Source of the DNA: Pagrus major
Lineage: Eukaryota > Chordata > Actinopteri > Spariformes > Sparidae
Length of the DNA: 64,000 nucleotides
Assembly (NCBI RefSeq): GCF_040436345.1
Contig: NC_133223.1
Span: 22,593,613 to 22,657,612 of the forward strand
Direction of reading: 5' to 3'
Shown here: positions 1-64,000 of the stretch, one piece after another
How positions within the stretch are numbered: position 1 is the first letter of the stretch
Layout of the letters: every line of letters starts with the position of its first letter
Translations under genes and position numbers: made by a program
Notes under the pieces: model-generated
The model's input: the letters and a program-made list of their open reading frames with translations, nothing else
Database searches by the model: none
Told to the model about the DNA's origin: nothing

Positions 1-3000
1 TCCAGGTCTTTGGACCGATTGACTCGAAATCGCTCCCAAATGTGCTCCTATACTGGCTGAACGAGACACAGCAGTCCCCATTGGATTCCGGTGGAATTTG
101 TATTTTTGGTGAATATTTTAGTGAGAAGGGACAATGTTTCATGAGACTGGCTTAAGGCTGGAGTTAGGGTTAGGGTTAGGGTTAGGGTTAGGATTCCGCT
201 TGACCGATTGACTCGAAATTGACCATAAATGTCGCCGGTACTGGCGGAAAGAAGAAACAGCAGTTTTTATTGGATTCCGGTGGAATTTGTATTTTTGGTG
301 AATATTTTAAAGAAAAAAGTGGCCCATTTTTTCAATAGCTTCCAGGTCTTTGGACCGATTGACTCGAAATCGCTCCCAAATGTGCTCCTATACTGGCTGA
401 ACGAGACACAGCAGTCCCCATTGGATTCCGGTGGAATTTGTATTTTTGGTGAATATTTTAGTGAAAAGGGACAATGTTTCATGAGACTGGCTTAAGGCTG
501 GAGTTAGGGTTAGGGTTAGGGTTAGGGTTAGGGTTCCGCTTGACCGATTGACTCGAAATTGACCATAAATGTCGTCGGTACTGGCGGAAAGAAGAAACAG
601 CAGTTTTTACTGGATTCCTGTGGAATTTGTATTTTTGGTGAATATTTTAAAGAAAAAAGTGGCCCATTTTTTCAATAGCTTCCAGGTCTTTGGACCGATT
701 GACTCGAAATCGCTCCCAAATGTGCTCCTATACTGGCTGAACGAGACACAGCAGTCCCCATTGGATTCCGGTGGAATTTGTATTTTTGGTGAATATTTTA
801 GTGAGAAGGGACAATGTTTCATGAGACTGGCTTAAGGCTGGAGTTAGGGTTAGGGTTAGGGTTAGGATTCCGCTTGACCGATTGACTCGAAATTGACCAT
901 AAATGTCGCCGGTACTGGCGGAAAGAAGAAACAGCAGTTTTTATTGGATTCCGGTGGAATTTGTATTTTTGGTGAATATTTTAAAGAAAAAAGTGGCCCA
1001 TTTTTTCAATAGCTTCCAGGTCTTTGGACCGATTGACTCGAAATCGCTCCCAAATGTGCTCCTATACTGGCTGAACGAGACACAGCAGTCCCCATCGGAT
1101 TCCGGTGGAATTTGTATTTTTGGTGAATATTTTAGTGAAAAGGGACAATGTTTCATGAGACTGGCTTAAGGCTGGAGTTAGGGTTAGGGTTACGGTTAGG
1201 GTTAGGGTTAGGGTTCCGTTTGACCGATTGACTCGAAATTGACCATAAATGTCGCCGGTACTGGCGGAAAGAAGAAACAGCAGTTTTTACTGGATTCCGG
1301 TGGAATTTGTATTTTTGGTGAATATTTTAAAGAAAAAAGTGGCCCATTTTTTCAATAGCTTCCAGGTCTTTGGACCGATTGACTCGAAATCGCTCCCAAA
1401 TGTGCTCCTATACTGGCTGAACGAGACACACCAGTCCCCATCGGATTCCGGTGGAATTTGTATTTTTGGTGAATATTTTAAAGAAAAAAGTGGCCCATTT
1501 TTTCAATAGCTTCCAGGTCTTTGGACCGATTGACTCGAAATCGCTCCCAAATGTGCTCCTATACTGGCTGAACGAGACACAGCAGTCCCCATCGGATTCC
1601 GGTGGAATTTGTATTTTTGGTGAATATTTTAGTGAAAAGGGACAATGTTTCATGAGACTGGCTTAAGGCTGGAGTTAGGGTTAGGGTTAGGGTTAGGGTT
1701 AGGGTTCCGCTTGACCGATTGACTCGAAATTGACCATAAATGTCGCCGGTACTGGCGGAAAGAAGAAACAGCAGTTTTTATTGGATTCCGGTGGAATTTG
1801 TATTTTTGGTGAATATTTTAAAGAAAAAAGTGGCCCATTTTTTCAATAGCTTCCAGGTCTTTGGACCGATTGACTCGAAATCGCTCCCAAATGTGCTCGT
1901 ATACTGGCTGAACGAGACACAGCAGTCCCCATCGGATTCCGGTGGAATTTGTATTTTTGGTGAATATTTTAGTGAAAAGGGACAATGTTTCATGAGACTG
2001 GCTTAAGGCTGGAGTTAGGGTTAGGGTTAGGGTTAGGGTTCCGCTTGACCGATTGACTCGAAATTGACCATAAATGTCGCCGGTACTGGCGGAAAGAAGA
2101 AACAGCAGTTTTTATTGGATTCCGGTGGAATTTGTATTTTTGGTGAATATTTTAAAGAAAAAAGTGGCCCATTTTTTCAATAGCTTCCAGGTCTTTGGAC
2201 CGATTGACTCGAAATCGCTCCCAAATGTGCTCCTATAGTGAGAAGGGACAATGTTTCATGAGACTGGCTTAAGGCTGGAGTTAGGGTTAGGGTTAGGGTT
2301 AGGATTCCGCTTGACCGATTGACTCGAAATTGACCATAAATGTCGCCGGTACTGGCGGAAAGAAGAAACAGCAGTTTTTATTGGATTCCGGTGGAATTTG
2401 TATTTTTGGTGAATATTTTAAAGAAAAAAGTGGCCCATTTTTTCAATAGCTTCCAGGTCTTTGGACCGATTGACTCGAAATCGCTCCCAAATGTGCTCCT
2501 ATACTGGCTGAACGAGACACAGCAGTCCCCATCGGATTCTGGTGGAAATTGTATTTTTGGTGAATATTTTAGTGAAAAGGGACAATGTTTCATGAGACTG
2601 GCTTAAGTCTGGAGTTAGGGTTAGGGTTAGGGTTAGGGTTCCGCTTGACCGATTGACTCAAAATTGACCATAAATGTCGCGGGTACTGGCGGAAAGAAGA
2701 AACAGCAGTTTTTACTGGATTCCGGTGGAATTTGTATTTTTGGTGAATATTTTAAAGAAAAAAGTGGCCCATTTTTTCAATAGCTTCCAGGTCTTTGGAC
2801 CAATTGACTCGAAATCGCTCCCAAATGTGCTCCTATACTGGCTGAACGAGACACAGCAGTCCCCATCGGATTCCGGTGGTATTTGTATTTTTGGTGAATA
2901 TTTTAGTGAAAAGGGACAATGTTTCATGAGACTGGCTTAAGGCTGGAGTTAGGGTTAGGGTTAGGGTTAGGGTTCCGCTTGACCGATTGACTCGAAATTG

Positions 3001-4270
3001 ACCATAAATGTCGCCGGTACTGGCGGAAAGAAGAAACAGCAGTTTTTATTGGATTCCGGTGGAATTTGTATTTTTGGTGAATATTTTAAAGAAAAAAGTG
3101 GCCCATTTTTTCAATAGCTTCCAGGTCTTTGGACCGATTGACTCGAAATCGCTCCCAAATGTGCTCCTATACTGGCTGAACGAGACACAGCAGTCCCCAT
3201 CGGATTCCGGTGGAATTTGTATTTTTGGTGAATATTTTAAAGAAAAAAGTGGCCCATTTTTTCAATAGCTTCCAGGTCTTTGGACCGATTGACTCGAAAT
3301 CGCTCCCAAATGTGCTCCTATACTGGCTGAACGAGACACAGCAGTCCCCATTGGATTCCGGTGGAATTTGTATTTTTGGTGAATATTTTAGTGAGAAGGG
3401 ACAATGTTTCATCAGACTGGCTTAAGGCTGGAGTTAGGGTTAGGGTTAGGGTTAGGATTCCGCTTGACCGATTGACTCGAAATTGACCATAAATGTCGCC
3501 GGTACTGGCGGAAAGAAGAAACAGCAGTTTTTATTGGATTCCAGTGGAATTTGTATTTTTGGTGAATATTTTAAAGAAAAAAGTGGCCCATTTTTTCAAT
3601 AGCTTCCAGGTCTTTGGACCGATTGACTCGAAATCGCTCCCAAATGTGCTCCTATACTGGCTGAACGAGACACAGCAGTCCCCATCGGATTCCGGTGGAA
3701 TTTGTATTTTTGGTGAATATTTTAGTGAAAAGGGACAATGTTTCATGAGACTGGCTTAAGGCTGGAGTTAGGGTTAGGGTTAGGGTTAGGGTTCCGCTTG
3801 ACCGATTGACTCGAAATTGACCATAAATGTCGCCGGTACTGGCGGAAAGAAGAAACAGCAGTTTTTATTGGATTCCGGTGGAATTTGTATTTTTGGTGAA
3901 TATTTTAAAGAAAAAAGTGGCCCATTTTTTCAATAGCTTCCAGGTCTTTGGACCGATTGACTCGAAATCGCTCCCAAATGTGCTCCTATACTGGCTGAAC
4001 GAGACACAGCAGTCCCCATCGGATTCTGGTGGAATTTGTATTTTTGGTGAATATTTTAGTGAAAAGGGACAATGTTTCATGAGACTGGCTTAAGGCTGGA
4101 GTTAGGGTTAGGGTTAGGGTTAGGGTTCCGCTTGACCGATTGACTCGAAATTGACCATAAATGTCCCCGGTACTGGCGGAAAGAAGAAACAGCAGTTTTT
4201 ATTGGATTCCCGTGGAATTTGTATTTTTGGTGAATATTTTAAAGAAAAAAGTGGCCCATTTTTTCAATAG
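1..4270 (+). repeat. Higher-order satellite array with embedded telomeric hexamers
   Basis: A nearly perfect tandem array made of two related monomers. One begins at the motif CTTCCAGGTCTTTGG and the other follows a TTAGGG block and begins TTCCGCTTGACCG. Using CTTCCAGGTC as landmark, successive starts are at 339, 679, 1013, 1359, 1510, 1850, 2184, 2450, 2784, 3118, 3269, 3603, 3937 and 4271. The spacings are 334, 340 or 346 bp, except two extra 151-bp monomers (1359-1509 and 3118-3268) and one 266-bp unit (2184-2449) that carries a 68-bp deletion. The unit length equals 310 plus 6 times the hexamer number. Copies differ by only a few substitutions, so homogenisation is recent. The array runs off the left edge of the window. 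Short open frames inside it are treated as by-products of the repeat. Confidence 0.95.
164..4125 (+). repeat. Twelve interstitial TTAGGG blocks
   Basis: Blocks of tandem TTAGGG lie at 164-193 (5 units), 504-533 (5), 844-867 (4), 1178-1213 (6, including one TTACGG variant), 1675-1704 (5), 2015-2038 (4), 2281-2304 (4), 2615-2638 (4), 2949-2972 (4), 3434-3457 (4), 3768-3791 (4) and 4102-4125 (4). Four blocks (164, 844, 2281, 3434) end in TTAGGA instead of TTAGGG. All have the same orientation and the same flanks: GGCTGGAG on the left and TTCCGC on the right. TTAGGG is the vertebrate telomere repeat. These are interstitial, because satellite and then single-copy genes continue to the right. Confidence 0.95.
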
Positions 4271-6335
4271 CTTCCAGGTCTTTGGACCGATTGACTCGAA
4301 ATCGCTCCCAAATGTGGTCCTATACTGGCTGAACGAGACACAGCAGTCCCCATCGGATTCCGGTGGAATTTGTATTTTTGGTGAATATTTTAAAGAAACA
4401 TCGGCCGATTTTTTCAATAGCTTCCAGGTCTTTGGACCCATCGACTCGAAATTTCTCCCAAATGTGGTCCTATACTGGCTGAACGAGACACAGCAGTTCC
4501 CATTGCATTCCGGTGGAATTTGGATTTTTGGTGAATATTTTAAAGAAATGTCAGCCGATTTTTTCAATAGCTTCCAGGTCTTTGGACCCATCGACTCGAC
4601 ATTTCTCCCAAATGTGGTCCTCTACTGGTTGAACGAGACACAGCAGTTCCCATTGGATTCCGGTGGAATTTGTATTTTTGGTGAATATTTTAAAGGAAAA
4701 AGTGGCCATTTTTCATGAAAACCTCGGCCCATTTTTTCAATAGCTTCCAGGTCTTTGGACCGATTGACTCGAAATCGCTCCCAAATGTGGTCCTATACTG
4801 GCTGAACGAGACACAGTAGTTCCCATTGGATTCCGGTGGAATTTGTATTTTTGGTGAATATTTTAAAGAAACGTCAGCCGATTTTTTCAATAGCTTCCAG
4901 GTCTTTGGACCCATCGACTCGAAATTTCTCCCAAATGTGGTCCTCTACTGGTTGAACGAGACACAGCAGTTCCCATTGGATTCCGGTGGAATTTGTATTT
5001 TTGGTGAATATTTTAAAGGAAAAAGTGGCCATTTTTCATGAAAACCTCGGCCCATTTTTTCAATAGCTTCCAGGTCTTTGGACCGATTAACTCGAAATCG
5101 CTCCCAAATGTGGTCCTTTACTGTCTGAACGAGACACAGCAGTTTCCATTGGATTCCGGTGGAATTTGTATTTTTGGTGAATATTTTAAAGAAACATCGG
5201 ACGATTTTTTCAATAGCTTCCAGGTCTTTGGACCCATTGACTCGAAATTTCTCCCAAATGTGGTCCTATACTGGCTGAACGAGACACATTAGTTCCCATT
5301 GGATTCCGGTGGAATTTGTATTTTTGGTGAATATTTTAAAGAAACATCGGACGATTTTTTCAATAGCTTCCAGGTCTTTGGACCCATTGACTCGAAATCG
5401 CTCCCAAATGTGGTCATATACTGGCTGAACGAGACACAGCACTTCCCATTGGATTCCGGTGGAATTTGGATTTTTGGTGAATATTTTAAAGAAAAGTGGC
5501 CATTTTTCATGAAAACGTCGGCCCATTTTTTCAATAGCTTCCAGGTCTTTGGACCCATTGACTCGAAATTTCTCCCAAATGTGGTCCTATACTGGCTGAA
5601 CGAGACACAGCAGTTCCCATTGGATTCCGGTGGAATTTGGATTTTTGGTGAATATTTTAAAGAAAAGTGGCCATTTTCCATGAAAACGTTGGCCGATTTT
5701 TTCAATAGCTTCCAGGTCTTTGGACCCATTGACTCGAAATTTCTCCCAAATGTGGTCCTATACTGGCTGAACGAGACACAGCAGTTCCCATTTGTATTCC
5801 GGTGGAATTTGTATTTTTGGTGAAGATTTTAAGAAAAGTGGCCATTTTTCATGAAAACGTCGGACGATTTTTTCAATAGCTTCCAGGTCTTTGTACCCAT
5901 TGACTCGAAATTTCTCCCAAATGTGGTCCTATACTGGCTGAACGAGACACAGCAGTTCCCATTGCATTCCGGTGGAATTTGTATTTTTGGTGAATATTTC
6001 AAAGAAAAATTACCATTTTTAGCGAATACACTGCCCGATTTTTTCAATAGCTCCGAGGTCATTTGAGCCATCGACTCGAAATGAATGGCCAAATGTCTTG
6101 TTATACTGGTAGAATGAGACACAGCTGCTTTCATTAGATTTTGGTGGAATTTCTTTTTTTCATGAATATTTTAAAGAAAAATCCCCATTTTTAGCGAATA
6201 CACCGCCCGATTTTTTCAATAGCTCCGAGGTCATTTGAGCCATCGTCTCAAAATCAATGGCCAAATGTCTTGTTATACTGGTAGAATGAGACACAGCTGT
6301 TTTTATTGGATTTTAGTGGAATTTCTTTTTTTCAT
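4271..6335 (+). repeat. Diverged monomeric flank of the satellite
   Basis: The same satellite without telomeric hexamers. Landmark starts at 4271, 4421, 4571, 4744, 4894, 5067, 5217, 5367, 5538, 5709, 5880, 6051 and 6223 give monomers of 150 or 171-173 bp. The longer form carries about 21-23 extra bases (an AGTGGCCATTTTTCATG-like piece) before the landmark. Monomers diverge progressively to the right. The last two (6051 onward) have a changed landmark (CTCCGAGGTC), and the array dissolves into unique sequence near 6335. This is the expected profile of an old array edge. Confidence 0.9.
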
Positions 6336-8633
6336 CTGAATGCATGAATTATATTTGTAACAGTATTTTTACACTGCAGTATTGCTAATTTTACTGAAGT
6401 AAGAGATCTAAATACTTCATCACTGGTTTTAAAGTCAAATGATCAGTTAAATGGAGATCAACCATGTGTAGTCAAAGGCTATTTTTCAGTAAAAGACACC
6501 TGTATCTGCAAACAAGTATTTCACATTTAATATTTCGCATTAATTCAGATAATTTTGTTATCTTATCTACTTTGATTCAGTGTGACATGATTTTATTGGC
6601 ACTCTATGTCACGGGCTAACCTACATCCACTTGACAGTGCACATTTGTTCTAAGCTTGATGGCCACATGGCACAGTGAGTCAAATGTTACACTTTGTATG
6701 AAAGTCATCATTGCTGTGGTAACAGTTCGGGGAGAGAGTGAGAGATGGGGATAGATTGGACTTGGATCAGTCCAACTGCGGAGGCCCCAGGCAAAAAAGT
6801 TGGCACAGTTTCCCTGAAAAGATGGCAGAGGAATTTACATAATAGGCATTACTCCCCTCAGTTTGTATGTAGGTCAGTAGCTGCAGTCAGACAGGCTCTC
6901 CACTCCATCCCGATCAGCAGTCGGCCGCCTAAGGCAATAGACTCTGGAGTCTACCAACCCAGGAAAAGGCACATCACTTCACTGACCTCTTTAAATCTTG
7001 TTTGACTCGCAGATAAGCGCAAAAACAGAGATCAGAGAAACATCAAAAGAGCTGTCGCCGACTCAAGAGCATTTACAGTTACACAAGCAGCACATTTGTG
7101 ATTGTAATGAGCGTGCACATGTAATCCTGCTTTTATGTGGCTGATTTGTTCTGGTAAACATGAATTGGAGGACAGACCCAGCAACAGGGAGCTGGAGGAA
7201 CATCAGTGACATGAGACGATTGTCAAAGCTGTGGTTATCTGTCGAGTGCCAGGCACTGAGTCTATGGACTGCAAATTTACCATATCCTGTCACACATATG
7301 ATGGCTTATGTATAAAATGTAACCTTCACAAACATTTTATATTCATTTATATCCTTGGGGATAACAGCTCAACTACATACCTAACATAAAAAAACGACAA
7401 CTTCTTCTCCTCTGTCACTTCTTCTAATGTGTAACATACTGATAAAACCTGGAAAAATTACATCTACAGTTTGTGAACTTGCATTAAATTTTATATTTCA
7501 TCAAATTTCAACCCAAATTAAACCAGAAGACAGTCATGATCACTCAGAATCTCCCTGATATTGTGAGGGTGTTCTGTCTTTCTAACAATAGAAGTACACA
7601 CACAAACATACACACACACACAAAGACACACACAACAGGTGCAGAATGAGGACCGGCTGTGAATATACTGGATGCAGTGTTACACAGGCAGCTTGTGGAC
7701 AGGAAGCTGTGGATATACTGTAAATGCTGGACCAAAGCTGGCAGAGGGGGTCATCAGATCATCAATTATTCAGCACCACCAGACAAGGACAATCACTTGG
7801 TGTCAGCAGGACTGGCAGACAAAATGTCCGGCTCCATTTGGAGCTTTGACTGGTTGACTCTGCTATTCACTGCATTATATATTATGACAACTCTGATCAC
7901 CATGTGGTCTATGTTTGTAGGCTGACTTGTGCAAAAAAATATTGCTTTATTTCATATCAAGGATGAGACATGAAGGGAGAGATGACAGTGGCTCAGAAAC
8001 AGTGTATTCACATTAAAACTTCACAGTAAACAACGACTTACAGACATAAAATTAAACAGTGCACAGCATTTACATTTCCCCTATTCATGCATCTGAAAAA
8101 GTGGCATCAAAGTAGGTTTGTACAATACATTTCTACATCAAAAGAGTCGACCATTGCAATTACATGAAGCCCTATGATTTGAGTACAAATGCTACAAAGT
8201 AGGAAGAGAACATTCATGAAATCTAGGATGTGTCATTGATCCAATAAGGTTCACATATGTGGGAAAAAAACAGTCAAAAAGTCAATGTGCTCCTCAGGTA
8301 GACAAACAGCATATTCTGGTTTAGACTCTTCACTATCCACATGATGACGCAGACATGATTGATGAACCAATGATTGTGTACATGCAAGGTTAAACCAATA
8401 CAAGTGGCTGATATAGGCAATTTGTTAAGTATAAAATCTGGTCCAGAGTGATGCGGAGGATGTGAATCTGTTTGTTTGATTGCATATTTGCTGTAGGACT
8501 CGTCAGTGCTACGCTGTTTATCTATGGAGAGACCTTAACATGAATAATATAATTTTTATCTAGATTAGATTTTGACATGAGCCAATGCTTCATGACAACA
8601 ACACTGTAATCTGCTCTTATAGGTCCATACCAA
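6336..8633. other. Gene-free stretch, no coding potential seen
   Basis: AT-rich single-copy sequence between the satellite and the probable 3' end of sowahc. I see no exon with a homologue, no RNA gene and no clear transposon. A short CA-rich tract lies at about 7596-7633. The only functional candidate is a poly(A) signal on the minus strand near 7950. Confidence 0.5.
7947..7952 (-). terminator. Candidate poly(A) signal for sowahc
   Basis: AATAAA on the minus strand, followed by GCAATATTTTTTTGCA, a plausible cleavage and T-rich context. It is the first canonical hexamer I found downstream of the sowahc stop, which would give a 3' UTR of about 2.8 kb containing the transposon at 8634-9684. 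A nearer non-canonical signal is possible. Confidence 0.3.
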
Positions 8634-9684
8634 TTAAAGGGACATTTCACTCCAAAATCAAAAAAATCATATTTTTGTAGCGCTGTTTATCCATTTAGAT
8701 TGTTTGAGTGTAAGTTGCAGAGTTTTGGGGATTTCGACTGCAGAGATGTCGGCCCCCTCTCAGGTATAATAGAACTAGATGGTGCTCGGCTTGTGGTGAC
8801 CAGATCTATCCTTGTCTCTTTCCAGGAATAACCAAAGATAATCCACAGACCTTGTTGTGAACAGTTTCATGTAAGAACTATTTTCTTTCTACTGAACTAC
8901 AGCTGCCAAGTTTATCACCGCCCACAAGGAAGTGTGCATTTACTCATGGACTCATGTGCTGTCAGAATTATCGGACCGTCTGGAAAAAGTCATATGAAAG
9001 CCCTCTCAAGCAGGAACAACAACTCAGAAAGTTGGAGAAGATTTTGATACAAGTTACCGAGTTGACGTCAGATGACACTGAAACATGGCGGATGAATGTA
9101 AACTTGGGTTGACAGTAAGAAACTTTTACCAAAGTCATGTTTTGTATAGAAATGCTATTATTTCCTTTGCGCTTCCATTTCATTCAAATACATGAAACAG
9201 CTGTCAACGTGTTGTTTAAGCATTCTGAGCGATAAAATGTTAAACAACTTCTTTTTGGCGTCTATGTTGCCCCGTCATTCTGACACTATGCACATGAATA
9301 CACCGTAGTCGGAAGATTGACTTCCCAGCTCGGAAAATGGGCCTCCTCGGCTGAGCTGTTGCTTTAGCTAGCTTAGTTAGCTTAGCTACCTATCCTCTTT
9401 TTCATGAGTAGATGCACATTTCCTTCTGTGTGGTTATACAGTTCAGTAAAAAGAAAACAGTTTCAACATGAAACTGCTCACAACAAGGTCTGTGGATTAT
9501 CCCAAGTTACTTCTTCTCTCTTTCTGAAAAGGGATGTTGCTGTTGGTTTCACAAGCCAAAAGCCATCTAGTTCCATTATATTCAAGAGAAGGCAGACATC
9601 TCTACGAAAAAAAAAAACAATCTAGATGGATAAAAAGCGCTACAGGTAAGAAGACAACTATTTTGGGGTGTACTGTTCCTTTAA
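8634..9684. mobile_element. Non-autonomous DNA transposon with ~300-bp inverted arms
   Basis: The element is flanked by TTAA on both sides and starts TTAAAGGGACA and ends TGTTCCTTTAA. The left arm (about 8634-8950) and right arm (about 9401-9684) are imperfect inverted copies of each other. Shared landmarks include GTAGCGCT, the 20-base block ATAATCCACAGACCTTGTTG and GGAACTAGATGG-like sequence. There is no transposase frame inside. TTAA targets are typical of piggyBac and Kolobok superfamilies, and I cannot decide between them. It sits downstream of the sowahc stop, probably inside its 3' UTR. Confidence 0.8.
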
Positions 9685-10771
9685 ACTCCCCCACAAAGAA
9701 GCAACTTAACACTGAGTGAACCAGACTCAGAGGATTGGAGGTACATTATTGAGTATAGAAAAACTTACATAAACCCTGTGAAACAGTCCTACTGTGAACT
9801 AAAGCCATGACAGCCTGGAAATATCCCCCAGTCAGTGTCAGTACTGAACTTTTAACAAACTTCTTCCAACTCTTGATCAACAGAAGCGAAGAGTATAGAA
9901 ATGACCTACATCGTCTCATACAGATGCGGTGCATTTTATATCTAAAGGTGTAACAATTTGATCGTGTATCGAATTACAAGTATGACATGGGATTAATAAC
10001 AGCTGGCATGATTTTAGTTTGAGCAGTTTCCTCCCAAAATCACAAACTATCTTCAAAGTGACAAGTGCAAACATGACAACTGTACACGGCTGTTTGGACA
10101 TACAACAATTCTGCGGTGACAACAGTTTGAATACTAGAAACTGCTACTTAAAAATAAAAAAAGATTCATTCATGACTAAAAAAAAGTCAGCACCGTCCAA
10201 TCAAAGGAGGTTAAAATATAGAAAATTAGTTCTATGAATATATTACTTTACTCTGCAAACAAAAACAAGAGTTTGGATAAATGTGTGAATGCAAACCTAA
10301 GTGTTATTTTCAAATCCTTCACCACCGCGAGATCAAACTTAAGTGAAAACCTGATACAATCCTTCACGTTGTTTTTGTATTTGTGTAAACATTGTTCTAG
10401 TGTAGGGTATCAAACAAAAAAACACCCGGTGTAATGACTATTTGCTCTAAAACAGAGCCTAGAAATGCGTTGTCGTGGTAAATAAAAAGCTACATGAACT
10501 GTGGCCTGCCCGCAGTGATCAACATAAGCCTAAAAAAATTGCAGTAGAAACAAAAATAAGTTATATTTTTAGAAAAACATACATTTGTGGTTCATTCATT
10601 TAAAAATCCTCTGATAATAAAACCTTTAAAATCAGCTTGACGTTATATATTAGGATGTGTACTATTAATTTTGGTCATTAAAACGTCTGACCTGTCAGCT
10701 TATTAAGGTGAGTAAACTGTGTTTTGTCAATCGAAGCATGTCAAGCTGGTCTATATCTCTACATCGCTGCT
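9685..10771 (-). other. Probable sowahc 3' UTR
   Basis: About 1.1 kb of AT-rich sequence directly downstream of the sowahc stop on the minus strand. It contains no frame with a recognisable homologue. Its extent as UTR is inferred, because no nearer canonical poly(A) signal was found. Confidence 0.4.
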
Positions 10772-11239
10772 TCATCCAAACAGGTTGGACAGTGGGCGGG
10801 TTCGGAGAGGGCTAATGGGGTGCTCCTCTGCTCTTCCCACCTCCCCCGGGTCCCTGAAGGAGGCGCTGTGGATGATCTGGGCTCGGTGGCGTCCTCGATG
10901 CAGCCGCGCATTAAGTCGGCTCAGGGACGACTTCCTCTGCATCCCCCCCTTGGTCCTCCCAGCCGCCATCGCGTCCTCTGCTGACTCGGCGGGTGGGTTC
11001 AGGAGTCGCAGCGGATTCAGGTTGCCCGGGAGGACTCTGGGAAACCTCCAGCCACGCCCCCAACTGCTGCTGCTGCTGTTGGTGTTCTCATTGTCGGACT
11101 CCGCTCCTGGTGAGAGGACCACTCCCTCCTCCTGCAGGTCGGCAGCCAGCGGTGGGGAGAGGTACTGGATAGCTCGCCTCCCGCTGTAGTCTCGAGCCTC
11201 AGGGTCCGCCTCCCAGTCGGACAGCAGCACACGGACCAC
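10772..11239 (-). CDS. sowahc: sowahc coding exon 4: last ankyrin repeat and C terminus
   Basis: The acceptor is TTGACAG. The exon encodes VVRVLLSDWEADPEARDYSG, a Ser/Gly-rich region, a basic segment (KSSLSRLNARLHRGRHRAQI) and the terminal NLFG followed by a stop. An equally long frame on the opposite strand is an antisense shadow. Confidence 0.9.
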   Translation of the reverse strand: MVRVLLSDWEADPEARDYSGRRAIQYLSPPLAADLQEEGVVLSPGAESDNENTNSSSSSWGRGWRFPRVLPGNLNPLRLLNPPAESAEDAMAAGRTKGGMQRKSSLSRLNARLHRGRHRAQIIHSASFRDPGEVGRAEEHPISPLRTRPLSNLFG

Positions 11240-14200
11240 CTGTCAATCAAAGCACATCGCAACCTGTCATTTATATAGAATTTACTGGTGACTTATTGGC
11301 TAAGATTTCTCTGATAGCAGCACTGTACATCTTTAAATTATATCAAATGAAACTGTGTCTAAACAATAATCAAACATGTCAACATCTCTGCTGCCATCTA
11401 TAGACAATATTATGACATAACTGATAACACACATTATCTTTTCAACTCATTTTGTGTAAAAAAAAAAAAAACAGTTGATACAAATTACGTTTGCTCATTC
11501 ACTCGTAAAAAGAGGAACATAAATGATTCTAGCAGGAGCAGACAGAGCGTATACAATTATCCCCTGCGTCACTGAGCCGGTGTAACACATGACACCAAAC
11601 TCCCACTGCCGTGCAACCCACCTGTGTGTGTCCATGCATGGCTGCCAGGTGTAGCGGCGTGTATCCTGCACTTGATCTCACGTTTACATTCACAGGTACA
11701 GCGTTCTCCTTGGCGAAGGCCAGCAGCTGGGAGAGCAGCTCAGCTTTGCCCTGCTTGGCCGCCCAGTGGAGGCAGGTGAAGCCGGTCACAAAGTCTCTCT
11801 TGGTCACCAGGCCGGGTTCCACGGCGAGCAGTGACTGCAGGCTTTCCCACAGGCCATCTGAGGCGCACAGCATCCACTCGTGTTCCAATGGGTCCAGGGT
11901 CACTGAAGCGCAGTCCTCGTCGGTGGCCGAGGAGAGGAGCGAGGTCGAGTCTCCGTCGCTCCTCACTGAGTCCCGAAGACGTGAACCACGGTTGATCAGA
12001 GACCTTCGAACCTGCAGGGAACAGAAGCATTTAATACAATGATTGTTTCGTTTTGTGCCACTGATGAATGCTTTATGGAGGAATAAATACAGCTTTTAGA
12101 CAAGTTTTCTGCAAATTCCCTGCTAAAATGGCTCTTCACAGGAGCTCAGCGGCACTGTAAATAACAGTTACACAACACTTAAATGTTCTAACCACATGCA
12201 TTATTTATTGTCTTTTGGGGGAGACCAACTAAGCAAAAGTAGGCCAGATACCAAGGTATTAAGCACTGTGTTCAGCATACTTAAGGAACAGAAACAGGTT
12301 ATTATAAAGATGTCTTCGACAATAAACACTCCTATGATCCTATATATCCTATGATGATCAACAAAGGAGGTAATCATAATAAGAGGTCAAGTTGGCTAAG
12401 AGTTACGGCAAGCTACATTACATCACTGTGTCAGATTTCTCAGTTACATAATCCAGATGCTGTGGAGTCAAACAGTGTTATCTGTCAGCTGTCAAAGGCT
12501 GTGCTCTTGGTCATGCAAGTAACATGAAAAGGCAGGGGAACCTGCTTAATTTCACCTACGGATGACTGTGCGGCATTCAGGTTTTGCATCACACCCAAAG
12601 GTGAAGCACCTGCTGTGACATCCCTGGTTTAGGTGTGGTCAAAAGTATGACATGGTTCAAAGTTTGAAACAATCAAAAGCGGCAGCATAATCTGTTGTAT
12701 TTGAATCCCATTTTCATAAACATACTTTCTCTCGTGCTCAGATTGTTGATAATGCTGCCATGAAAATAAATAATAAAATAATCTACTTGGAAGGTTTTTC
12801 ATACCAGGTAAACACGGTATCCTACCTGAGGAGAACTACTCATCATCAGCTCGATGAAGTTCCTGCGACTCCCCTTGGGCGTATTGATGTCTCCGACAGG
12901 GTCCAGCCCTTCCAAGGCGCTGTCCTCGGACAGGCAGCTGATGAGCATGGCCCGCTGGGACCCTTTGGACACCCTGCGTGCACCTCTCACCTGCTGGCTG
13001 TGGGACCCTGCAGAGTGAGCCTGCTCCAGATCTAGCACCCCAATCACTGGGGCCGACTCACGCCTCCTCCTCTCCCTCAGCTTCACCTCCCCTCCTCCTC
13101 CTCCTCCAGAGGTAGGAGACGTTGCATTGGTCTTATCATTCTGGGAGGGGTCTGCAGGTTGGTCATTGCCGTTCGACTGTTTTTCATTGTCCAGGCTTGC
13201 TGCTGGTTTGCTGGATGCTCCTGTGGAGAAAGGTTTTTCTTATTATTGTCATCCATCTCTGACTCCAAAGCAACCTTATCATTATAATCCCCATAGGTAT
13301 GCATAAGGGATAGCCTCGTTTTCCTCTTTGCTTTTATTATAATCCTGAATTATTGTGAACTCTTTTGATTACTTTAGTCTAAGACAGCATAGTAGGGATT
13401 GGCCTTCATAAACAATGGCCCGACAATGATATTTGTTAAAGGGGCACTATGTAGTTTCAGAGAATATTTACAATATCAACGAAGTAATAATACAAACTCA
13501 GAAATATGTGTTTGACTGAATTAACAAGCTGTTCTCAGAGGAAAATAAGGTCCCCAGAAAACATTTTGAAACTAGAAAGGCGGGGTCCGCCAAATATAAG
13601 CAAAGTAAAACAGTATGAAATTGTGTTGTCCTTTAAGGTCAGCTGGTTGATTAAGTTCATCCAGTCATGAAAACCAAAGAGATTGTTTATTTAGGCATAA
13701 AAAAAATCAGTCAATGAAGATCTTTCTCTTCTGATTAAAATTTCTTCCCTAAAACTACAAACTGCACCTTTAATGTTAGTGTTATTCAGAGGTCCAATGT
13801 AAAGTATGGGGGGGGGAGGCAGATGTAACGCCACTGATTACATAAATATGCAATATGTAAGATTAAAAACATATATACGTTTACATATATCTTTAGACAA
13901 TTAAGTCACCACACAATAACATGGATTAAATCAACGTGAAGTGTGTGTCCCTCACCTGTTTGCTCTCTGTTGTCGGGGTTGCCGTTCACATAGTTGTTGT
14001 CGTCCACCGTCTCCTGGATGTTACCGTTGCACTCAGCGTGATCGTGGCCGCCTGTGTCCGCACGCATCGCCGACTCCGCGCTGCCTTCTGCCTTCAAGCA
14101 CACAAATTTCACGCCGTCCTCCACCTTCACGAAAGCCACGCTGTCCACGATGCGAGTCAGCGCCTCACGGTCCACCCTTTCCTTCGACTGGTCATTTTCT

Positions 14201-14313
14201 CCCCGAGCTGATAGGAAATGATCGATCAGCTCCATCTGTCGGACCCTCCCTCCTCTCTCCATCAGGAACTCCTGCACGGCTCGCTCCGTGCGCTGGGACG
14301 CCATCATCATCAT
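10772..14313 (-). CDS. sowahc: SOWAHC-like ankyrin repeat protein (complete, 4 coding exons)
   Basis: Join, minus strand: 14313-13956, 13220-12826, 12011-11622, 11239-10772, giving 1611 nt and 536 residues. Phases (1, 0, 0) fit across all three introns. Residues about 5-75 form the N-terminal SOWAH winged-helix region (QEFLMERGGRVRQMELIDHF, then VKVEDGVKFVCL). Residues about 120-250 are a low-complexity linker with a Gly run and a basic RERRRRES patch. Residues about 290-410 carry the ankyrin repeats (DFVTGFTCLHWAAKQG, SAGYTPLHLAAMHGHTQ, VVRVLLSDWEADPEARDYSG). The C terminus ends RPLSNLFG, like the RPKSNVFG end I recall for mammalian SOWAHC. The molecular function of the family is poorly known; ankyrin repeats suggest protein binding. 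Family membership is clear. The C paralogue is assigned from length (human is about 525 residues), the C terminus and the septin10 neighbour. Mammalian SOWAHC is, to my knowledge, a single coding exon, so the introns are notable. Confidence 0.88.
11622..12011 (-). CDS. sowahc: sowahc coding exon 3: ankyrin repeats
   Basis: Acceptor CCTGCAG and donor ACACAG|GTGGG, 390 nt, phase 0 to phase 0. It encodes LDPLEHEWMLCASDG, then two ankyrin motifs (TGFTCLHWAAKQG and AGYTPLHLAAMHG). The second helix of the last repeat is split by the intron and continues in exon 4. Confidence 0.9.
12826..13220 (-). CDS. sowahc: sowahc coding exon 2: linker
   Basis: Acceptor CTCCACAG and donor CCTCAG|GTAGG. The exon completes a Gly codon and encodes a low-complexity linker with six glycines, a RERRRRES basic patch and a conserved-looking segment ending IELMMSSSPQ. 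It ends in phase 0. Confidence 0.85.
13436..13773. mobile_element. TTAA-flanked MITE in sowahc intron 1
   Basis: A 338-bp element starting TTAAAGGGGCACTATGTAGTTT-like and ending with its imperfect reverse complement AAACTACAAACTGCACCTTTAA-like, without any coding frame. This family is familiar from other fish genomes. The terminal inverted repeats and TTAA flanks are seen directly. Confidence 0.8.
13956..14313 (-). CDS. sowahc: sowahc coding exon 1: SOWAH domain
   Basis: Starts with four consecutive ATG codons (14313 down to 14302). The fourth has the best context (A at -3, G at +4), so translation may begin at 14304. It encodes the SOWAH domain and an acidic tail ending NREQT, then the first base of a split codon. 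The donor is CAAACAG|GTGAGG. Confidence 0.88.
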
Positions 14314-14520
14314 CCCCGAACGACGGCCCGTACGGAGCGCGGAGACGGCTCAAATGTGTCGCACTAAAACGTTTCAAAATGACCCCATGTTCGCGTTCAT
14401 GTCATTCACGGAGGTCGGTGACGACGGATGACAGCATCTTCTCTCCCGGGTTCCTCCTCTCCTCCGCGGGGAGTGTCGGGCTCTGGCAGATAGGGGTCGC
14501 ACGTAGTTGAGCAGACGGCT
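13990..14520. promoter_or_regulatory. CpG-rich region at sowahc 5' end
   Basis: A GC- and CpG-rich block covers sowahc exon 1 and about 200 bp upstream, in contrast to the AT-rich surroundings. This is typical of a vertebrate CpG-island promoter for the minus-strand gene. No TATA box was identified. Confidence 0.55.
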
Positions 14521-15331
14521 CACCACTGCAAAAATAATGCTGCATTCAGGTGCTCCTCGTAAACACGGCTCTCCAATTAATATTAAATTCTAGCATTTGG
14601 TAAAAGTGGTCAGATTTGGGGAGAAATCGGTTTTATTTTCAAGCTGTGATGGCGTGAGAAGAAGCTGAATATATTCGGGGCGACATAGGATTTCTAACCA
14701 CAACCTGGTGATTTATTGTATTTTTGTTTACTAGACATGCCATTGTAATCTTGTTGGTCGGTAAAACTAACTAACCTAGCCAACCAAAGTAAGTAAATGT
14801 GTATTAAAGATGTTGTTAAAATAAATGTGTTTAATTTTGAATTCTGCAATTCACACCAAGCATCAACAACATAATAGAAAAACTGTTGGATGTAGATGCG
14901 CTGAATCAGCTTTCCAGTTTTTCCGACAGTCCGCAACATATCACTTAAGCGACTGGGAAAATTAATTTAGGCTGTACCATTATACAAAGGGGAGGGGGGG
15001 GGGTGTCAGTCGATTATTACAGTAAATGAACATTCCTTGGCTACACATGTTTACAATTGTAGTATATTTTATTTCCAAACAATCGTGGATGTTTGACTTG
15101 CAGTGACAGTCTGCCCTATTTCTTTTTTTGTTTTAGTCTGAAAGCAAATCTACACATCTTCCCCTCATTCTTGTCTTGTTTTGAATAGTCTAGTCTGTCC
15201 AGTTGTCGACGGTAGACGTAGTGAGGCGGTCCGGATCAGGGTTCTTAAAAAAAAAAAAAGAAGTCATTCTTTAGTCAGTTTTGTTGTATTATTTCTGAAT
15301 CTATCTGGGAAATTTACTTCTGGCTTAAACT
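14314..15331. promoter_or_regulatory. Shared upstream region between sowahc and septin10
   Basis: The two start codons face away from each other across 1018 bp. Only the part next to sowahc is CpG-rich; the middle is AT-rich and includes a short G run at 14991-15002. The human genes are also head-to-head but, as I recall, much closer. A bidirectional promoter is plausible, but transcription start sites cannot be placed from sequence. Confidence 0.5.
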
Positions 15332-15361
15332 ATGGCTTCTTCGGATGTTGCGCGGCAGCCG
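15332..15361 (+). CDS. septin10: septin10 coding exon 1
   Basis: A short exon encoding [10 protein letters not shown], with donor CAGCCG|GTGAGT, phase 0. It is too short for simple frame finding. It was placed by the SEPT10-like N terminus and the matching phase of exon 2. Confidence 0.85.
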
Positions 15362-18300
15362 GTGAGTACTTTCCTTCTTTGTGGTTGACAAAGGACAGTG
15401 TTCTTACTTGACAGTTGAGCAGGGAGTGTCCGGGGGGCTTTGGTTAAGTTAGCTAACTTACCGCTAGCCCGATAACTTCTTTCTGTCTGTGAAGTTACTG
15501 ATAACACTTGACTAACAATAAAACGCATAAACCCAGTAACATCGACATATATCCAGAACACCGGCTTTTCAACTTCAGTTTTAAACTTTTCAGAAGGGAA
15601 TACGTATCCCGTCTTTCTTTCACCAAAATACACCGCGGAGGACGCTAGCTAACATCGTGCTAAGTTAACGATAGCCATTCATCAGTCAAAAGTTTATGAA
15701 ATCGGTTGTAAGTGAATCCTGGTTGAACACTCATGTGCCACAGTTACAAGAGCAAAAGAGCCAAACTTGAGACCATATTTTACTGGTAGGTTATGTAGGT
15801 TGCGCTAGTTATGTAGTTTGTTAAGCGCCACTAAATCGCTACATTTTTGAATGAAGTTTGGCGTGCACAGATTTCAAAAGAAAATATCTTGCCAAAAAAT
15901 ACAACTTTGTCGACACACGCAGACAACAAAGTTTAAAATTATCAAAATATGGAGGTTTATGAGGAATTTCATGACGTCAACAAAGTGTACTACATCATAT
16001 CTGGGTCAGTGTTGCTCCTCTGCTTAGCTGACTAGTGGATTTCGGGGCAGGTCAGAGGAGGACGTCAAGACAGCACAGGAAGATGGATTAGCCATTGAAT
16101 GTACTGTGAAATAAGCCTTTTCTGGCTTGCACTTTAAAATAAATTCAGTGCTTTATGATATGGTTTTTCTCATATTAATAATGTTATGAGCATGTTTTCA
16201 GGTTAGGTTAGGCTTTTATATTAAGAGCCCCTTGTAAGTGTAGTACTCTAAAATGGTGTGCAAGTGAACAATTTCTAAAAGTTGATATTGTTACTTTTGC
16301 TTCTTTTCATATTTGAGGGGAGAACGGCTGCAGGAACTTGAGAATGATCTGTGTGTGTCTATATGTGATTTCTCCCTCAGGATAAAGGGGTCCGGCCCTT
16401 GAACCTGGCTGGCCATGTGGGCTTTGACAGCCTCCCGGATCAGCTTGTCAACAAGTCCATTTGCCAGGGCTTCTGCTTCAATATACTCTGCATCGGTACC
16501 TTGTCATACACTCACACACATACATACACAATACACACACCCTTGCTGAAGCACAGATACACATAGGATGCTGCTTCTTTTCTTCACTCATGTGTGCCAC
16601 ATACATTGTTATACTTGATCAACCTGATTCACTGCTATTGTCTAATATTATTACTGCTACCGCCTACTCACTAGAATGCATTGTTATCCCAGTGGCAGTA
16701 CTTGATACACCCAGTGACTGTATGAGTCTGAGTCAAAGGAGCATCTTGTTGAGAAAGATGTTGCTGTTTAAATGTGTGGTTGGATGAATGAGTAATATTT
16801 CTTACTCAACAACTGCCATCTGTGTGTTCTTGGAGCTAGTGGAGCTCGGTGTTGAGTTCCCCTAGCAAATTTTTTTTTTGGAATATTGTATTAAAAGCAG
16901 TTTGTTTTGGAGTGACAGTCTATGATGCTCACATTAAAAGGGATTGAAGTTCACTAACTTAACATGCTGTCCCATCTTTTATTGGCTTTAGGTGAAACTG
17001 GTATCGGCAAGTCTACCCTGATGGACACTCTGTTCAATACCAACTTTGAGAACTTTGAGTCGTCCCACTTTGAGCCTCAGGTGAAGCTGCGGGCTCAAAC
17101 CTATGATCTACAGGAGAGTAACGTCAGACTACGCCTTACCGTGGTCAACACCGTGGGCTTTGGAGACCAAATGAACAAACAAGAGAGGTGGGAGGAGAGT
17201 GTGTGTGAGTGTGTTGTTCTCAGTGAAAAGGCGTTTTAGAGAGTGTGATTAAGAATAAGTTTATCCTATTTTAAATGTATGGTCATTGTGAACTAATCTG
17301 TGTTTACCATCTATAAAACCCACACATCTGATCAGCCCTGTATGTCTGTCTTGTAGCTATCAGCCGGTGGTGGACTACATCGACAGGCAGTTTGAGAGTT
17401 ATCTGCAGGAAGAGCTCAAAATCAAGCGCTCTCTTCACAACTACCATGACTCGCGAGTCCACGCTTGCCTTTACTTCATCTCCCCCTCAGGCCATTCACT
17501 CAAATCCCTGGACCTGGTCACTATGAAAAAACTAGACAGCAAGGTAGGAGAAGGATCACTAGGTGTGGGAGTGTGATTTGGTTTCCTGTAGATATAAGAT
17601 TTCTGAAATACCATAGGCAATTCATAGATACTGTTTCTCCCAGACTGGGATATACAGGAATGTTTTGAACTTCTTGTGGGAATGTCAGGCAGTCAGGAAA
17701 ATCAGGCACAGGCTCAACTATTGTAGAAAAGAGAACATTAATAAACACTGTCTGAAAAAATATTGTGTGTTTTTAAAGTATACTACTTGACTAGAAAGAC
17801 TCAACATTTCAGTGCAAATTATGTGTATGTGCAATTTAAATGTCTACATTAGTAAAATAATAATACGTTTAACCAACTTGTACTTCTGGTGCTGACTAGT
17901 GAGGATCGCAGGGTTTAAGTGTCACGTCTACTAATCGTCCACAGCCTTAGTCACACCATCCGTGTTTGTAAGACAGCCTATCATTACAGCAAACATACAG
18001 TCAAATTTGTCCAACTTGAAAAATAGAAGAATAAGTAGTGAAATATTGGAAGACGCTGTTTTTAAACATTAACTCTATCATAAAGGCAGCCTGAAGATGG
18101 TTGTTTTCAGTGTGGTGAAGATTGTATTTACCCTCGAGGAGATGTTGCAAAGATGTGTTATTGGACAAAGCTCAAAATGATCAGCCACATCAATTAACAT
18201 GCTTTTAAATGACATAACTAAAATTTTTGATCTCATCTTTACCCAATGTACTAGAGAGGAATGAGGTTTGTAGATGCATGAACTTTTTCAAGAGTTGAAT

Positions 18301-21300
18301 TCCAAACACGTTTGACTTCGACGAGATGTTGCAATGCAGTGCATTGACCTAAATTGTGTCCTCAGTTCTTGGACTGTATTCTGTAGATATTTTAAAATAG
18401 ACTTGTTCTTTCTTTTGGGCTGCAATATAACCATGGCCAACATTGTGTAGAGGAGATGTTGATATGCAAGAGAGCTTTTTTTGTCAAGAGGAATGCAGTT
18501 TGCACTGAAGAATCAGATGTGAACATGACATGAGAACTTGATTAACTTCTGTGTATGTGATAATTGGAAATACCATATTAGAGACTATACTGTGGTTGGA
18601 GATGTTTGCTATCGGACTAGTTTGACCCCTCCCTTCACTCTTGAAGTGGTCAGAAACTTTCCCATGCTCCCTGTGTGTAGTGACTTTGTGTTTTTTGTGT
18701 GTTTGTGTGATTTCGCTGCTCTGCAGTGTCAGTAACCCTGGATTTGCGTGTGAATGGTGTATAAAAAGCAGTGGAATGCTGTAATCACCTCACGCACACA
18801 CACTTGAGTTGTCCTTTTGTGCCACTGTACAGATACACACAGAAAGAGCCATTTGTTGAATGTGCAGCGCTGACGGAGAGACAGTCAGTCACTCAGACAG
18901 CTGTTGGAGCAGATCTCCTAGCATTGTTTTGTTTTCTCTGCTGGGATCCGTGTGTGTTCTGTATGTGTGTGTGTATGCGTGTGTGGTTTGGCCCAGAAGC
19001 TCGTCTAGCGACAACAACTCATTCCAGACCTCTCTTTGGTACGACGAGTTGACGGACAGACATGCAGGAGAGGAATGTGGGAAGACTTGGACAGCAGAGT
19101 CGGCTGCTGGGCCAGAAATAACATCAGTGAAGCTGGTTTATATAACACTTATCTAAAAGCAGTTTTGAAAGTATTCTAGATAAAGTAATCAAAACAAATA
19201 CTGATGGAATTGTTTGTATTTCACCAGTCAGACTATTGGGTGACTTTTTAATGCGTCTACATGAAGCTTCATGGTGTGTTGATCAGTGAGACTAGCTTGT
19301 TTTAGCTCTGGTACCACAATGTCTGTTGCCTCGGGAGCAGCTCTGATCAAAGTTCAGAGAAGAAACTATGACCTTTTTTTCCCCCAAACCTTTATTAGAC
19401 ACAAAACTACATTAAGATTAACTATAAATTTAATTACCATTAAGGTTGCAAAGGGTCCGTACAGTTCTGGAACATTATAGAACATTTATGTAAACTTTCT
19501 AAGGGAAGCTAAGTTTAGGAATTTTGGAAATTTTGCCAACATGTTTCATCAGTCACCTGGAAGGTTGAAGGTTAGAAGGGCTTTGCAGATCTCGGGAATT
19601 TTCCCCTGTAACCTCTGTCCTCCAGCTCCAATCAACATCAGCCGCCTCCGAGTGCAGCTGGTCCCTTTTTGGGAACACTCGCACCAGGACACGCAACAGG
19701 CTGACCAATGCATGAGTAGAAAAATTGGTACCTATATGGGCAAACCTGTGGTTTGTTGAGTCTGACACAGAGCCATTCTGATCAAGCTTGGATACTGAAG
19801 AAAAATTAGTGTCTGACATCAAGGATGTGGAGACCTGAGAGGAAAAGTGTTTTTTCGGAAGCGGGTCATAGGGAATGTTTTGTCCTTTGTTTGAAATGAG
19901 TGACTATGAGTTATTATAAAGAATATATTTAGATTCTAAATTGTGATATGACCAAAGTTGTAAATAAACTAAAAGTTTAATTTATCTTACTTTAAGGAAA
20001 AACGGGTGGTCTTTCTGCTCCTTGTTGCTCTGGAACAATTTTGAACCAGACTGAGTCACTTAAAGCTACTAAATACTTGTAGAATTTGAGTCTGAGGTCT
20101 GAAAATGTGAGATTACACTGAGCGGATTCAATTGGACATAATGTCTCTATTATTTCTCACCCGATCATCTTTTTTCTCTTGCACCTCACTTGTAGTTTAA
20201 CAAGTTATTCATGTTCTTCCCTTATGAAAAAATAAATGTGTATGTTTTTACATATTGTAGTAAATGTCTAATTTATCTCTTGACATCTGTAGATGATAGT
20301 ATGTATATTCTGTAATGATTGCTGAGGAAGAAGAGTCTGTTATTGTGTACATGTATATGCTCATGTGTCCCATCCCACTGCAGGTGAACATCATTCCAGT
20401 GATCGCCAAAGCTGACACCATCAGTAAGAGCGAGCTGCACAAGTTCAAGATCAAAATCATGAGTGAGCTGGTCAGCAATGGTGTCCAGATCTACCAGTTC
20501 CCCCTGGATGATGAGACCGTAGCTAAAGTCAACACTACAATGAATGTAAGGAAACACACAATCTGAGTGCTTTCTCAGAGTTGGGTTACGCTAGAAAGAA
20601 AACTTAATTGAATTATATTATTTATCCTCAAGATTTTACAACTTTTAAATCAAGTCAAGTTATGATGTATATGTATGCATCAGTCTGACAGACCTACACT
20701 ATATTCCCATAGGCTTGCAGTTGTTTAATTTCAGAATTGAACTTTCATTTCTTTGTAGCATCAGCAAGGTTTTAAAAATACTGCAGACATGCAGATTTTG
20801 TGTATGACTGTGTGAGGGAAACTACCGAGGGAGCTGCTGTAAACAGCTATGACTTAATGAGCATATAAATGCACTTTTACTTGCACTTTCTTTTTAAGCT
20901 TCATTTGTCTAATCCAGCCATGTTTTATCTTATAATAATAACTACTGTTTTCATAGGGTCATTTGCCATTTGCTGTAGTTGGCAGCACAGAGGAGGTCTC
21001 TGTTGGCAATAAGATGGTGAAAGCTCGTCAATATCCCTGGGGTGTAGTACAAGGTAAGATGGATCATTGTTTGGCTGCTTTCCTTCTCAACTGTGATTGT
21101 TTTGCCAAAAGTTGTTCTGTTAATTGTAGGAGCACATTGATTTAATGGACGCCTATTTATCTTTTCATGCCTAAAATCTTTTCCCCTCACAAGAACTTGT
21201 ACACGTGGAAATGAAACTTTGGCTGAAAGAGCTCAGTACACTGTAACTTAATTTTGAAATCAACTGTTGGCTGTCAGCCAGCCTACAGTGAAATATTATT

Positions 21301-21681
21301 ACTGTGGCCATCACTGTCTAAATGCTTTTCTAGCTTCATATATACTATCATTGGAGGAAATCAATAAGAAATGTACAATATTTAATATCAGCTGAATGGC
21401 TAACCTCACTATTCATCTCATATTTATCGATGTGTGTCAGTGGAGAACGAGAATCACTGTGACTTTGTGAAGCTGAGAGAGATGCTGATCTGTGTCAACA
21501 TGGAGGACCTGAGAGAGCAGACTCACACTCGCCACTACGAACTGTACAGACGCTGCAAACTGGAGGAGATGGGATTCAAAGACACCGGCCCAGAGTGCAA
21601 ACCCGTCAGGTGAGTAGCTCACTGACAAACACCTGTGTGGACATGAATGTTGTTTGTTTATGTTGTACGACTGACATGACA

Positions 21682-21771
<90 letters not shown>

Positions 21772-23596
21772 CAGCTTGCAGCAGACCTATGAGGCCAAGC
21801 GTCAGGAGTTCCTGGTGGAGCTGCAGAAGAGGGAGGACGAGATGAGGCAGATGTTTGTGCAGAGGGTGAAGGAGAAGGAGTCTGAGCTGAAGGAGGCTGA
21901 GAGAGATGTGAGTAGACACGCAAACACAAACTCAGCATGTGTTGTGTGTTAAAATGGGTGTACGTTGTCCCTATGGGTGTGAGTTGACTTAACAGCAATT
22001 TTCTCTTTATTTCTATTTCTTTCATCAAGCAAAACTATTTTATTGCAATCCATTCGATCAGTTATGATAACACTGTATTCACCAATAATGTTACATCTGT
22101 ATTATCCATACTTTTCTATAAAGTGAATATGTTAAAATTAGTACAACTTTAATGACAAATCAAAAAAAGGGTTAGTTAATCAGGTGTAAAGAAAGTCCAA
22201 TGTAAGTTTTTTGGTAGTTATTTGGAAGAGAAAACAATGATTAAACGGTAAAAGCTCTGTCCTGTAAACATACAGACTTTCAGCTTTGACCTGCCAAACT
22301 CAGCTACTGGTTGATGACTGTATTTTGTTCCCTCTGTAGTTGTAATTTGTTAGTATACTCATTTTTTCGCATAAATTATGTGATTTTATAAAACCTATTT
22401 TCCCTTTCAAGGTTTTTTTCTTTTGTCAAGTTAAAGCATTTTTTCCTCCTTTTTACAATTTCACATCTAATTTAGTGTGGGAGAGCAAAACCACATTATG
22501 AGGAAAGCAATGTGTCCCGTAATGATTTTAATTTGCTACATGGAGGCATCACTGTAACTCAGCTCTGTTGTTCTCTGCGTGTGTTTCAGCTGCAAGGTCG
22601 TTTCGAGCAGCTGAAGCGCCTCCACGCAGACGAGAAAGCAGCCCTGGAGGAGAAGAAGAGGCTCTTGGACGAGGATCAGAGTTCCTTCAGCAAGAGACGA
22701 GCTGCCGCCCAGCTCCTGCAGGCCCAGAGCCTCACTGCCAACGGCAAGAAGGACAAGGACCGCAAGAAGTAAGAGGCCTCTCTAAAACCTGATGCTGATG
22801 TTTCATGGAAATATTGTGAATCTATTGATTTACACATCAGAAGGTATTGAGGAAGAAATGAAACGTTTGACACGTTGCCACCTGCTGGTATAATGAATGT
22901 AGGGAAACAAATCCTCTGAGTGCTGATTTTTTGTCATCAAAAGAAAATTAATTGCCAACTATTTTGATAAATGATTCATCATTTCAGTCATTTTTTAAGC
23001 AAAAATGTCAAACAGTTTCTGGTTCCAGATTCTTAAATGTAATGATTTGCAGCTTTTCTTTGTCATATATAAAAGTAAATGAAGAGTCTTTGGGTTTTGG
23101 ACTGTTGGATGGACAAAAGGCGTCACTTTGGGCTTTGGGAAATTGTGACAAGCAGTTTTCACAATTCTTAGACGTTTCACAGACTAAACAATCAATTGAT
23201 TAATCATGAATTTCATCGGCAGATTGATTGATATGAAAATAATCATTAGTTGCAGCCCTACTGGCAGGATTTTGCACTACTTCTATCTGTTCGGTAAATG
23301 AGTTTATTTGCAGTGTTTCTTAATGAAACATTGAATATGAGAGTAGATATTTTGTATTTATAAACACAAAGACAGAAGAACAAATTCACTCAAGACTGAT
23401 GCATAAATTGGGGAAAAAAGGCCACTCGGGCTTTAATTGGATGTTTAATTTGCTTACAGACAAACTAATAGATCCAGACAGTTAGTTGCCAGTGAATTCA
23501 GTAACATAGTGTGAGATGTGTTAATTTGCTGTAAAATTGATTCTCAGCTCACTTTAACTTCCTCTCGTTCTCTCTTCCAGTTCTGGCTTCATGTGA
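15332..23596 (+). CDS. septin10: Septin 10, SEPT6 group (complete, 10 coding exons)
   Basis: Join: 15332-15361, 16381-16495, 16992-17187, 17357-17543, 20384-20545, 20957-21053, 21441-21609, 21775-21907, 22590-22768, 23581-23596, giving 1284 nt and 427 residues. All phases fit. The protein is a GTP-binding cytoskeletal subunit that assembles into hetero-oligomeric septin filaments. The G1 loop GETGIGKS is at 49-56, the G3-equivalent NTVGFGD at 101-107 and G4 AKAD at 184-187. A septin-unique element with ARQYPWG follows at about 250-305, and a heptad-rich coiled coil at about 318-405. The N terminus MASSDVAR and C terminus RKNSGFM resemble human SEPT10 (MASSEVAR and RKNSNFM), and neighbours sowahc and sh3rf3 support that paralogue over SEPT6, SEPT8 and SEPT11. 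Members of this group are thought to hold GTP without hydrolysing it. The start has A at -3 and G at +4. Confidence 0.95.
16381..16495 (+). CDS. septin10: septin10 coding exon 2
   Basis: Acceptor TCTCCCTCAG and donor CATCG|GTACCT. It encodes [19 protein letters not shown] and FCFNILCI, the alpha-0 and first beta strand leading into the P-loop. It ends with the first base of the P-loop glycine codon. Confidence 0.93.
16992..17187 (+). CDS. septin10: septin10 coding exon 3: P-loop and switch regions
   Basis: Acceptor GGCTTTAG and donor AGAGAG|GTGGGA. It contains [16 protein letters not shown] and [10 protein letters not shown]. It ends two bases into a Ser codon completed by exon 4. Confidence 0.95.
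17357..17543 (+). CDS. septin10: septin10 coding exon 4
   Basis: Acceptor TCTTGTAG and donor AGCAAG|GTAGGA. It encodes [37 protein letters not shown] and KKLDSK. All are highly conserved in SEPT6-group GTPase domains. Confidence 0.95.
17544..20383 (+). other. septin10 intron 4, 2.8 kb
   Basis: The largest septin10 intron, splitting LDSK from VNIIP. It is AT-rich with no coding frame matching a known protein. A short TG-rich tract lies at about 18950-18985. No clear transposon was recognised in it. Confidence 0.7.
20384..20545 (+). CDS. septin10: septin10 coding exon 5: AKAD motif
   Basis: Acceptor CCACTGCAG and donor ATGAAT|GTAAGG, 162 nt, phase 0 at both ends. It encodes [15 protein letters not shown], with the guanine-specificity motif AKAD, and [13 protein letters not shown]. 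Confidence 0.95.
20957..21053 (+). CDS. septin10: septin10 coding exon 6: septin-unique element
   Basis: Acceptor TTTCATAG and donor TACAAG|GTAAGA. It encodes [20 protein letters not shown] and [10 protein letters not shown], the septin-specific extension used at the filament interface. It ends in phase 1. Confidence 0.95.
21441..21609 (+). CDS. septin10: septin10 coding exon 7
   Basis: Acceptor GTGTGTCAG and donor CGTCAG|GTGAGT. It encodes [20 protein letters not shown] and the conserved [19 protein letters not shown], the end of the G domain. Confidence 0.95.
21686..21770 (+). repeat. (TG)n microsatellite abutting septin10 exon 8 acceptor
   Basis: An uninterrupted 85-nt TG tract makes up about half of the 165-nt intron 7 and ends four bases before exon 8 (TCAG). 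It takes the place of the usual polypyrimidine tract. The best branch-point candidates (CTGAC at 21671-21675, ATGAC at 21676-21680) lie about 100 nt from the acceptor, with no AG in between. Confidence 0.95.
21775..21907 (+). CDS. septin10: septin10 coding exon 8: start of coiled coil
   Basis: It encodes [20 protein letters not shown] and [19 protein letters not shown], the first half of the C-terminal coiled coil. The donor is GAGAT|GTGAGT. The length of 133 nt is not a multiple of three, so skipping would shift the frame. The acceptor TTCAG directly follows an 85-nt (TG)n tract. Confidence 0.95.
22590..22768 (+). CDS. septin10: septin10 coding exon 9: coiled coil
   Basis: Acceptor GTGTTTCAG and donor AAGAA|GTAAGA. 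It encodes [20 protein letters not shown] and the basic tail GKKDKDRK. The donor overlaps an in-frame stop: reading through gives K then TAA, while splicing gives N and exon 10. Confidence 0.93.
22925..23260 (-). mobile_element. Non-autonomous transposon of the GGGCTGCAACTAA family
   Basis: A dispersed fish repeat in septin10 intron 9, read on the minus strand as TAGGGCTGCAACTAATG followed by ATCGATTAATC-like sequence and a GAAACGTCTAAG segment. Related copies lie at 39735-40055 and about 45120-45290. No transposase is present. Superfamily is uncertain (hAT- or Harbinger-like). Confidence 0.65.
23581..23596 (+). CDS. septin10: septin10 coding exon 10: terminal SGFM
   Basis: Acceptor CTCTTCCAG. 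The exon completes an Asn codon, encodes SGFM and then TGA. It matches the conserved short C-terminal end of SEPT10 (NSNFM in human as I recall). Confidence 0.88.
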
Positions 23597-24438
23597 AGAG
23601 GGATCTGAAGTACACTCCAGTATGACCAGTATAACCAGTGACATTCTGCCCACATCCTTTTCCAGCCCTTTTTGGGCCAGTCTCTAACACTAACCAGGAA
23701 ACGGCCCACACAAACCAGCAGTGTGTGCCAGTGTGAGTTTGATTTTGTGCCAAAGTTTAATGACTGTACCCTTGAACCCTGTGTACACTTTCCTCAACGG
23801 TATTTTTAATCTTCTTTGTGGGTGTTTTTTACCTGTGTGTTATATTTTATATTTATCCTTTTTTATATGAACCCTTATTTTCCATATACCTCCCTCTTTT
23901 TTTTTGTTTTATACTTCTGCCCTGACTGAAGGACACCTCAGTGTGTTGATCCTTACACAGCCTCCTCACGACAGCCACGTACAACAATCAAAGGATATGG
24001 ATATTTAAAAAACAATAAGCTGAAAGGGACTTCTTTAGTTGCATTTAATCTGTCTGCCATGTCTTTAGTGAATGATAGCTTAATGAGTTGTAATGCAGTC
24101 CAATGAGTTTGGTAATGAGACAGTCAGACATCTGTAACAGGCTTGTAATTTATTGTAAAGCCCCTTTCAGACATGCTTGACTTCATGAGGAGATTTACAT
24201 ACATTTCTGTCTCAATGTCGGAACAAACGCCCAAATCACTTCTTTCATAAAAGTTGCAACAGCAATCTGACAAAATTATGTAAAAGCTGCAGTAGCATAA
24301 TGCACTTGAGAGGTAAGTGGGAGAATAAATTCTGGTGATCCATTTTCTTAATATGATCTAAATAGCTTTCTCTCCTCTGTTTATGACTTTAAGAACAGGT
24401 GAAATAAAGGATGTTGCCTGGATAATCTTTTAAGTTCC

Positions 24439-24584
24439 TTAAAGGTCCAATTTGTAAGACGTCCCAGCTGGACAAATACTGATGCTTTGATACGGCAGCC
24501 GACTCGACCTTCAATCTCAAAGCGTTAGAATTTGATGAGCTGGGGATGAGACTCAAAAATTAACTTTCTTATAAATTGGACCTC
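24439..24584. mobile_element. Short inverted-repeat MITE
   Basis: About 145 bp bounded by AAAGGTCCAATTTGTAAGA on the left and its near reverse complement TTCTTATAAATTGGACCTC on the right, with TTAA at the left edge. It lies in the septin10 3' UTR region and has no coding capacity. Confidence 0.65.
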
Positions 24585-25361
24585 TGTGATCTTTTTGTTT
24601 GTTTTTTTTCTCAAGTGTGAAATGGATTTTTTTTTATGCAAGGTAAAAAACAAAGTTTTGCTATGATAATAGTTTTAAATGACCGTTTTTTTTTTGGAAA
24701 CAACTGAACAGGGTTTTCTTTTCATCTGTTCTGAGGTCGGGGAGAAAACAATTTAGATCCGACTTGTAAAATGCATCACTTGCCATCGGGGCTTCCATAC
24801 AAACCACCATAAATGAGAAAATGTACATTTCTAGAGGAGATAACTGTTTTCATTCCTTTCCTTTTTTGTGGTGGGGAAAAATGCCTCAGATACATCATGT
24901 CACGACCTAACCGCTTGTTATTTTACACTAATATGGCATTGTCAGATTGTATAAAATAGGCTGCAGAATTTAATGCTCCATACATAATTGATGACAAATT
25001 TATCAGCACATTTACAGGGTTGAATAGACTTAGTGAGAACCAGAAGGGAGCGGGTCATTAATGGAGATAGATAATAGAGAGAAGAACAATCGACAATCCA
25101 TCACTTTTATTATTTGTTCAACTCCCAGCTGTTCTCCAGCAGTGCTGCCACTGCAGTGACAAGAAATATAGTGTGAGCACTGCAGCTCTGTGTGTAATAA
25201 TCCTGTCCTGTTTTAAATAGATCCTTTGAATGCTGTTAACTTAACAGATTCGCAGTTAAATCCAGTGATGCCATAGAATCCATGCCTGAAAAGGGCTCAT
25301 TTATGAAAGCATGATCACAGGGCATTTTAATTCCTTATTCATTTGCCGTTTTATGCCTGAT

Positions 25362-25377
25362 CCCCCCCCCCCCCCCC
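25362..25377 (+). repeat. 16-base poly-C run
   Basis: A pure C homopolymer in the septin10 3' UTR or downstream region. It could form an i-motif, or a G-quadruplex on the other strand, and its assembled length may be unreliable. Confidence 0.9.
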
Positions 25378-26069
25378 TTCTCTCACACCTCCTTTATGTT
25401 ATAAGTTATGAGCACACCAGCATTACAAAAACCTGCAGGAGACACACTGATTCTCCTTTTGTTTTAAAGGGAAAGAGCCATTTCTGAACTTTTATCATCC
25501 GTCTCAACACAGTTTTACAGTTTTCTTGGAACGTGAGGTTGAGGCTTGGATTTGGATCTGGTACATTTTACTGCATATATTTATATAAATATATATATTG
25601 TGTTTTACTTGCTCCCTTATTTTTTTCCTACTGACTCAAACAGTTGAAGTCTGTCTGAAAAGAGCTGACTTGAGGAGAAAATGTCAGTGTTTGTTGAGGG
25701 AATACAGGAAGGGAAGTGGAGCGGATGCATCTGTGACTGTATTTTTTATCATTTTATTCACTTCTCTGTGGAGACAGGGTTTAACACGTCAGCATTTTAA
25801 CAGTGCAGAGTAAACCAGTAAACGTTGTGCTGCTGGTTTCCATTTACCCACAGACACTGCCACTTTATATTCACACTACTGCTTCCGATGTGTTCGTGCC
25901 TTATCTGTGTGAAGCCTGTGCAGAAATACACTATCCACTTAACTTGTACATCCAGGGAAACACACAATGCCTAATGGTGTAACACTTGTCTAAGACACTT
26001 TGGTACTACACTTGTATTTAAGGACTAAACAGTGTTATCTGGGAGCTTTTTTTTTTTTCTTTCTTTCTA

Positions 26070-26075
26070 AATAAA
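26070..26075 (+). terminator. Candidate distal poly(A) signal of septin10
   Basis: AATAAA followed within 20 bases by T/GT-rich sequence (TTTGTATTTTTG). It would close a 2.5-kb 3' UTR. A proximal alternative AATAAA lies at 24403-24408. Confidence 0.45.
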
Positions 26076-26459
26076 TCTTTGTATTTTTGTCATGATACAC
26101 TGCTTGTCTGTTTTCATCTCGCAACACGGCATCCCATCAGTGAATTACGGCTACATTTTCCTTCATTTTATAACAAAAGTTCCAGTTTATGTATTTTGTT
26201 TCATGCAGGATCATAACAGTGATCATAATTTTCAAAATTGGTCCTGATACTGCTTTCTAATATTGGTAAGGTTACCAATATATCAAGCACTTGTATTTTG
26301 ATATGACATATAAATACAGGTTTTCTCCATTGTTTAGATGGTGCGCTACCAGTGGTGGAAGAAGTAGTCTTATGCAATATACAAGTAAAAAAATATATAT
26401 AATACTTATTTTACAAATTCAGGTTCCACTTTCTAAAAAACAGAATACAGAGGTTAGAC

Positions 26460-26692
26460 TTAAAAAGCCTTTAATAAATGAGCTTAGCGCCTACATGTTT
26501 CAGCTCACAGTCTTTATCAGGGCATTTAAAAGCAGGTATCGGCTCAGCACAGATGTATTAGGGCTGGTGTCAGCTGCCAGGCAATCAGAGTAAAACTATT
26601 TATCACAGGTGCAGCACACACCCACTTTTTGACTTGTATGCCCTGATGAAGACACATAGATGCTAAGCCCATTTATTAAAGGCTTTTTAATC
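26460..26692. mobile_element. Inverted-repeat MITE
   Basis: About 230 bp. The left arm starts TTAAAAAGCCTTTAATAAAT and the right arm ends with the reverse complement ATTTATTAAAGGCTTTTTAA. Similarity continues about 55 bp inward, including ATCAGGGCAT on the left and ATGCCCTGATGA on the right. There is no coding frame. Confidence 0.75.
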
Positions 26693-26894
26693 TTTGCAAA
26701 GCAGAGTGCCTTGGATTTTTTTTTTTTAGTTAGGGTTTAGTGATCACAAAGCAAAGAAGAAGTTTAACGTCTGTTTTCTGGTTTCATGAAATTACCTTGA
26801 ATCCAAAGAGCACCTGTTTGTTGATACTTGCATTTGTAAAGCAGCACTCCTAAACCAATTTGGCATTTGCTCTTCCACTTTCACACAAGTAAAC

Positions 26895-27125
26895 TGTAAA
26901 TGGACTTGCATTTCTATAGCGCTTTTCCAGTCTACAGCACTCTCAAAGCGCTTTACAACACTTGTCACATTCATGCACACATTCATACACTGATGGCTGA
27001 GGCTGCTGTCCTGCTCAAGAGCGATCTGGGGTTCAGTATCTTGCTCAAGGTGTGCAGCAGGGGGAGCCAGGGAATCAAACCGGGACCTTCCAATTACTGG
27101 ACGACCCACTCTACTTCTTGAAGCA
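26895..27125 (-). mobile_element. tRNA-derived SINE
   Basis: On the minus strand a degenerate tRNA-like head (AGTAGAGTGGGTCGTCC, then the B-box-like GGTTTGATTCCC) is followed by GATACTGAACCCC and by a 3' tail ending AAGCGCTATAGAAATGCAA. This head-and-tail arrangement is characteristic of a widespread teleost SINE group. It lies in the septin10-sh3rf3 intergenic region. Confidence 0.75.
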
Positions 27126-29079
27126 CAGCTGTCTGCATGTACTTAAAATGCCAAAATAGAAGTACTTTTTTTTCCCCTTTATATACTAGTGGGTAGTGTC
27201 ATGATAACAATGTATCATTTTTATAGTTGTTTTTTTTTTTTAAATGTAAAATCCTACTAACTCCAACTGTAAAATTGAGTAAAAAGGACAATATTTCCCT
27301 CTGAAATGTCATAGGAATAAAGGAGCAATTTGTAAGATATTGCCAAAGTGTAAGTAAAAAAAAAAAAAAAATTACCTTGCATTATCAACCAAATGTGAAG
27401 AAACAACAGTGTTGATGTCATTTCAAAGAGATCTACTGAGTTTAGCATGCTAACCAGCTAGCCCCGGCCCAGCCTGTCTGGTAATACCACTTTGTACCTC
27501 GAGAGGTGATGGTCTGATAGTTGTTTAAAAAACAATATCTGTGGTCACTACAGCTGTGTGTCACTACAGCTGTACCAAAGCCTTTTCATTTCAAGTATCT
27601 GACCAGGGGGATTTTACAGTAGGTGTGCTGTGGCCTGCTGCACAGTGAATGAAAAGCAACACATGGAGCGAGAATGCATAAATGTTTTTGTTAATTTTAT
27701 GTTCCATTTATCACTTTTAAATGATTGCACCAAAGGAGAAAAACTGTAATTTGTAAAGGCTCCTGACATAATTCCTCGTCACCCCTGTGATTCATTATAA
27801 AAGAAATGCTACCGTAGAGTTGTCTACATTTCTTTCCCTTTCATCAGCAGCTAAGAGGATAGAGGATGATCACAAGCTTCCTATTTGCTCTAGAGGAAGA
27901 TTTAGGAGACAGCAGAAGCTTAACATCTTCTCTACACATCACTTGACTAAATCTGAACACACACACATACACACACTCGCACAGATGTACCACCTGGTAG
28001 AGGTCTTGTTCCCTGCAGTGTCTTACCCTCCGGCTCTGTTGCCCTTCATGTGACTTAGAGCTGGCACGCAGACAGGTAGACAGACAGATCTGGCGTAAAG
28101 CAGAGGAATGCTGATCGATTCCCCGCAGGGGCCTGCAGCTCCTCGCTGGGAAGAGGACGCCTGTGAGAAAAAAAACATATCACCAGGACAAACTGTGGAG
28201 AGGGAGTGTGGATGTTTATGTGGACTTACACCTTTAGCTGGGTGGGAAGTGATATCAGCCAGTTTTCCTGCCAGAGCTGAACACTATCTCTACACTGCAG
28301 AAATCTGAAAAATCAAAATCTGCTACTTGCCTCCAGCTCGCCTTAAATATAGCAGTTTGTGTGTCAGTGTCAAGTTTTTCTGTGTGCACTCACGTCCAAG
28401 GTAGCTGTCATACCCCCTGCACTCGCACACACACAGACGCTCACATACCCTTGTCACCTTTTGCTAGTCACTCTAAATGCAAATGGAGGTGATCATTGGA
28501 GACAGGCCCGGCTGCTGGAGAGATGAGGTTGTCATTTAAGGGGAGTGCCGGCGACACTCTGAAATTACCAATTACACACCTCGTTCATGCCAGTGTTGGC
28601 TCGAGAACACAAGAGAGACGGAGGGGGAGAAAGAGGTGAGGGAGGACATGAGGGGAAGATGGAGGGAATGATGGAAAGACATGGAGAGCATCAGCTTAAT
28701 TTCCAAACATCCTCTGCTTGCATGTCTGTAGTGATAAAGACAGTAATATTCTGTCAGACAACTGTACCTGGAGTGTTGCTCATAAAGCTGCGTAAGCTCA
28801 TAATGAGCACATTGTGAGTGCAGATAATTAGAACTGGAGCAGGATATAATATGATTCTCAGAGCGAATCCTCCAAAGGGCAACTGTGAGACCCTAATGGG
28901 CTATACGGCTAATGTGTTTGCTAAGCATCAGAGTACACAAGTGTTTCTGATCACTCTCTGAGTTATCTCCATTATGAAGCTGCAGGTGGGAGTATGGAGG
29001 CACATTACTGCAATGATGGGAAAAAAATAGAGCAGTATCACATCATAACATGAAAAATGTATTGTTGTAACTAGATGTT

Positions 29080-30120
29080 TACATGTTCTAACATGTTATA
29101 TTTCGTGTTATTATAAGATGTTTTTGCAAACTTCACACGTTCAAACTTCAAACTTGTTATAACAATATACTATTTTTCTTGCAATAACAAGAAAGATTAT
29201 AACGTGATCATTTGTTATAAAATGTTTCACATTATCACAAGATATTTTCACATACCAAGAAATGTTCCTGTTATATTATCATAAAAAATACAAATTTAAC
29301 ACATTATAACAACAAACATGTTATAAGATAAAAACGCAACACATTTCAACAACAAACTTGTCGTAACAATATCCTTTTGTTCTTGCAGTAATGTAAAGCG
29401 TTCCATTTTACAACATTATAATTTATCGTTATAAATTGTTTCAAATTATAACAAGATAATTTGATGTTATCTGATGTTTTTGCATTATTAGGAATAAACT
29501 TAACACATTGTAACAAACTTGTTATAACAATGTAATATTTTTCTTGCAATAACATGTAACGCTTCATGTTGTAACGTGCCAATATAACACTTTAAAATGT
29601 TTCACATTAGCATGATTATTTTCTTGTTATCGCAAGATATTTTTTAGGAAATACAAACTTAACACATTATAGGAACAAACTTCTTATAACAAAATACGAT
29701 TTTCTTGTATTAACATAAAATGTTTCATGTTATAACCTGATTATTTATTGTTAGAATATGTTCCACATTACAAAAAGATATTTTATTGTTATATCATCAA
29801 ATTATAATGTTTCATTTTTCATTTTTCAATATGTTATATAAGGTATCACGTTATAATATGAAATCTTTTTTTCTTAATGCTAAGAAGTGAACATATATAA
29901 ATATACTGTAACTGAGTTATAACAAGATAGTGTATTGTTAGCTCAGGAAAAGTTTCTTGTCATTACAATAAAAGTTATCACGTTATAAAGTGGTATGTTT
30001 TATGTTTTAACCGCAAGTTATATCATATTTGTTGTTGTTATAAGTTCATTTTCTTGTCATAAAGTGATCAGTTTGTATAAAGGTTGTTATAATATTAAAC
30101 TTTTCATGTACAACATGATA
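29080..30120. repeat. Degenerate AT-rich tandem array
   Basis: A motif beginning AACTTGTTATAACAATAT and continuing TTTTTCTTGCAATAACA recurs at 29151, 29355, 29516 and 29678, spaced about 160-205 bp. More degenerate copies run to about 30100. Palindromic cores of the type CTTGTTATAACAAG are frequent. There is no coding frame. Its origin (old satellite or nested MITEs) is unknown. Confidence 0.65.
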
Positions 30121-30215
30121 CAGACCTGTTTTACTTTTTCCTGGCATGACAGCAATAAGCTGCTGTATAGATGCAAAAATGAATGACACTGAAAATCTGT
30201 TTTAAAACAAAGGCA

Positions 30216-30221
30216 TTTATT
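30216..30221 (-). terminator. Candidate poly(A) signal of sh3rf3
   Basis: AATAAA on the minus strand within TTCGCAATAAATGCC, followed by a T-rich stretch. It lies 5.3 kb past the sh3rf3 stop. Canonical hexamers nearer the stop were not found, so a long 3' UTR or a non-canonical proximal signal are both possible. Confidence 0.3.
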
Positions 30222-32496
30222 GCGAAAAATGCACTTGACATGAAAAAACAATCAAATTAGCCACGGGTCATCAGTACAAGACGATGTATAATGATCACAT
30301 GGTAGAGAGCGCTGGGCATGGCCAGTGCAGAGCATGACTTCAATGGCACAAAAGGCCTATAAATATTCTGCACAATATAGAATTATATATATACTTTCTT
30401 TTTTTTTTTTTCTGTTTCGCTCGCTTCAACCCAGACCTCAGTCCTGATGAGGCGTTCACGCCACACCAACCTTTTTCATAAAGGTCCTTTTTTTATGTAA
30501 AGAGCTACATACAGAGGCCCCCCTCCCCTCGCACACACACACATACATACATACACACACTCAAACAAACAAGTATCCATAGGAACAAATATGGCCGACA
30601 TCTAATTCAAGATGGCAGGGTGAGTGCTCCGGCTTCCTGGAAGAACAAAAAAAGGGAGTGGACGCTGATATTGATATCCCAATGAAACAATTGGATGTGC
30701 AATGGTTTGTATTATGTCGTGTTCATGTCCAATGGGAATTACCACCACTGTTCATGGCTTGTTCTCATTATTCAAGCCGTCACCATGAGCTCCCAAGTGG
30801 TATTTACAACCAGGAAGCTGAGCCGAAAAGACAAGCTTACATCACGAGGAATAAAACACAAACAGCATGAAAACATTTGTTCAAGATATCTGATGTAAAG
30901 TGACCACCGTGCAGTGGTTTCATTCCTGATGTTTCGACTGTTGTAAACTCTTCTCCTCCTCCTCACAGCATCAACCTCATGCAAAGAAACAACGAGACAC
31001 AAATGAGGACTTGTGCTTAAGTCTGACTCGGTAGAAATTAAGAGTCCTCTAGTGCAGCGCGTGCACGGACAGAAAAAGGAAACCTTACTCAGGGCTTTTT
31101 TTTTTTTTTTTATGTTGTGGGATCTGCTGGTTTTTGTCATTGAGCTGTGAGAAACAGCAACCAGCAGGCTCATCATTTTGATAAGAAAGTAACAAAGAGA
31201 CAAAAGACGGGTTGCTCTGCCTGATAAGAATATGTTTGCGTGTGTGTGTGTTGGCATTTGTAGGCACTAGGGTTTGACTGACAGGTTTTGAAGGCCAATG
31301 CAGATATTTTTGGACTGAAGCTTCCACTAATATCTTCTGCCAAACTTTGACATTAAGTTTTTTAGCACTTTTTACTTTTTCTGAACTAAAACACTTCATT
31401 AAAGGATGCAGAAATATCATAGTCTGGTTGTGTGAAATAGGACTGAATAATTAGACAGAACTGGTCAATTAAAAATTAAATATGTAAAGCATTATATCCA
31501 GGATTCTGACTGAAAAGTGATATATGTCAGTCTAGCCTTAGTCTTTAATGTGTGTGTCTGAGTGTGGGACTTCCAGCTGTGACCTGCTGGCGAAAAAAAG
31601 CCCCTTAATCTCGTGTTTTTGGTTTCATCTGTCACCCCAGATGGACGGGATTACCCATACTGCACTGCCAGCAGATGATCGCAGAACACGCTTCTCTCTG
31701 TCACGAGTGTGTGTTCAATTTTCTTCACAGGATTCTTTTCCTCACAATCTAATAAGGGGAAAACACATCATGAGCACACATTTCTCGTGCTTTTGTCTCC
31801 TCAATGACAGGCCACATCCACTTCAAGTTTAAGGCCAACATGAAAACATTTAGAAATTGCTTGCTTGCTTGTTTAATTTGACGCCTACACCTCTTTTTTT
31901 TCATTTTCATTAAACGACAAGAAAAGATCTGTGATGTAAGAAGTTAATAAGACCATTAACAGGGGAATAACGGGGTGAGAGGAAACGTGCGCTGGGGAAC
32001 TGTATCTTTGAGTCTGAATTGTTTGTCTTGTGCTTGTTTTCTGCACGTCTGTGTGTGGAGAGCCTGTTGCAGAGTCTCACATCTCGACTGTTTACTCTGC
32101 AGTCACATCACATGGGAATAAGAAATGACAGAAGTTTCCACCTGTTTTAACGCTGCAGCGTTTTGTTGACTCTCAGGTGCTTTTCATTGATGCAGTGCAA
32201 CAAAAACAAAACAAAACAATAAATACCCGAGCTGTGCCATAGAACTTTCTAGCTAGAATTTACTTTTTGTTGTTGATCCCCATGTGACATTTGCGGAGTA
32301 CACCAAGGAGACTCGAGTGTGCTTAGCCAATGGCAAGACTCTCACCTGGTTATGACCCAATTAGACATTTGTGTGCTCAGACAATGAGTGAGCTTCACCC
32401 GTGTGCACATGGCCAGTTTGTTTGTGCTTCATTCTGACCCAAGCAGGTGAGGAAAACTATTCATGCCCTTTAACTTCCACTTATACATGACCAGTA

Positions 32497-32968
32497 TTAA
32501 AGCAACATTATGTAGCCCAACTATTCTACTTTAAAAATAAGCTTATAGCATAAACAGAAGCTGATTTGAGGTGAGATGAGGAGGGATGCCATCTCCCTTG
32601 TTAACCTTGGATTTTAATTGTTGGCGACAGTTTTGCTAAATACAGGCTGCATGACAGGCGTTGAGCTGGACTTGTTGCTGCTGGGGTAGTAAGTAAGATT
32701 AGCTGGCTTGCTAAGTTATACGTCTCGTGTTGTTGCACTGATTTGATGTTGGCTGTGTTTGCAAACAACTTGCTAGTTTTTGATCATAAGCTAAGTCAGC
32801 TCATTTCAACATTTCAAGGTTTAATCAGTAGCATGTTATAACCTTGAAGAAATAACATTGCTGCAGGATTTAGTTTGTAGTCAGCATGTACATTACGTCT
32901 GGGAGTGGATTTACGACGGTGGTGTTGCACTCAGAAACTGTGGGGGCAACTACATAATGTTGCTTTAA
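32497..32968. mobile_element. TTAA-flanked MITE
   Basis: 472 bp, starting TTAAAGCAACATTATGTAG and ending with the exact reverse complement CTACATAATGTTGCTTTAA. No coding capacity. This is a clear terminal inverted repeat with a TTAA flank on each side. Confidence 0.85.
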
Positions 32969-34368
32969 AATCCTGCTGACCTCTCACACGTATACACATT
33001 TACACACACACAGTTAGTGAGTCAAGCTCTAAGTTTCGCTGTGCTTCTATCTCCAGAAACAGAGAACAAAGGTAGATGGTTGTGGCTGGATGTAAACTAG
33101 ACAAGCCTGGATCCACACGCAGGACATAGAGATTCACAGAGCGGACTGTACACTCACTGAAGCCGTACAAAAATACTCGATAAAGGTCGACAATATCAGA
33201 GGACAAAGGTTGTTGTCAAAGGTTGGCAGTTGCGTGATGAAAAACATGTGTCCCTGCCTTCTGATTGTGGGTTTCTTCCCCTCGATCGTACATTCTTCCT
33301 TGAGCGACGAATCTGCACACATTTGGTTTCACAATATTGCTGCAGTCATACAAAAACTCTCAAGGGTTTCTCAAGAAAAAGGCTGAGGAGGAGGAACTGA
33401 CGGTATTGTACTTCCAATAGGACATTTCCAACTATATTAGTAATACATTTTTGGTTGGTTAGTTTAGGAAAAAGGATTAAGATTTTCTTATTATTTTGTC
33501 CAACCAAAGAGGCTTGTGACTGAAGAAGGATGTGATGAGTAGCAACGGAAATCCCTTTTGTCAAATAAATAATAACTGTAAAATACTGTATATGCAGATA
33601 TATTGGCAGGTTGTATCAAATATTACCAAGTGCGTTCTTTGTTTCTATAATCCCACACAGAAGATCAAAAAAACTACTTTGTCATTACAAATAAATTCTT
33701 AAGAGTTTCTTCCTACATTCAGCAAGCCAGTTTATGCAGTTCAACCCAGCTGTGGGAGATCTAAAAGGATAAATTTAAATAAAAAAGGATGTATAAATTT
33801 ATGTAAGATTTATAAATAGAAAAATGAATCACCTAATTCATATCTTGCACCATCAGTTTTTAAATTAAAGTTCCTGTGACAGATCATCACAGCATGACTA
33901 GTTTGGGACAACACAAACATCTATTTTAACATATATAAAAAAACATAATAATGCTACATGCATCGTTTTTAACATATATCCTGTTGATAAGAAACACATG
34001 AGCTTGTTGTCACAAACTAGACACGGAGATGTGCTTACAATGATCCTGGAGTGTACGCTCACACACTTCCCCTCATCACCTGGCCGTAAATCGTCACTTC
34101 TCAAACAAAGAAAGCACCCGAATTCAAGTTCTGAGGTCTCAGTGGAAAGCAGAGCTAATGCTTTTTGTGCTAGTGTTTGCTGGTGGATGATGCCAAGGAG
34201 GAGAACTGGGAGGCAGGGTTTGTCTTTCTGTGCTCTCTGAGTCTGTGTGGTTTCAGTAGTCAACATCACGGAGTCTGGTGAAGCCTCTCCGACCTCAACG
34301 CTGTCCCCGGGGAGGAATGAGCTGCCCTGCTTCCTCTGTGGCTGGTTGAAGCTTAGGCCAGCTTTCCT

Positions 34369-34400
34369 GTGTGCACGCGCGTGCGTGCGTGCGTGCGTGC

Positions 34401-34449
<49 letters not shown>

Positions 34450-34451
34450 TG
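34369..34451 (+). repeat. Compound (GTGC)n-(GT)n microsatellite
   Basis: Alternating purine-pyrimidine sequence, first GTGC/GCGT repeats and then a pure GT run. It is prone to Z-DNA and likely polymorphic. Confidence 0.9.
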
Positions 34452-34624
34452 TGAATTAGTTGGACCGATACAGGTTTGTAAAGATGGCTACTGAACTATT
34501 AATAAGGTTTAGCTTTCAATGTGATTTTTCTCAAACCTATAATTCTGGTGTTTGTTGATCGACTGTTTAGGGAGAAAATCCGCAAAAATGCATTTTGACC
34601 ATTATGTGAAATAAGAATTTCAAT

Positions 34625-35099
34625 TTAAAGGGAAAATCCAACAATTTTACACATTAAAGTGTGTTTACAGGTCTCGGGGAGTACCACTGCATATGTGGGA
34701 AAAAAAGTAGTATAAAGCCTTTTGTGACTCCAGAGGAAGCTGCATGCAATTTGATAAATTGCCTCCAGTGATCACGCAGTGGCTCAGTTGCATTGTGGGT
34801 AATAATTTAGGCGCCACGTTTTGAAAAGCAGTCCACTGGTCAAGCATTGTACTCCTATAACTCTGTCCTAATAATGCTGTTATTCCACCTATTCTCTTTC
34901 CTTTTCAAACCTGCCGCCTTCATTACCCACAGTGCAATTCAGCCACTCAGTGACATCACTGTAGGCATTTTATCACATTACATGCAGCTTCCTCTGGAGC
35001 CACAAAAAGGCTTTATACTACTTTTTCACAAATGCAGTAGTACGCCCTAAGACTTGTAAACACAATTTAATGTGTAAAATAGGTGGAGCTACCCTTTAA
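34625..35099. mobile_element. TTAA-flanked element with long inverted arms
   Basis: 475 bp flanked by TTTAAA. The arms extend about 120 bp. Left-arm landmarks GTAGTATAAAGCCTTTTGTG and CCAGAGGAAGCTGCATG recur inverted on the right as CATGCAGCTTCCTCTGG and GGCTTTATACTAC. No transposase frame. Confidence 0.85.
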
Positions 35100-35150
35100 A
35101 TCCAGACACTTACATCAGGGTACACATAAGAAAACTGCTAACCCTTATAT

Positions 35151-35327
35151 AAAGTTTGGGTAACACTCTATAATAGGGTACACGTATTAACCATTGACTA
35201 GTTGCTTTTTAGCATGCATATTAGTAGCATATTGGCTCTTTATAAGTCATCCTCTGATATGCATGCTAATAAGCAGGAGTCAATGGTTAATACGTCTACC
35301 CGAATATAAAGTGTAACCCAGACTTTT
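35151..35327. mobile_element. Short MITE with GGGTAACACT ends
   Basis: About 176 bp, starting AAAGTTTGGGTAACACT and ending with the near-inverse AGTGTAACCCAGACTTT. Inside it the sequences TATTAACCATTGACTA and GTCAATGGTTAATACG also pair. A related element with GGGTAACACTT ends occurs at 57620-57958. Confidence 0.75.
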
Positions 35328-35503
35328 TATAAAGGTTAACAGCTTCTTAAAGCAAGTTTCTTTTTTGTTTATCTTTAATCCAAAAATGTAATTCTAGGAA
35401 ACCAATGTCAGTCCATCCCTGTGTGTGTATCTGTGTGTGTGTTTGAGTGTTTTGTGACTCAGAAACAGGAACAGTGTGCGTTCTTTTGTCCACTTTTTCC
35501 AGT

Positions 35504-35672
35504 TCAGAAGCTCTCGACGAAGCTGCTGGGAAACAGGCCGGTCTGTCCCGTCCTCTGCAGGGTGCCTTTGTACCAGCCGTCCTCCCTCTTCTTATGGACA
35601 AACACCACGTCCCCTTCCCGCAGCTCGATCTCTGCCTCGCTCTGGGGAGGGTAGGGCACCACCACACGAAAC
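35504..35672 (-). CDS. sh3rf3: sh3rf3 last coding exon: fourth SH3 domain
   Basis: Acceptor GTGTGGCAG after a 105-nt intron. It encodes [36 protein letters not shown] and [12 protein letters not shown], then TGA. This is a complete SH3 domain at the extreme C terminus, as in all SH3RF proteins. Confidence 0.95.
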
Positions 35673-35675
35673 CTG

Positions 35676-35710
<35 letters not shown>

Positions 35711-38700
35711 GACAGTTACAACACACACAAGGCTATGGGGACGTCCCATCTAAATGAATTTGTGTGCGTGTGCCCACCTCTCTCTGGACAGAGGTTTAGG
35801 TTCAGGCCGGAGGACCATCAGAGCGCTGCCTGCACGTGTTGCCGGGGGCGACCTGGGGAAATTGGTATCCAGGGAGCCAGACTTCCTGTGCAGAGGCTCC
35901 AGTCCTATGGCCCCCATATCACTCTCGATCGGACAGGAGCCGGCTCGCCCCTGTGATGCCATCGGACAGGAACCTGAGCGGGCGTGGTGGTGATGGTGGT
36001 GCGGATGGTGGGCGAGATCGGTGGGGCCGGCCAACGAGGGGTCGTGGGTGGGCGGGGAGGAGGGAGGTGAGCGAGGTTTTTTCTTGGCTGCCGCCCCCGA
36101 CAGGAGCTTTAATAAACCTCCTGCTTTCCTCTCCTTCTGTGAACGGACAGAGCGAGGGGAAGGGGATAAGAGAGATGAAAGGGGTGAGGAGGGACGGAGA
36201 CCCAGAGAGAGAGAGAGAGGAAAAAGACAACAAACAAACAGAGATGCTGGTGAGATTAACAGGAATATATGTTTCATAAGGCCTATCTTGAAAAGTGACA
36301 AGTTGGTAATGAAAGTGTCTGTGTAAACAATATGTCTACAGAGTATTTGCCAGCACAGAGCACAAATACACTGCCTACACATTCATCAAAAAACACATTT
36401 ATGAAACAAATAGAAAAATATTTTCCCGTTGACGCCATCTGACAGGTGGAATAAAACTGGTAACAAAAGCACATTTGTTTCATCGTGGACAGAGAGTAAA
36501 CAAGGTGAGTCATCCTCCTCTCGGTATTCACAGGGACACAGTCTCACCTGGCCTACCAGAGGACAGAGACATTATCTTTTGTATGCTGCTGCTTTGGTGA
36601 CATTTATGTTGAAAGGACACAAAGGACATGTCCCCTGCAATTTTTGTAATTATCCATACCCCACCCTCTGTTTAAAAAGTGTTTGTGATGCACTCATAGT
36701 CCCTTTGTTTTTGAGTGTTAGATGTGAAGATCAAGTATGTAGCTGGAACCAGGAGACAACTAGCTTAGCTTAGCATAAAGATATGTAACTATGTCTTGAC
36801 AAACAATGGTTGATTTATCCACCTAGTACTTTTGAGCAGCATGTGATAACAAGACCCTGCAAGTCAACGCTCCTCGCTGTTGTTCGCCAAGAAACGATTA
36901 CGGTAAGTAACTTCCTTTGTACATTTCTGTTTGTGTACGAATAAAAAAACAAGATACAACGTGTTAATGTGTGAGTTTTTGAGATTATGTTTTTTTTAAC
37001 TTAGAGCAAGGCCAGTTGTTCCCACCTGCTTCTAATATTTATGCTCCTGACTCAAACGCATAATAAGTTATATCTGTCATGAGGGTTTCCTCATTTAAAA
37101 CAAAACATAAGATGTAAGCAGTGTGGGATTATGGGAGTTTTGGTTTTTGTGGCTAAACAACCACCACTGCTAAAAAAAAATGATCTGTGTCTCAATATAT
37201 ATATAGAAATCTCTGGGTCTGAACATAGTTGGAAATATTTGGGATAATGTGAGTGCACAATGAAGCTATGAGCATGATTTCAATCTTTTCACTTGACTCT
37301 CTGCAAGGAAAACAATTATTATTTTCAAAATGTTGAACTATTCCTTAAAAAACAGTGTTTACTGACACAGAATTTGATGGCAGAGTTCATATTACAGAAC
37401 TATTTTTGTGGGGTTTCACAGTTTGAAAGAACCAAAAACAAAATGACAGTGTTGTTAGATTTGTGATGTTCTGCCAAATGGTTTCAAAACAGAAAGACAG
37501 TTTCTGCCTTTTCATTTCACCTCACATAACAATGTGTCATGCGGGTTATTTTGCATGAAGAGGACAGGTAGTTCTAGGTCAGCCATCACATCAAAATAAA
37601 GAGAGCTTGAGTCTTCTGTTTGTTCTTGTTCACTCAAGGCTCAGAGAGGAGAGAGCAGTAGTGATGGGATTATTGCTCTAACAATAAGTGTTCACAGAAT
37701 GAATGCTGCTCAGTCATGATACATATTGTAAACCCATAGGTCGCCTTAAAAAGCCGTTACCTCACCATTCTACAAGCTGAATGCACATGCATTTACTGTC
37801 GGTCTCAAGAATAAACAATAAAAGCAGATTCACGTCTTTCCCTTCATGTTTGATTATGGAGGAGCTGTACAATACTGTCCATTCAGTTCAACTCTGTGTG
37901 ATACCATGTGTGATTTGTGTGTTTTTCTCACAGATCAATACAGAGCATGCCTGAGCATAATTACATTTTTTGTGGATGCATGAAGCCTCCATATCAGTGC
38001 CGTCTCCTCCTCAGCCATCTGTTCCCTTTATATGTGGGCTGCTGGATAACGCATCATTGTGTTTGTTTTTTAGATTCATTTTCCATCAAACACTGTCTTT
38101 GCGACACTGTGATGGACAGTTGCCATGGCACAGCATTGTGGTGTAAATATGGAAGTATAATATGAAACTCAGAATACACACTGTTCTGTTATTGTTTATC
38201 TAAACAAAGGCCTTGTGGTTTTATATTTAAATCTGGATAACAGAGAGCAGCAGAGAGGAGAGTGTGAACCACACCATCCTCCTCCAAAGTTCATTATCAA
38301 ACACGAGAAAACTAATTAAACTCTGCTTCCAAGAGATGTGTTAAAAACACGGTGATTAAAAGCTGACATTGATAACTCCAAACTATGGCGATGACATCCA
38401 AACTACAGCAAACATTACAAATATCATCAACATTTGTCAGTCACAGTATGGAAAGCATCCTCAGCCACAGTGCACGCAGACTGTTTGGTGTGTTAGCACG
38501 CTCCAGCACACAGACGGGAACAAAGACAGACAAAGAGCACATTTTAACTTAAGTGAATTATCGAGCACAAAGGGCTCCAGAGCTGGTGCTGCAGACAAAC
38601 ACTGGGTCTGTGACCATCAGCTTTGTCTGTATAATTTGCACCTCACTGCATGAAACAACTACATGACAAACCACAGTCTGTGAGGAAAAATGGAAGGTTT

Positions 38701-41700
38701 TAAACGAGTTAGCTTTGCAGCACAGTCATCGGGATGTTCACTCTCTTTAATTGAGAAGATTGGCTGCTTACAACTGGATCAGGATTACACGTAACACTTT
38801 CCAGCGAGCATCAACCAGGATTTCAACGCTGATTTCTAGTTGAAAACTGGGCGATATCCGGATGTCAAAGACATCTTCTTGCCCTCTACTCAACCAGTTA
38901 AAATGTGTAACCATTTTGATATTTTTTTCATTTGTAGGTTGACAGAGAGACGATATTGATTAGTGTGAAGGTATTTCTATGAGGGATGAAGACACATATA
39001 TACACATTTAATGTTTCGTACAAAGTGTCAGAAATATGGAACTTTACGAGCTCTCAATAAAAAGCTATTATTATATATAAATGTAAAATAAGACACAATA
39101 AGGCTTTCTGCTGTAAATCCCATGTGTACTCTACTTAGAGAATTACAGCTTGAACCTCTGGAAGAGGGACCTGTAGAGCAATGTGCAAGCTGAAGAAATA
39201 AATACGAGCTTCATGCTACACAGACATGTATGTGGTTGTTGTGGCTCAACAGGTAGAGTGGCCATTAGTGATGGTTCGATCCCTGAACCCCTGCAATTAA
39301 ATTTGCTTTTGCAGGATTTGCTACAACGCACCTTTTATCCTCTACAATGTGCCTATTGTCATTTTAGAGTCTGACTAAGAAACCACAGAAACAAAATTTC
39401 AGTTAAATGCCAGTACTGCAAATCCAGGTGAAATATGGTCTAAATGTTTAATAAATGTTTTCAAATAGTTGGTGAAATAAATTTTGCCTTTTCAACGCCT
39501 ATAGACATTTTTTAAACATCATCCAATGGAAAAATGCTTCTGAATGAAACAAAATACTAATGTTTGTTGCAAAAAGTCTCATAAATTTCCCTAGTTTGAG
39601 TAAAAATACAGTTTCTGGTGTTTCTTCATCTTGTACTATACTGAACCAGGCACGAAGCAAACCTGCCCGTCCTTCATGACTGCTGTTAAAAGTAGATGTT
39701 ATACTTGAAACTCAGTACACCTAATTTTGGTTTTGGGCTGCAAAAAACAATTATTTTAATGACTTTTTTAATCAATTACATTTTTTGATGAGTCTATTGA
39801 TTGTGAAAAATGGTGAAAAACACTCATTGTAAGTTCTTAAAGCTCAAGGTAACATTGTAAAATAAGTTGTTTTGTCTGCAAAAATTCCTCAAAATTATAA
39901 ATTTACAGTTATATAAAAGAGAGAAGAGCAGCATATCCTCATGTTTGAGAGGCTTAAACAAGCAAATAATTGTTTTTTTTTTTCTTGATTAATGACAAAC
40001 CATCATAACAATAGTTGATTTTTCTTTTGATCAGCTAATCGATTGATGGTGCAGTAAAACTCTGATTAAACACTAACAAAGTCTGAGTTCAGTTCAGCTC
40101 AGGGACAGACATTACTATGGAATAAGAAACGTTTTCTGTGAATTAAACCCCAATTGCTCTAAAACCTCAAGAGAGGCAAGTTGTTGCAGGAAGACAACTG
40201 TGGAAATGTGAGTCAGAGTTGGCGAGAGGAGTTTGGAGTTTAGCTAGAGGAAGTCATGGCTGAATATTAAACTGATTTTGACAATCTAGATGAGGCAACA
40301 ACTGTAACACCTCGTGAGATTTCAGAATGAGACTTCTCCTTGAACGAGACTTGTGTTTCTGGTTACAAATAGGATCTTATACTTATTATCTGTAGAAATC
40401 GCTTCTGTAATGTTGTCATAACAACCTCAGCCTGTCAGCACCCAAAATAGCGCTTTGAGTGGACCTAACTTTGACGGTCGCAGTTGCCCCAAAGGATTAC
40501 ATTGCAGCCCATACCGCAGCTGAGGCGATCTACTGGACCGATTCCTAAACTTTTGGTAAGTATGAATCATTTACACACCAAAACGCGTAACATGGGCCCA
40601 GGTTTAAAAAACACCAGAATTCCCCTTTAATAATCTAAACTGTAAACAACATAGGGACAAACGAGAACTTTTGCCTTTTTGCTAAACAGACTGAACATTA
40701 CAACCAAATTCATTTATTGTACCCTCCAACAACTGAACTCATATGTGCTGACATCCACACTGACAAACTACACTTGTTACCAAACACAAGAGACAAAATA
40801 CTTCCACAATATCTGTCCAAAATCAAATAATTAAAAAGGGACACAATAACAATTCATAGCTCTAATGACCACAGTTAGTGTAGAGTCGAGACAGCACAGA
40901 AGAAAAGTGCTAACAAAGCAAGAGAGGCTGTATAAACACTTCGACTCAGCAGATCCACTATAGAAAACAAACAGCACTCCGCTGCTTTACTGATATGCAT
41001 CTCCCTAAATACCAAGACCTCATTATTCCTCACATAATGCAGGATTGTGTAGCCTTTATGTTTAACTTTACATAAATCTAACTGTCTGAAATGCACACAC
41101 ATAAAATGCTCCACTGCTTTGGAAACATTCGGTTTCCTTCCTGTCATGCAAATACAGCTGGCTTGAATCTTAATTTGGGGCGAGGGAGGAGAAGATGGAG
41201 AGGAAAATAAAGATGAGCAGAAGGGGAGAAAATGGTGGGATACAGAGGAAGGTGTTGACAGGAGAACAGAAAGAAGGAAAGGAGAGGTAGAAGCAAAGAG
41301 GGATGTAGAAAGAGAGAGGGAGTGAGGGCGGTGGGCCTGAAACCAGCAGAATACAGTGAATAATCGCTCCCTCTCCTCTCTCATCTGCAGGCTTAAAAGC
41401 TTAATCTGCCTCCTGAGTGTGTGTGAGTCAAACTGCTGCTGTTGTTCCAAAACTAACCATCAGATGGCAGCACACACTCACAGTTTAATCTGTCATGCAG
41501 GCTGAGTCTAATTTTTTGAGGAGTGCCTTGCTCTGCAGCACATCAGCAGGGTGCTGAAGCTGATCTGAACCCCTAGTTGTTTATTTCTTCTACCTGCTGT
41601 GGCACAGGGGTGTTTAGATTGCTCCGGGTTGATAGGAGTAACGCCAGTTTCCGTCCACCCACTGAGCTAATTACCCTATCATTTACTCACCCACGCTCAT

Positions 41701-44477
41701 CACTCTTTAAATGCTTTTAAAATTATGCAAAAGAGAAGAAAAACCTTTAAAAATTAATGACAAATCTGAGAGTGAAATGAGGACAAAGGCTATACACTGA
41801 AATGTGCTCATCAATTGGATCGTGGTTATTTTGCTTGATGTACTTTCCTGCTCACAGCTGTCAGGTTGGTGGCTCTAAAACAAAGAGTGTCTTGTCTTGA
41901 CTGAACCAAAGTGTCACCATAATTTTAATGCCAGAGGGGTGTAAAAAAAGCCTTTTTTGGGAATCAGTAAATGTAAAATGTGCGGTCACCAGGATATAGT
42001 AGGTGGAAACAAAATAACACAAAGTAAAAGTAGAACGTAAGGCTTGTATTATCTAAGCTCACGGCCTTGAGGATCTTCTCCACATGTATTAAGGCAAGGG
42101 GTATACTATCAAAACCTTTAGTTGACACTGTGCATTGTTGTAGACAAATTTGAGATTTTGGCAGTAATAATAGACATCAAAACACATCATAGTAGAGTCA
42201 GAGCCTTTGAGGTGGCCTTCTCACAACCAAAGGTGGACATACCTTCCATTGTTGTTGAACATATACTTATTTGATCAATCGTTTTCTGCATTATGTTAAA
42301 TAAACAAAATTTAAGGTAGTTAGATGAGCAAAACCTCCAGCTCTCTTTGCAAGGAAGCAATCAAACTGTTACTGCTGTCGACTGGCATCACTGTGATATC
42401 GAGGACTCTCCTATACCTTCTATTTGAGACCTTTATGATGAGAATTTGTGGTTAATTGTCTATTCGACTACTTTATAGGATTAGTCGATGACTACTAATA
42501 ATATTCATGAATGCCCTAATTAAGTAATAAATAAAAAATCTCTAATGTGTGTTTGATATGGTTTTTGTGGGGGGGATTTTAAATCCTTAAAATTACACCT
42601 TCGTCTTATCTCTCATTAAATTTCCAGAATATATGAATATGTAAAATATTTTCATCTAAATATCATCTACAGAAACGAGTTTAACTGCTGGACATGAGAT
42701 GTCTCCTACTCAACCCAGTCCAGAATAGATGCTGGTGCAAACCATGGATACGTTGAAACTTTTATCTCGTGACAACTCTTTGTTTATGCTCGGGTTAGGT
42801 TTAGGCACTAAAACCACTTGGTTAGGGTCGGGTAAAGATCATGTTTTGGCTAAAAATACCTGGTTTTGTCAACACAAACACGGCTGGAAATTGTCCCGAG
42901 GTCTCCTTCAGAAAATCCACTGGTTTCACTCCACCATCCCCTCTGCTTCACAATATGACAGTCAGGTCACAAACATTTAATGTGAACGAGATATGACTCG
43001 TTTTGTAGAAATGTCAATACGGCACGTACAAATGTGAACGTATCAGTGGTTTGCAGAAACTTTCCATATCACACTTGTGTTTGCTGAATATTGGACCAGG
43101 ATTGGCTTCCATACATTTGTGATGTCACAAACCATGCTCGTAGGCCCGCCTCCAAAGTTCAGATTCTCACTGAGCACAGAGAAAATTTACACTTTGAGCA
43201 TTGAATGTGAAAACAGTCTTCTATTGTCAAACTCAGGGCTCAAACATTCCTCTGCAGGAACAAGTAGAAAAACACAGTTTCGACTGGAGGGGGTCTGGAT
43301 CTGAAGACATTTTCAGACTTTTTCCAGACCTGCTGAAATCCTGCAAGCACTTCTGACAGCCTTGTAGTTGGCAGCTGCCCTGCGTGTGCAGACTTCTTGG
43401 AAATGGTCTACAAACACATCTCAATGTCCAACGTGATATGTGTCTGTAATGCTGGCTGAGCTCCAGACAGTGTGACAGTGTGTCCAACAGAGATTATCCT
43501 AACTGTGTCTGCCAGACTGTTATCATAGCTGCTTCATCATTTCCTCTGGAACAAAGAGTGACTCTGTGCGGCCTCATCGCCTTCGAACCTGATGTTCCTG
43601 CTTTACAGAGCTCAAAGCAACAAAGTACGGGTTTGGGAAGAGGGTCAGGCTGGACATTATTTAGAGGGATGATATGATGATAAAGTATTTTGGGACTGAG
43701 ACTGACAAGAGCTGTATTTTCCTGCCAATATTTGGTATCTTAAAATGTGATCTATTAAGCTATCCAGCCCAAAAACTGACAAGTATTCTCGTTTTCCTCC
43801 AGAATTTTAATCTTGTCAGGGCGTAAAAAGCTTCTGAAAAAGCATTTAAATCATAACTGGATGCTACAACAGCAGCAAAATCCATATTGAGAGGTTGTCT
43901 CGGGTATAGAAGCAGCTCGTTGAGGCTGAGAGAGGGAGGTCATCACTTAAGATTTATAGACAGCTGAGAAAGATCCCTCCAAAACAAACAAGAATGAACA
44001 AAAAGCATATTCTCCACTTGTGATAAGATGGGAGCATTCTTTAATGTGATACAGTACTTTAACCATCCTCCATTCCAACTGTTATGAGATATATTCAGTA
44101 CATGAGTCATAATCTTGAATCCAAGTTCAAGCCATCCTCGAGTGTGACGATGTAAACAAGGCCTCTGCCTGCTGTTCCATAGTCAATGAGCTGTTTGTCA
44201 GCTAGCCATAGATTAGCTGTCCCAGACAGTGGAGCCAACAGTGAAACAAATGGAGCCGAGACAGATGCGAGCTTTCGGTGCCATCCTTCACTGTCAGCTC
44301 GGCCCGGTTTAACATCCACAGCTTTAACGCCGCAGTTCTCATAACATATAGGATGGCATTCAGCATTTGTGCCAGCTGCCTGTGTGAATGACACTCACTG
44401 AGGGAGGAGAGGACTGCTGGCACCTCTCACACAACACATCTCAGATTTATTCACCTGACGTGGTGTTGAAGTTAATT

Positions 44478-44512
<35 letters not shown>

Positions 44513-47500
44513 CATTGAGTTTTATTTACAGGATGACTAAAACGTCAAAGGACGTAGAAGTGGTTTCGTGGATTATTTCTCCTCACACGTTTATCTGTGA
44601 GGTCTGAAACAAGATGGATTGTGTTCTCTCTAAATGGAGGTGTGGACTCACAACACACATTCAATATTTGTTTTGCCTTATTGAATTCACCGCAAAACAG
44701 ATGCCCGACTGTGGATTTTTTCTAGGGATAGACCGATTATCGGCCTGGCTGATGATGGGGGCTGATATGCAGCGTTTTTCCAATTATCAGCATCTGTCAG
44801 AGTGCCGATAAAATAAACTCATTTAAAAATGTGGAACTTTGTTTCTCGTGCAACATGCAACCATCTAGCTGTTTTCTGTTTCACCATTTGCCTGCCTGGA
44901 GTCTGCATTTGGGTCCTTTATTGTGTATCCTTAACAATCAACTTAAATGTTCTTCGTAAATACTATATGATCTTTCTGAATTTGGAGCATCATCTAAAAC
45001 GTGCAGGACAGGGTCGATGATTAAATCTCGCTTTTTATTTATGTTTTACACAGAGTCCCACCTATTTCTGGAATCAGGGTTGTAGCTCCTCAGTTGTGAT
45101 GTAAGGAGTTTTAATTTGTCTTATGTGGTAGTAAATCAATACTTTTTGCGATTTGAAGTGTTGATGAGACAAAATAAGGTATTTGAAGACAACATGTTGG
45201 GCTTTAGAAAATAGTAACAGGCATTTTTCTTCATTTTCTTACATCTTTAAACCAAATAATTAACTGATTAATGAAGAAATCCATACGCAGATTGTACATT
45301 ATGGATTATGACGTCTTAGTTGGTCAAATTCTTTCTTCAGATATGACAACAGGCTGCACCAATCAGTATTCAAAGACGTATTTCATGAGCAAGAGCTGCA
45401 ATTTTCATTTTTCGGAAACCAGTTTTTGTCTTGTCTTCATGCACCTCGGCAAGTAGTTTCCCATAATTCACTTTGCAAAATAAGTATAAGTTAGTGCACT
45501 CAGCTCCTGATTATACATGTGGAGAAAATGATAGAAGTTGCACTAAAATAGTAAGACGTCTAATTATTCTATTAGAGAAAATGTGCTCTGGAAACATTAT
45601 TATCTATTTCAACAAAGGACCTTTCACAGTTTGACTGTTGAATGTTGGCTGATAATGGTTATTCATGAGGGTGAGGCTCACCTTCTCTGCTTTGGGTGCG
45701 AGGGCGCCCTGGGTGCTGACGTGGGAGGGGCCCGGCAAAGGCGGCTGCAGGGGGCCGGCTGAGTCCCCGTTGAGCAGCACCGCTGACACGTTAGGAGGCG
45801 TGAGGCAGGAGAGGGGGGAGGAGAGGGGCAGGAGGGGCCGTGAGGCAGGTGAAGAGAGGGGCGAGGGCCCTAAGCTGGGTCCCGGAGACACCATGGAGAG
45901 AGGACGACCCGACTGGCCGGGGCAGCGTGAGGGGGAGGAACTCTGTGGACGCAGGGGGGAGAGGGCCACTGTGGGGCGCTCTGGACTTCCAGCAGGAGGA
46001 CTGTGGACTGAGAGAGACACAAACACACATGTGAGGATGATTGTAAGAGGCTTTTAATGAAGTAGCCATCAGTCATCAGCAGTCAGGCTGGACAATTCAT
46101 CGATACTATATCATTATTATGATATGAGACTTTATCATCTTATATGACTCTGGTCTGTAGGTCTGTCTGGTCCACCTGCTGCTGCATGAATACACTTTAT
46201 GTTCAGTACTGTCAGACACTTAAAGGAGACTTATAATGCTTTTTTGTTTTTTCCTTTGCTTCAGTGTGTTATATAGGTTCTTGTGCATGTTAAACATCTT
46301 GGCGGTTAAACGGTCAAAGTCTGCACCAACAGAAACTCTTCTCTCCCACAGAAAACGCTGCCCCTCAAACACCTCATCAGTAGTCCTGCCTTTAATTCTG
46401 TGACTTTGTGACATCACGCTATGTCACCATGTCACACACATACATAATTCATGCCTAGCAGCTATGTTTGCATGTCAGAATTGATTTAGCACAGCTGCTC
46501 TGTTGCTGTTGGCTAAAACAGAGCGTTTCAGACAGAGGGGGACACAGTGCTGCTGCATTGGACAGTATGAGAAAACTGGTGTGTTTTTTGAGCATTAAAG
46601 CATATTCTAGTAGTAACCCAAAATAAAATGATGAACCTGAAAATGAGCATAATATGTCTCCTTTAACACTATTATAAAAACAAATGCACTTTCAATGTAT
46701 GTAGCCTCTCTGTTGGATTGTTTTCCCAACTTTAGATTACTGTTATATCTATTTCTATATACTATGTAATACAAAATGCAATTACTTGATAGGCTCTACT
46801 GCTTAAGTCATAAAGGCTTAAGTTTAAGGCTGAGAAACACAAGAGACTCAGTAGATAAACGCAGTTATTTACAAATTACTTATTTAATGTGTGGAGTTTA
46901 ATTCGCCTCACTGGCACATCTTTGTTCTGACTAAAACGGACATCCACAATAAGAACAGGCCAATCTGAGAGGATGAGATCCAAAATGTGTTGCTAAAAAT
47001 ATTAAAAAATAGAACAAGCTGTGAAAAATCTAAACTTAACTCGAGGATCTAATTCTGAAAAAAACCCTTTTAGAAACAAAAACTGGCTGCGATGTCCTGA
47101 GTTTGGAGCTTTTCTCAGCCTTTAATTTGTATGAGTACATTTGGTGCCCATGAGGATACAAGTACACAGAAATACACACCCACATAAGCATGCGTGCACA
47201 CACACGCACACGGACACACACACACACACACACACAGGGTTGCGAGCCACCTGCTCTTCCACACTGCAGTACTCAGGCAGAAATCCATAGAGAGGCGCAC
47301 TGGTCATGTGATAAAACCACTAAACGCCAGAACTATGCACATACTTTATCTTGTAATGGAGACCAGATGTGTGTGTCTGTTTGTGTGTACGTGAGAGAGA
47401 GAGCCAGAGAGAGAGAGAGAGGGAGAGAGAGAAGGGAAGAGGTGGACAGAGAGAGGCATGAAGCTCTGTCATTACGCCTCCATAAAACAAAAAACAGTGA

Positions 47501-50500
47501 TGTCATTCAGATGTGTGTTTGTGTGAATACGTACGTGGGAGACCACATGTCCTTGTGTGTGTGTGCGCGTGCGTGTGTGTGTTATTCTTGGCAGTGTTCT
47601 CACAGTGCGTACTCTCAAAAGAAACCTTTGCCATTATTTTCTCAGAGGGAGAAAGAAACCATACAAAAGGAAGGAGAGAAAGGGATGCAGGAGAGACAAA
47701 TGGGCTCTTAGTGGGGAACAAGGCCAATATGATGTAGAGACAGGTGTGAGTGTTGGTGAGAATTGTGTGTGCGTGTGTGCACGCATGGCAGGAACCAACA
47801 GTACTACTGTATGGTGTCTTGTGTGCGCAGCGTATGTGCACAGCTTTTATGTTTGATTGCATGTTGTAACACTGCAATTGTGCTAGATTATTGCAATTCT
47901 TCCACTGCGAGGTACAGTATGTTCTTGTAGCTGTTCTGCAAGAGTGGTTATGTTCAGTGATGATTCAGTGGGGTCGTACAGTGCAGAGGGAAGGTAAGAG
48001 TGTGGACGGGCGCATGATGCCTGCTTCCAACATCACAGGGCTTCACATCCTGTCTCGAAAACATCCTAAACACTGGCAGGGAAGGCATTTTGCTAATACA
48101 GACAATATGACAATCCTCATATTGTTGCAGCATTTCATTGTATCTCAAACATATTCTCTGCCCTTTGCTTGTTCTTCTCTATTGAGCTCAACTTTTTGAA
48201 CGACTCCAGTTCCAGAAGTGAATATTCCTTTCATTCACTCTATGGCCACTTCAGAAAATCATTATATAAAGAGTTTTAAGCCTCAGAGCAAAAGACATGC
48301 GTTTTTTCCTCCACTGCAGGAATCTGCCTCGCCGTCAGTGTGCGCCCAGCTAACTTGAATAGGGATAAAGGGATTTAATCATGCAGCTCCTCTCTGACTT
48401 TCCAAATTTTATTGGACCGAATGGATCAAATTCTGCAGATGTGGTGACACTCAAAAAAATGTATCCATCATTTTACAGACACTTTTTTCACAATGTTAGC
48501 TTATGGGAAAAAGTCTTTTTGGGCCACAGTGCACATCATGATGATGTAATTACATGGCCACTACGAAAATTGGCTTCAAAGCCTGGTGCTCTTCCTGGCG
48601 GCTTGGACCTGACTTTTGCAGGTACACTTCAGGACTGTGGTAAGTGTAGTGGGGCTTTTCAGCCAGCAATTTTGCCAACCGAGTCAAACCAAGCCACGCC
48701 AAATTGCATTTCCATCACCAGTTTTATCACACCGAGTTGAGCTGAGCTGCGCCTGGGATGGACCATCTCTGGAGTGGGGCCAAAGCCCCTCCGCCCTCCG
48801 CTGTGGTGACGTCTCGCGACCACGGCTTTTCCATGACAACCCCCATCTCTCCCTCAAACAAGCGTGTGTTGTGAGACTCAACTCATGTCTATGCAGGAAA
48901 CCTGAGAGACTCTGTGCGTTCAGCTCCCACTAATATTGGAGCTTCTTACTTCTTCTTTGTTGTGTTTGAAGTTTAGTCTCCAGTGTCCCTATTCGTACTT
49001 TTCGATATCTGCTGTTTGATCATATTCATTTTCAGCTGTTTCAGTTCCACAGAGCCTCTTTAAAACTCCTGTCCTGGTCTGTGGGGCCTTTAATCTACAA
49101 CAATGCATCATATTTAAAAAGTTGATCATATCTATGTAAAATCAAAGAAGCAACAACATGATAACGGTTAAACAAATGTAGTGAAGTATAAAGTTTTCCT
49201 CTGAAATGTACTGGAGTAGCACAAATTGTTTATACGTAACACAAGTACCTCAAATTTGTACTGAAGTGTGGTACTTGAGTAAATGTACTTCAGTAAATGT
49301 TTCTGTTACAGTCCACCACTGATGACAGCGTCCTCAGGAAATTGTTTTCCTTGTTCCCAGCCTAAAAAGAGCCCTGACATCAACGCCCTTTAAAAATAAA
49401 TTGGAACTGAAACTACTGCGAGCCAACACCACTGGCCGACCTCATTAATGCTCTTGGGGCTGAACGGGAGCAAATTCCTGCAGCCAGGTTACAAAATCTT
49501 GTGAAAGATGCTGTTACAGCAGCATGTTAATGCCCATGGTTTTAGAGAGCTGCTCAACAATCCCAATGATTTAAGACTCCACAAACGTTTACAACTAGTA
49601 AGTAAGTGAACGCAACTAACTGGATCTCATTCTTGTTCATTTTGTGCAATCCTCAAAAGTTGGATGATTGCCCAAAATGAACAAGAAGATGATACATTCT
49701 TATGATGATGACTGAAACTCATCCTTCTCATTCATTTTGGGCTATCATCCAACTTTTCAAAGCTCTGATTTTTACAGCATTGACGAAAATGGAGGTTAAG
49801 GAGGCTGCTCTGAGCATATGCCAGCAAATTTTCACTACTTGAATTAATGACTGATCAATATTCTATTATTCTGTAATCAGAGACCAAGAGGGCTAAAATG
49901 CTGCAAGGTCCCAAATGATTTGGACTCCTTCAGGCCTGCAGGCTAGTGAACAGTCTTATCACAGGGCGTGATACTGCAGAGCATGAAGCTGAAAGAATAC
50001 CAGAGACAGAGACATCTTCATGTGATTAAATGCTTTGTTTTAACATTCCTCTGGAGAGATGCAACATCGTTCACCTCTCCTTTCACATTTCTTTCTTTCT
50101 TGGTCAAGATAATTATAAATATTTTACTTGTTTCCTCTTGGTGGGGCTCTGCCATTATGTTAATTTATGATAATCAGGGATCGTGTGATTTGGGTGGATC
50201 AATAAACTGCAACAAAACTTCTGAATTTTTCAAAAAAATGCTTAATAATTAAAACACATTATGTGTATTTCTGCTGTGTGTTCCTGCTCACCCAGCTGCA
50301 TTGAGGTGCGTGCCTGGTTAACCGTGTGCTGACTGGAGCGCAGGCAGTTCTTCAGCTGGGCGGCGGCAGTTTGCGGCGAAGAGGCGGGACTGTTGGCAGA
50401 GTTGGTTGAGTTTACCAGCGGGGTGGAGGGTCGGGATGAAGAGGGCCCCGGGGAGCTTGGGGACGAAGGGTCGGAGATTTTACTCCCCGCCTGACTGCAC

Positions 50501-53500
50501 CCACTTCCTCCTCCACCAACTGGACTGGACAAACACGAGCCCCGAGAAGCACCAACTCCAAATGGAGCCCTGCGGAGAAGAGAGTGGAGAGAGATGTTAC
50601 AAAAAAGCATTTTGATTTAGAAACAGGGGTTTGACTCAAATATGTCAACAACCTTTCTGAAGGATTGCCATGACATTTGGAACAGATATACCAACACATG
50701 GTGCCCAAATGATGAATCCTAATGATCTTGTTGATCCATCTGCTTTTCCTCTAAAACAGTGTTCTTCAATCCTGGTCCTGAGGGCCTCCTGTCCTGCATG
50801 TTTTTAATGAATGACACACCTGATTTAAATTAATGTGTCGTTATCAAGCCTCAGCAGAGCTTGATGACAGGCTAATCACTTGAATCAGGCGTGTTGGAGC
50901 AGGGAAACAACTAAAATGTGCAGGACAGGAGGCCACAAGGACTGAAGAACACTGTTCTCACGCCACCATGAGGTGGTGAGTATTGCTGGGCGACAAGCCT
51001 TAAAATAACATTGCAATATTATCAATATAATGATACATGCAGTGTTGTAAAAAAGTACCCCACAGTCATACTTGAGTAAAAGTAAAGATATCATGTTTAC
51101 ATATTACTCTGGTGAAAGTCAAAGTCACCTCTACAAATATTTAAAATATAAATATATATACATGTATGTATAGCCTATACTATATTCTATGGGTCAGCTG
51201 ATTATAGGATCTCACTTTCAGCATTTTTCTGTCTTTTTCTTTTTAAATCTGATTTCTTTTAAAAATTTCACGACTTTCGCACTGCTGCAGCTAGTAACTA
51301 AAGTTATCACAAAAATGTAATGGAGTAAAAAGTACAAGATTTGCCTCCAAAATGTAGTGGAGCGTACGCTTTGTGTTCAGTGCTAAGTAGCGAATCCTAG
51401 CATGCTAACAAGCTAAATGATGCTTTTGAACATGGCAACCAATATACCTGCTTATTACGTTAACACTGTCATCATGTTAGCATGCTGTGATGTTAGCATT
51501 TGTTCAAAGCAACGCTTTGTCTGAGTCCAGCCTCACAGCGCTGCTGTAGAATGTGTACAACAAGATGTTAATAGCCGGTGTTTAGTCCATAATAGCAGAG
51601 CAGGAGCTGCAAACAGTATTATTATCCTCTGTCAAAGTGAGTGATCTCGGTGCTTTTATCTGGCCGGTGGATCAGCACGACACAGTGTCCCACTGTAACA
51701 TATATGGAGCTGCAGGCTGCAGAGTGCTGAATGGCAGAACAGTGAGCTGAATATTATTGACTCGACAGTATTCACACTCTTATGGCTGCCCATCGACTTC
51801 CTGTCGCACACACACAGAGTTATGGCTTTCTTTTTGTGTGTATGTGAACCAATGGACACAGTGAAGTCATTCACAGATTCTTTGATTTAATGTGCTCTAT
51901 AGGCAGCACGCACATAAACTCTAGTTTTAGCTGCTTTTTGTGTTTGTTGGGTTTTAAAACATGACTTGTAAATGTCCATACAGGTATTTCAGGCTACTAT
52001 CAGTAACTTGAAGACATTATACAATTTTATATGAGAAGACAATCATACATAAGCAAAACTTTGTTGCTGAGGCCTCTGAAGCAGCATTCATTCCGTTATG
52101 ACGTGTTAAAAATCTTGATTATGGACCAAATCAAGTGCAACAAAAACAGTCACTCCCGCTCTGGCAGTTGTTTTGCATCGTGGAGAAATGTGAAATCAGA
52201 AAACTTGTCTGTTTCTGTTGTTATTTCCAGCCAGAACCGTAACATTTAAACTATATATAGTAAAACACAGTGGTCAGACCTGTCTGACGCTCGGCCAAGG
52301 AGGTTCAGTTTTCAACCTTGTCTTTTGGTTGGTTGGTTTGTCAGCAGGATTATACAAAAACTACTGAACAGATATCCACGAAACTGGGGTGGAGGATGCA
52401 TCTCTGCCCTGAATAGACCCCGTTAACTTCTGGTGCAGATCTGGATAAAGGGATGGATCCAGGATTTTTTTTTCGAGATAGGGTGTTTTTTTTGTTGTTA
52501 ATTCCTGGATCCATTCTGGGCAGAGACGCATCCTCCACTCCAGTTTCGTGAAAATCCGTTCAGCAGTTTTTGTGTTATCCTGCTGACAAACCAACCAACC
52601 AACCGACCAACCAACCAACCAACCAACCAACACAGGTGAAAACATAACCTCCACGGCGGAGGTAACAAACATTGTGATTGGTTCTATAGAATCCAAGATA
52701 ACATAAACCCAACAACATTCATGAATTCTTACAAGGAATCTGAGGAAATTGTCAAACTTTGATAATAAATTCCACAGTGAATATGTAAATATTCAATCTG
52801 CATTTCAGAAAGATTGACATCCCTATTTGGCCGCCTGGTCGAACTCTACAAATTGTGTGTATGTGAGAGTGTGTGTGTGTGTGTGCGTGCATCTTTGGCA
52901 GCCTCTCATTATCATATTGAGAAATTTCTGAGCTGCACTGCAGACAAAGGAGGGGGGAGAGGTAAGGAGGGAGAGAGGGAGGGAGGGGAGGAGGAAGAAG
53001 GAGAGGGTATGCTTGCGTAAAAATAACAAATTGCCTCTCATTTGATTACTCGCCCATCCTGTCCTTCTCTCTCTCTCTCTGCTTCTCTCTCAGATTGCAT
53101 AACTGCAGAGTGTGAAGCAGCCATTCATATCCACTGGAGAGGGACACCTGCTGTGTTTGCAGCCGTTTCATCTCTTTGTATCATTTTCTTTTTCTTTTGC
53201 TTTCTCCGTCTCCTTCTACCTCCTCCCCACCCTGCTGCTTTCTCAACTACCTTCCATTTCAATTTCTTCCCATCCTTCTCCACCTCTTTCCACCTTCTTC
53301 GCCTTTTGTCTTTCTCCTCCCCGTTCAGTCTCTTACCCTCCTTTCTCTCTCTCACGCTTTCTCTGTCTATGCTCTATCTTCCTCTTCATCTTCTCATTAT
53401 CTTTCTCCCTCTACTTTGTTTCTCTTTCTATTATTCTTGCTTTGATTTTCTTCCGCTCCGTCTTTTTCTCTTTCTGCATCATGGAGCAGAATACAGATTA

Positions 53501-56500
53501 GATGAACAGCCACTGCAAATGTTTTCACGCATACGGGAATAACGAGGGTAATTAAATTGCCCAATATGATTTTGGTGCACTCATTTTTCTGTTTTATTTG
53601 GTTTTAACAGCTATGAGTTACAGTGTTTAGGATGATGAGAATCATTATGATGATGATGATAATGAGCTACGTTGAGTATGTGGTAGCCCAACAGAGCCGG
53701 CATCGACTGACTGCTGTTTTGTATTTAACATTGTGTTTAACTTGGTGAACAGGGTGGAATCTTTAACTAACAGATATCACCATGAAACTCCCCAAGTTCA
53801 TTACTCACAATAAGACGATTTTTTTTTGTATTACAAGTTTCCTCAAAAATAAAGTTTACATATGCAAATGAGGCATTATCTAATTAAATATGCACTGATT
53901 TGTATACGTTTCCAGAAATCTGAATGTTGGATATAGCCAGGTTCAAAATTGTTGTTTTATTTTGTTGACACATTAGAGTCAAATGTTTTCACTTAAGCAT
54001 AAGAGATCTATTTTTTTTATTATCATTCCATAAATCAGAAAATACTGGCAACAGACATAAAATCTATTTTCTGCATGTTTTTTATGAGCAAATGTTATGT
54101 AAATCAGGCTATGAATAAAATATGAACAACACCCTCGGTGAAAATCTTGACTGACTATAGTCAGGAATGAAATTGGAAAGTTTGGTGGATGTATGTGCTA
54201 CTGAAGGGAAGATTTCTGGCTCTGAGAATGAGATATGTATTGTAAAAGTCCAGTTTTTAGAAATGAAAATAAAACACTACAGGGGTAAAAAAAAAATTGA
54301 TTGATTGATATTTTGTGTTTAAATATGCAGATGAGGCTATCTAATTACCTCTGCCAAGGAAGTTATATTTCCACCTGTGTTCGTTTGTTGGTTTGTGCGC
54401 AGGATTACACAAAAACTACAGAACGGATTTCTATGAAGCTTGGATGGGAGATGAGTCTCAGCCCAGGATACACCCCATTAACTTTTGATGCGGATCCATT
54501 TATTTTCTCACTTTCTTTAAAATTGCAAAATAAGGTTATTTTTGTCATTTCGTAAATCACTCAGGAAATAATGCATGGATCTTGATGCAAAAAATCAGGC
54601 ATATTAAGGTGGCTGGTATCTATGAGTGAGTACAATTTGATGCAGATAAAGGGCACTGTTGGGCCGTGGCGGAGGTATGTGCTCTACTCAGTGCTATTCT
54701 AGTTAAATATGCAATAAGTTGCAAATGTTCAGGACAGAAATATGAATTAATATGAAGACGTAGATGTGTATTTTGGGTGATTTCTTTCCACATGTTTCAC
54801 AGGCAAGTTTCACATTGTGTCTTAAAATGAGTTGTTTTGTCAGCCAAATCAGCGAAAACAGATTTTTAAGATTTTATCTTGTCGTTTTGCAAAAACAGAT
54901 CCAACCTTTTCAAAAGGATTAGACTGATTTAAACTGCTTTTCACATTGTAACACCTAAAAAGTGAAAAGGGACATGATTCACAGTAGTTTACAGCTCCTT
55001 ACTGGTAAGCACTTCTCAGACTATGCTTCTGGTTGGAAAAAATAATTTTGGTAGTTTTACTGGCCTAAAGTAGGAAGAACACATTATAATCACCAGCATG
55101 AGGAATACAGTACCTGCAGATTGCGGCTCCGCCAACTCAAGCCAGAAAAATTGCTTTTTGGGGCGTGCCTTTGAGAAAGGAGGCACAGTGAGTACGTGGA
55201 AACACATGCGCAATCATATCCCATAAGAAGGAGCAAAATTGCACCGCTCAGCCTGATTTGTATGCCGGTTCAGTCGGAGCCGGGAAATTACCAGGAAAAA
55301 AATTACAATGCAAATTACAACGGCTGTGTAAGCGTTTCCACCGCCTTTATGTGAGGACAAAATTAGGGGCCTTAGTCTGATTGTATTGCACTGCTGGGTT
55401 CACGTGAACAATCGAAATGAACTGAGTGATGGATGGAACACAGGTTTGAAATGCAAAAAGAGAAGGAACATTCCTATGTTTATAACCTTTTTTGCAGTTT
55501 TTATTTCACACTTGGTTTGGCAATCTAAATGTCCATTTTCCATTCAGATAAAGCCCCTTTGAACTGAATTGAATTGAATTTCGAAGAAAAACTCCCTGAC
55601 CACCTCTGTCGACCCAGCAGCCCTCTCACCTGGATGAGGTAGTTTATTATGTTCCCGAAGAACAATGAGGCTGTTCACATTTGGCATCAACATCCATCCT
55701 GAGTGATCCGATCAAAAGTGGACAGCTTTAGGTCAGTTCACACCTGGCATGCATCTCGACATACGTATACCATATTTTATAGACAAAGGAAGAAATATCT
55801 TCATGTGTACCATTTGCTGAATTAACACGTAGGCTCTAACAGTTAAGAATTTCTTGTAGAAGGCGTTTCACAATGTTTATAAAGTCTCTCCTTACTCCTC
55901 AACTCACAGAATTGATAGATCTTTTAAGGGAGTTTGGGGACTTTCTTCATGGGTGTCACAACGTTGCCTATATTGGTTACTGTTTTTGTAAATTTGACAT
56001 GTTTACCATCAATAAAATGTTGCCGTCTTTCATAAACTAATTGTAAATGATGAAAATCAGTTGAAATAGTGTGTTCAAACAGCTCCCTTTGGAATTTGTA
56101 TCAGCATATTTCCCTCCAGCATCCCCATGCCCAAGCCTGAGCTCACTGACCTGGACACGGGGGTGACGTAGTTCCCTGGGAAGACACCGGAGGCAGCGGT
56201 TCTCAGCGAGGTGCCTTTGAACCACCCGTCTTGGCACTTCTCTGTCACCCGATACATCTCCCCTTTCCTAAGTTCAAGCTCGTCAGCCTTCTGGGGCTTG
56301 TAGGCGTATAGAGCCAGATATCTGGTGAACAGACAAGATGTGAAAGTGAGTGAAACAATAAAGTCTGCAGGAAATATCAAGAAGCTCTTCACTAAATACC
56401 AATTTTCTCCCATGTGGATTACCCCTAATGTGTATTATGCAAAGTAAGCAAAGCTATTACAAATGCATAATGCAAATAAATGAATGAATAAAACAAATGG

Positions 56501-59500
56501 AAGAACATTAGCAAATCAGTCCTTTGAAAAACAAGAAGTAATTTCTGTCAGTGTTAAGAAGGGAGGAGAGAATACCAAATTTCAGGGCTCTTTAACTTGA
56601 ATCAGAACGCAAAAGACTCCTCTGGTATCATCAAAATGACTCGAGAATATTCATGACACTTTCCTTTGTTTAGCTGTGAGTAACAAGTTGAAAAAATCGT
56701 ATCGGATTTCAAGATTTTTCATCATTGTTTTAACAAAATAAATAATAAAAAGACTTTTCAGAAGTGTATATTTTATACATCTTATTTTTAGTTGTTTAAC
56801 TGAGATGTACAGTGTGCAGTACAGTGCGGAGCCGGCACGCTCTTGATGTTCCACCAACTCCTTTGTTAATCCATCAAACAATATTTTGATCTACAATAGG
56901 ATCTTTGTCAAGACGAAGAGAGGAACTGTGGAGGCTGGTCCTCCCACCAGATACTTCCCATTGTTTCCAGTGTGTTTCAAGCCTGTTTCTCTATTTAAAC
57001 AAAAGGATGGAAATGAGGAGGTGGTAACTGTAAATATGTACGTCAGATATTACTCATCGGTTTCCTTTTCTTTATCATGCAAGATCAATTCATTTTGATG
57101 TTTTTTTACCAAGTTAAGACAAGCTTGTTACACTGCAACAACTACGGCCACAGACGTTCACCGACAGCTCTGACATCGGCTAATTGGCCTGTTGTCTCAG
57201 GGCCCTTAAAGGCATCAATCTTTCTTTGACAGCTTAACTGAATGCATTTATTGCACGGTGAGAAGTACTGGAAATGGAAATGGAAAATTTTGAGATACAG
57301 GCATTCATCTGCAGTAGTCATGTGTATTTATTGGCTCCAGCTTCGATCAGCAGTGATGGAAACATAACAGCTGGGTGAAGGGCCGTAGCCAGGATTTTAG
57401 AAATACTGAGGTCATGCCCCCCGCCCCCACCCATCGAGAAAATAATGAAGACTTTAGTGCAAATCTGTGTATTTATCTGTATTTGACAGGACCGATAACA
57501 GCTTAGGAAATAATATTGGTGCCAGAAAATAGATGAAAATTGAACTTCTGACTTAAACTGACTTAAAAGTATTAAACTTATTTAAACTTATTTATATGCT
57601 AAAAAGAACTTAGTGACATGGGTAACACTTCATAATAACCATCATTAATACATTTAATTAAATTTGGTAAATGTATAGTAATTTGGTTTAGTTAAGTAAT
57701 TTTACTGATCAGAAACAATAAAAATGACTCAGAAAACATTTATTAACTAATTGTAAAGGATAAAAACATTTATGTTTATAAATGACCTCCACAGTATTTA
57801 TTAACCATTTACAAAGTATTATGAACATCAATTGCAACTTTCCAATAAATAATTGTGATAAATAGTTTATAAAAGCATGTCATTGCTTGTAAATTTGCCG
57901 TTAATTGTATATAATTGTTTATTTTAATGATGTGATAGATATTATAAAGTGTTACCAAATGTTTATCTATATACACATCATTCAGTTGGCGCTGAGTTTG
58001 AACGAGAGACTGAAATTAAAGATAAAAAAAGTAAAAAGTAACCACTGGCCTCCATGCTGCTTTCTCCTGTTTTCTAATCTATACGTCCCTCTTCACCTGC
58101 CTGCTAACAGGTACGCTGATAAATGTTGTACTCAGCATCTTACTACAATGTGATGTGACACTGTTTATGTATTAAATAAATTGTGTACTGTGTCTGTGTT
58201 ACCATATAAACGAGTTTCTGGTCCTGTCGTCTGGAGACATTCGTAGTATTTAGTGGCAGACTCACAGACAGAAGACGATATGACCAACACAGTAAACAAG
58301 CCCTGTGTGCGCTGCCTCCTCGTTGTCATGGTAACAGATGTGGGGACTGTCTCCCGTCTCCCCATGGCAACAGGAATAGTTGCCAGGTCAAGATGGAAAC
58401 GTCCGACCTCATCAGTGTGTTTGTGTGTGTTTGTGTGTGTGTTTGTGTGTGTGTGTGTACCTAGTGGTACTTGCAAGGTGATATTATTAAAGCTGACACT
58501 GTTGCTGTATTTGACTCACATCCTGCAGGCAAGACACCCACAATAAACAGCACACACACGCACAAACGCACACACACACAAAACTTAATATTGCTTTGTA
58601 ATGCGTCACAATCGAAGTGAACCGTTTACTGTTGTTTTTTTAGGAATCCATCCACACTGCGCATGACCATATTAATATACTGTAGGCTCTGCGTGTGTTT
58701 AAGGTAGCCGAGCCTCTAAGTTCTTTGTTAAGTCTCCGTGTGAATGATGAGTCATATTTCGTAGGCCTAATGATGAAGCCGAATCCTCCAGGCCCACTTT
58801 AATTTACATTCTTGAATCACACATGCCCATGCATTCCTTGTTCTGTGGACTGTGGAAAAGGCATTGAAAAATAGATTTTTGTCTTGTCGTGTCATTATAA
58901 GCAACATTATAGAAGGTATAGGTGTGTTTTATATGATTAAGCCTACAATGAAAATGTTTTATTCGTTAATTTGAAAAGATCTTGGCTATTTAATTGTTCT
59001 ATATAGCTTATTTGGGCATTTTGTTGAAAGCAACTAAAAAGTAGTATAATAAGTCATTTATTACTCTACGCAGACAGGTAGGTAACTAGTAATACTAGTT
59101 AGCCCTGTATCACTCTAAATCTTAAACCAACCATAACTGCTTCATCATAATTTAAGTTCAGCAGATCCAGGACCGGCATCAAATTGTACTCACTCATAGA
59201 TACCAGCCACCTAATTACGACTTATTTTTTTTAACCCAGCTCCATTATTATACCCAGCGCATTATTCTCTGAGAATCGGGCTGAGACCCATCTTCCGTCC
59301 AAGTTTTGTGGAAATCTGTGTGAAAAAGTAGTTTTTATGTAATCCTGCTGACAAACCAACCAACAAACGGACACGGGTCTAACCTCCTTGGGAAAGGTAA
59401 TGAGGCTGTCGTACTACAGAGATGGCCCGGCCTACAAATCATATTTTTGGGCACTTGTTTGGTACAGACCCCAGCAAAAATATAATTTAAAAACATTTTT

Positions 59501-62497
59501 TCAGTGAAAATGAAATGCAAAAAACGATCATTTCCACTGTCAAAGTAACTGCTCATTCAGCCCCGATAATTACCTTGGTCCTCAATTTCCAAAAATATCC
59601 AACACTGTCCTCATTCTCGAGGTCTACAACTCTAAATTGGTCCGCTCAAAGAAAGCACAGAAAGTTCAAGAGCACAAACACACACTCACCTTGAAGATAC
59701 CCCTATCTTTCTGGCAGTTTACCTGGTAGATTAATTACGAGGTAAATTATAGAACAGTCTTGCTCAGCGTTGGCGTCTCAGGGGCCATCTGGATGTGACC
59801 AGTGAGGTTACATTTCCACAAGAATTCAATTGTGTTTGCGAGTGTGTGTCAGGTGGTTTTTGGCTCCTAATCCATTGGAGAAATAATCAGCCTGTGAGGT
59901 AATTTATGTCAAGAGCAGAGCTTCCAGCTGCAGCCTGTGTAAACTAGCTTTGGTTGTCTTGTGTATTCGCTATTCATTGTCTTTATGTGGAACGTTTTGG
60001 CAAATTTGGACAGATAAATAAAAAAATAACTGAAAAAAGCTGCTGCCAGAGTTTCTGGAAAGCCTAGAGGGTTTAAGATGCTGATCATGTAATCACATGT
60101 CATCCCGATGTCTTCTTCTGCTCTTGTCAACTGTCTGTCCAATGACAAATAAACAAAAATTCCCTGAAATCTCTAAAAAGCTGACACACAAAAGCTTCAC
60201 ATATTCTGAACTAAATGTGCATCCAGTAAGGAATTTCTGAGTAACAACTAAGCACCTTGTTGTTTGCTGTACAATAAAATGTATAAGCCAGCGCTGTTGA
60301 CAGCCTAGTTATGAAACCCTGATGTAAGCATCACACAACTGAGGTAAAGCTGTGTGACTTTTTTTTCTTTTCTGAGGGGGATTTCATCCTTGACCAGTGG
60401 AGGAGTAAATGTGGCTGCAGAGGTGGTGGAACGTGGCCAATAACTCCGGGCACAAAGGGGGAAATATTTTTAACACTGCCAGGAGGCGAATTTGAAAAAT
60501 CTTGGATCTCAGGCACACATCCACTCTGTTGAAAAGCAGAACGAACGGATGGAAGGAGGGACTAAAAGAGCCAGGTCGCAGGTGGGCGAGCTGACAGCAC
60601 CCTGAGGTGTACTCACATGTTGAGCGGCAGCTGCACCTTGGCGTGGGCCAGCAGCTCAGAGGTTATAGATGCCACTTTGGGGGGCACCAGCACCCCTGCC
60701 GAGGATGGAGAGGGACCCGGGTGAGACGCATCCTAAAGACACAAAGACGGAAAGTGATTGGTTTCCATTTAGAATAAAATATTACCTGAAAGCATCCAGA
60801 GGCAATAACTATAATTAAAACCAATGTGTCTCTTTATTCACATTGAACTGTCAGAGTGGGTGATTGGGGAATCAGTTAATGAAATCAAATAGAGTGACTA
60901 AAACGAACTGTTCATGTGTGTGTACTGCATATATGGAGCCCGATCAAGAAATAAGCTGTGATTGCAGACACTGTATATCTGCATCAGCTTATATGTTGTG
61001 CTGGTATGTCGCAAGAAATGCAGCAAAAAACGTGTGAGGCTGCTTAAAAAAACTGACACCATTACATTTGATACTTTACAGGGAGCTTATTTTTATAAAA
61101 TGTATTTTTTCTTAATTGTAGGTTGAGTCATTTGAGAATCAGAAATATAAATGGTCAACATATAATTATCAGGGTTAGGGTTTAAAATACTTATATACTT
61201 ATAATAATGATACTGGCCTCAAAAACCCATACTGGTTCAGATACCAACATCAATACTTTTTCACTAAAAACTGCTGGACTGTATTTTGTGCAAAATGTTT
61301 AACTTTCTGGAATAAAAAAAATGACAACGAATCACAAATATTCACTGTTTCTTCCTATCAAGTTCAAGATCAAGTTAAAAAATTTGACCCAAATATGCCA
61401 ATATGCAAGATTGACCAGTTCTACAACAAATAATCAATATGTTAGTGCATCACTATCAACATATCAGAAGTGGATACAGTGGCGGTCCTAGCTTGCATGA
61501 CGTCCTGGGCGAACCTCACCTTCAGCGCTTGAGGCTGTCATTTAGCAGCTTAGTAGCACAAAGCACACAGTCCCTGAGCCCAGAAAGAAAAGAGCCGCTG
61601 CAGCAGCAAAACTCTCCTTCAGCTGTTAACGTTAGCACAAATCATACACCAACAGCAGTAAGGAGTAAGTGTCGCGCCGGCTAGCCTTTTACAGAGTGAG
61701 GCACGTTCGTGACAGCTTTTTTACTTGTGTTTATCACTGTTGCATTTAACAAAGCTGCTTATTTATGTATTCATTAGACTTAAAAAGCTAAGAGAACATT
61801 TTGAACGTACCTAACTAGCAGCTAACACATCTCCTTGCTGGCTAGCGAGAGCTGCTGGCTATTTTTTTGTTTGGACACTTTCAAAATGTATCTTGCTTTT
61901 GCTGGTTTCTACAATCTTACCAACCCCAGTTTTAATACTATCTATGCATGTCATGCTCAGCTGCTACACTTAAATACAGCTTTGAGTAATTTGCGCTTGA
62001 GTATTTTCAACATTTTGCTTTTCAGATTATGATTTTACATACAAAACTTCAACTACCAAACATTTGACTAAGTAAAACATTTTTTAACAATGAGTTATCA
62101 CTATTTTTACTCAAATAAAGGGTCTGAATACCACCTCTGCTATATATGATACTAACTGCAGATTGTATGTAGGTGTTAGTGTGTGTACCTGGATGCGTGC
62201 AGCCGCCCTGGGGTCGGAGGAGCTGATGAGGACTGGGTGGGAGATCTCCATACTGTGTCTGTTGTTGAGCTGGGCGGCCCTTTGGCTGACCGACAGCGCC
62301 GAGAACGAATGCCTCTTCTTGGCGTTCTTCTTCCCTTCGCCTCTCCGATGACCAGAGCCGTTTCCATTGGACGGGGAGGCGCAAGGAGAAGGGCCCGGAG
62401 CACAGGGGCCCAGCGGCGCTGGCTCAGAACTCGGACCCGGAGCGTTAGTCGGCGTGGGCTTGTCGATCTCCATCAGCTGCTTGGCTGTTTCGTTTAA
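35504..62497 (-). CDS. sh3rf3: SH3RF3 (POSH2)-like multi-SH3 protein, 3' part (7 coding exons, 5' incomplete)
   Basis: Join, minus strand: 62497-62189, 60732-60617, 56321-56151, 50569-50292, 46007-45682, 36136-35778, 35672-35504, giving 1728 nt and 575 residues plus stop. Phases are consistent throughout. The protein belongs to the POSH family of RING E3 ligases and JNK scaffolds. The first exon carries [13 protein letters not shown] and [17 protein letters not shown], a segment conserved after the second SH3 domain. The third SH3 domain ([20 protein letters not shown], then CQDGWFKG and [11 protein letters not shown]) is at about 143-198 of this partial protein. A long Pro/Ser-rich linker follows, then a [12 protein letters not shown] and [17 protein letters not shown] segment. 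The fourth SH3 domain ([38 protein letters not shown]) ends the protein. The RING finger and SH3 domains 1-2 must lie beyond 64000. SH3RF1 is similar; synteny with septin10 favours SH3RF3. Confidence 0.92.
35677..35706 (-). repeat. (TG)15 next to the sh3rf3 last-exon acceptor
   Basis: On the sense (minus) strand a TG tract preceded by CTGTCTGTC lies four to five bases upstream of the last coding exon and replaces most of the polypyrimidine tract. The whole intron is 105 nt. A TAAC branch-point candidate lies about 40 nt from the acceptor. Confidence 0.9.
35778..36136 (-). CDS. sh3rf3: sh3rf3 exon with LLKLL basic segment and His run
   Basis: Acceptor CGTTCACAG and donor GAGAG|GTGGGC. It encodes [31 protein letters not shown] (a strongly conserved family motif), a histidine run (HHPHHHHHH) and [11 protein letters not shown]. 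It ends in phase 2. Confidence 0.92.
39222..39296 (+). mobile_element. Truncated tRNA-derived SINE fragment
   Basis: It contains an A-box-like GTGGCTCAACAGGTAGAG and a B-box-like GGTTCGATCCC followed by TGAACCCC. The spacing between the boxes is too short for a tRNA gene, so this is a deleted SINE head. Confidence 0.5.
39735..40055 (+). mobile_element. Non-autonomous transposon, GGGCTGCAA family
   Basis: It starts GGGCTGCAAAAAACAATTAT and ends with CTAATCGATTGATGG. The interior matches the inverted copy at 22925-23260 in order (CATATCCTCATGTTTGAGA and related segments). Diverged and without coding capacity. Confidence 0.6.
40190..40630 (-). mobile_element. TTAA-ended element, minus orientation
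   Basis: On the minus strand it begins TTAAAGGGGAATTCTGGTG and continues TTTTTAAACCTGGGCCC. The other end was not located precisely (around 40190). It resembles a common fish repeat, with no coding frame seen. Confidence 0.5.
41160..41400 (+). repeat. Purine-rich tract (about 240 bp)
   Basis: GA-rich on the plus strand, so pyrimidine-rich on the sh3rf3 sense strand. It creates a long low-complexity open frame on the minus strand (40875-41450), which I do not regard as a gene. Confidence 0.7.
42722..43040 (+). mobile_element. Dispersed repeat fragment
   Basis: It contains the segment AAAACCACTTGGTTAGGGTC and GTAAAGATCATGTTTTGGCT, recognisable as a common fish repeat. Boundaries and class are uncertain, and no intact coding frame is seen. 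Confidence 0.4.
44478..44512 (+). repeat. (CA)n(TA)n microsatellite
   Basis: A CA run followed by a TA run in the large sh3rf3 intron. Confidence 0.85.
44723..44830 (+). mobile_element. Fragment of the TAGGGATAGACCGAT repeat family
   Basis: It starts TAGGGATAGACCGATTATCG followed by GGCTGAT and GATATGC-like sequence, the end of a common fish non-autonomous transposon. The element may continue rightward; a fragment of the GGGCTGCAA family follows at about 45120-45290. Confidence 0.5.
45682..46007 (-). CDS. sh3rf3: sh3rf3 Ser/Pro-rich linker exon 2
   Basis: Acceptor TCTCTCAG and donor GAGAAG|GTGAGC. It encodes [19 protein letters not shown], long Pro/Ser/Leu tracts, [12 protein letters not shown] and APKAEK. 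It ends in phase 0. The high Pro and Ser content suggests a disordered linker. Confidence 0.85.
46220..46666. mobile_element. TTAA-flanked MITE
   Basis: 447 bp, starting TTAAAGGAGACTTATAATGC and ending GCATAATATGTCTCCTTTAA, an imperfect inverted repeat. No transposase frame. It lies in the sh3rf3 intron between exons 45682-46007 and 50292-50569. Confidence 0.85.
47395..47440 (+). repeat. (GA)n microsatellite
   Basis: Interrupted GA repeat near CA- and TG-rich tracts (47195-47236 and 47554-47581) that generate spurious low-complexity frames. Confidence 0.85.
49175..49321 (+). mobile_element. hAT-like MITE fragment (3' end)
   Basis: A string of AAGTAC-type motifs (CACAAGTACCTCAAATTTG, GTACTTGAGTAAATGTACTT) ending CAGTCCACCACTG. 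It appears to be the opposite end of the family whose 5' end CAGTGTTGTAAAAAAGTAC is at 51040. Confidence 0.55.
50292..50569 (-). CDS. sh3rf3: sh3rf3 Ser/Pro-rich linker exon 1
   Basis: Acceptor CTTCTCCGCAG and donor CAGCTGG|GTGAGC. It completes an Arg codon (VSR) and encodes a low-complexity Gly/Ser/Pro linker with [20 protein letters not shown] at its end. Phase 1 at the donor. Confidence 0.85.
50757..50954. mobile_element. hAT-type MITE
   Basis: 198 bp with 16-bp terminal inverted repeats: left CAGTGTTCTTCAATCC, right end GGACTGAAGAACACTG (one mismatch). CAGTG ends are typical of hAT elements. No clear 8-bp target duplication remains, so the insertion is old. Confidence 0.75.
51040..51365 (+). 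mobile_element. hAT-like MITE (5' end)
   Basis: It starts CAGTGTTGTAAAAAAGTACC, then ACTTGAGTAAAAGTAAAGAT. The right part contains GGAGTAAAAAGTACAAGAT and then stops matching. A different dispersed repeat with CATGCTAACAAGC and GATGTTAGCATTTG follows at 51390-51550. Confidence 0.6.
52291..52664. mobile_element. Palindromic element with ~170-bp inverted arms
   Basis: The left arm (GGCCAAGGAGGTTCAGTTTT, TTTGTCAGCAGGAT, ACAAAAACTACTGAAC, GTGGAGGATGCATCTCTGCC) is repeated inverted on the right (GGCAGAGACGCATCCTCCAC, GTTCAGCAGTTTTTGTG, ATCCTGCTGACAAA), ending at the small palindrome ACCTCCACGGCGGAGGT (52647-52663). A (CCAA)n run occupies 52590-52632. No coding frame. Confidence 0.75.
52590..52632 (+). 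repeat. (CCAA)n tetranucleotide repeat
   Basis: Ten near-perfect CCAA units with one CCGA variant, inside the right arm of the palindromic element. The left arm has the matching TTGG repeats in fewer copies. Confidence 0.85.
53050..53480 (+). repeat. Polypyrimidine tract, ~430 bp
   Basis: Strongly C/T-biased on the plus strand, so polypurine on the sh3rf3 sense strand. It produces overlapping low-complexity frames (for example 53042-53542) that I reject as genes. Such tracts can form triplex structures. Confidence 0.75.
54344..54705 (+). mobile_element. Second copy of the CCGCCAAGGAGGT family
   Basis: It begins ATTACCTCTGCCAAGGAAGT, contains GCAGGATTACACAAAAACTA and GGCTGGTATCTATGAGTGAG, and ends GTGGCGGAGGTATGTGCTCT followed by CTATTCTAGTT. 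This full-length copy shows the element is flanked by inverted CCTCYGCC/GGCGGAGG ends. Confidence 0.65.
56151..56321 (-). CDS. sh3rf3: sh3rf3 exon encoding the third SH3 domain
   Basis: Acceptor TTCACCAG and donor TCCAG|GTCAGT. One exon holds nearly the whole SH3 fold: ALYAY ligand-binding motif, [18 protein letters not shown] and the terminal GVFPGNYV. Confidence 0.95.
57620..57958. mobile_element. MITE with GGGTAACACTT ends
   Basis: It starts GGGTAACACTTCATAATAAC and ends ATTATAAAGTGTTACCAAA, an imperfect inverted repeat. It is similar to, but longer and more AT-rich than, the element at 35151-35327. Confidence 0.65.
59160..59402 (-). mobile_element. Third, internally deleted copy of the CCGCCAAGGAGGT family
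   Basis: Minus orientation relative to the 54344 copy. It shows CTCACTCATAGATACCAGCC, TAATCCTGCTGACAAACCAA and ends AACCTCCTTGGGAAAGGTAA. Segments present between these in the 54344 copy are missing or diverged. Confidence 0.65.
60617..60732 (-). CDS. sh3rf3: sh3rf3 short linker exon before SH3-3
   Basis: Acceptor TCTTTAG and donor CAACAT|GTGAGT. It encodes [18 protein letters not shown] and VQLPLN, and ends two bases into an Ile codon that exon 56321 completes. It was found by phase and conserved context, as it is too short to stand out alone. Confidence 0.85.
60733..62188 (-). other. sh3rf3 intron, 1.5 kb
   Basis: Mostly AT-rich. It includes the hAT-like fragment from 61477. No coding exon recognised. 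Confidence 0.6.
61477..61690 (+). mobile_element. hAT-like repeat fragment
   Basis: It starts CAGTGGCGGTCCTAGCTTGC and continues GTCCTGGGCGAAC, the recognisable end of a fish hAT-type element. The distal end was not found. Confidence 0.5.
62189..62497 (-). CDS. sh3rf3: sh3rf3 exon with RHSMEIS segment
   Basis: Acceptor CTCTCAG and donor ATCCAG|GTACAC, 309 nt, phase 0 at both ends. It encodes [14 protein letters not shown], a Pro/Gly/Ser-rich stretch, [13 protein letters not shown] and [17 protein letters not shown]. It is the most 5' coding exon visible in this window. Confidence 0.9.
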
Positions 62498-64000
62498 CTG
62501 AGAGGAGAGGAGGAGAAAAGAAGTTCAGGTGTTAGCTTTCAGTCCTCCGTGGTGCACATCCATAACAACATCTCCAGCACACACAGGGAGAAGTGTGTTT
62601 GTGTGGCCTTTTTCCTCGCTTGTTCTCGTTGGCAGCTTTTCAAACCAGCAGCATAACAATCATCACTTACAACAACTGGTCCAGTGAGACTCGCTCTGTG
62701 TAACACACACTCTCACTGTCTCTCTTTGTCAAACACTCCCACACATAAGCATCACTTTCCCTCAGCAGGAGTAGTCTTTCTCTCCTCACTTTAGGTTTCG
62801 CTTCAGGTCATTCTGAGGTAAAATCTGACACGTGAAAAGCTTCAGTTACCTAAGATGCAAAATAATTCAACTTTTTTTAAACATACATTAGGGCAGAACA
62901 GTATTACAGGGTTTACTTCTGAGAATTTGATGACGTAAGTCCTCACTAGCGTAACACTTAAAATTAATCCCTTCAACTCAATTTTATGCCACATTGAAAC
63001 ACCAATCCCTGATGTCTCCTTGTTAAACACACAGTATGTAATTTCTGCTCTCTCATTCAAACCAGTGAAACAAAAAACCTAATTTTATGACATCGTAAAG
63101 TAGCGTAGGATGATGGGAGTTATTGTCTTCATTGCTAATGAAAACCTGACGTGACTCAGGCAGAAATGTTCACGGATGAGGTGACGTTTCAGTTTTATTC
63201 ACGTTACGTTCAGTCACTTTCGCCGAGTTCCTTCTTCACTGTTGATCCACAATTGTTGGAAACATTTTGGATAATGTAAGTACAAGATATAGAGATGTTA
63301 CCTATTACATCTTTAATCAAGTTAATTAATCCAAAACATCCCTGGCAGCTTTCCCTTTCGAGTTAATTTCTGTTCAATGATGCTTTCAGGAATAAAACAG
63401 CAAACTCAATATCTGATCTTTGCAATTTCATCAACACACAGACAATGATGCAGAATTAAATACAAAATAAGTGAGGGCTTATGGAGAGAGCACCAAGGAG
63501 AGGATTTGTGCAACACACTGCACAAAACACAAAAGTAATGCGGGGCGAAATGAAGATCTGTCATCTTACTGTTTTCTAATGAGGACCACAATGAAAATAA
63601 GCTTTTAGCTTTATTGTGTTTCCATCCTCAACTATTTTAATTGCATGTCATGACCGGGTGATTGCAGCCTTTTTACTGTTACCAAATAAAAACAAGAAGT
63701 AAACATTCCTTCGAGCACAGAGAACATAATTAGCTGTGCATCGGATGGTCTGCTCACAGCTCCGGATTTTAAAACATTTGAAGGATAAACAGCTGGTTTT
63801 AGGAACCACAGCTCACTCTGTTACTGCATGTTTTTAATAAGAGGTGCAGAAGTTTGTCAGGTCCTGTAACAAAGCTTTGCTGGTCAGTGTAAGTGATCAT
63901 TCATCTCTTGCCATTTAGAGTTTCAACCGCGGATTAAGATTTGGTAGAGGAGAAAATGCATGTGTTTGTTATAATTATCAGATCAATCATTTTACTTATT
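62498..64000 (-). other. sh3rf3 intron running off the right edge
   Basis: Intronic sequence upstream of the first visible sh3rf3 exon. I see no exon in it. Sequence around 62990-63310 (GGATGATGGGAGTTATTG, ATTTTGGATAATGTAAGTAC) resembles sequence at 37120-37250 and may be a shared dispersed repeat. Confidence 0.6.

Follow-up and report, generated by a model that had tools for sequence, protein, structure and literature searches.

Introduction

The sea breams contain a satellite DNA that is associated with telomeric sequences and was first described in 1998, and the locus reported here is thus of a known kind. According to passages citing Garrido-Ramos 1998, the DraI satellite occupies subtelomeric positions in several sparids and, on some chromosomes, interstitial ones as well (PMC5615363), and for Pagellus erythrinus an association with telomeric sequences was found by sequencing and a subtelomeric location by FISH (PMC12467311). 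A further passage on the sparid DraI satellite of Garrido-Ramos et al. 1998 is contained in PMC3851750, and PMC3975639 makes the same statement for several animals.

The locus in Pagrus major shares with the DraI satellite, as far as it is portrayed in these passages, the sparid host, the association with telomeric sequences, the regularly spaced DraI sites, and apparently the presence of some arrays at contig ends and of others at interstitial positions, a likeness judged by description. It differs from that portrayal in being an A/B dimer, in having a telomeric block that is mostly 6n bp long, in the presence of two block subfamilies, and in higher-order segments. Among the papers listed in our searches, no title or abstract opening describes the dimer, nor does any mention two classes of block or an array polarity, which is no proof that they are unpublished; the polarity can be regarded as the newer lead.

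Further repeats are comparable in part. Short interstitial telomeric sequences (ITS) inserted at double-strand breaks (PMC8537989) are likewise made up of a small number of TTAGGG hexamers in the interior of a chromosome, but they are described as single loci, whereas in P. major the tract recurs in thousands of satellite copies. Heterochromatic ITS, e.g., those of the Chinese hamster (PMC6410037), likewise have telomeric hexamers as a satellite component. However, there large hexamer blocks are a main component, in contrast to the short blocks of 18-36 bp within a plain unit of 328-346 bp in P. major. The RUSI satellite of Rumex induratus (PMC12467311), likened here by description, is also telomere-associated and contains degenerate telomere motifs, but belongs to a plant system. 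Lastly, the EcoRI centromeric satellite of Sparidae (187 bp) occurs in the same genome and has a similar monomer length. The locus offers a genome-scale view of how a telomeric tract becomes a fixed component of a satellite, because one genome shows a block-free form, two block-bearing forms, and higher-order amplification.

Results and Discussion

Organization of the Array

The window, i.e., the whole stretch of 64,000 nucleotides that was analyzed, comprises positions 22593613-22657612 of contig C9, in a genome of 786 Mb in 25 contigs. It contains the following satellite features, all on the plus strand:

1..4270, plus strand: 12 satellite units (A plus one or two 151-bp monomers; one A shortened by 68 bp)
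164..193, plus strand: example of a telomeric block, n = 5, final TTAGGA
504, 844, 1178, 1675, 2015, 2281, 2615, 2949, 3434, 3768, 4102, plus strand: starts of the remaining telomeric blocks
208..358, plus strand: example of a B monomer, 151 bp, without block, dimer partner
1379..1529, plus strand: additional 151-bp monomer, first "151-bp insertion"; 5' half A-like, 3' half B-like
3138..3288, plus strand: additional 151-bp monomer, second "151-bp insertion"
2227..2247, plus strand: site at which an A monomer has lost 68 bp (deletion junction)
4291..6340 (end approximate), plus strand: block-free relatives of 150, 171, and 173 bp, with the greatest divergence at the array edge

All 12 TTAGGG blocks of positions 1-4270 lie on the plus strand. 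The anchor GGAGTTAGGG starts at positions from 160 to 4098, with successive spacings of 340, 340, 334, 497, 340, 266, 334, 334, 485, 334, and 334 bp. The hexamer numbers n are, in the order of the blocks, 5, 5, 4, 6, 5, 4, 4, 4, 4, 4, 4, and 4, if the final TTAGGA of four units and one TTACGG are taken as hexamers. The initial annotation had proposed a spacing of 310 + 6n with n = 4-6, and this formula is obeyed by 11 of 11 intervals, given an additional 151 bp in two of them and a loss of 68 bp in one. The spacing results from a dimer of an A monomer of 159 + 6n bp, which contains (TTAGGG)n, and a B monomer of 151 bp; the complete satellite unit consists of A and one or two 151-bp monomers. 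The two apparent insertions are whole additional 151-bp monomers, and the loss is a deletion of exactly 68 bp within one A monomer, with its junction near 2227. The junction word of this deletion occurs a single time across the nine stretches that were compared.

Two points of the initial annotation need correction. The flanks of the block were thought to be identical in all twelve copies; in fact, 10 of the 12 units share one 25-bp 5' flank and 11 share the 3' word TTCCGCTTGACC, whereas TTAGGA, which co-occurs with GTGAG upstream, ends 4 of the 12 blocks. Furthermore, the satellite extends beyond positions 1..4270, as block-free relatives continue to about 6340 and the array reaches about 200 kb further to the left. 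The left part of the window thus contains the right-hand end of an array that spans about 206 kb on C9, the left limit of which is at about 22.3935 Mb according to the first monomer anchor. Three portions of this array were read, comprising 20 kb on the left, 9 kb in the interior, and 30 kb adjoining the window, and we infer the continuity of the remainder; in the portions read all blocks are on the plus strand and N are absent. The array is interstitial, at 22.4-22.6 of 35.1 Mb, i.e., at 64% of the contig.

The satellite monomer had no further match in the rest of the window at E 0.001, and the window yielded neither an Rfam match at the gathering threshold nor a tRNA. When one A monomer was folded in silico as DNA, its fold was weaker than those of shuffled versions (z +2.07), of which 196 of 200 fold equally well or better, and therefore no stable folded structure is claimed for it. 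At least four GGG runs are present in 278 of 317 blocks, a measure of G-quadruplex potential by GGG-run counts alone. The satellite presumably has no coding function, and it may have a heterochromatic or end-protecting role.

Relationship to the DraI Satellite and Other Sparid Repeats

Positions 1-6400 of the window contain 24 DraI sites, and in silico digestion of the block-bearing part results mostly in fragments of 334, 340, and 151 bp. Elsewhere, fragments of 151, 334, 340, and 328 bp are found on C18, and fragments of 361 bp on C9 and of 361-389 bp on C5 occur in addition. As the in silico fragments are consistent with the published DraI descriptions, the satellite would most likely be the DraI family itself, or otherwise a close relative; a regular fragment ladder would be expected from the name of the satellite.

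The EcoRI 187-bp repeat had no blastn match in the window (E 1e-5) or in the satellite loci that were compared. Primer sequences for this repeat and for G608 were taken from Table A1 of PMC12731029. The EcoRI satellite primer has 15,797 exact sites genome-wide, mostly at multiples of 187 bp among the 100 matches listed. The P. major primer pair G608 has 20 sites, and at all three that were read its product has exactly the published length of 234 bp. Both results indicate a sparid host, very probably P. major. The G441 forward primer was found genome-wide, and the G441 primers were absent from the loci first compared.

Distribution of the Satellite and Its Two Subfamilies

Across the genome, the pattern for the junction between the A monomer and its block is matched 4,893 times with up to two mismatches (3,506 forward, 1,387 reverse), while the reversed control pattern has no match, so that the matches are not attributable to chance. 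The places are known for the first 100 exact matches listed, and junctions or long satellite matches are present on at least 14 nuclear contigs. One junction pattern had no exact match in the viral_contigs collection, and one 30-base monomer pattern had none in the genome_contigs collection, which is what DNA of a fish would lead one to expect.

The position of the block was analyzed in a sample of 203,200 bases from seven contigs (C2, C4, C5, C9, C10, C13, and C18), in which junctions up to 60 bases and blocks up to 45 bases from the limits of a stretch were skipped. Hexamers follow 389 of the 392 block-side junctions, in agreement with the proposal that they are an integral and co-amplified part of the satellite; the other three junctions each carry the same inserted element. 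One and the same monomer position was found by the test for 380 of 390 blocks. By eye, eight of the other ten are variants at this position, in which either the hexamer run is interrupted or the flank is shortened, and two are breaks at array edges. Blocks at many unrelated positions were searched for in these 203,200 bases, and none was seen.

From the end of one block to the next, the spacer is mostly 310, 461, 482, 331, or 612 bp in nine joined stretches. The claim that the unit length changes through hexamers alone is not supported in this form, since steps of 151 bp alter it as well; e.g., on one stretch of C18 (C18b) 29 spacers have plain 310 bp and 28 have 461 bp. In total 317 units between two exact anchors were parsed, which omits blocks without an exact anchor; 243 have a short block, 73 a long block, and one was unparsed. 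The short blocks have 18, 24, 30, or 36 bp in 219 of 243 cases, and the rest are compound or irregular. The long class consists of (TTAGGG)n, an interruption, TAGGG, TTAGGG, TTACGG, and then the end GTCTTTTGACC. The number of perfect hexamers at the block start ranges from 1 to 6, and the longest parsed block has 80 bp, so that long, mainly TTAGGG blocks as in heterochromatic ITS are absent from the 317 units.

The pure-hexamer block of the window represents one of two subfamilies. It is probably the later, derived form, because the interrupted subfamily is found on C5 and C9 and also on C2, C4, C10, and C13; this wider spread suggests that the long, interrupted class is older than the pure-hexamer class. 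The mean divergence of short-class units with a 310-bp spacer is 1.1% within C9, 1.4% within C18, and 2.6% between C9 and C18.

Changes of Unit Length

Units that are identical outside the block tend to have blocks of equal length, as is the case for 331 of 382 pairs in the 310-bp short class and, among units of the 461-bp short class, for 75 of 121. Where the units of a pair differ twice outside the block, their block lengths are unequal in 273 of 355 and 56 of 78 cases. The hexamer number thus tends to be passed on in duplicated segments. Pairs that differ by a non-multiple of six also exist, their source being compound blocks and a 29-bp form. Long repeated runs of unit types were observed on C18b (longest run 11, shuffle maximum 6) and on the right part of the C9 array (7, shuffle maximum 5). 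No excess over the shuffles was seen for the left part of C9, C18c, C5a, and C5b, nor for C18a, where the longest run is as long as the shuffle maximum. From the inheritance of block length and the repeated runs we infer that slippage within the tract would lead to gain or loss of single hexamers, and that unequal exchange would lead to gain or loss of whole 151-bp monomers and of multi-unit segments.

Contig Ends and Polarity of the Arrays

Six of the 48 nuclear contig ends have only N in the bases taken, and 42 were readable. The satellite is present at 3 of these 42 (both ends of C13 and the right end of C10; the terminal 400 to 10,000 bases were read), and telomeric hexamer runs are present at 6 of 42. 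The contig ends are probably incomplete, because most of them lack telomeric runs. The right ends of C1 (L059) and C21 (L076) terminate in the EcoRI centromeric satellite.

Nineteen array clusters were obtained among the matches listed, and the majority of them are interstitial. In 17 of the 19, the TTAGGG strand is oriented toward whichever contig end is nearer (one-sided binomial 0.00036), with positions entered by hand and clusters that are not independent of one another. Counted by contig, the polarity is toward the nearer end in 12 of 14 cases (0.0065). Two cases deviate, namely a single listed copy on C1 and the cluster on C2. Because of the EcoRI centromeric satellite at the right ends of C1 and C21, the nearer end is not always the one away from the centromere. 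The polarity is therefore a lead and not a finding.

It is conceivable, albeit unlikely, that arrays are kept with the TTAGGG strand toward the nearer chromosome end since exchange between non-homologous ends survives only in this orientation. Arrays would then be oriented whether they are terminal or lie megabases inside, and the exchange might be mediated by shelterin-bound or G-quadruplex-forming blocks. If so, the satellite would be a dispersed substrate for end-to-end exchange or for backup end maintenance. If the polarity holds in better assemblies, it would provide a test of satellite spread via chromosome-end exchange.

Origin of the Telomeric Block

We regard it as probable that the satellite as a whole is of the sparid subtelomeric type and originated by one acquisition of TTAGGG, followed by amplification of a dimer and its spread. 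On a single occasion, the 3' end of a satellite monomer of 171/173 bp would have gained a short tract of TTAGGG; the resulting A monomer would have been amplified as a dimer with the block-free 151-bp partner B, and the dimer would have spread to many chromosomes. The unit anatomy, the one block position in the sample, the two subfamilies, the inheritance of the hexamer number, and the occurrence on at least 14 nuclear contigs were observed directly. The proposed order of events is deduced, within one genome, from the situation at the array edge and from the wider spread of one of the subfamilies. Against the overall reading stand the presence of the satellite at only 3 of the 42 readable contig ends, the location of the window array at 64% of its contig, and the stretches in which runs of unit types stay within the shuffles.

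A single acquisition with subsequent amplification is the best reading, because block-free 171-bp relatives persist at the array edge and on C19. The relatives at 4291..6340 may represent the form before the acquisition. An array of block-free 171-bp monomers is present on C19 (23.60-23.69 Mb, plus strand) and matches four consecutive edge monomers in steps near multiples of 171 bp, with 90-93% identity in nearly all of the full-length matches listed; the alignment lengths leave no space for blocks. By eye, the word TTTCATGA of the A monomer resembles a word in the 171/173-bp edge monomers, and A resembles a 171/173-bp monomer in which the block has taken the place of roughly the final 28 bases.

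A direct descent of the A/B dimer from the 150 + 173-bp dimers at 4441-5236 was also considered. It was dropped, because the 3' part of B is nearest to the 173-bp type (0.982) and not to the 150-bp type (0.891-0.926).

The initial annotation had proposed a single capture followed by amplification. One origin fits the data, but the hexamers may have come by capture from a telomere, by insertion at a break, or by growth in place, i.e., the expansion by slippage of a TTAGGG-like word within the monomer, without capture of a telomere or insertion by telomerase. Growth in place is a possible origin, although we would not expect it to be the true one. It would explain that the block substitutes for a stretch of the monomer and is not cleanly set between monomer halves, as well as the second subfamily with interrupted hexamers, and PMC9693754 names in-place birth as one route to short interstitial tracts. 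However, A monomers that have just a short seed are absent from the sample, in which every junction is followed by hexamers or carries the inserted element, and the exact vertebrate telomere hexamers and the polarity toward the nearer end fit somewhat better to capture.

Elements Inside and Beside the Arrays

An element of 958-960 bp, which has the ends CCCTCTAGGCGCC and GGCGCCTAGAGGG and is bordered by TTAA on either side, occupies one and the same TTAA site of the A monomer in three arrays:

C9, 29.2 Mb (stretch L015, 4662-5621): copy of the element
C18, 1.94 Mb (stretch L024, minus strand): copy of the element
C2, 29.66 Mb (stretch L084, minus strand): copy of the element

From its TTAA sites and ends, we take the element to be piggyBac-like. 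An inverted relative (about 89%) is located at about 6003-7014 of L015.

The edges of the arrays on C9 at 29.2 Mb (L015, to 3989) and on C18 at 1.91 Mb (L023, minus strand, to 8616) have flank pieces in common over about 3 kb. This common flank is repeat-rich, with, e.g., 93% identity over 1,338 bp among the matches listed, and both array edges break exactly at a hexamer block. Such edges, and the insertion of the element at the same site on C9, C18, and C2, could indicate that a mobile element carries the satellite as cargo. We consider this improbable, as the element sits within the satellite and does not surround it, and common flanks are equally explained by exchange of segments between chromosomes. 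A misassembled or misplaced subtelomeric array, which the interstitial location in the window and the lack of telomeric runs at most readable contig ends might suggest, is very improbable in view of the absence of N from the sampled array parts and from either edge, the distinguishable subfamilies and higher-order patterns, the junctions or long matches on so many contigs, and the interstitial DraI loci described for Pagrus auriga in a passage of PMC5615363.

The window also contains part of an ankyrin-repeat gene at 11529-12092 on the minus strand (Pfam Ank_2, E 1.4e-11), which is presumably SOWAH-like. Three open frames near it, from 10772 to 14346 of the window, had no Pfam match. C25 is 17,031 bp long, and its start resembles, by eye, the tRNA-Phe/12S region of vertebrate mitochondrial DNA. 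At the left end of C11 (L081, 1-984), CCCTAA repeats directly adjoin an open frame of 301 aa with a GIY-YIG domain (Pfam E 2.2e-5), an arrangement for which we assume Penelope-like elements to be the parallel.
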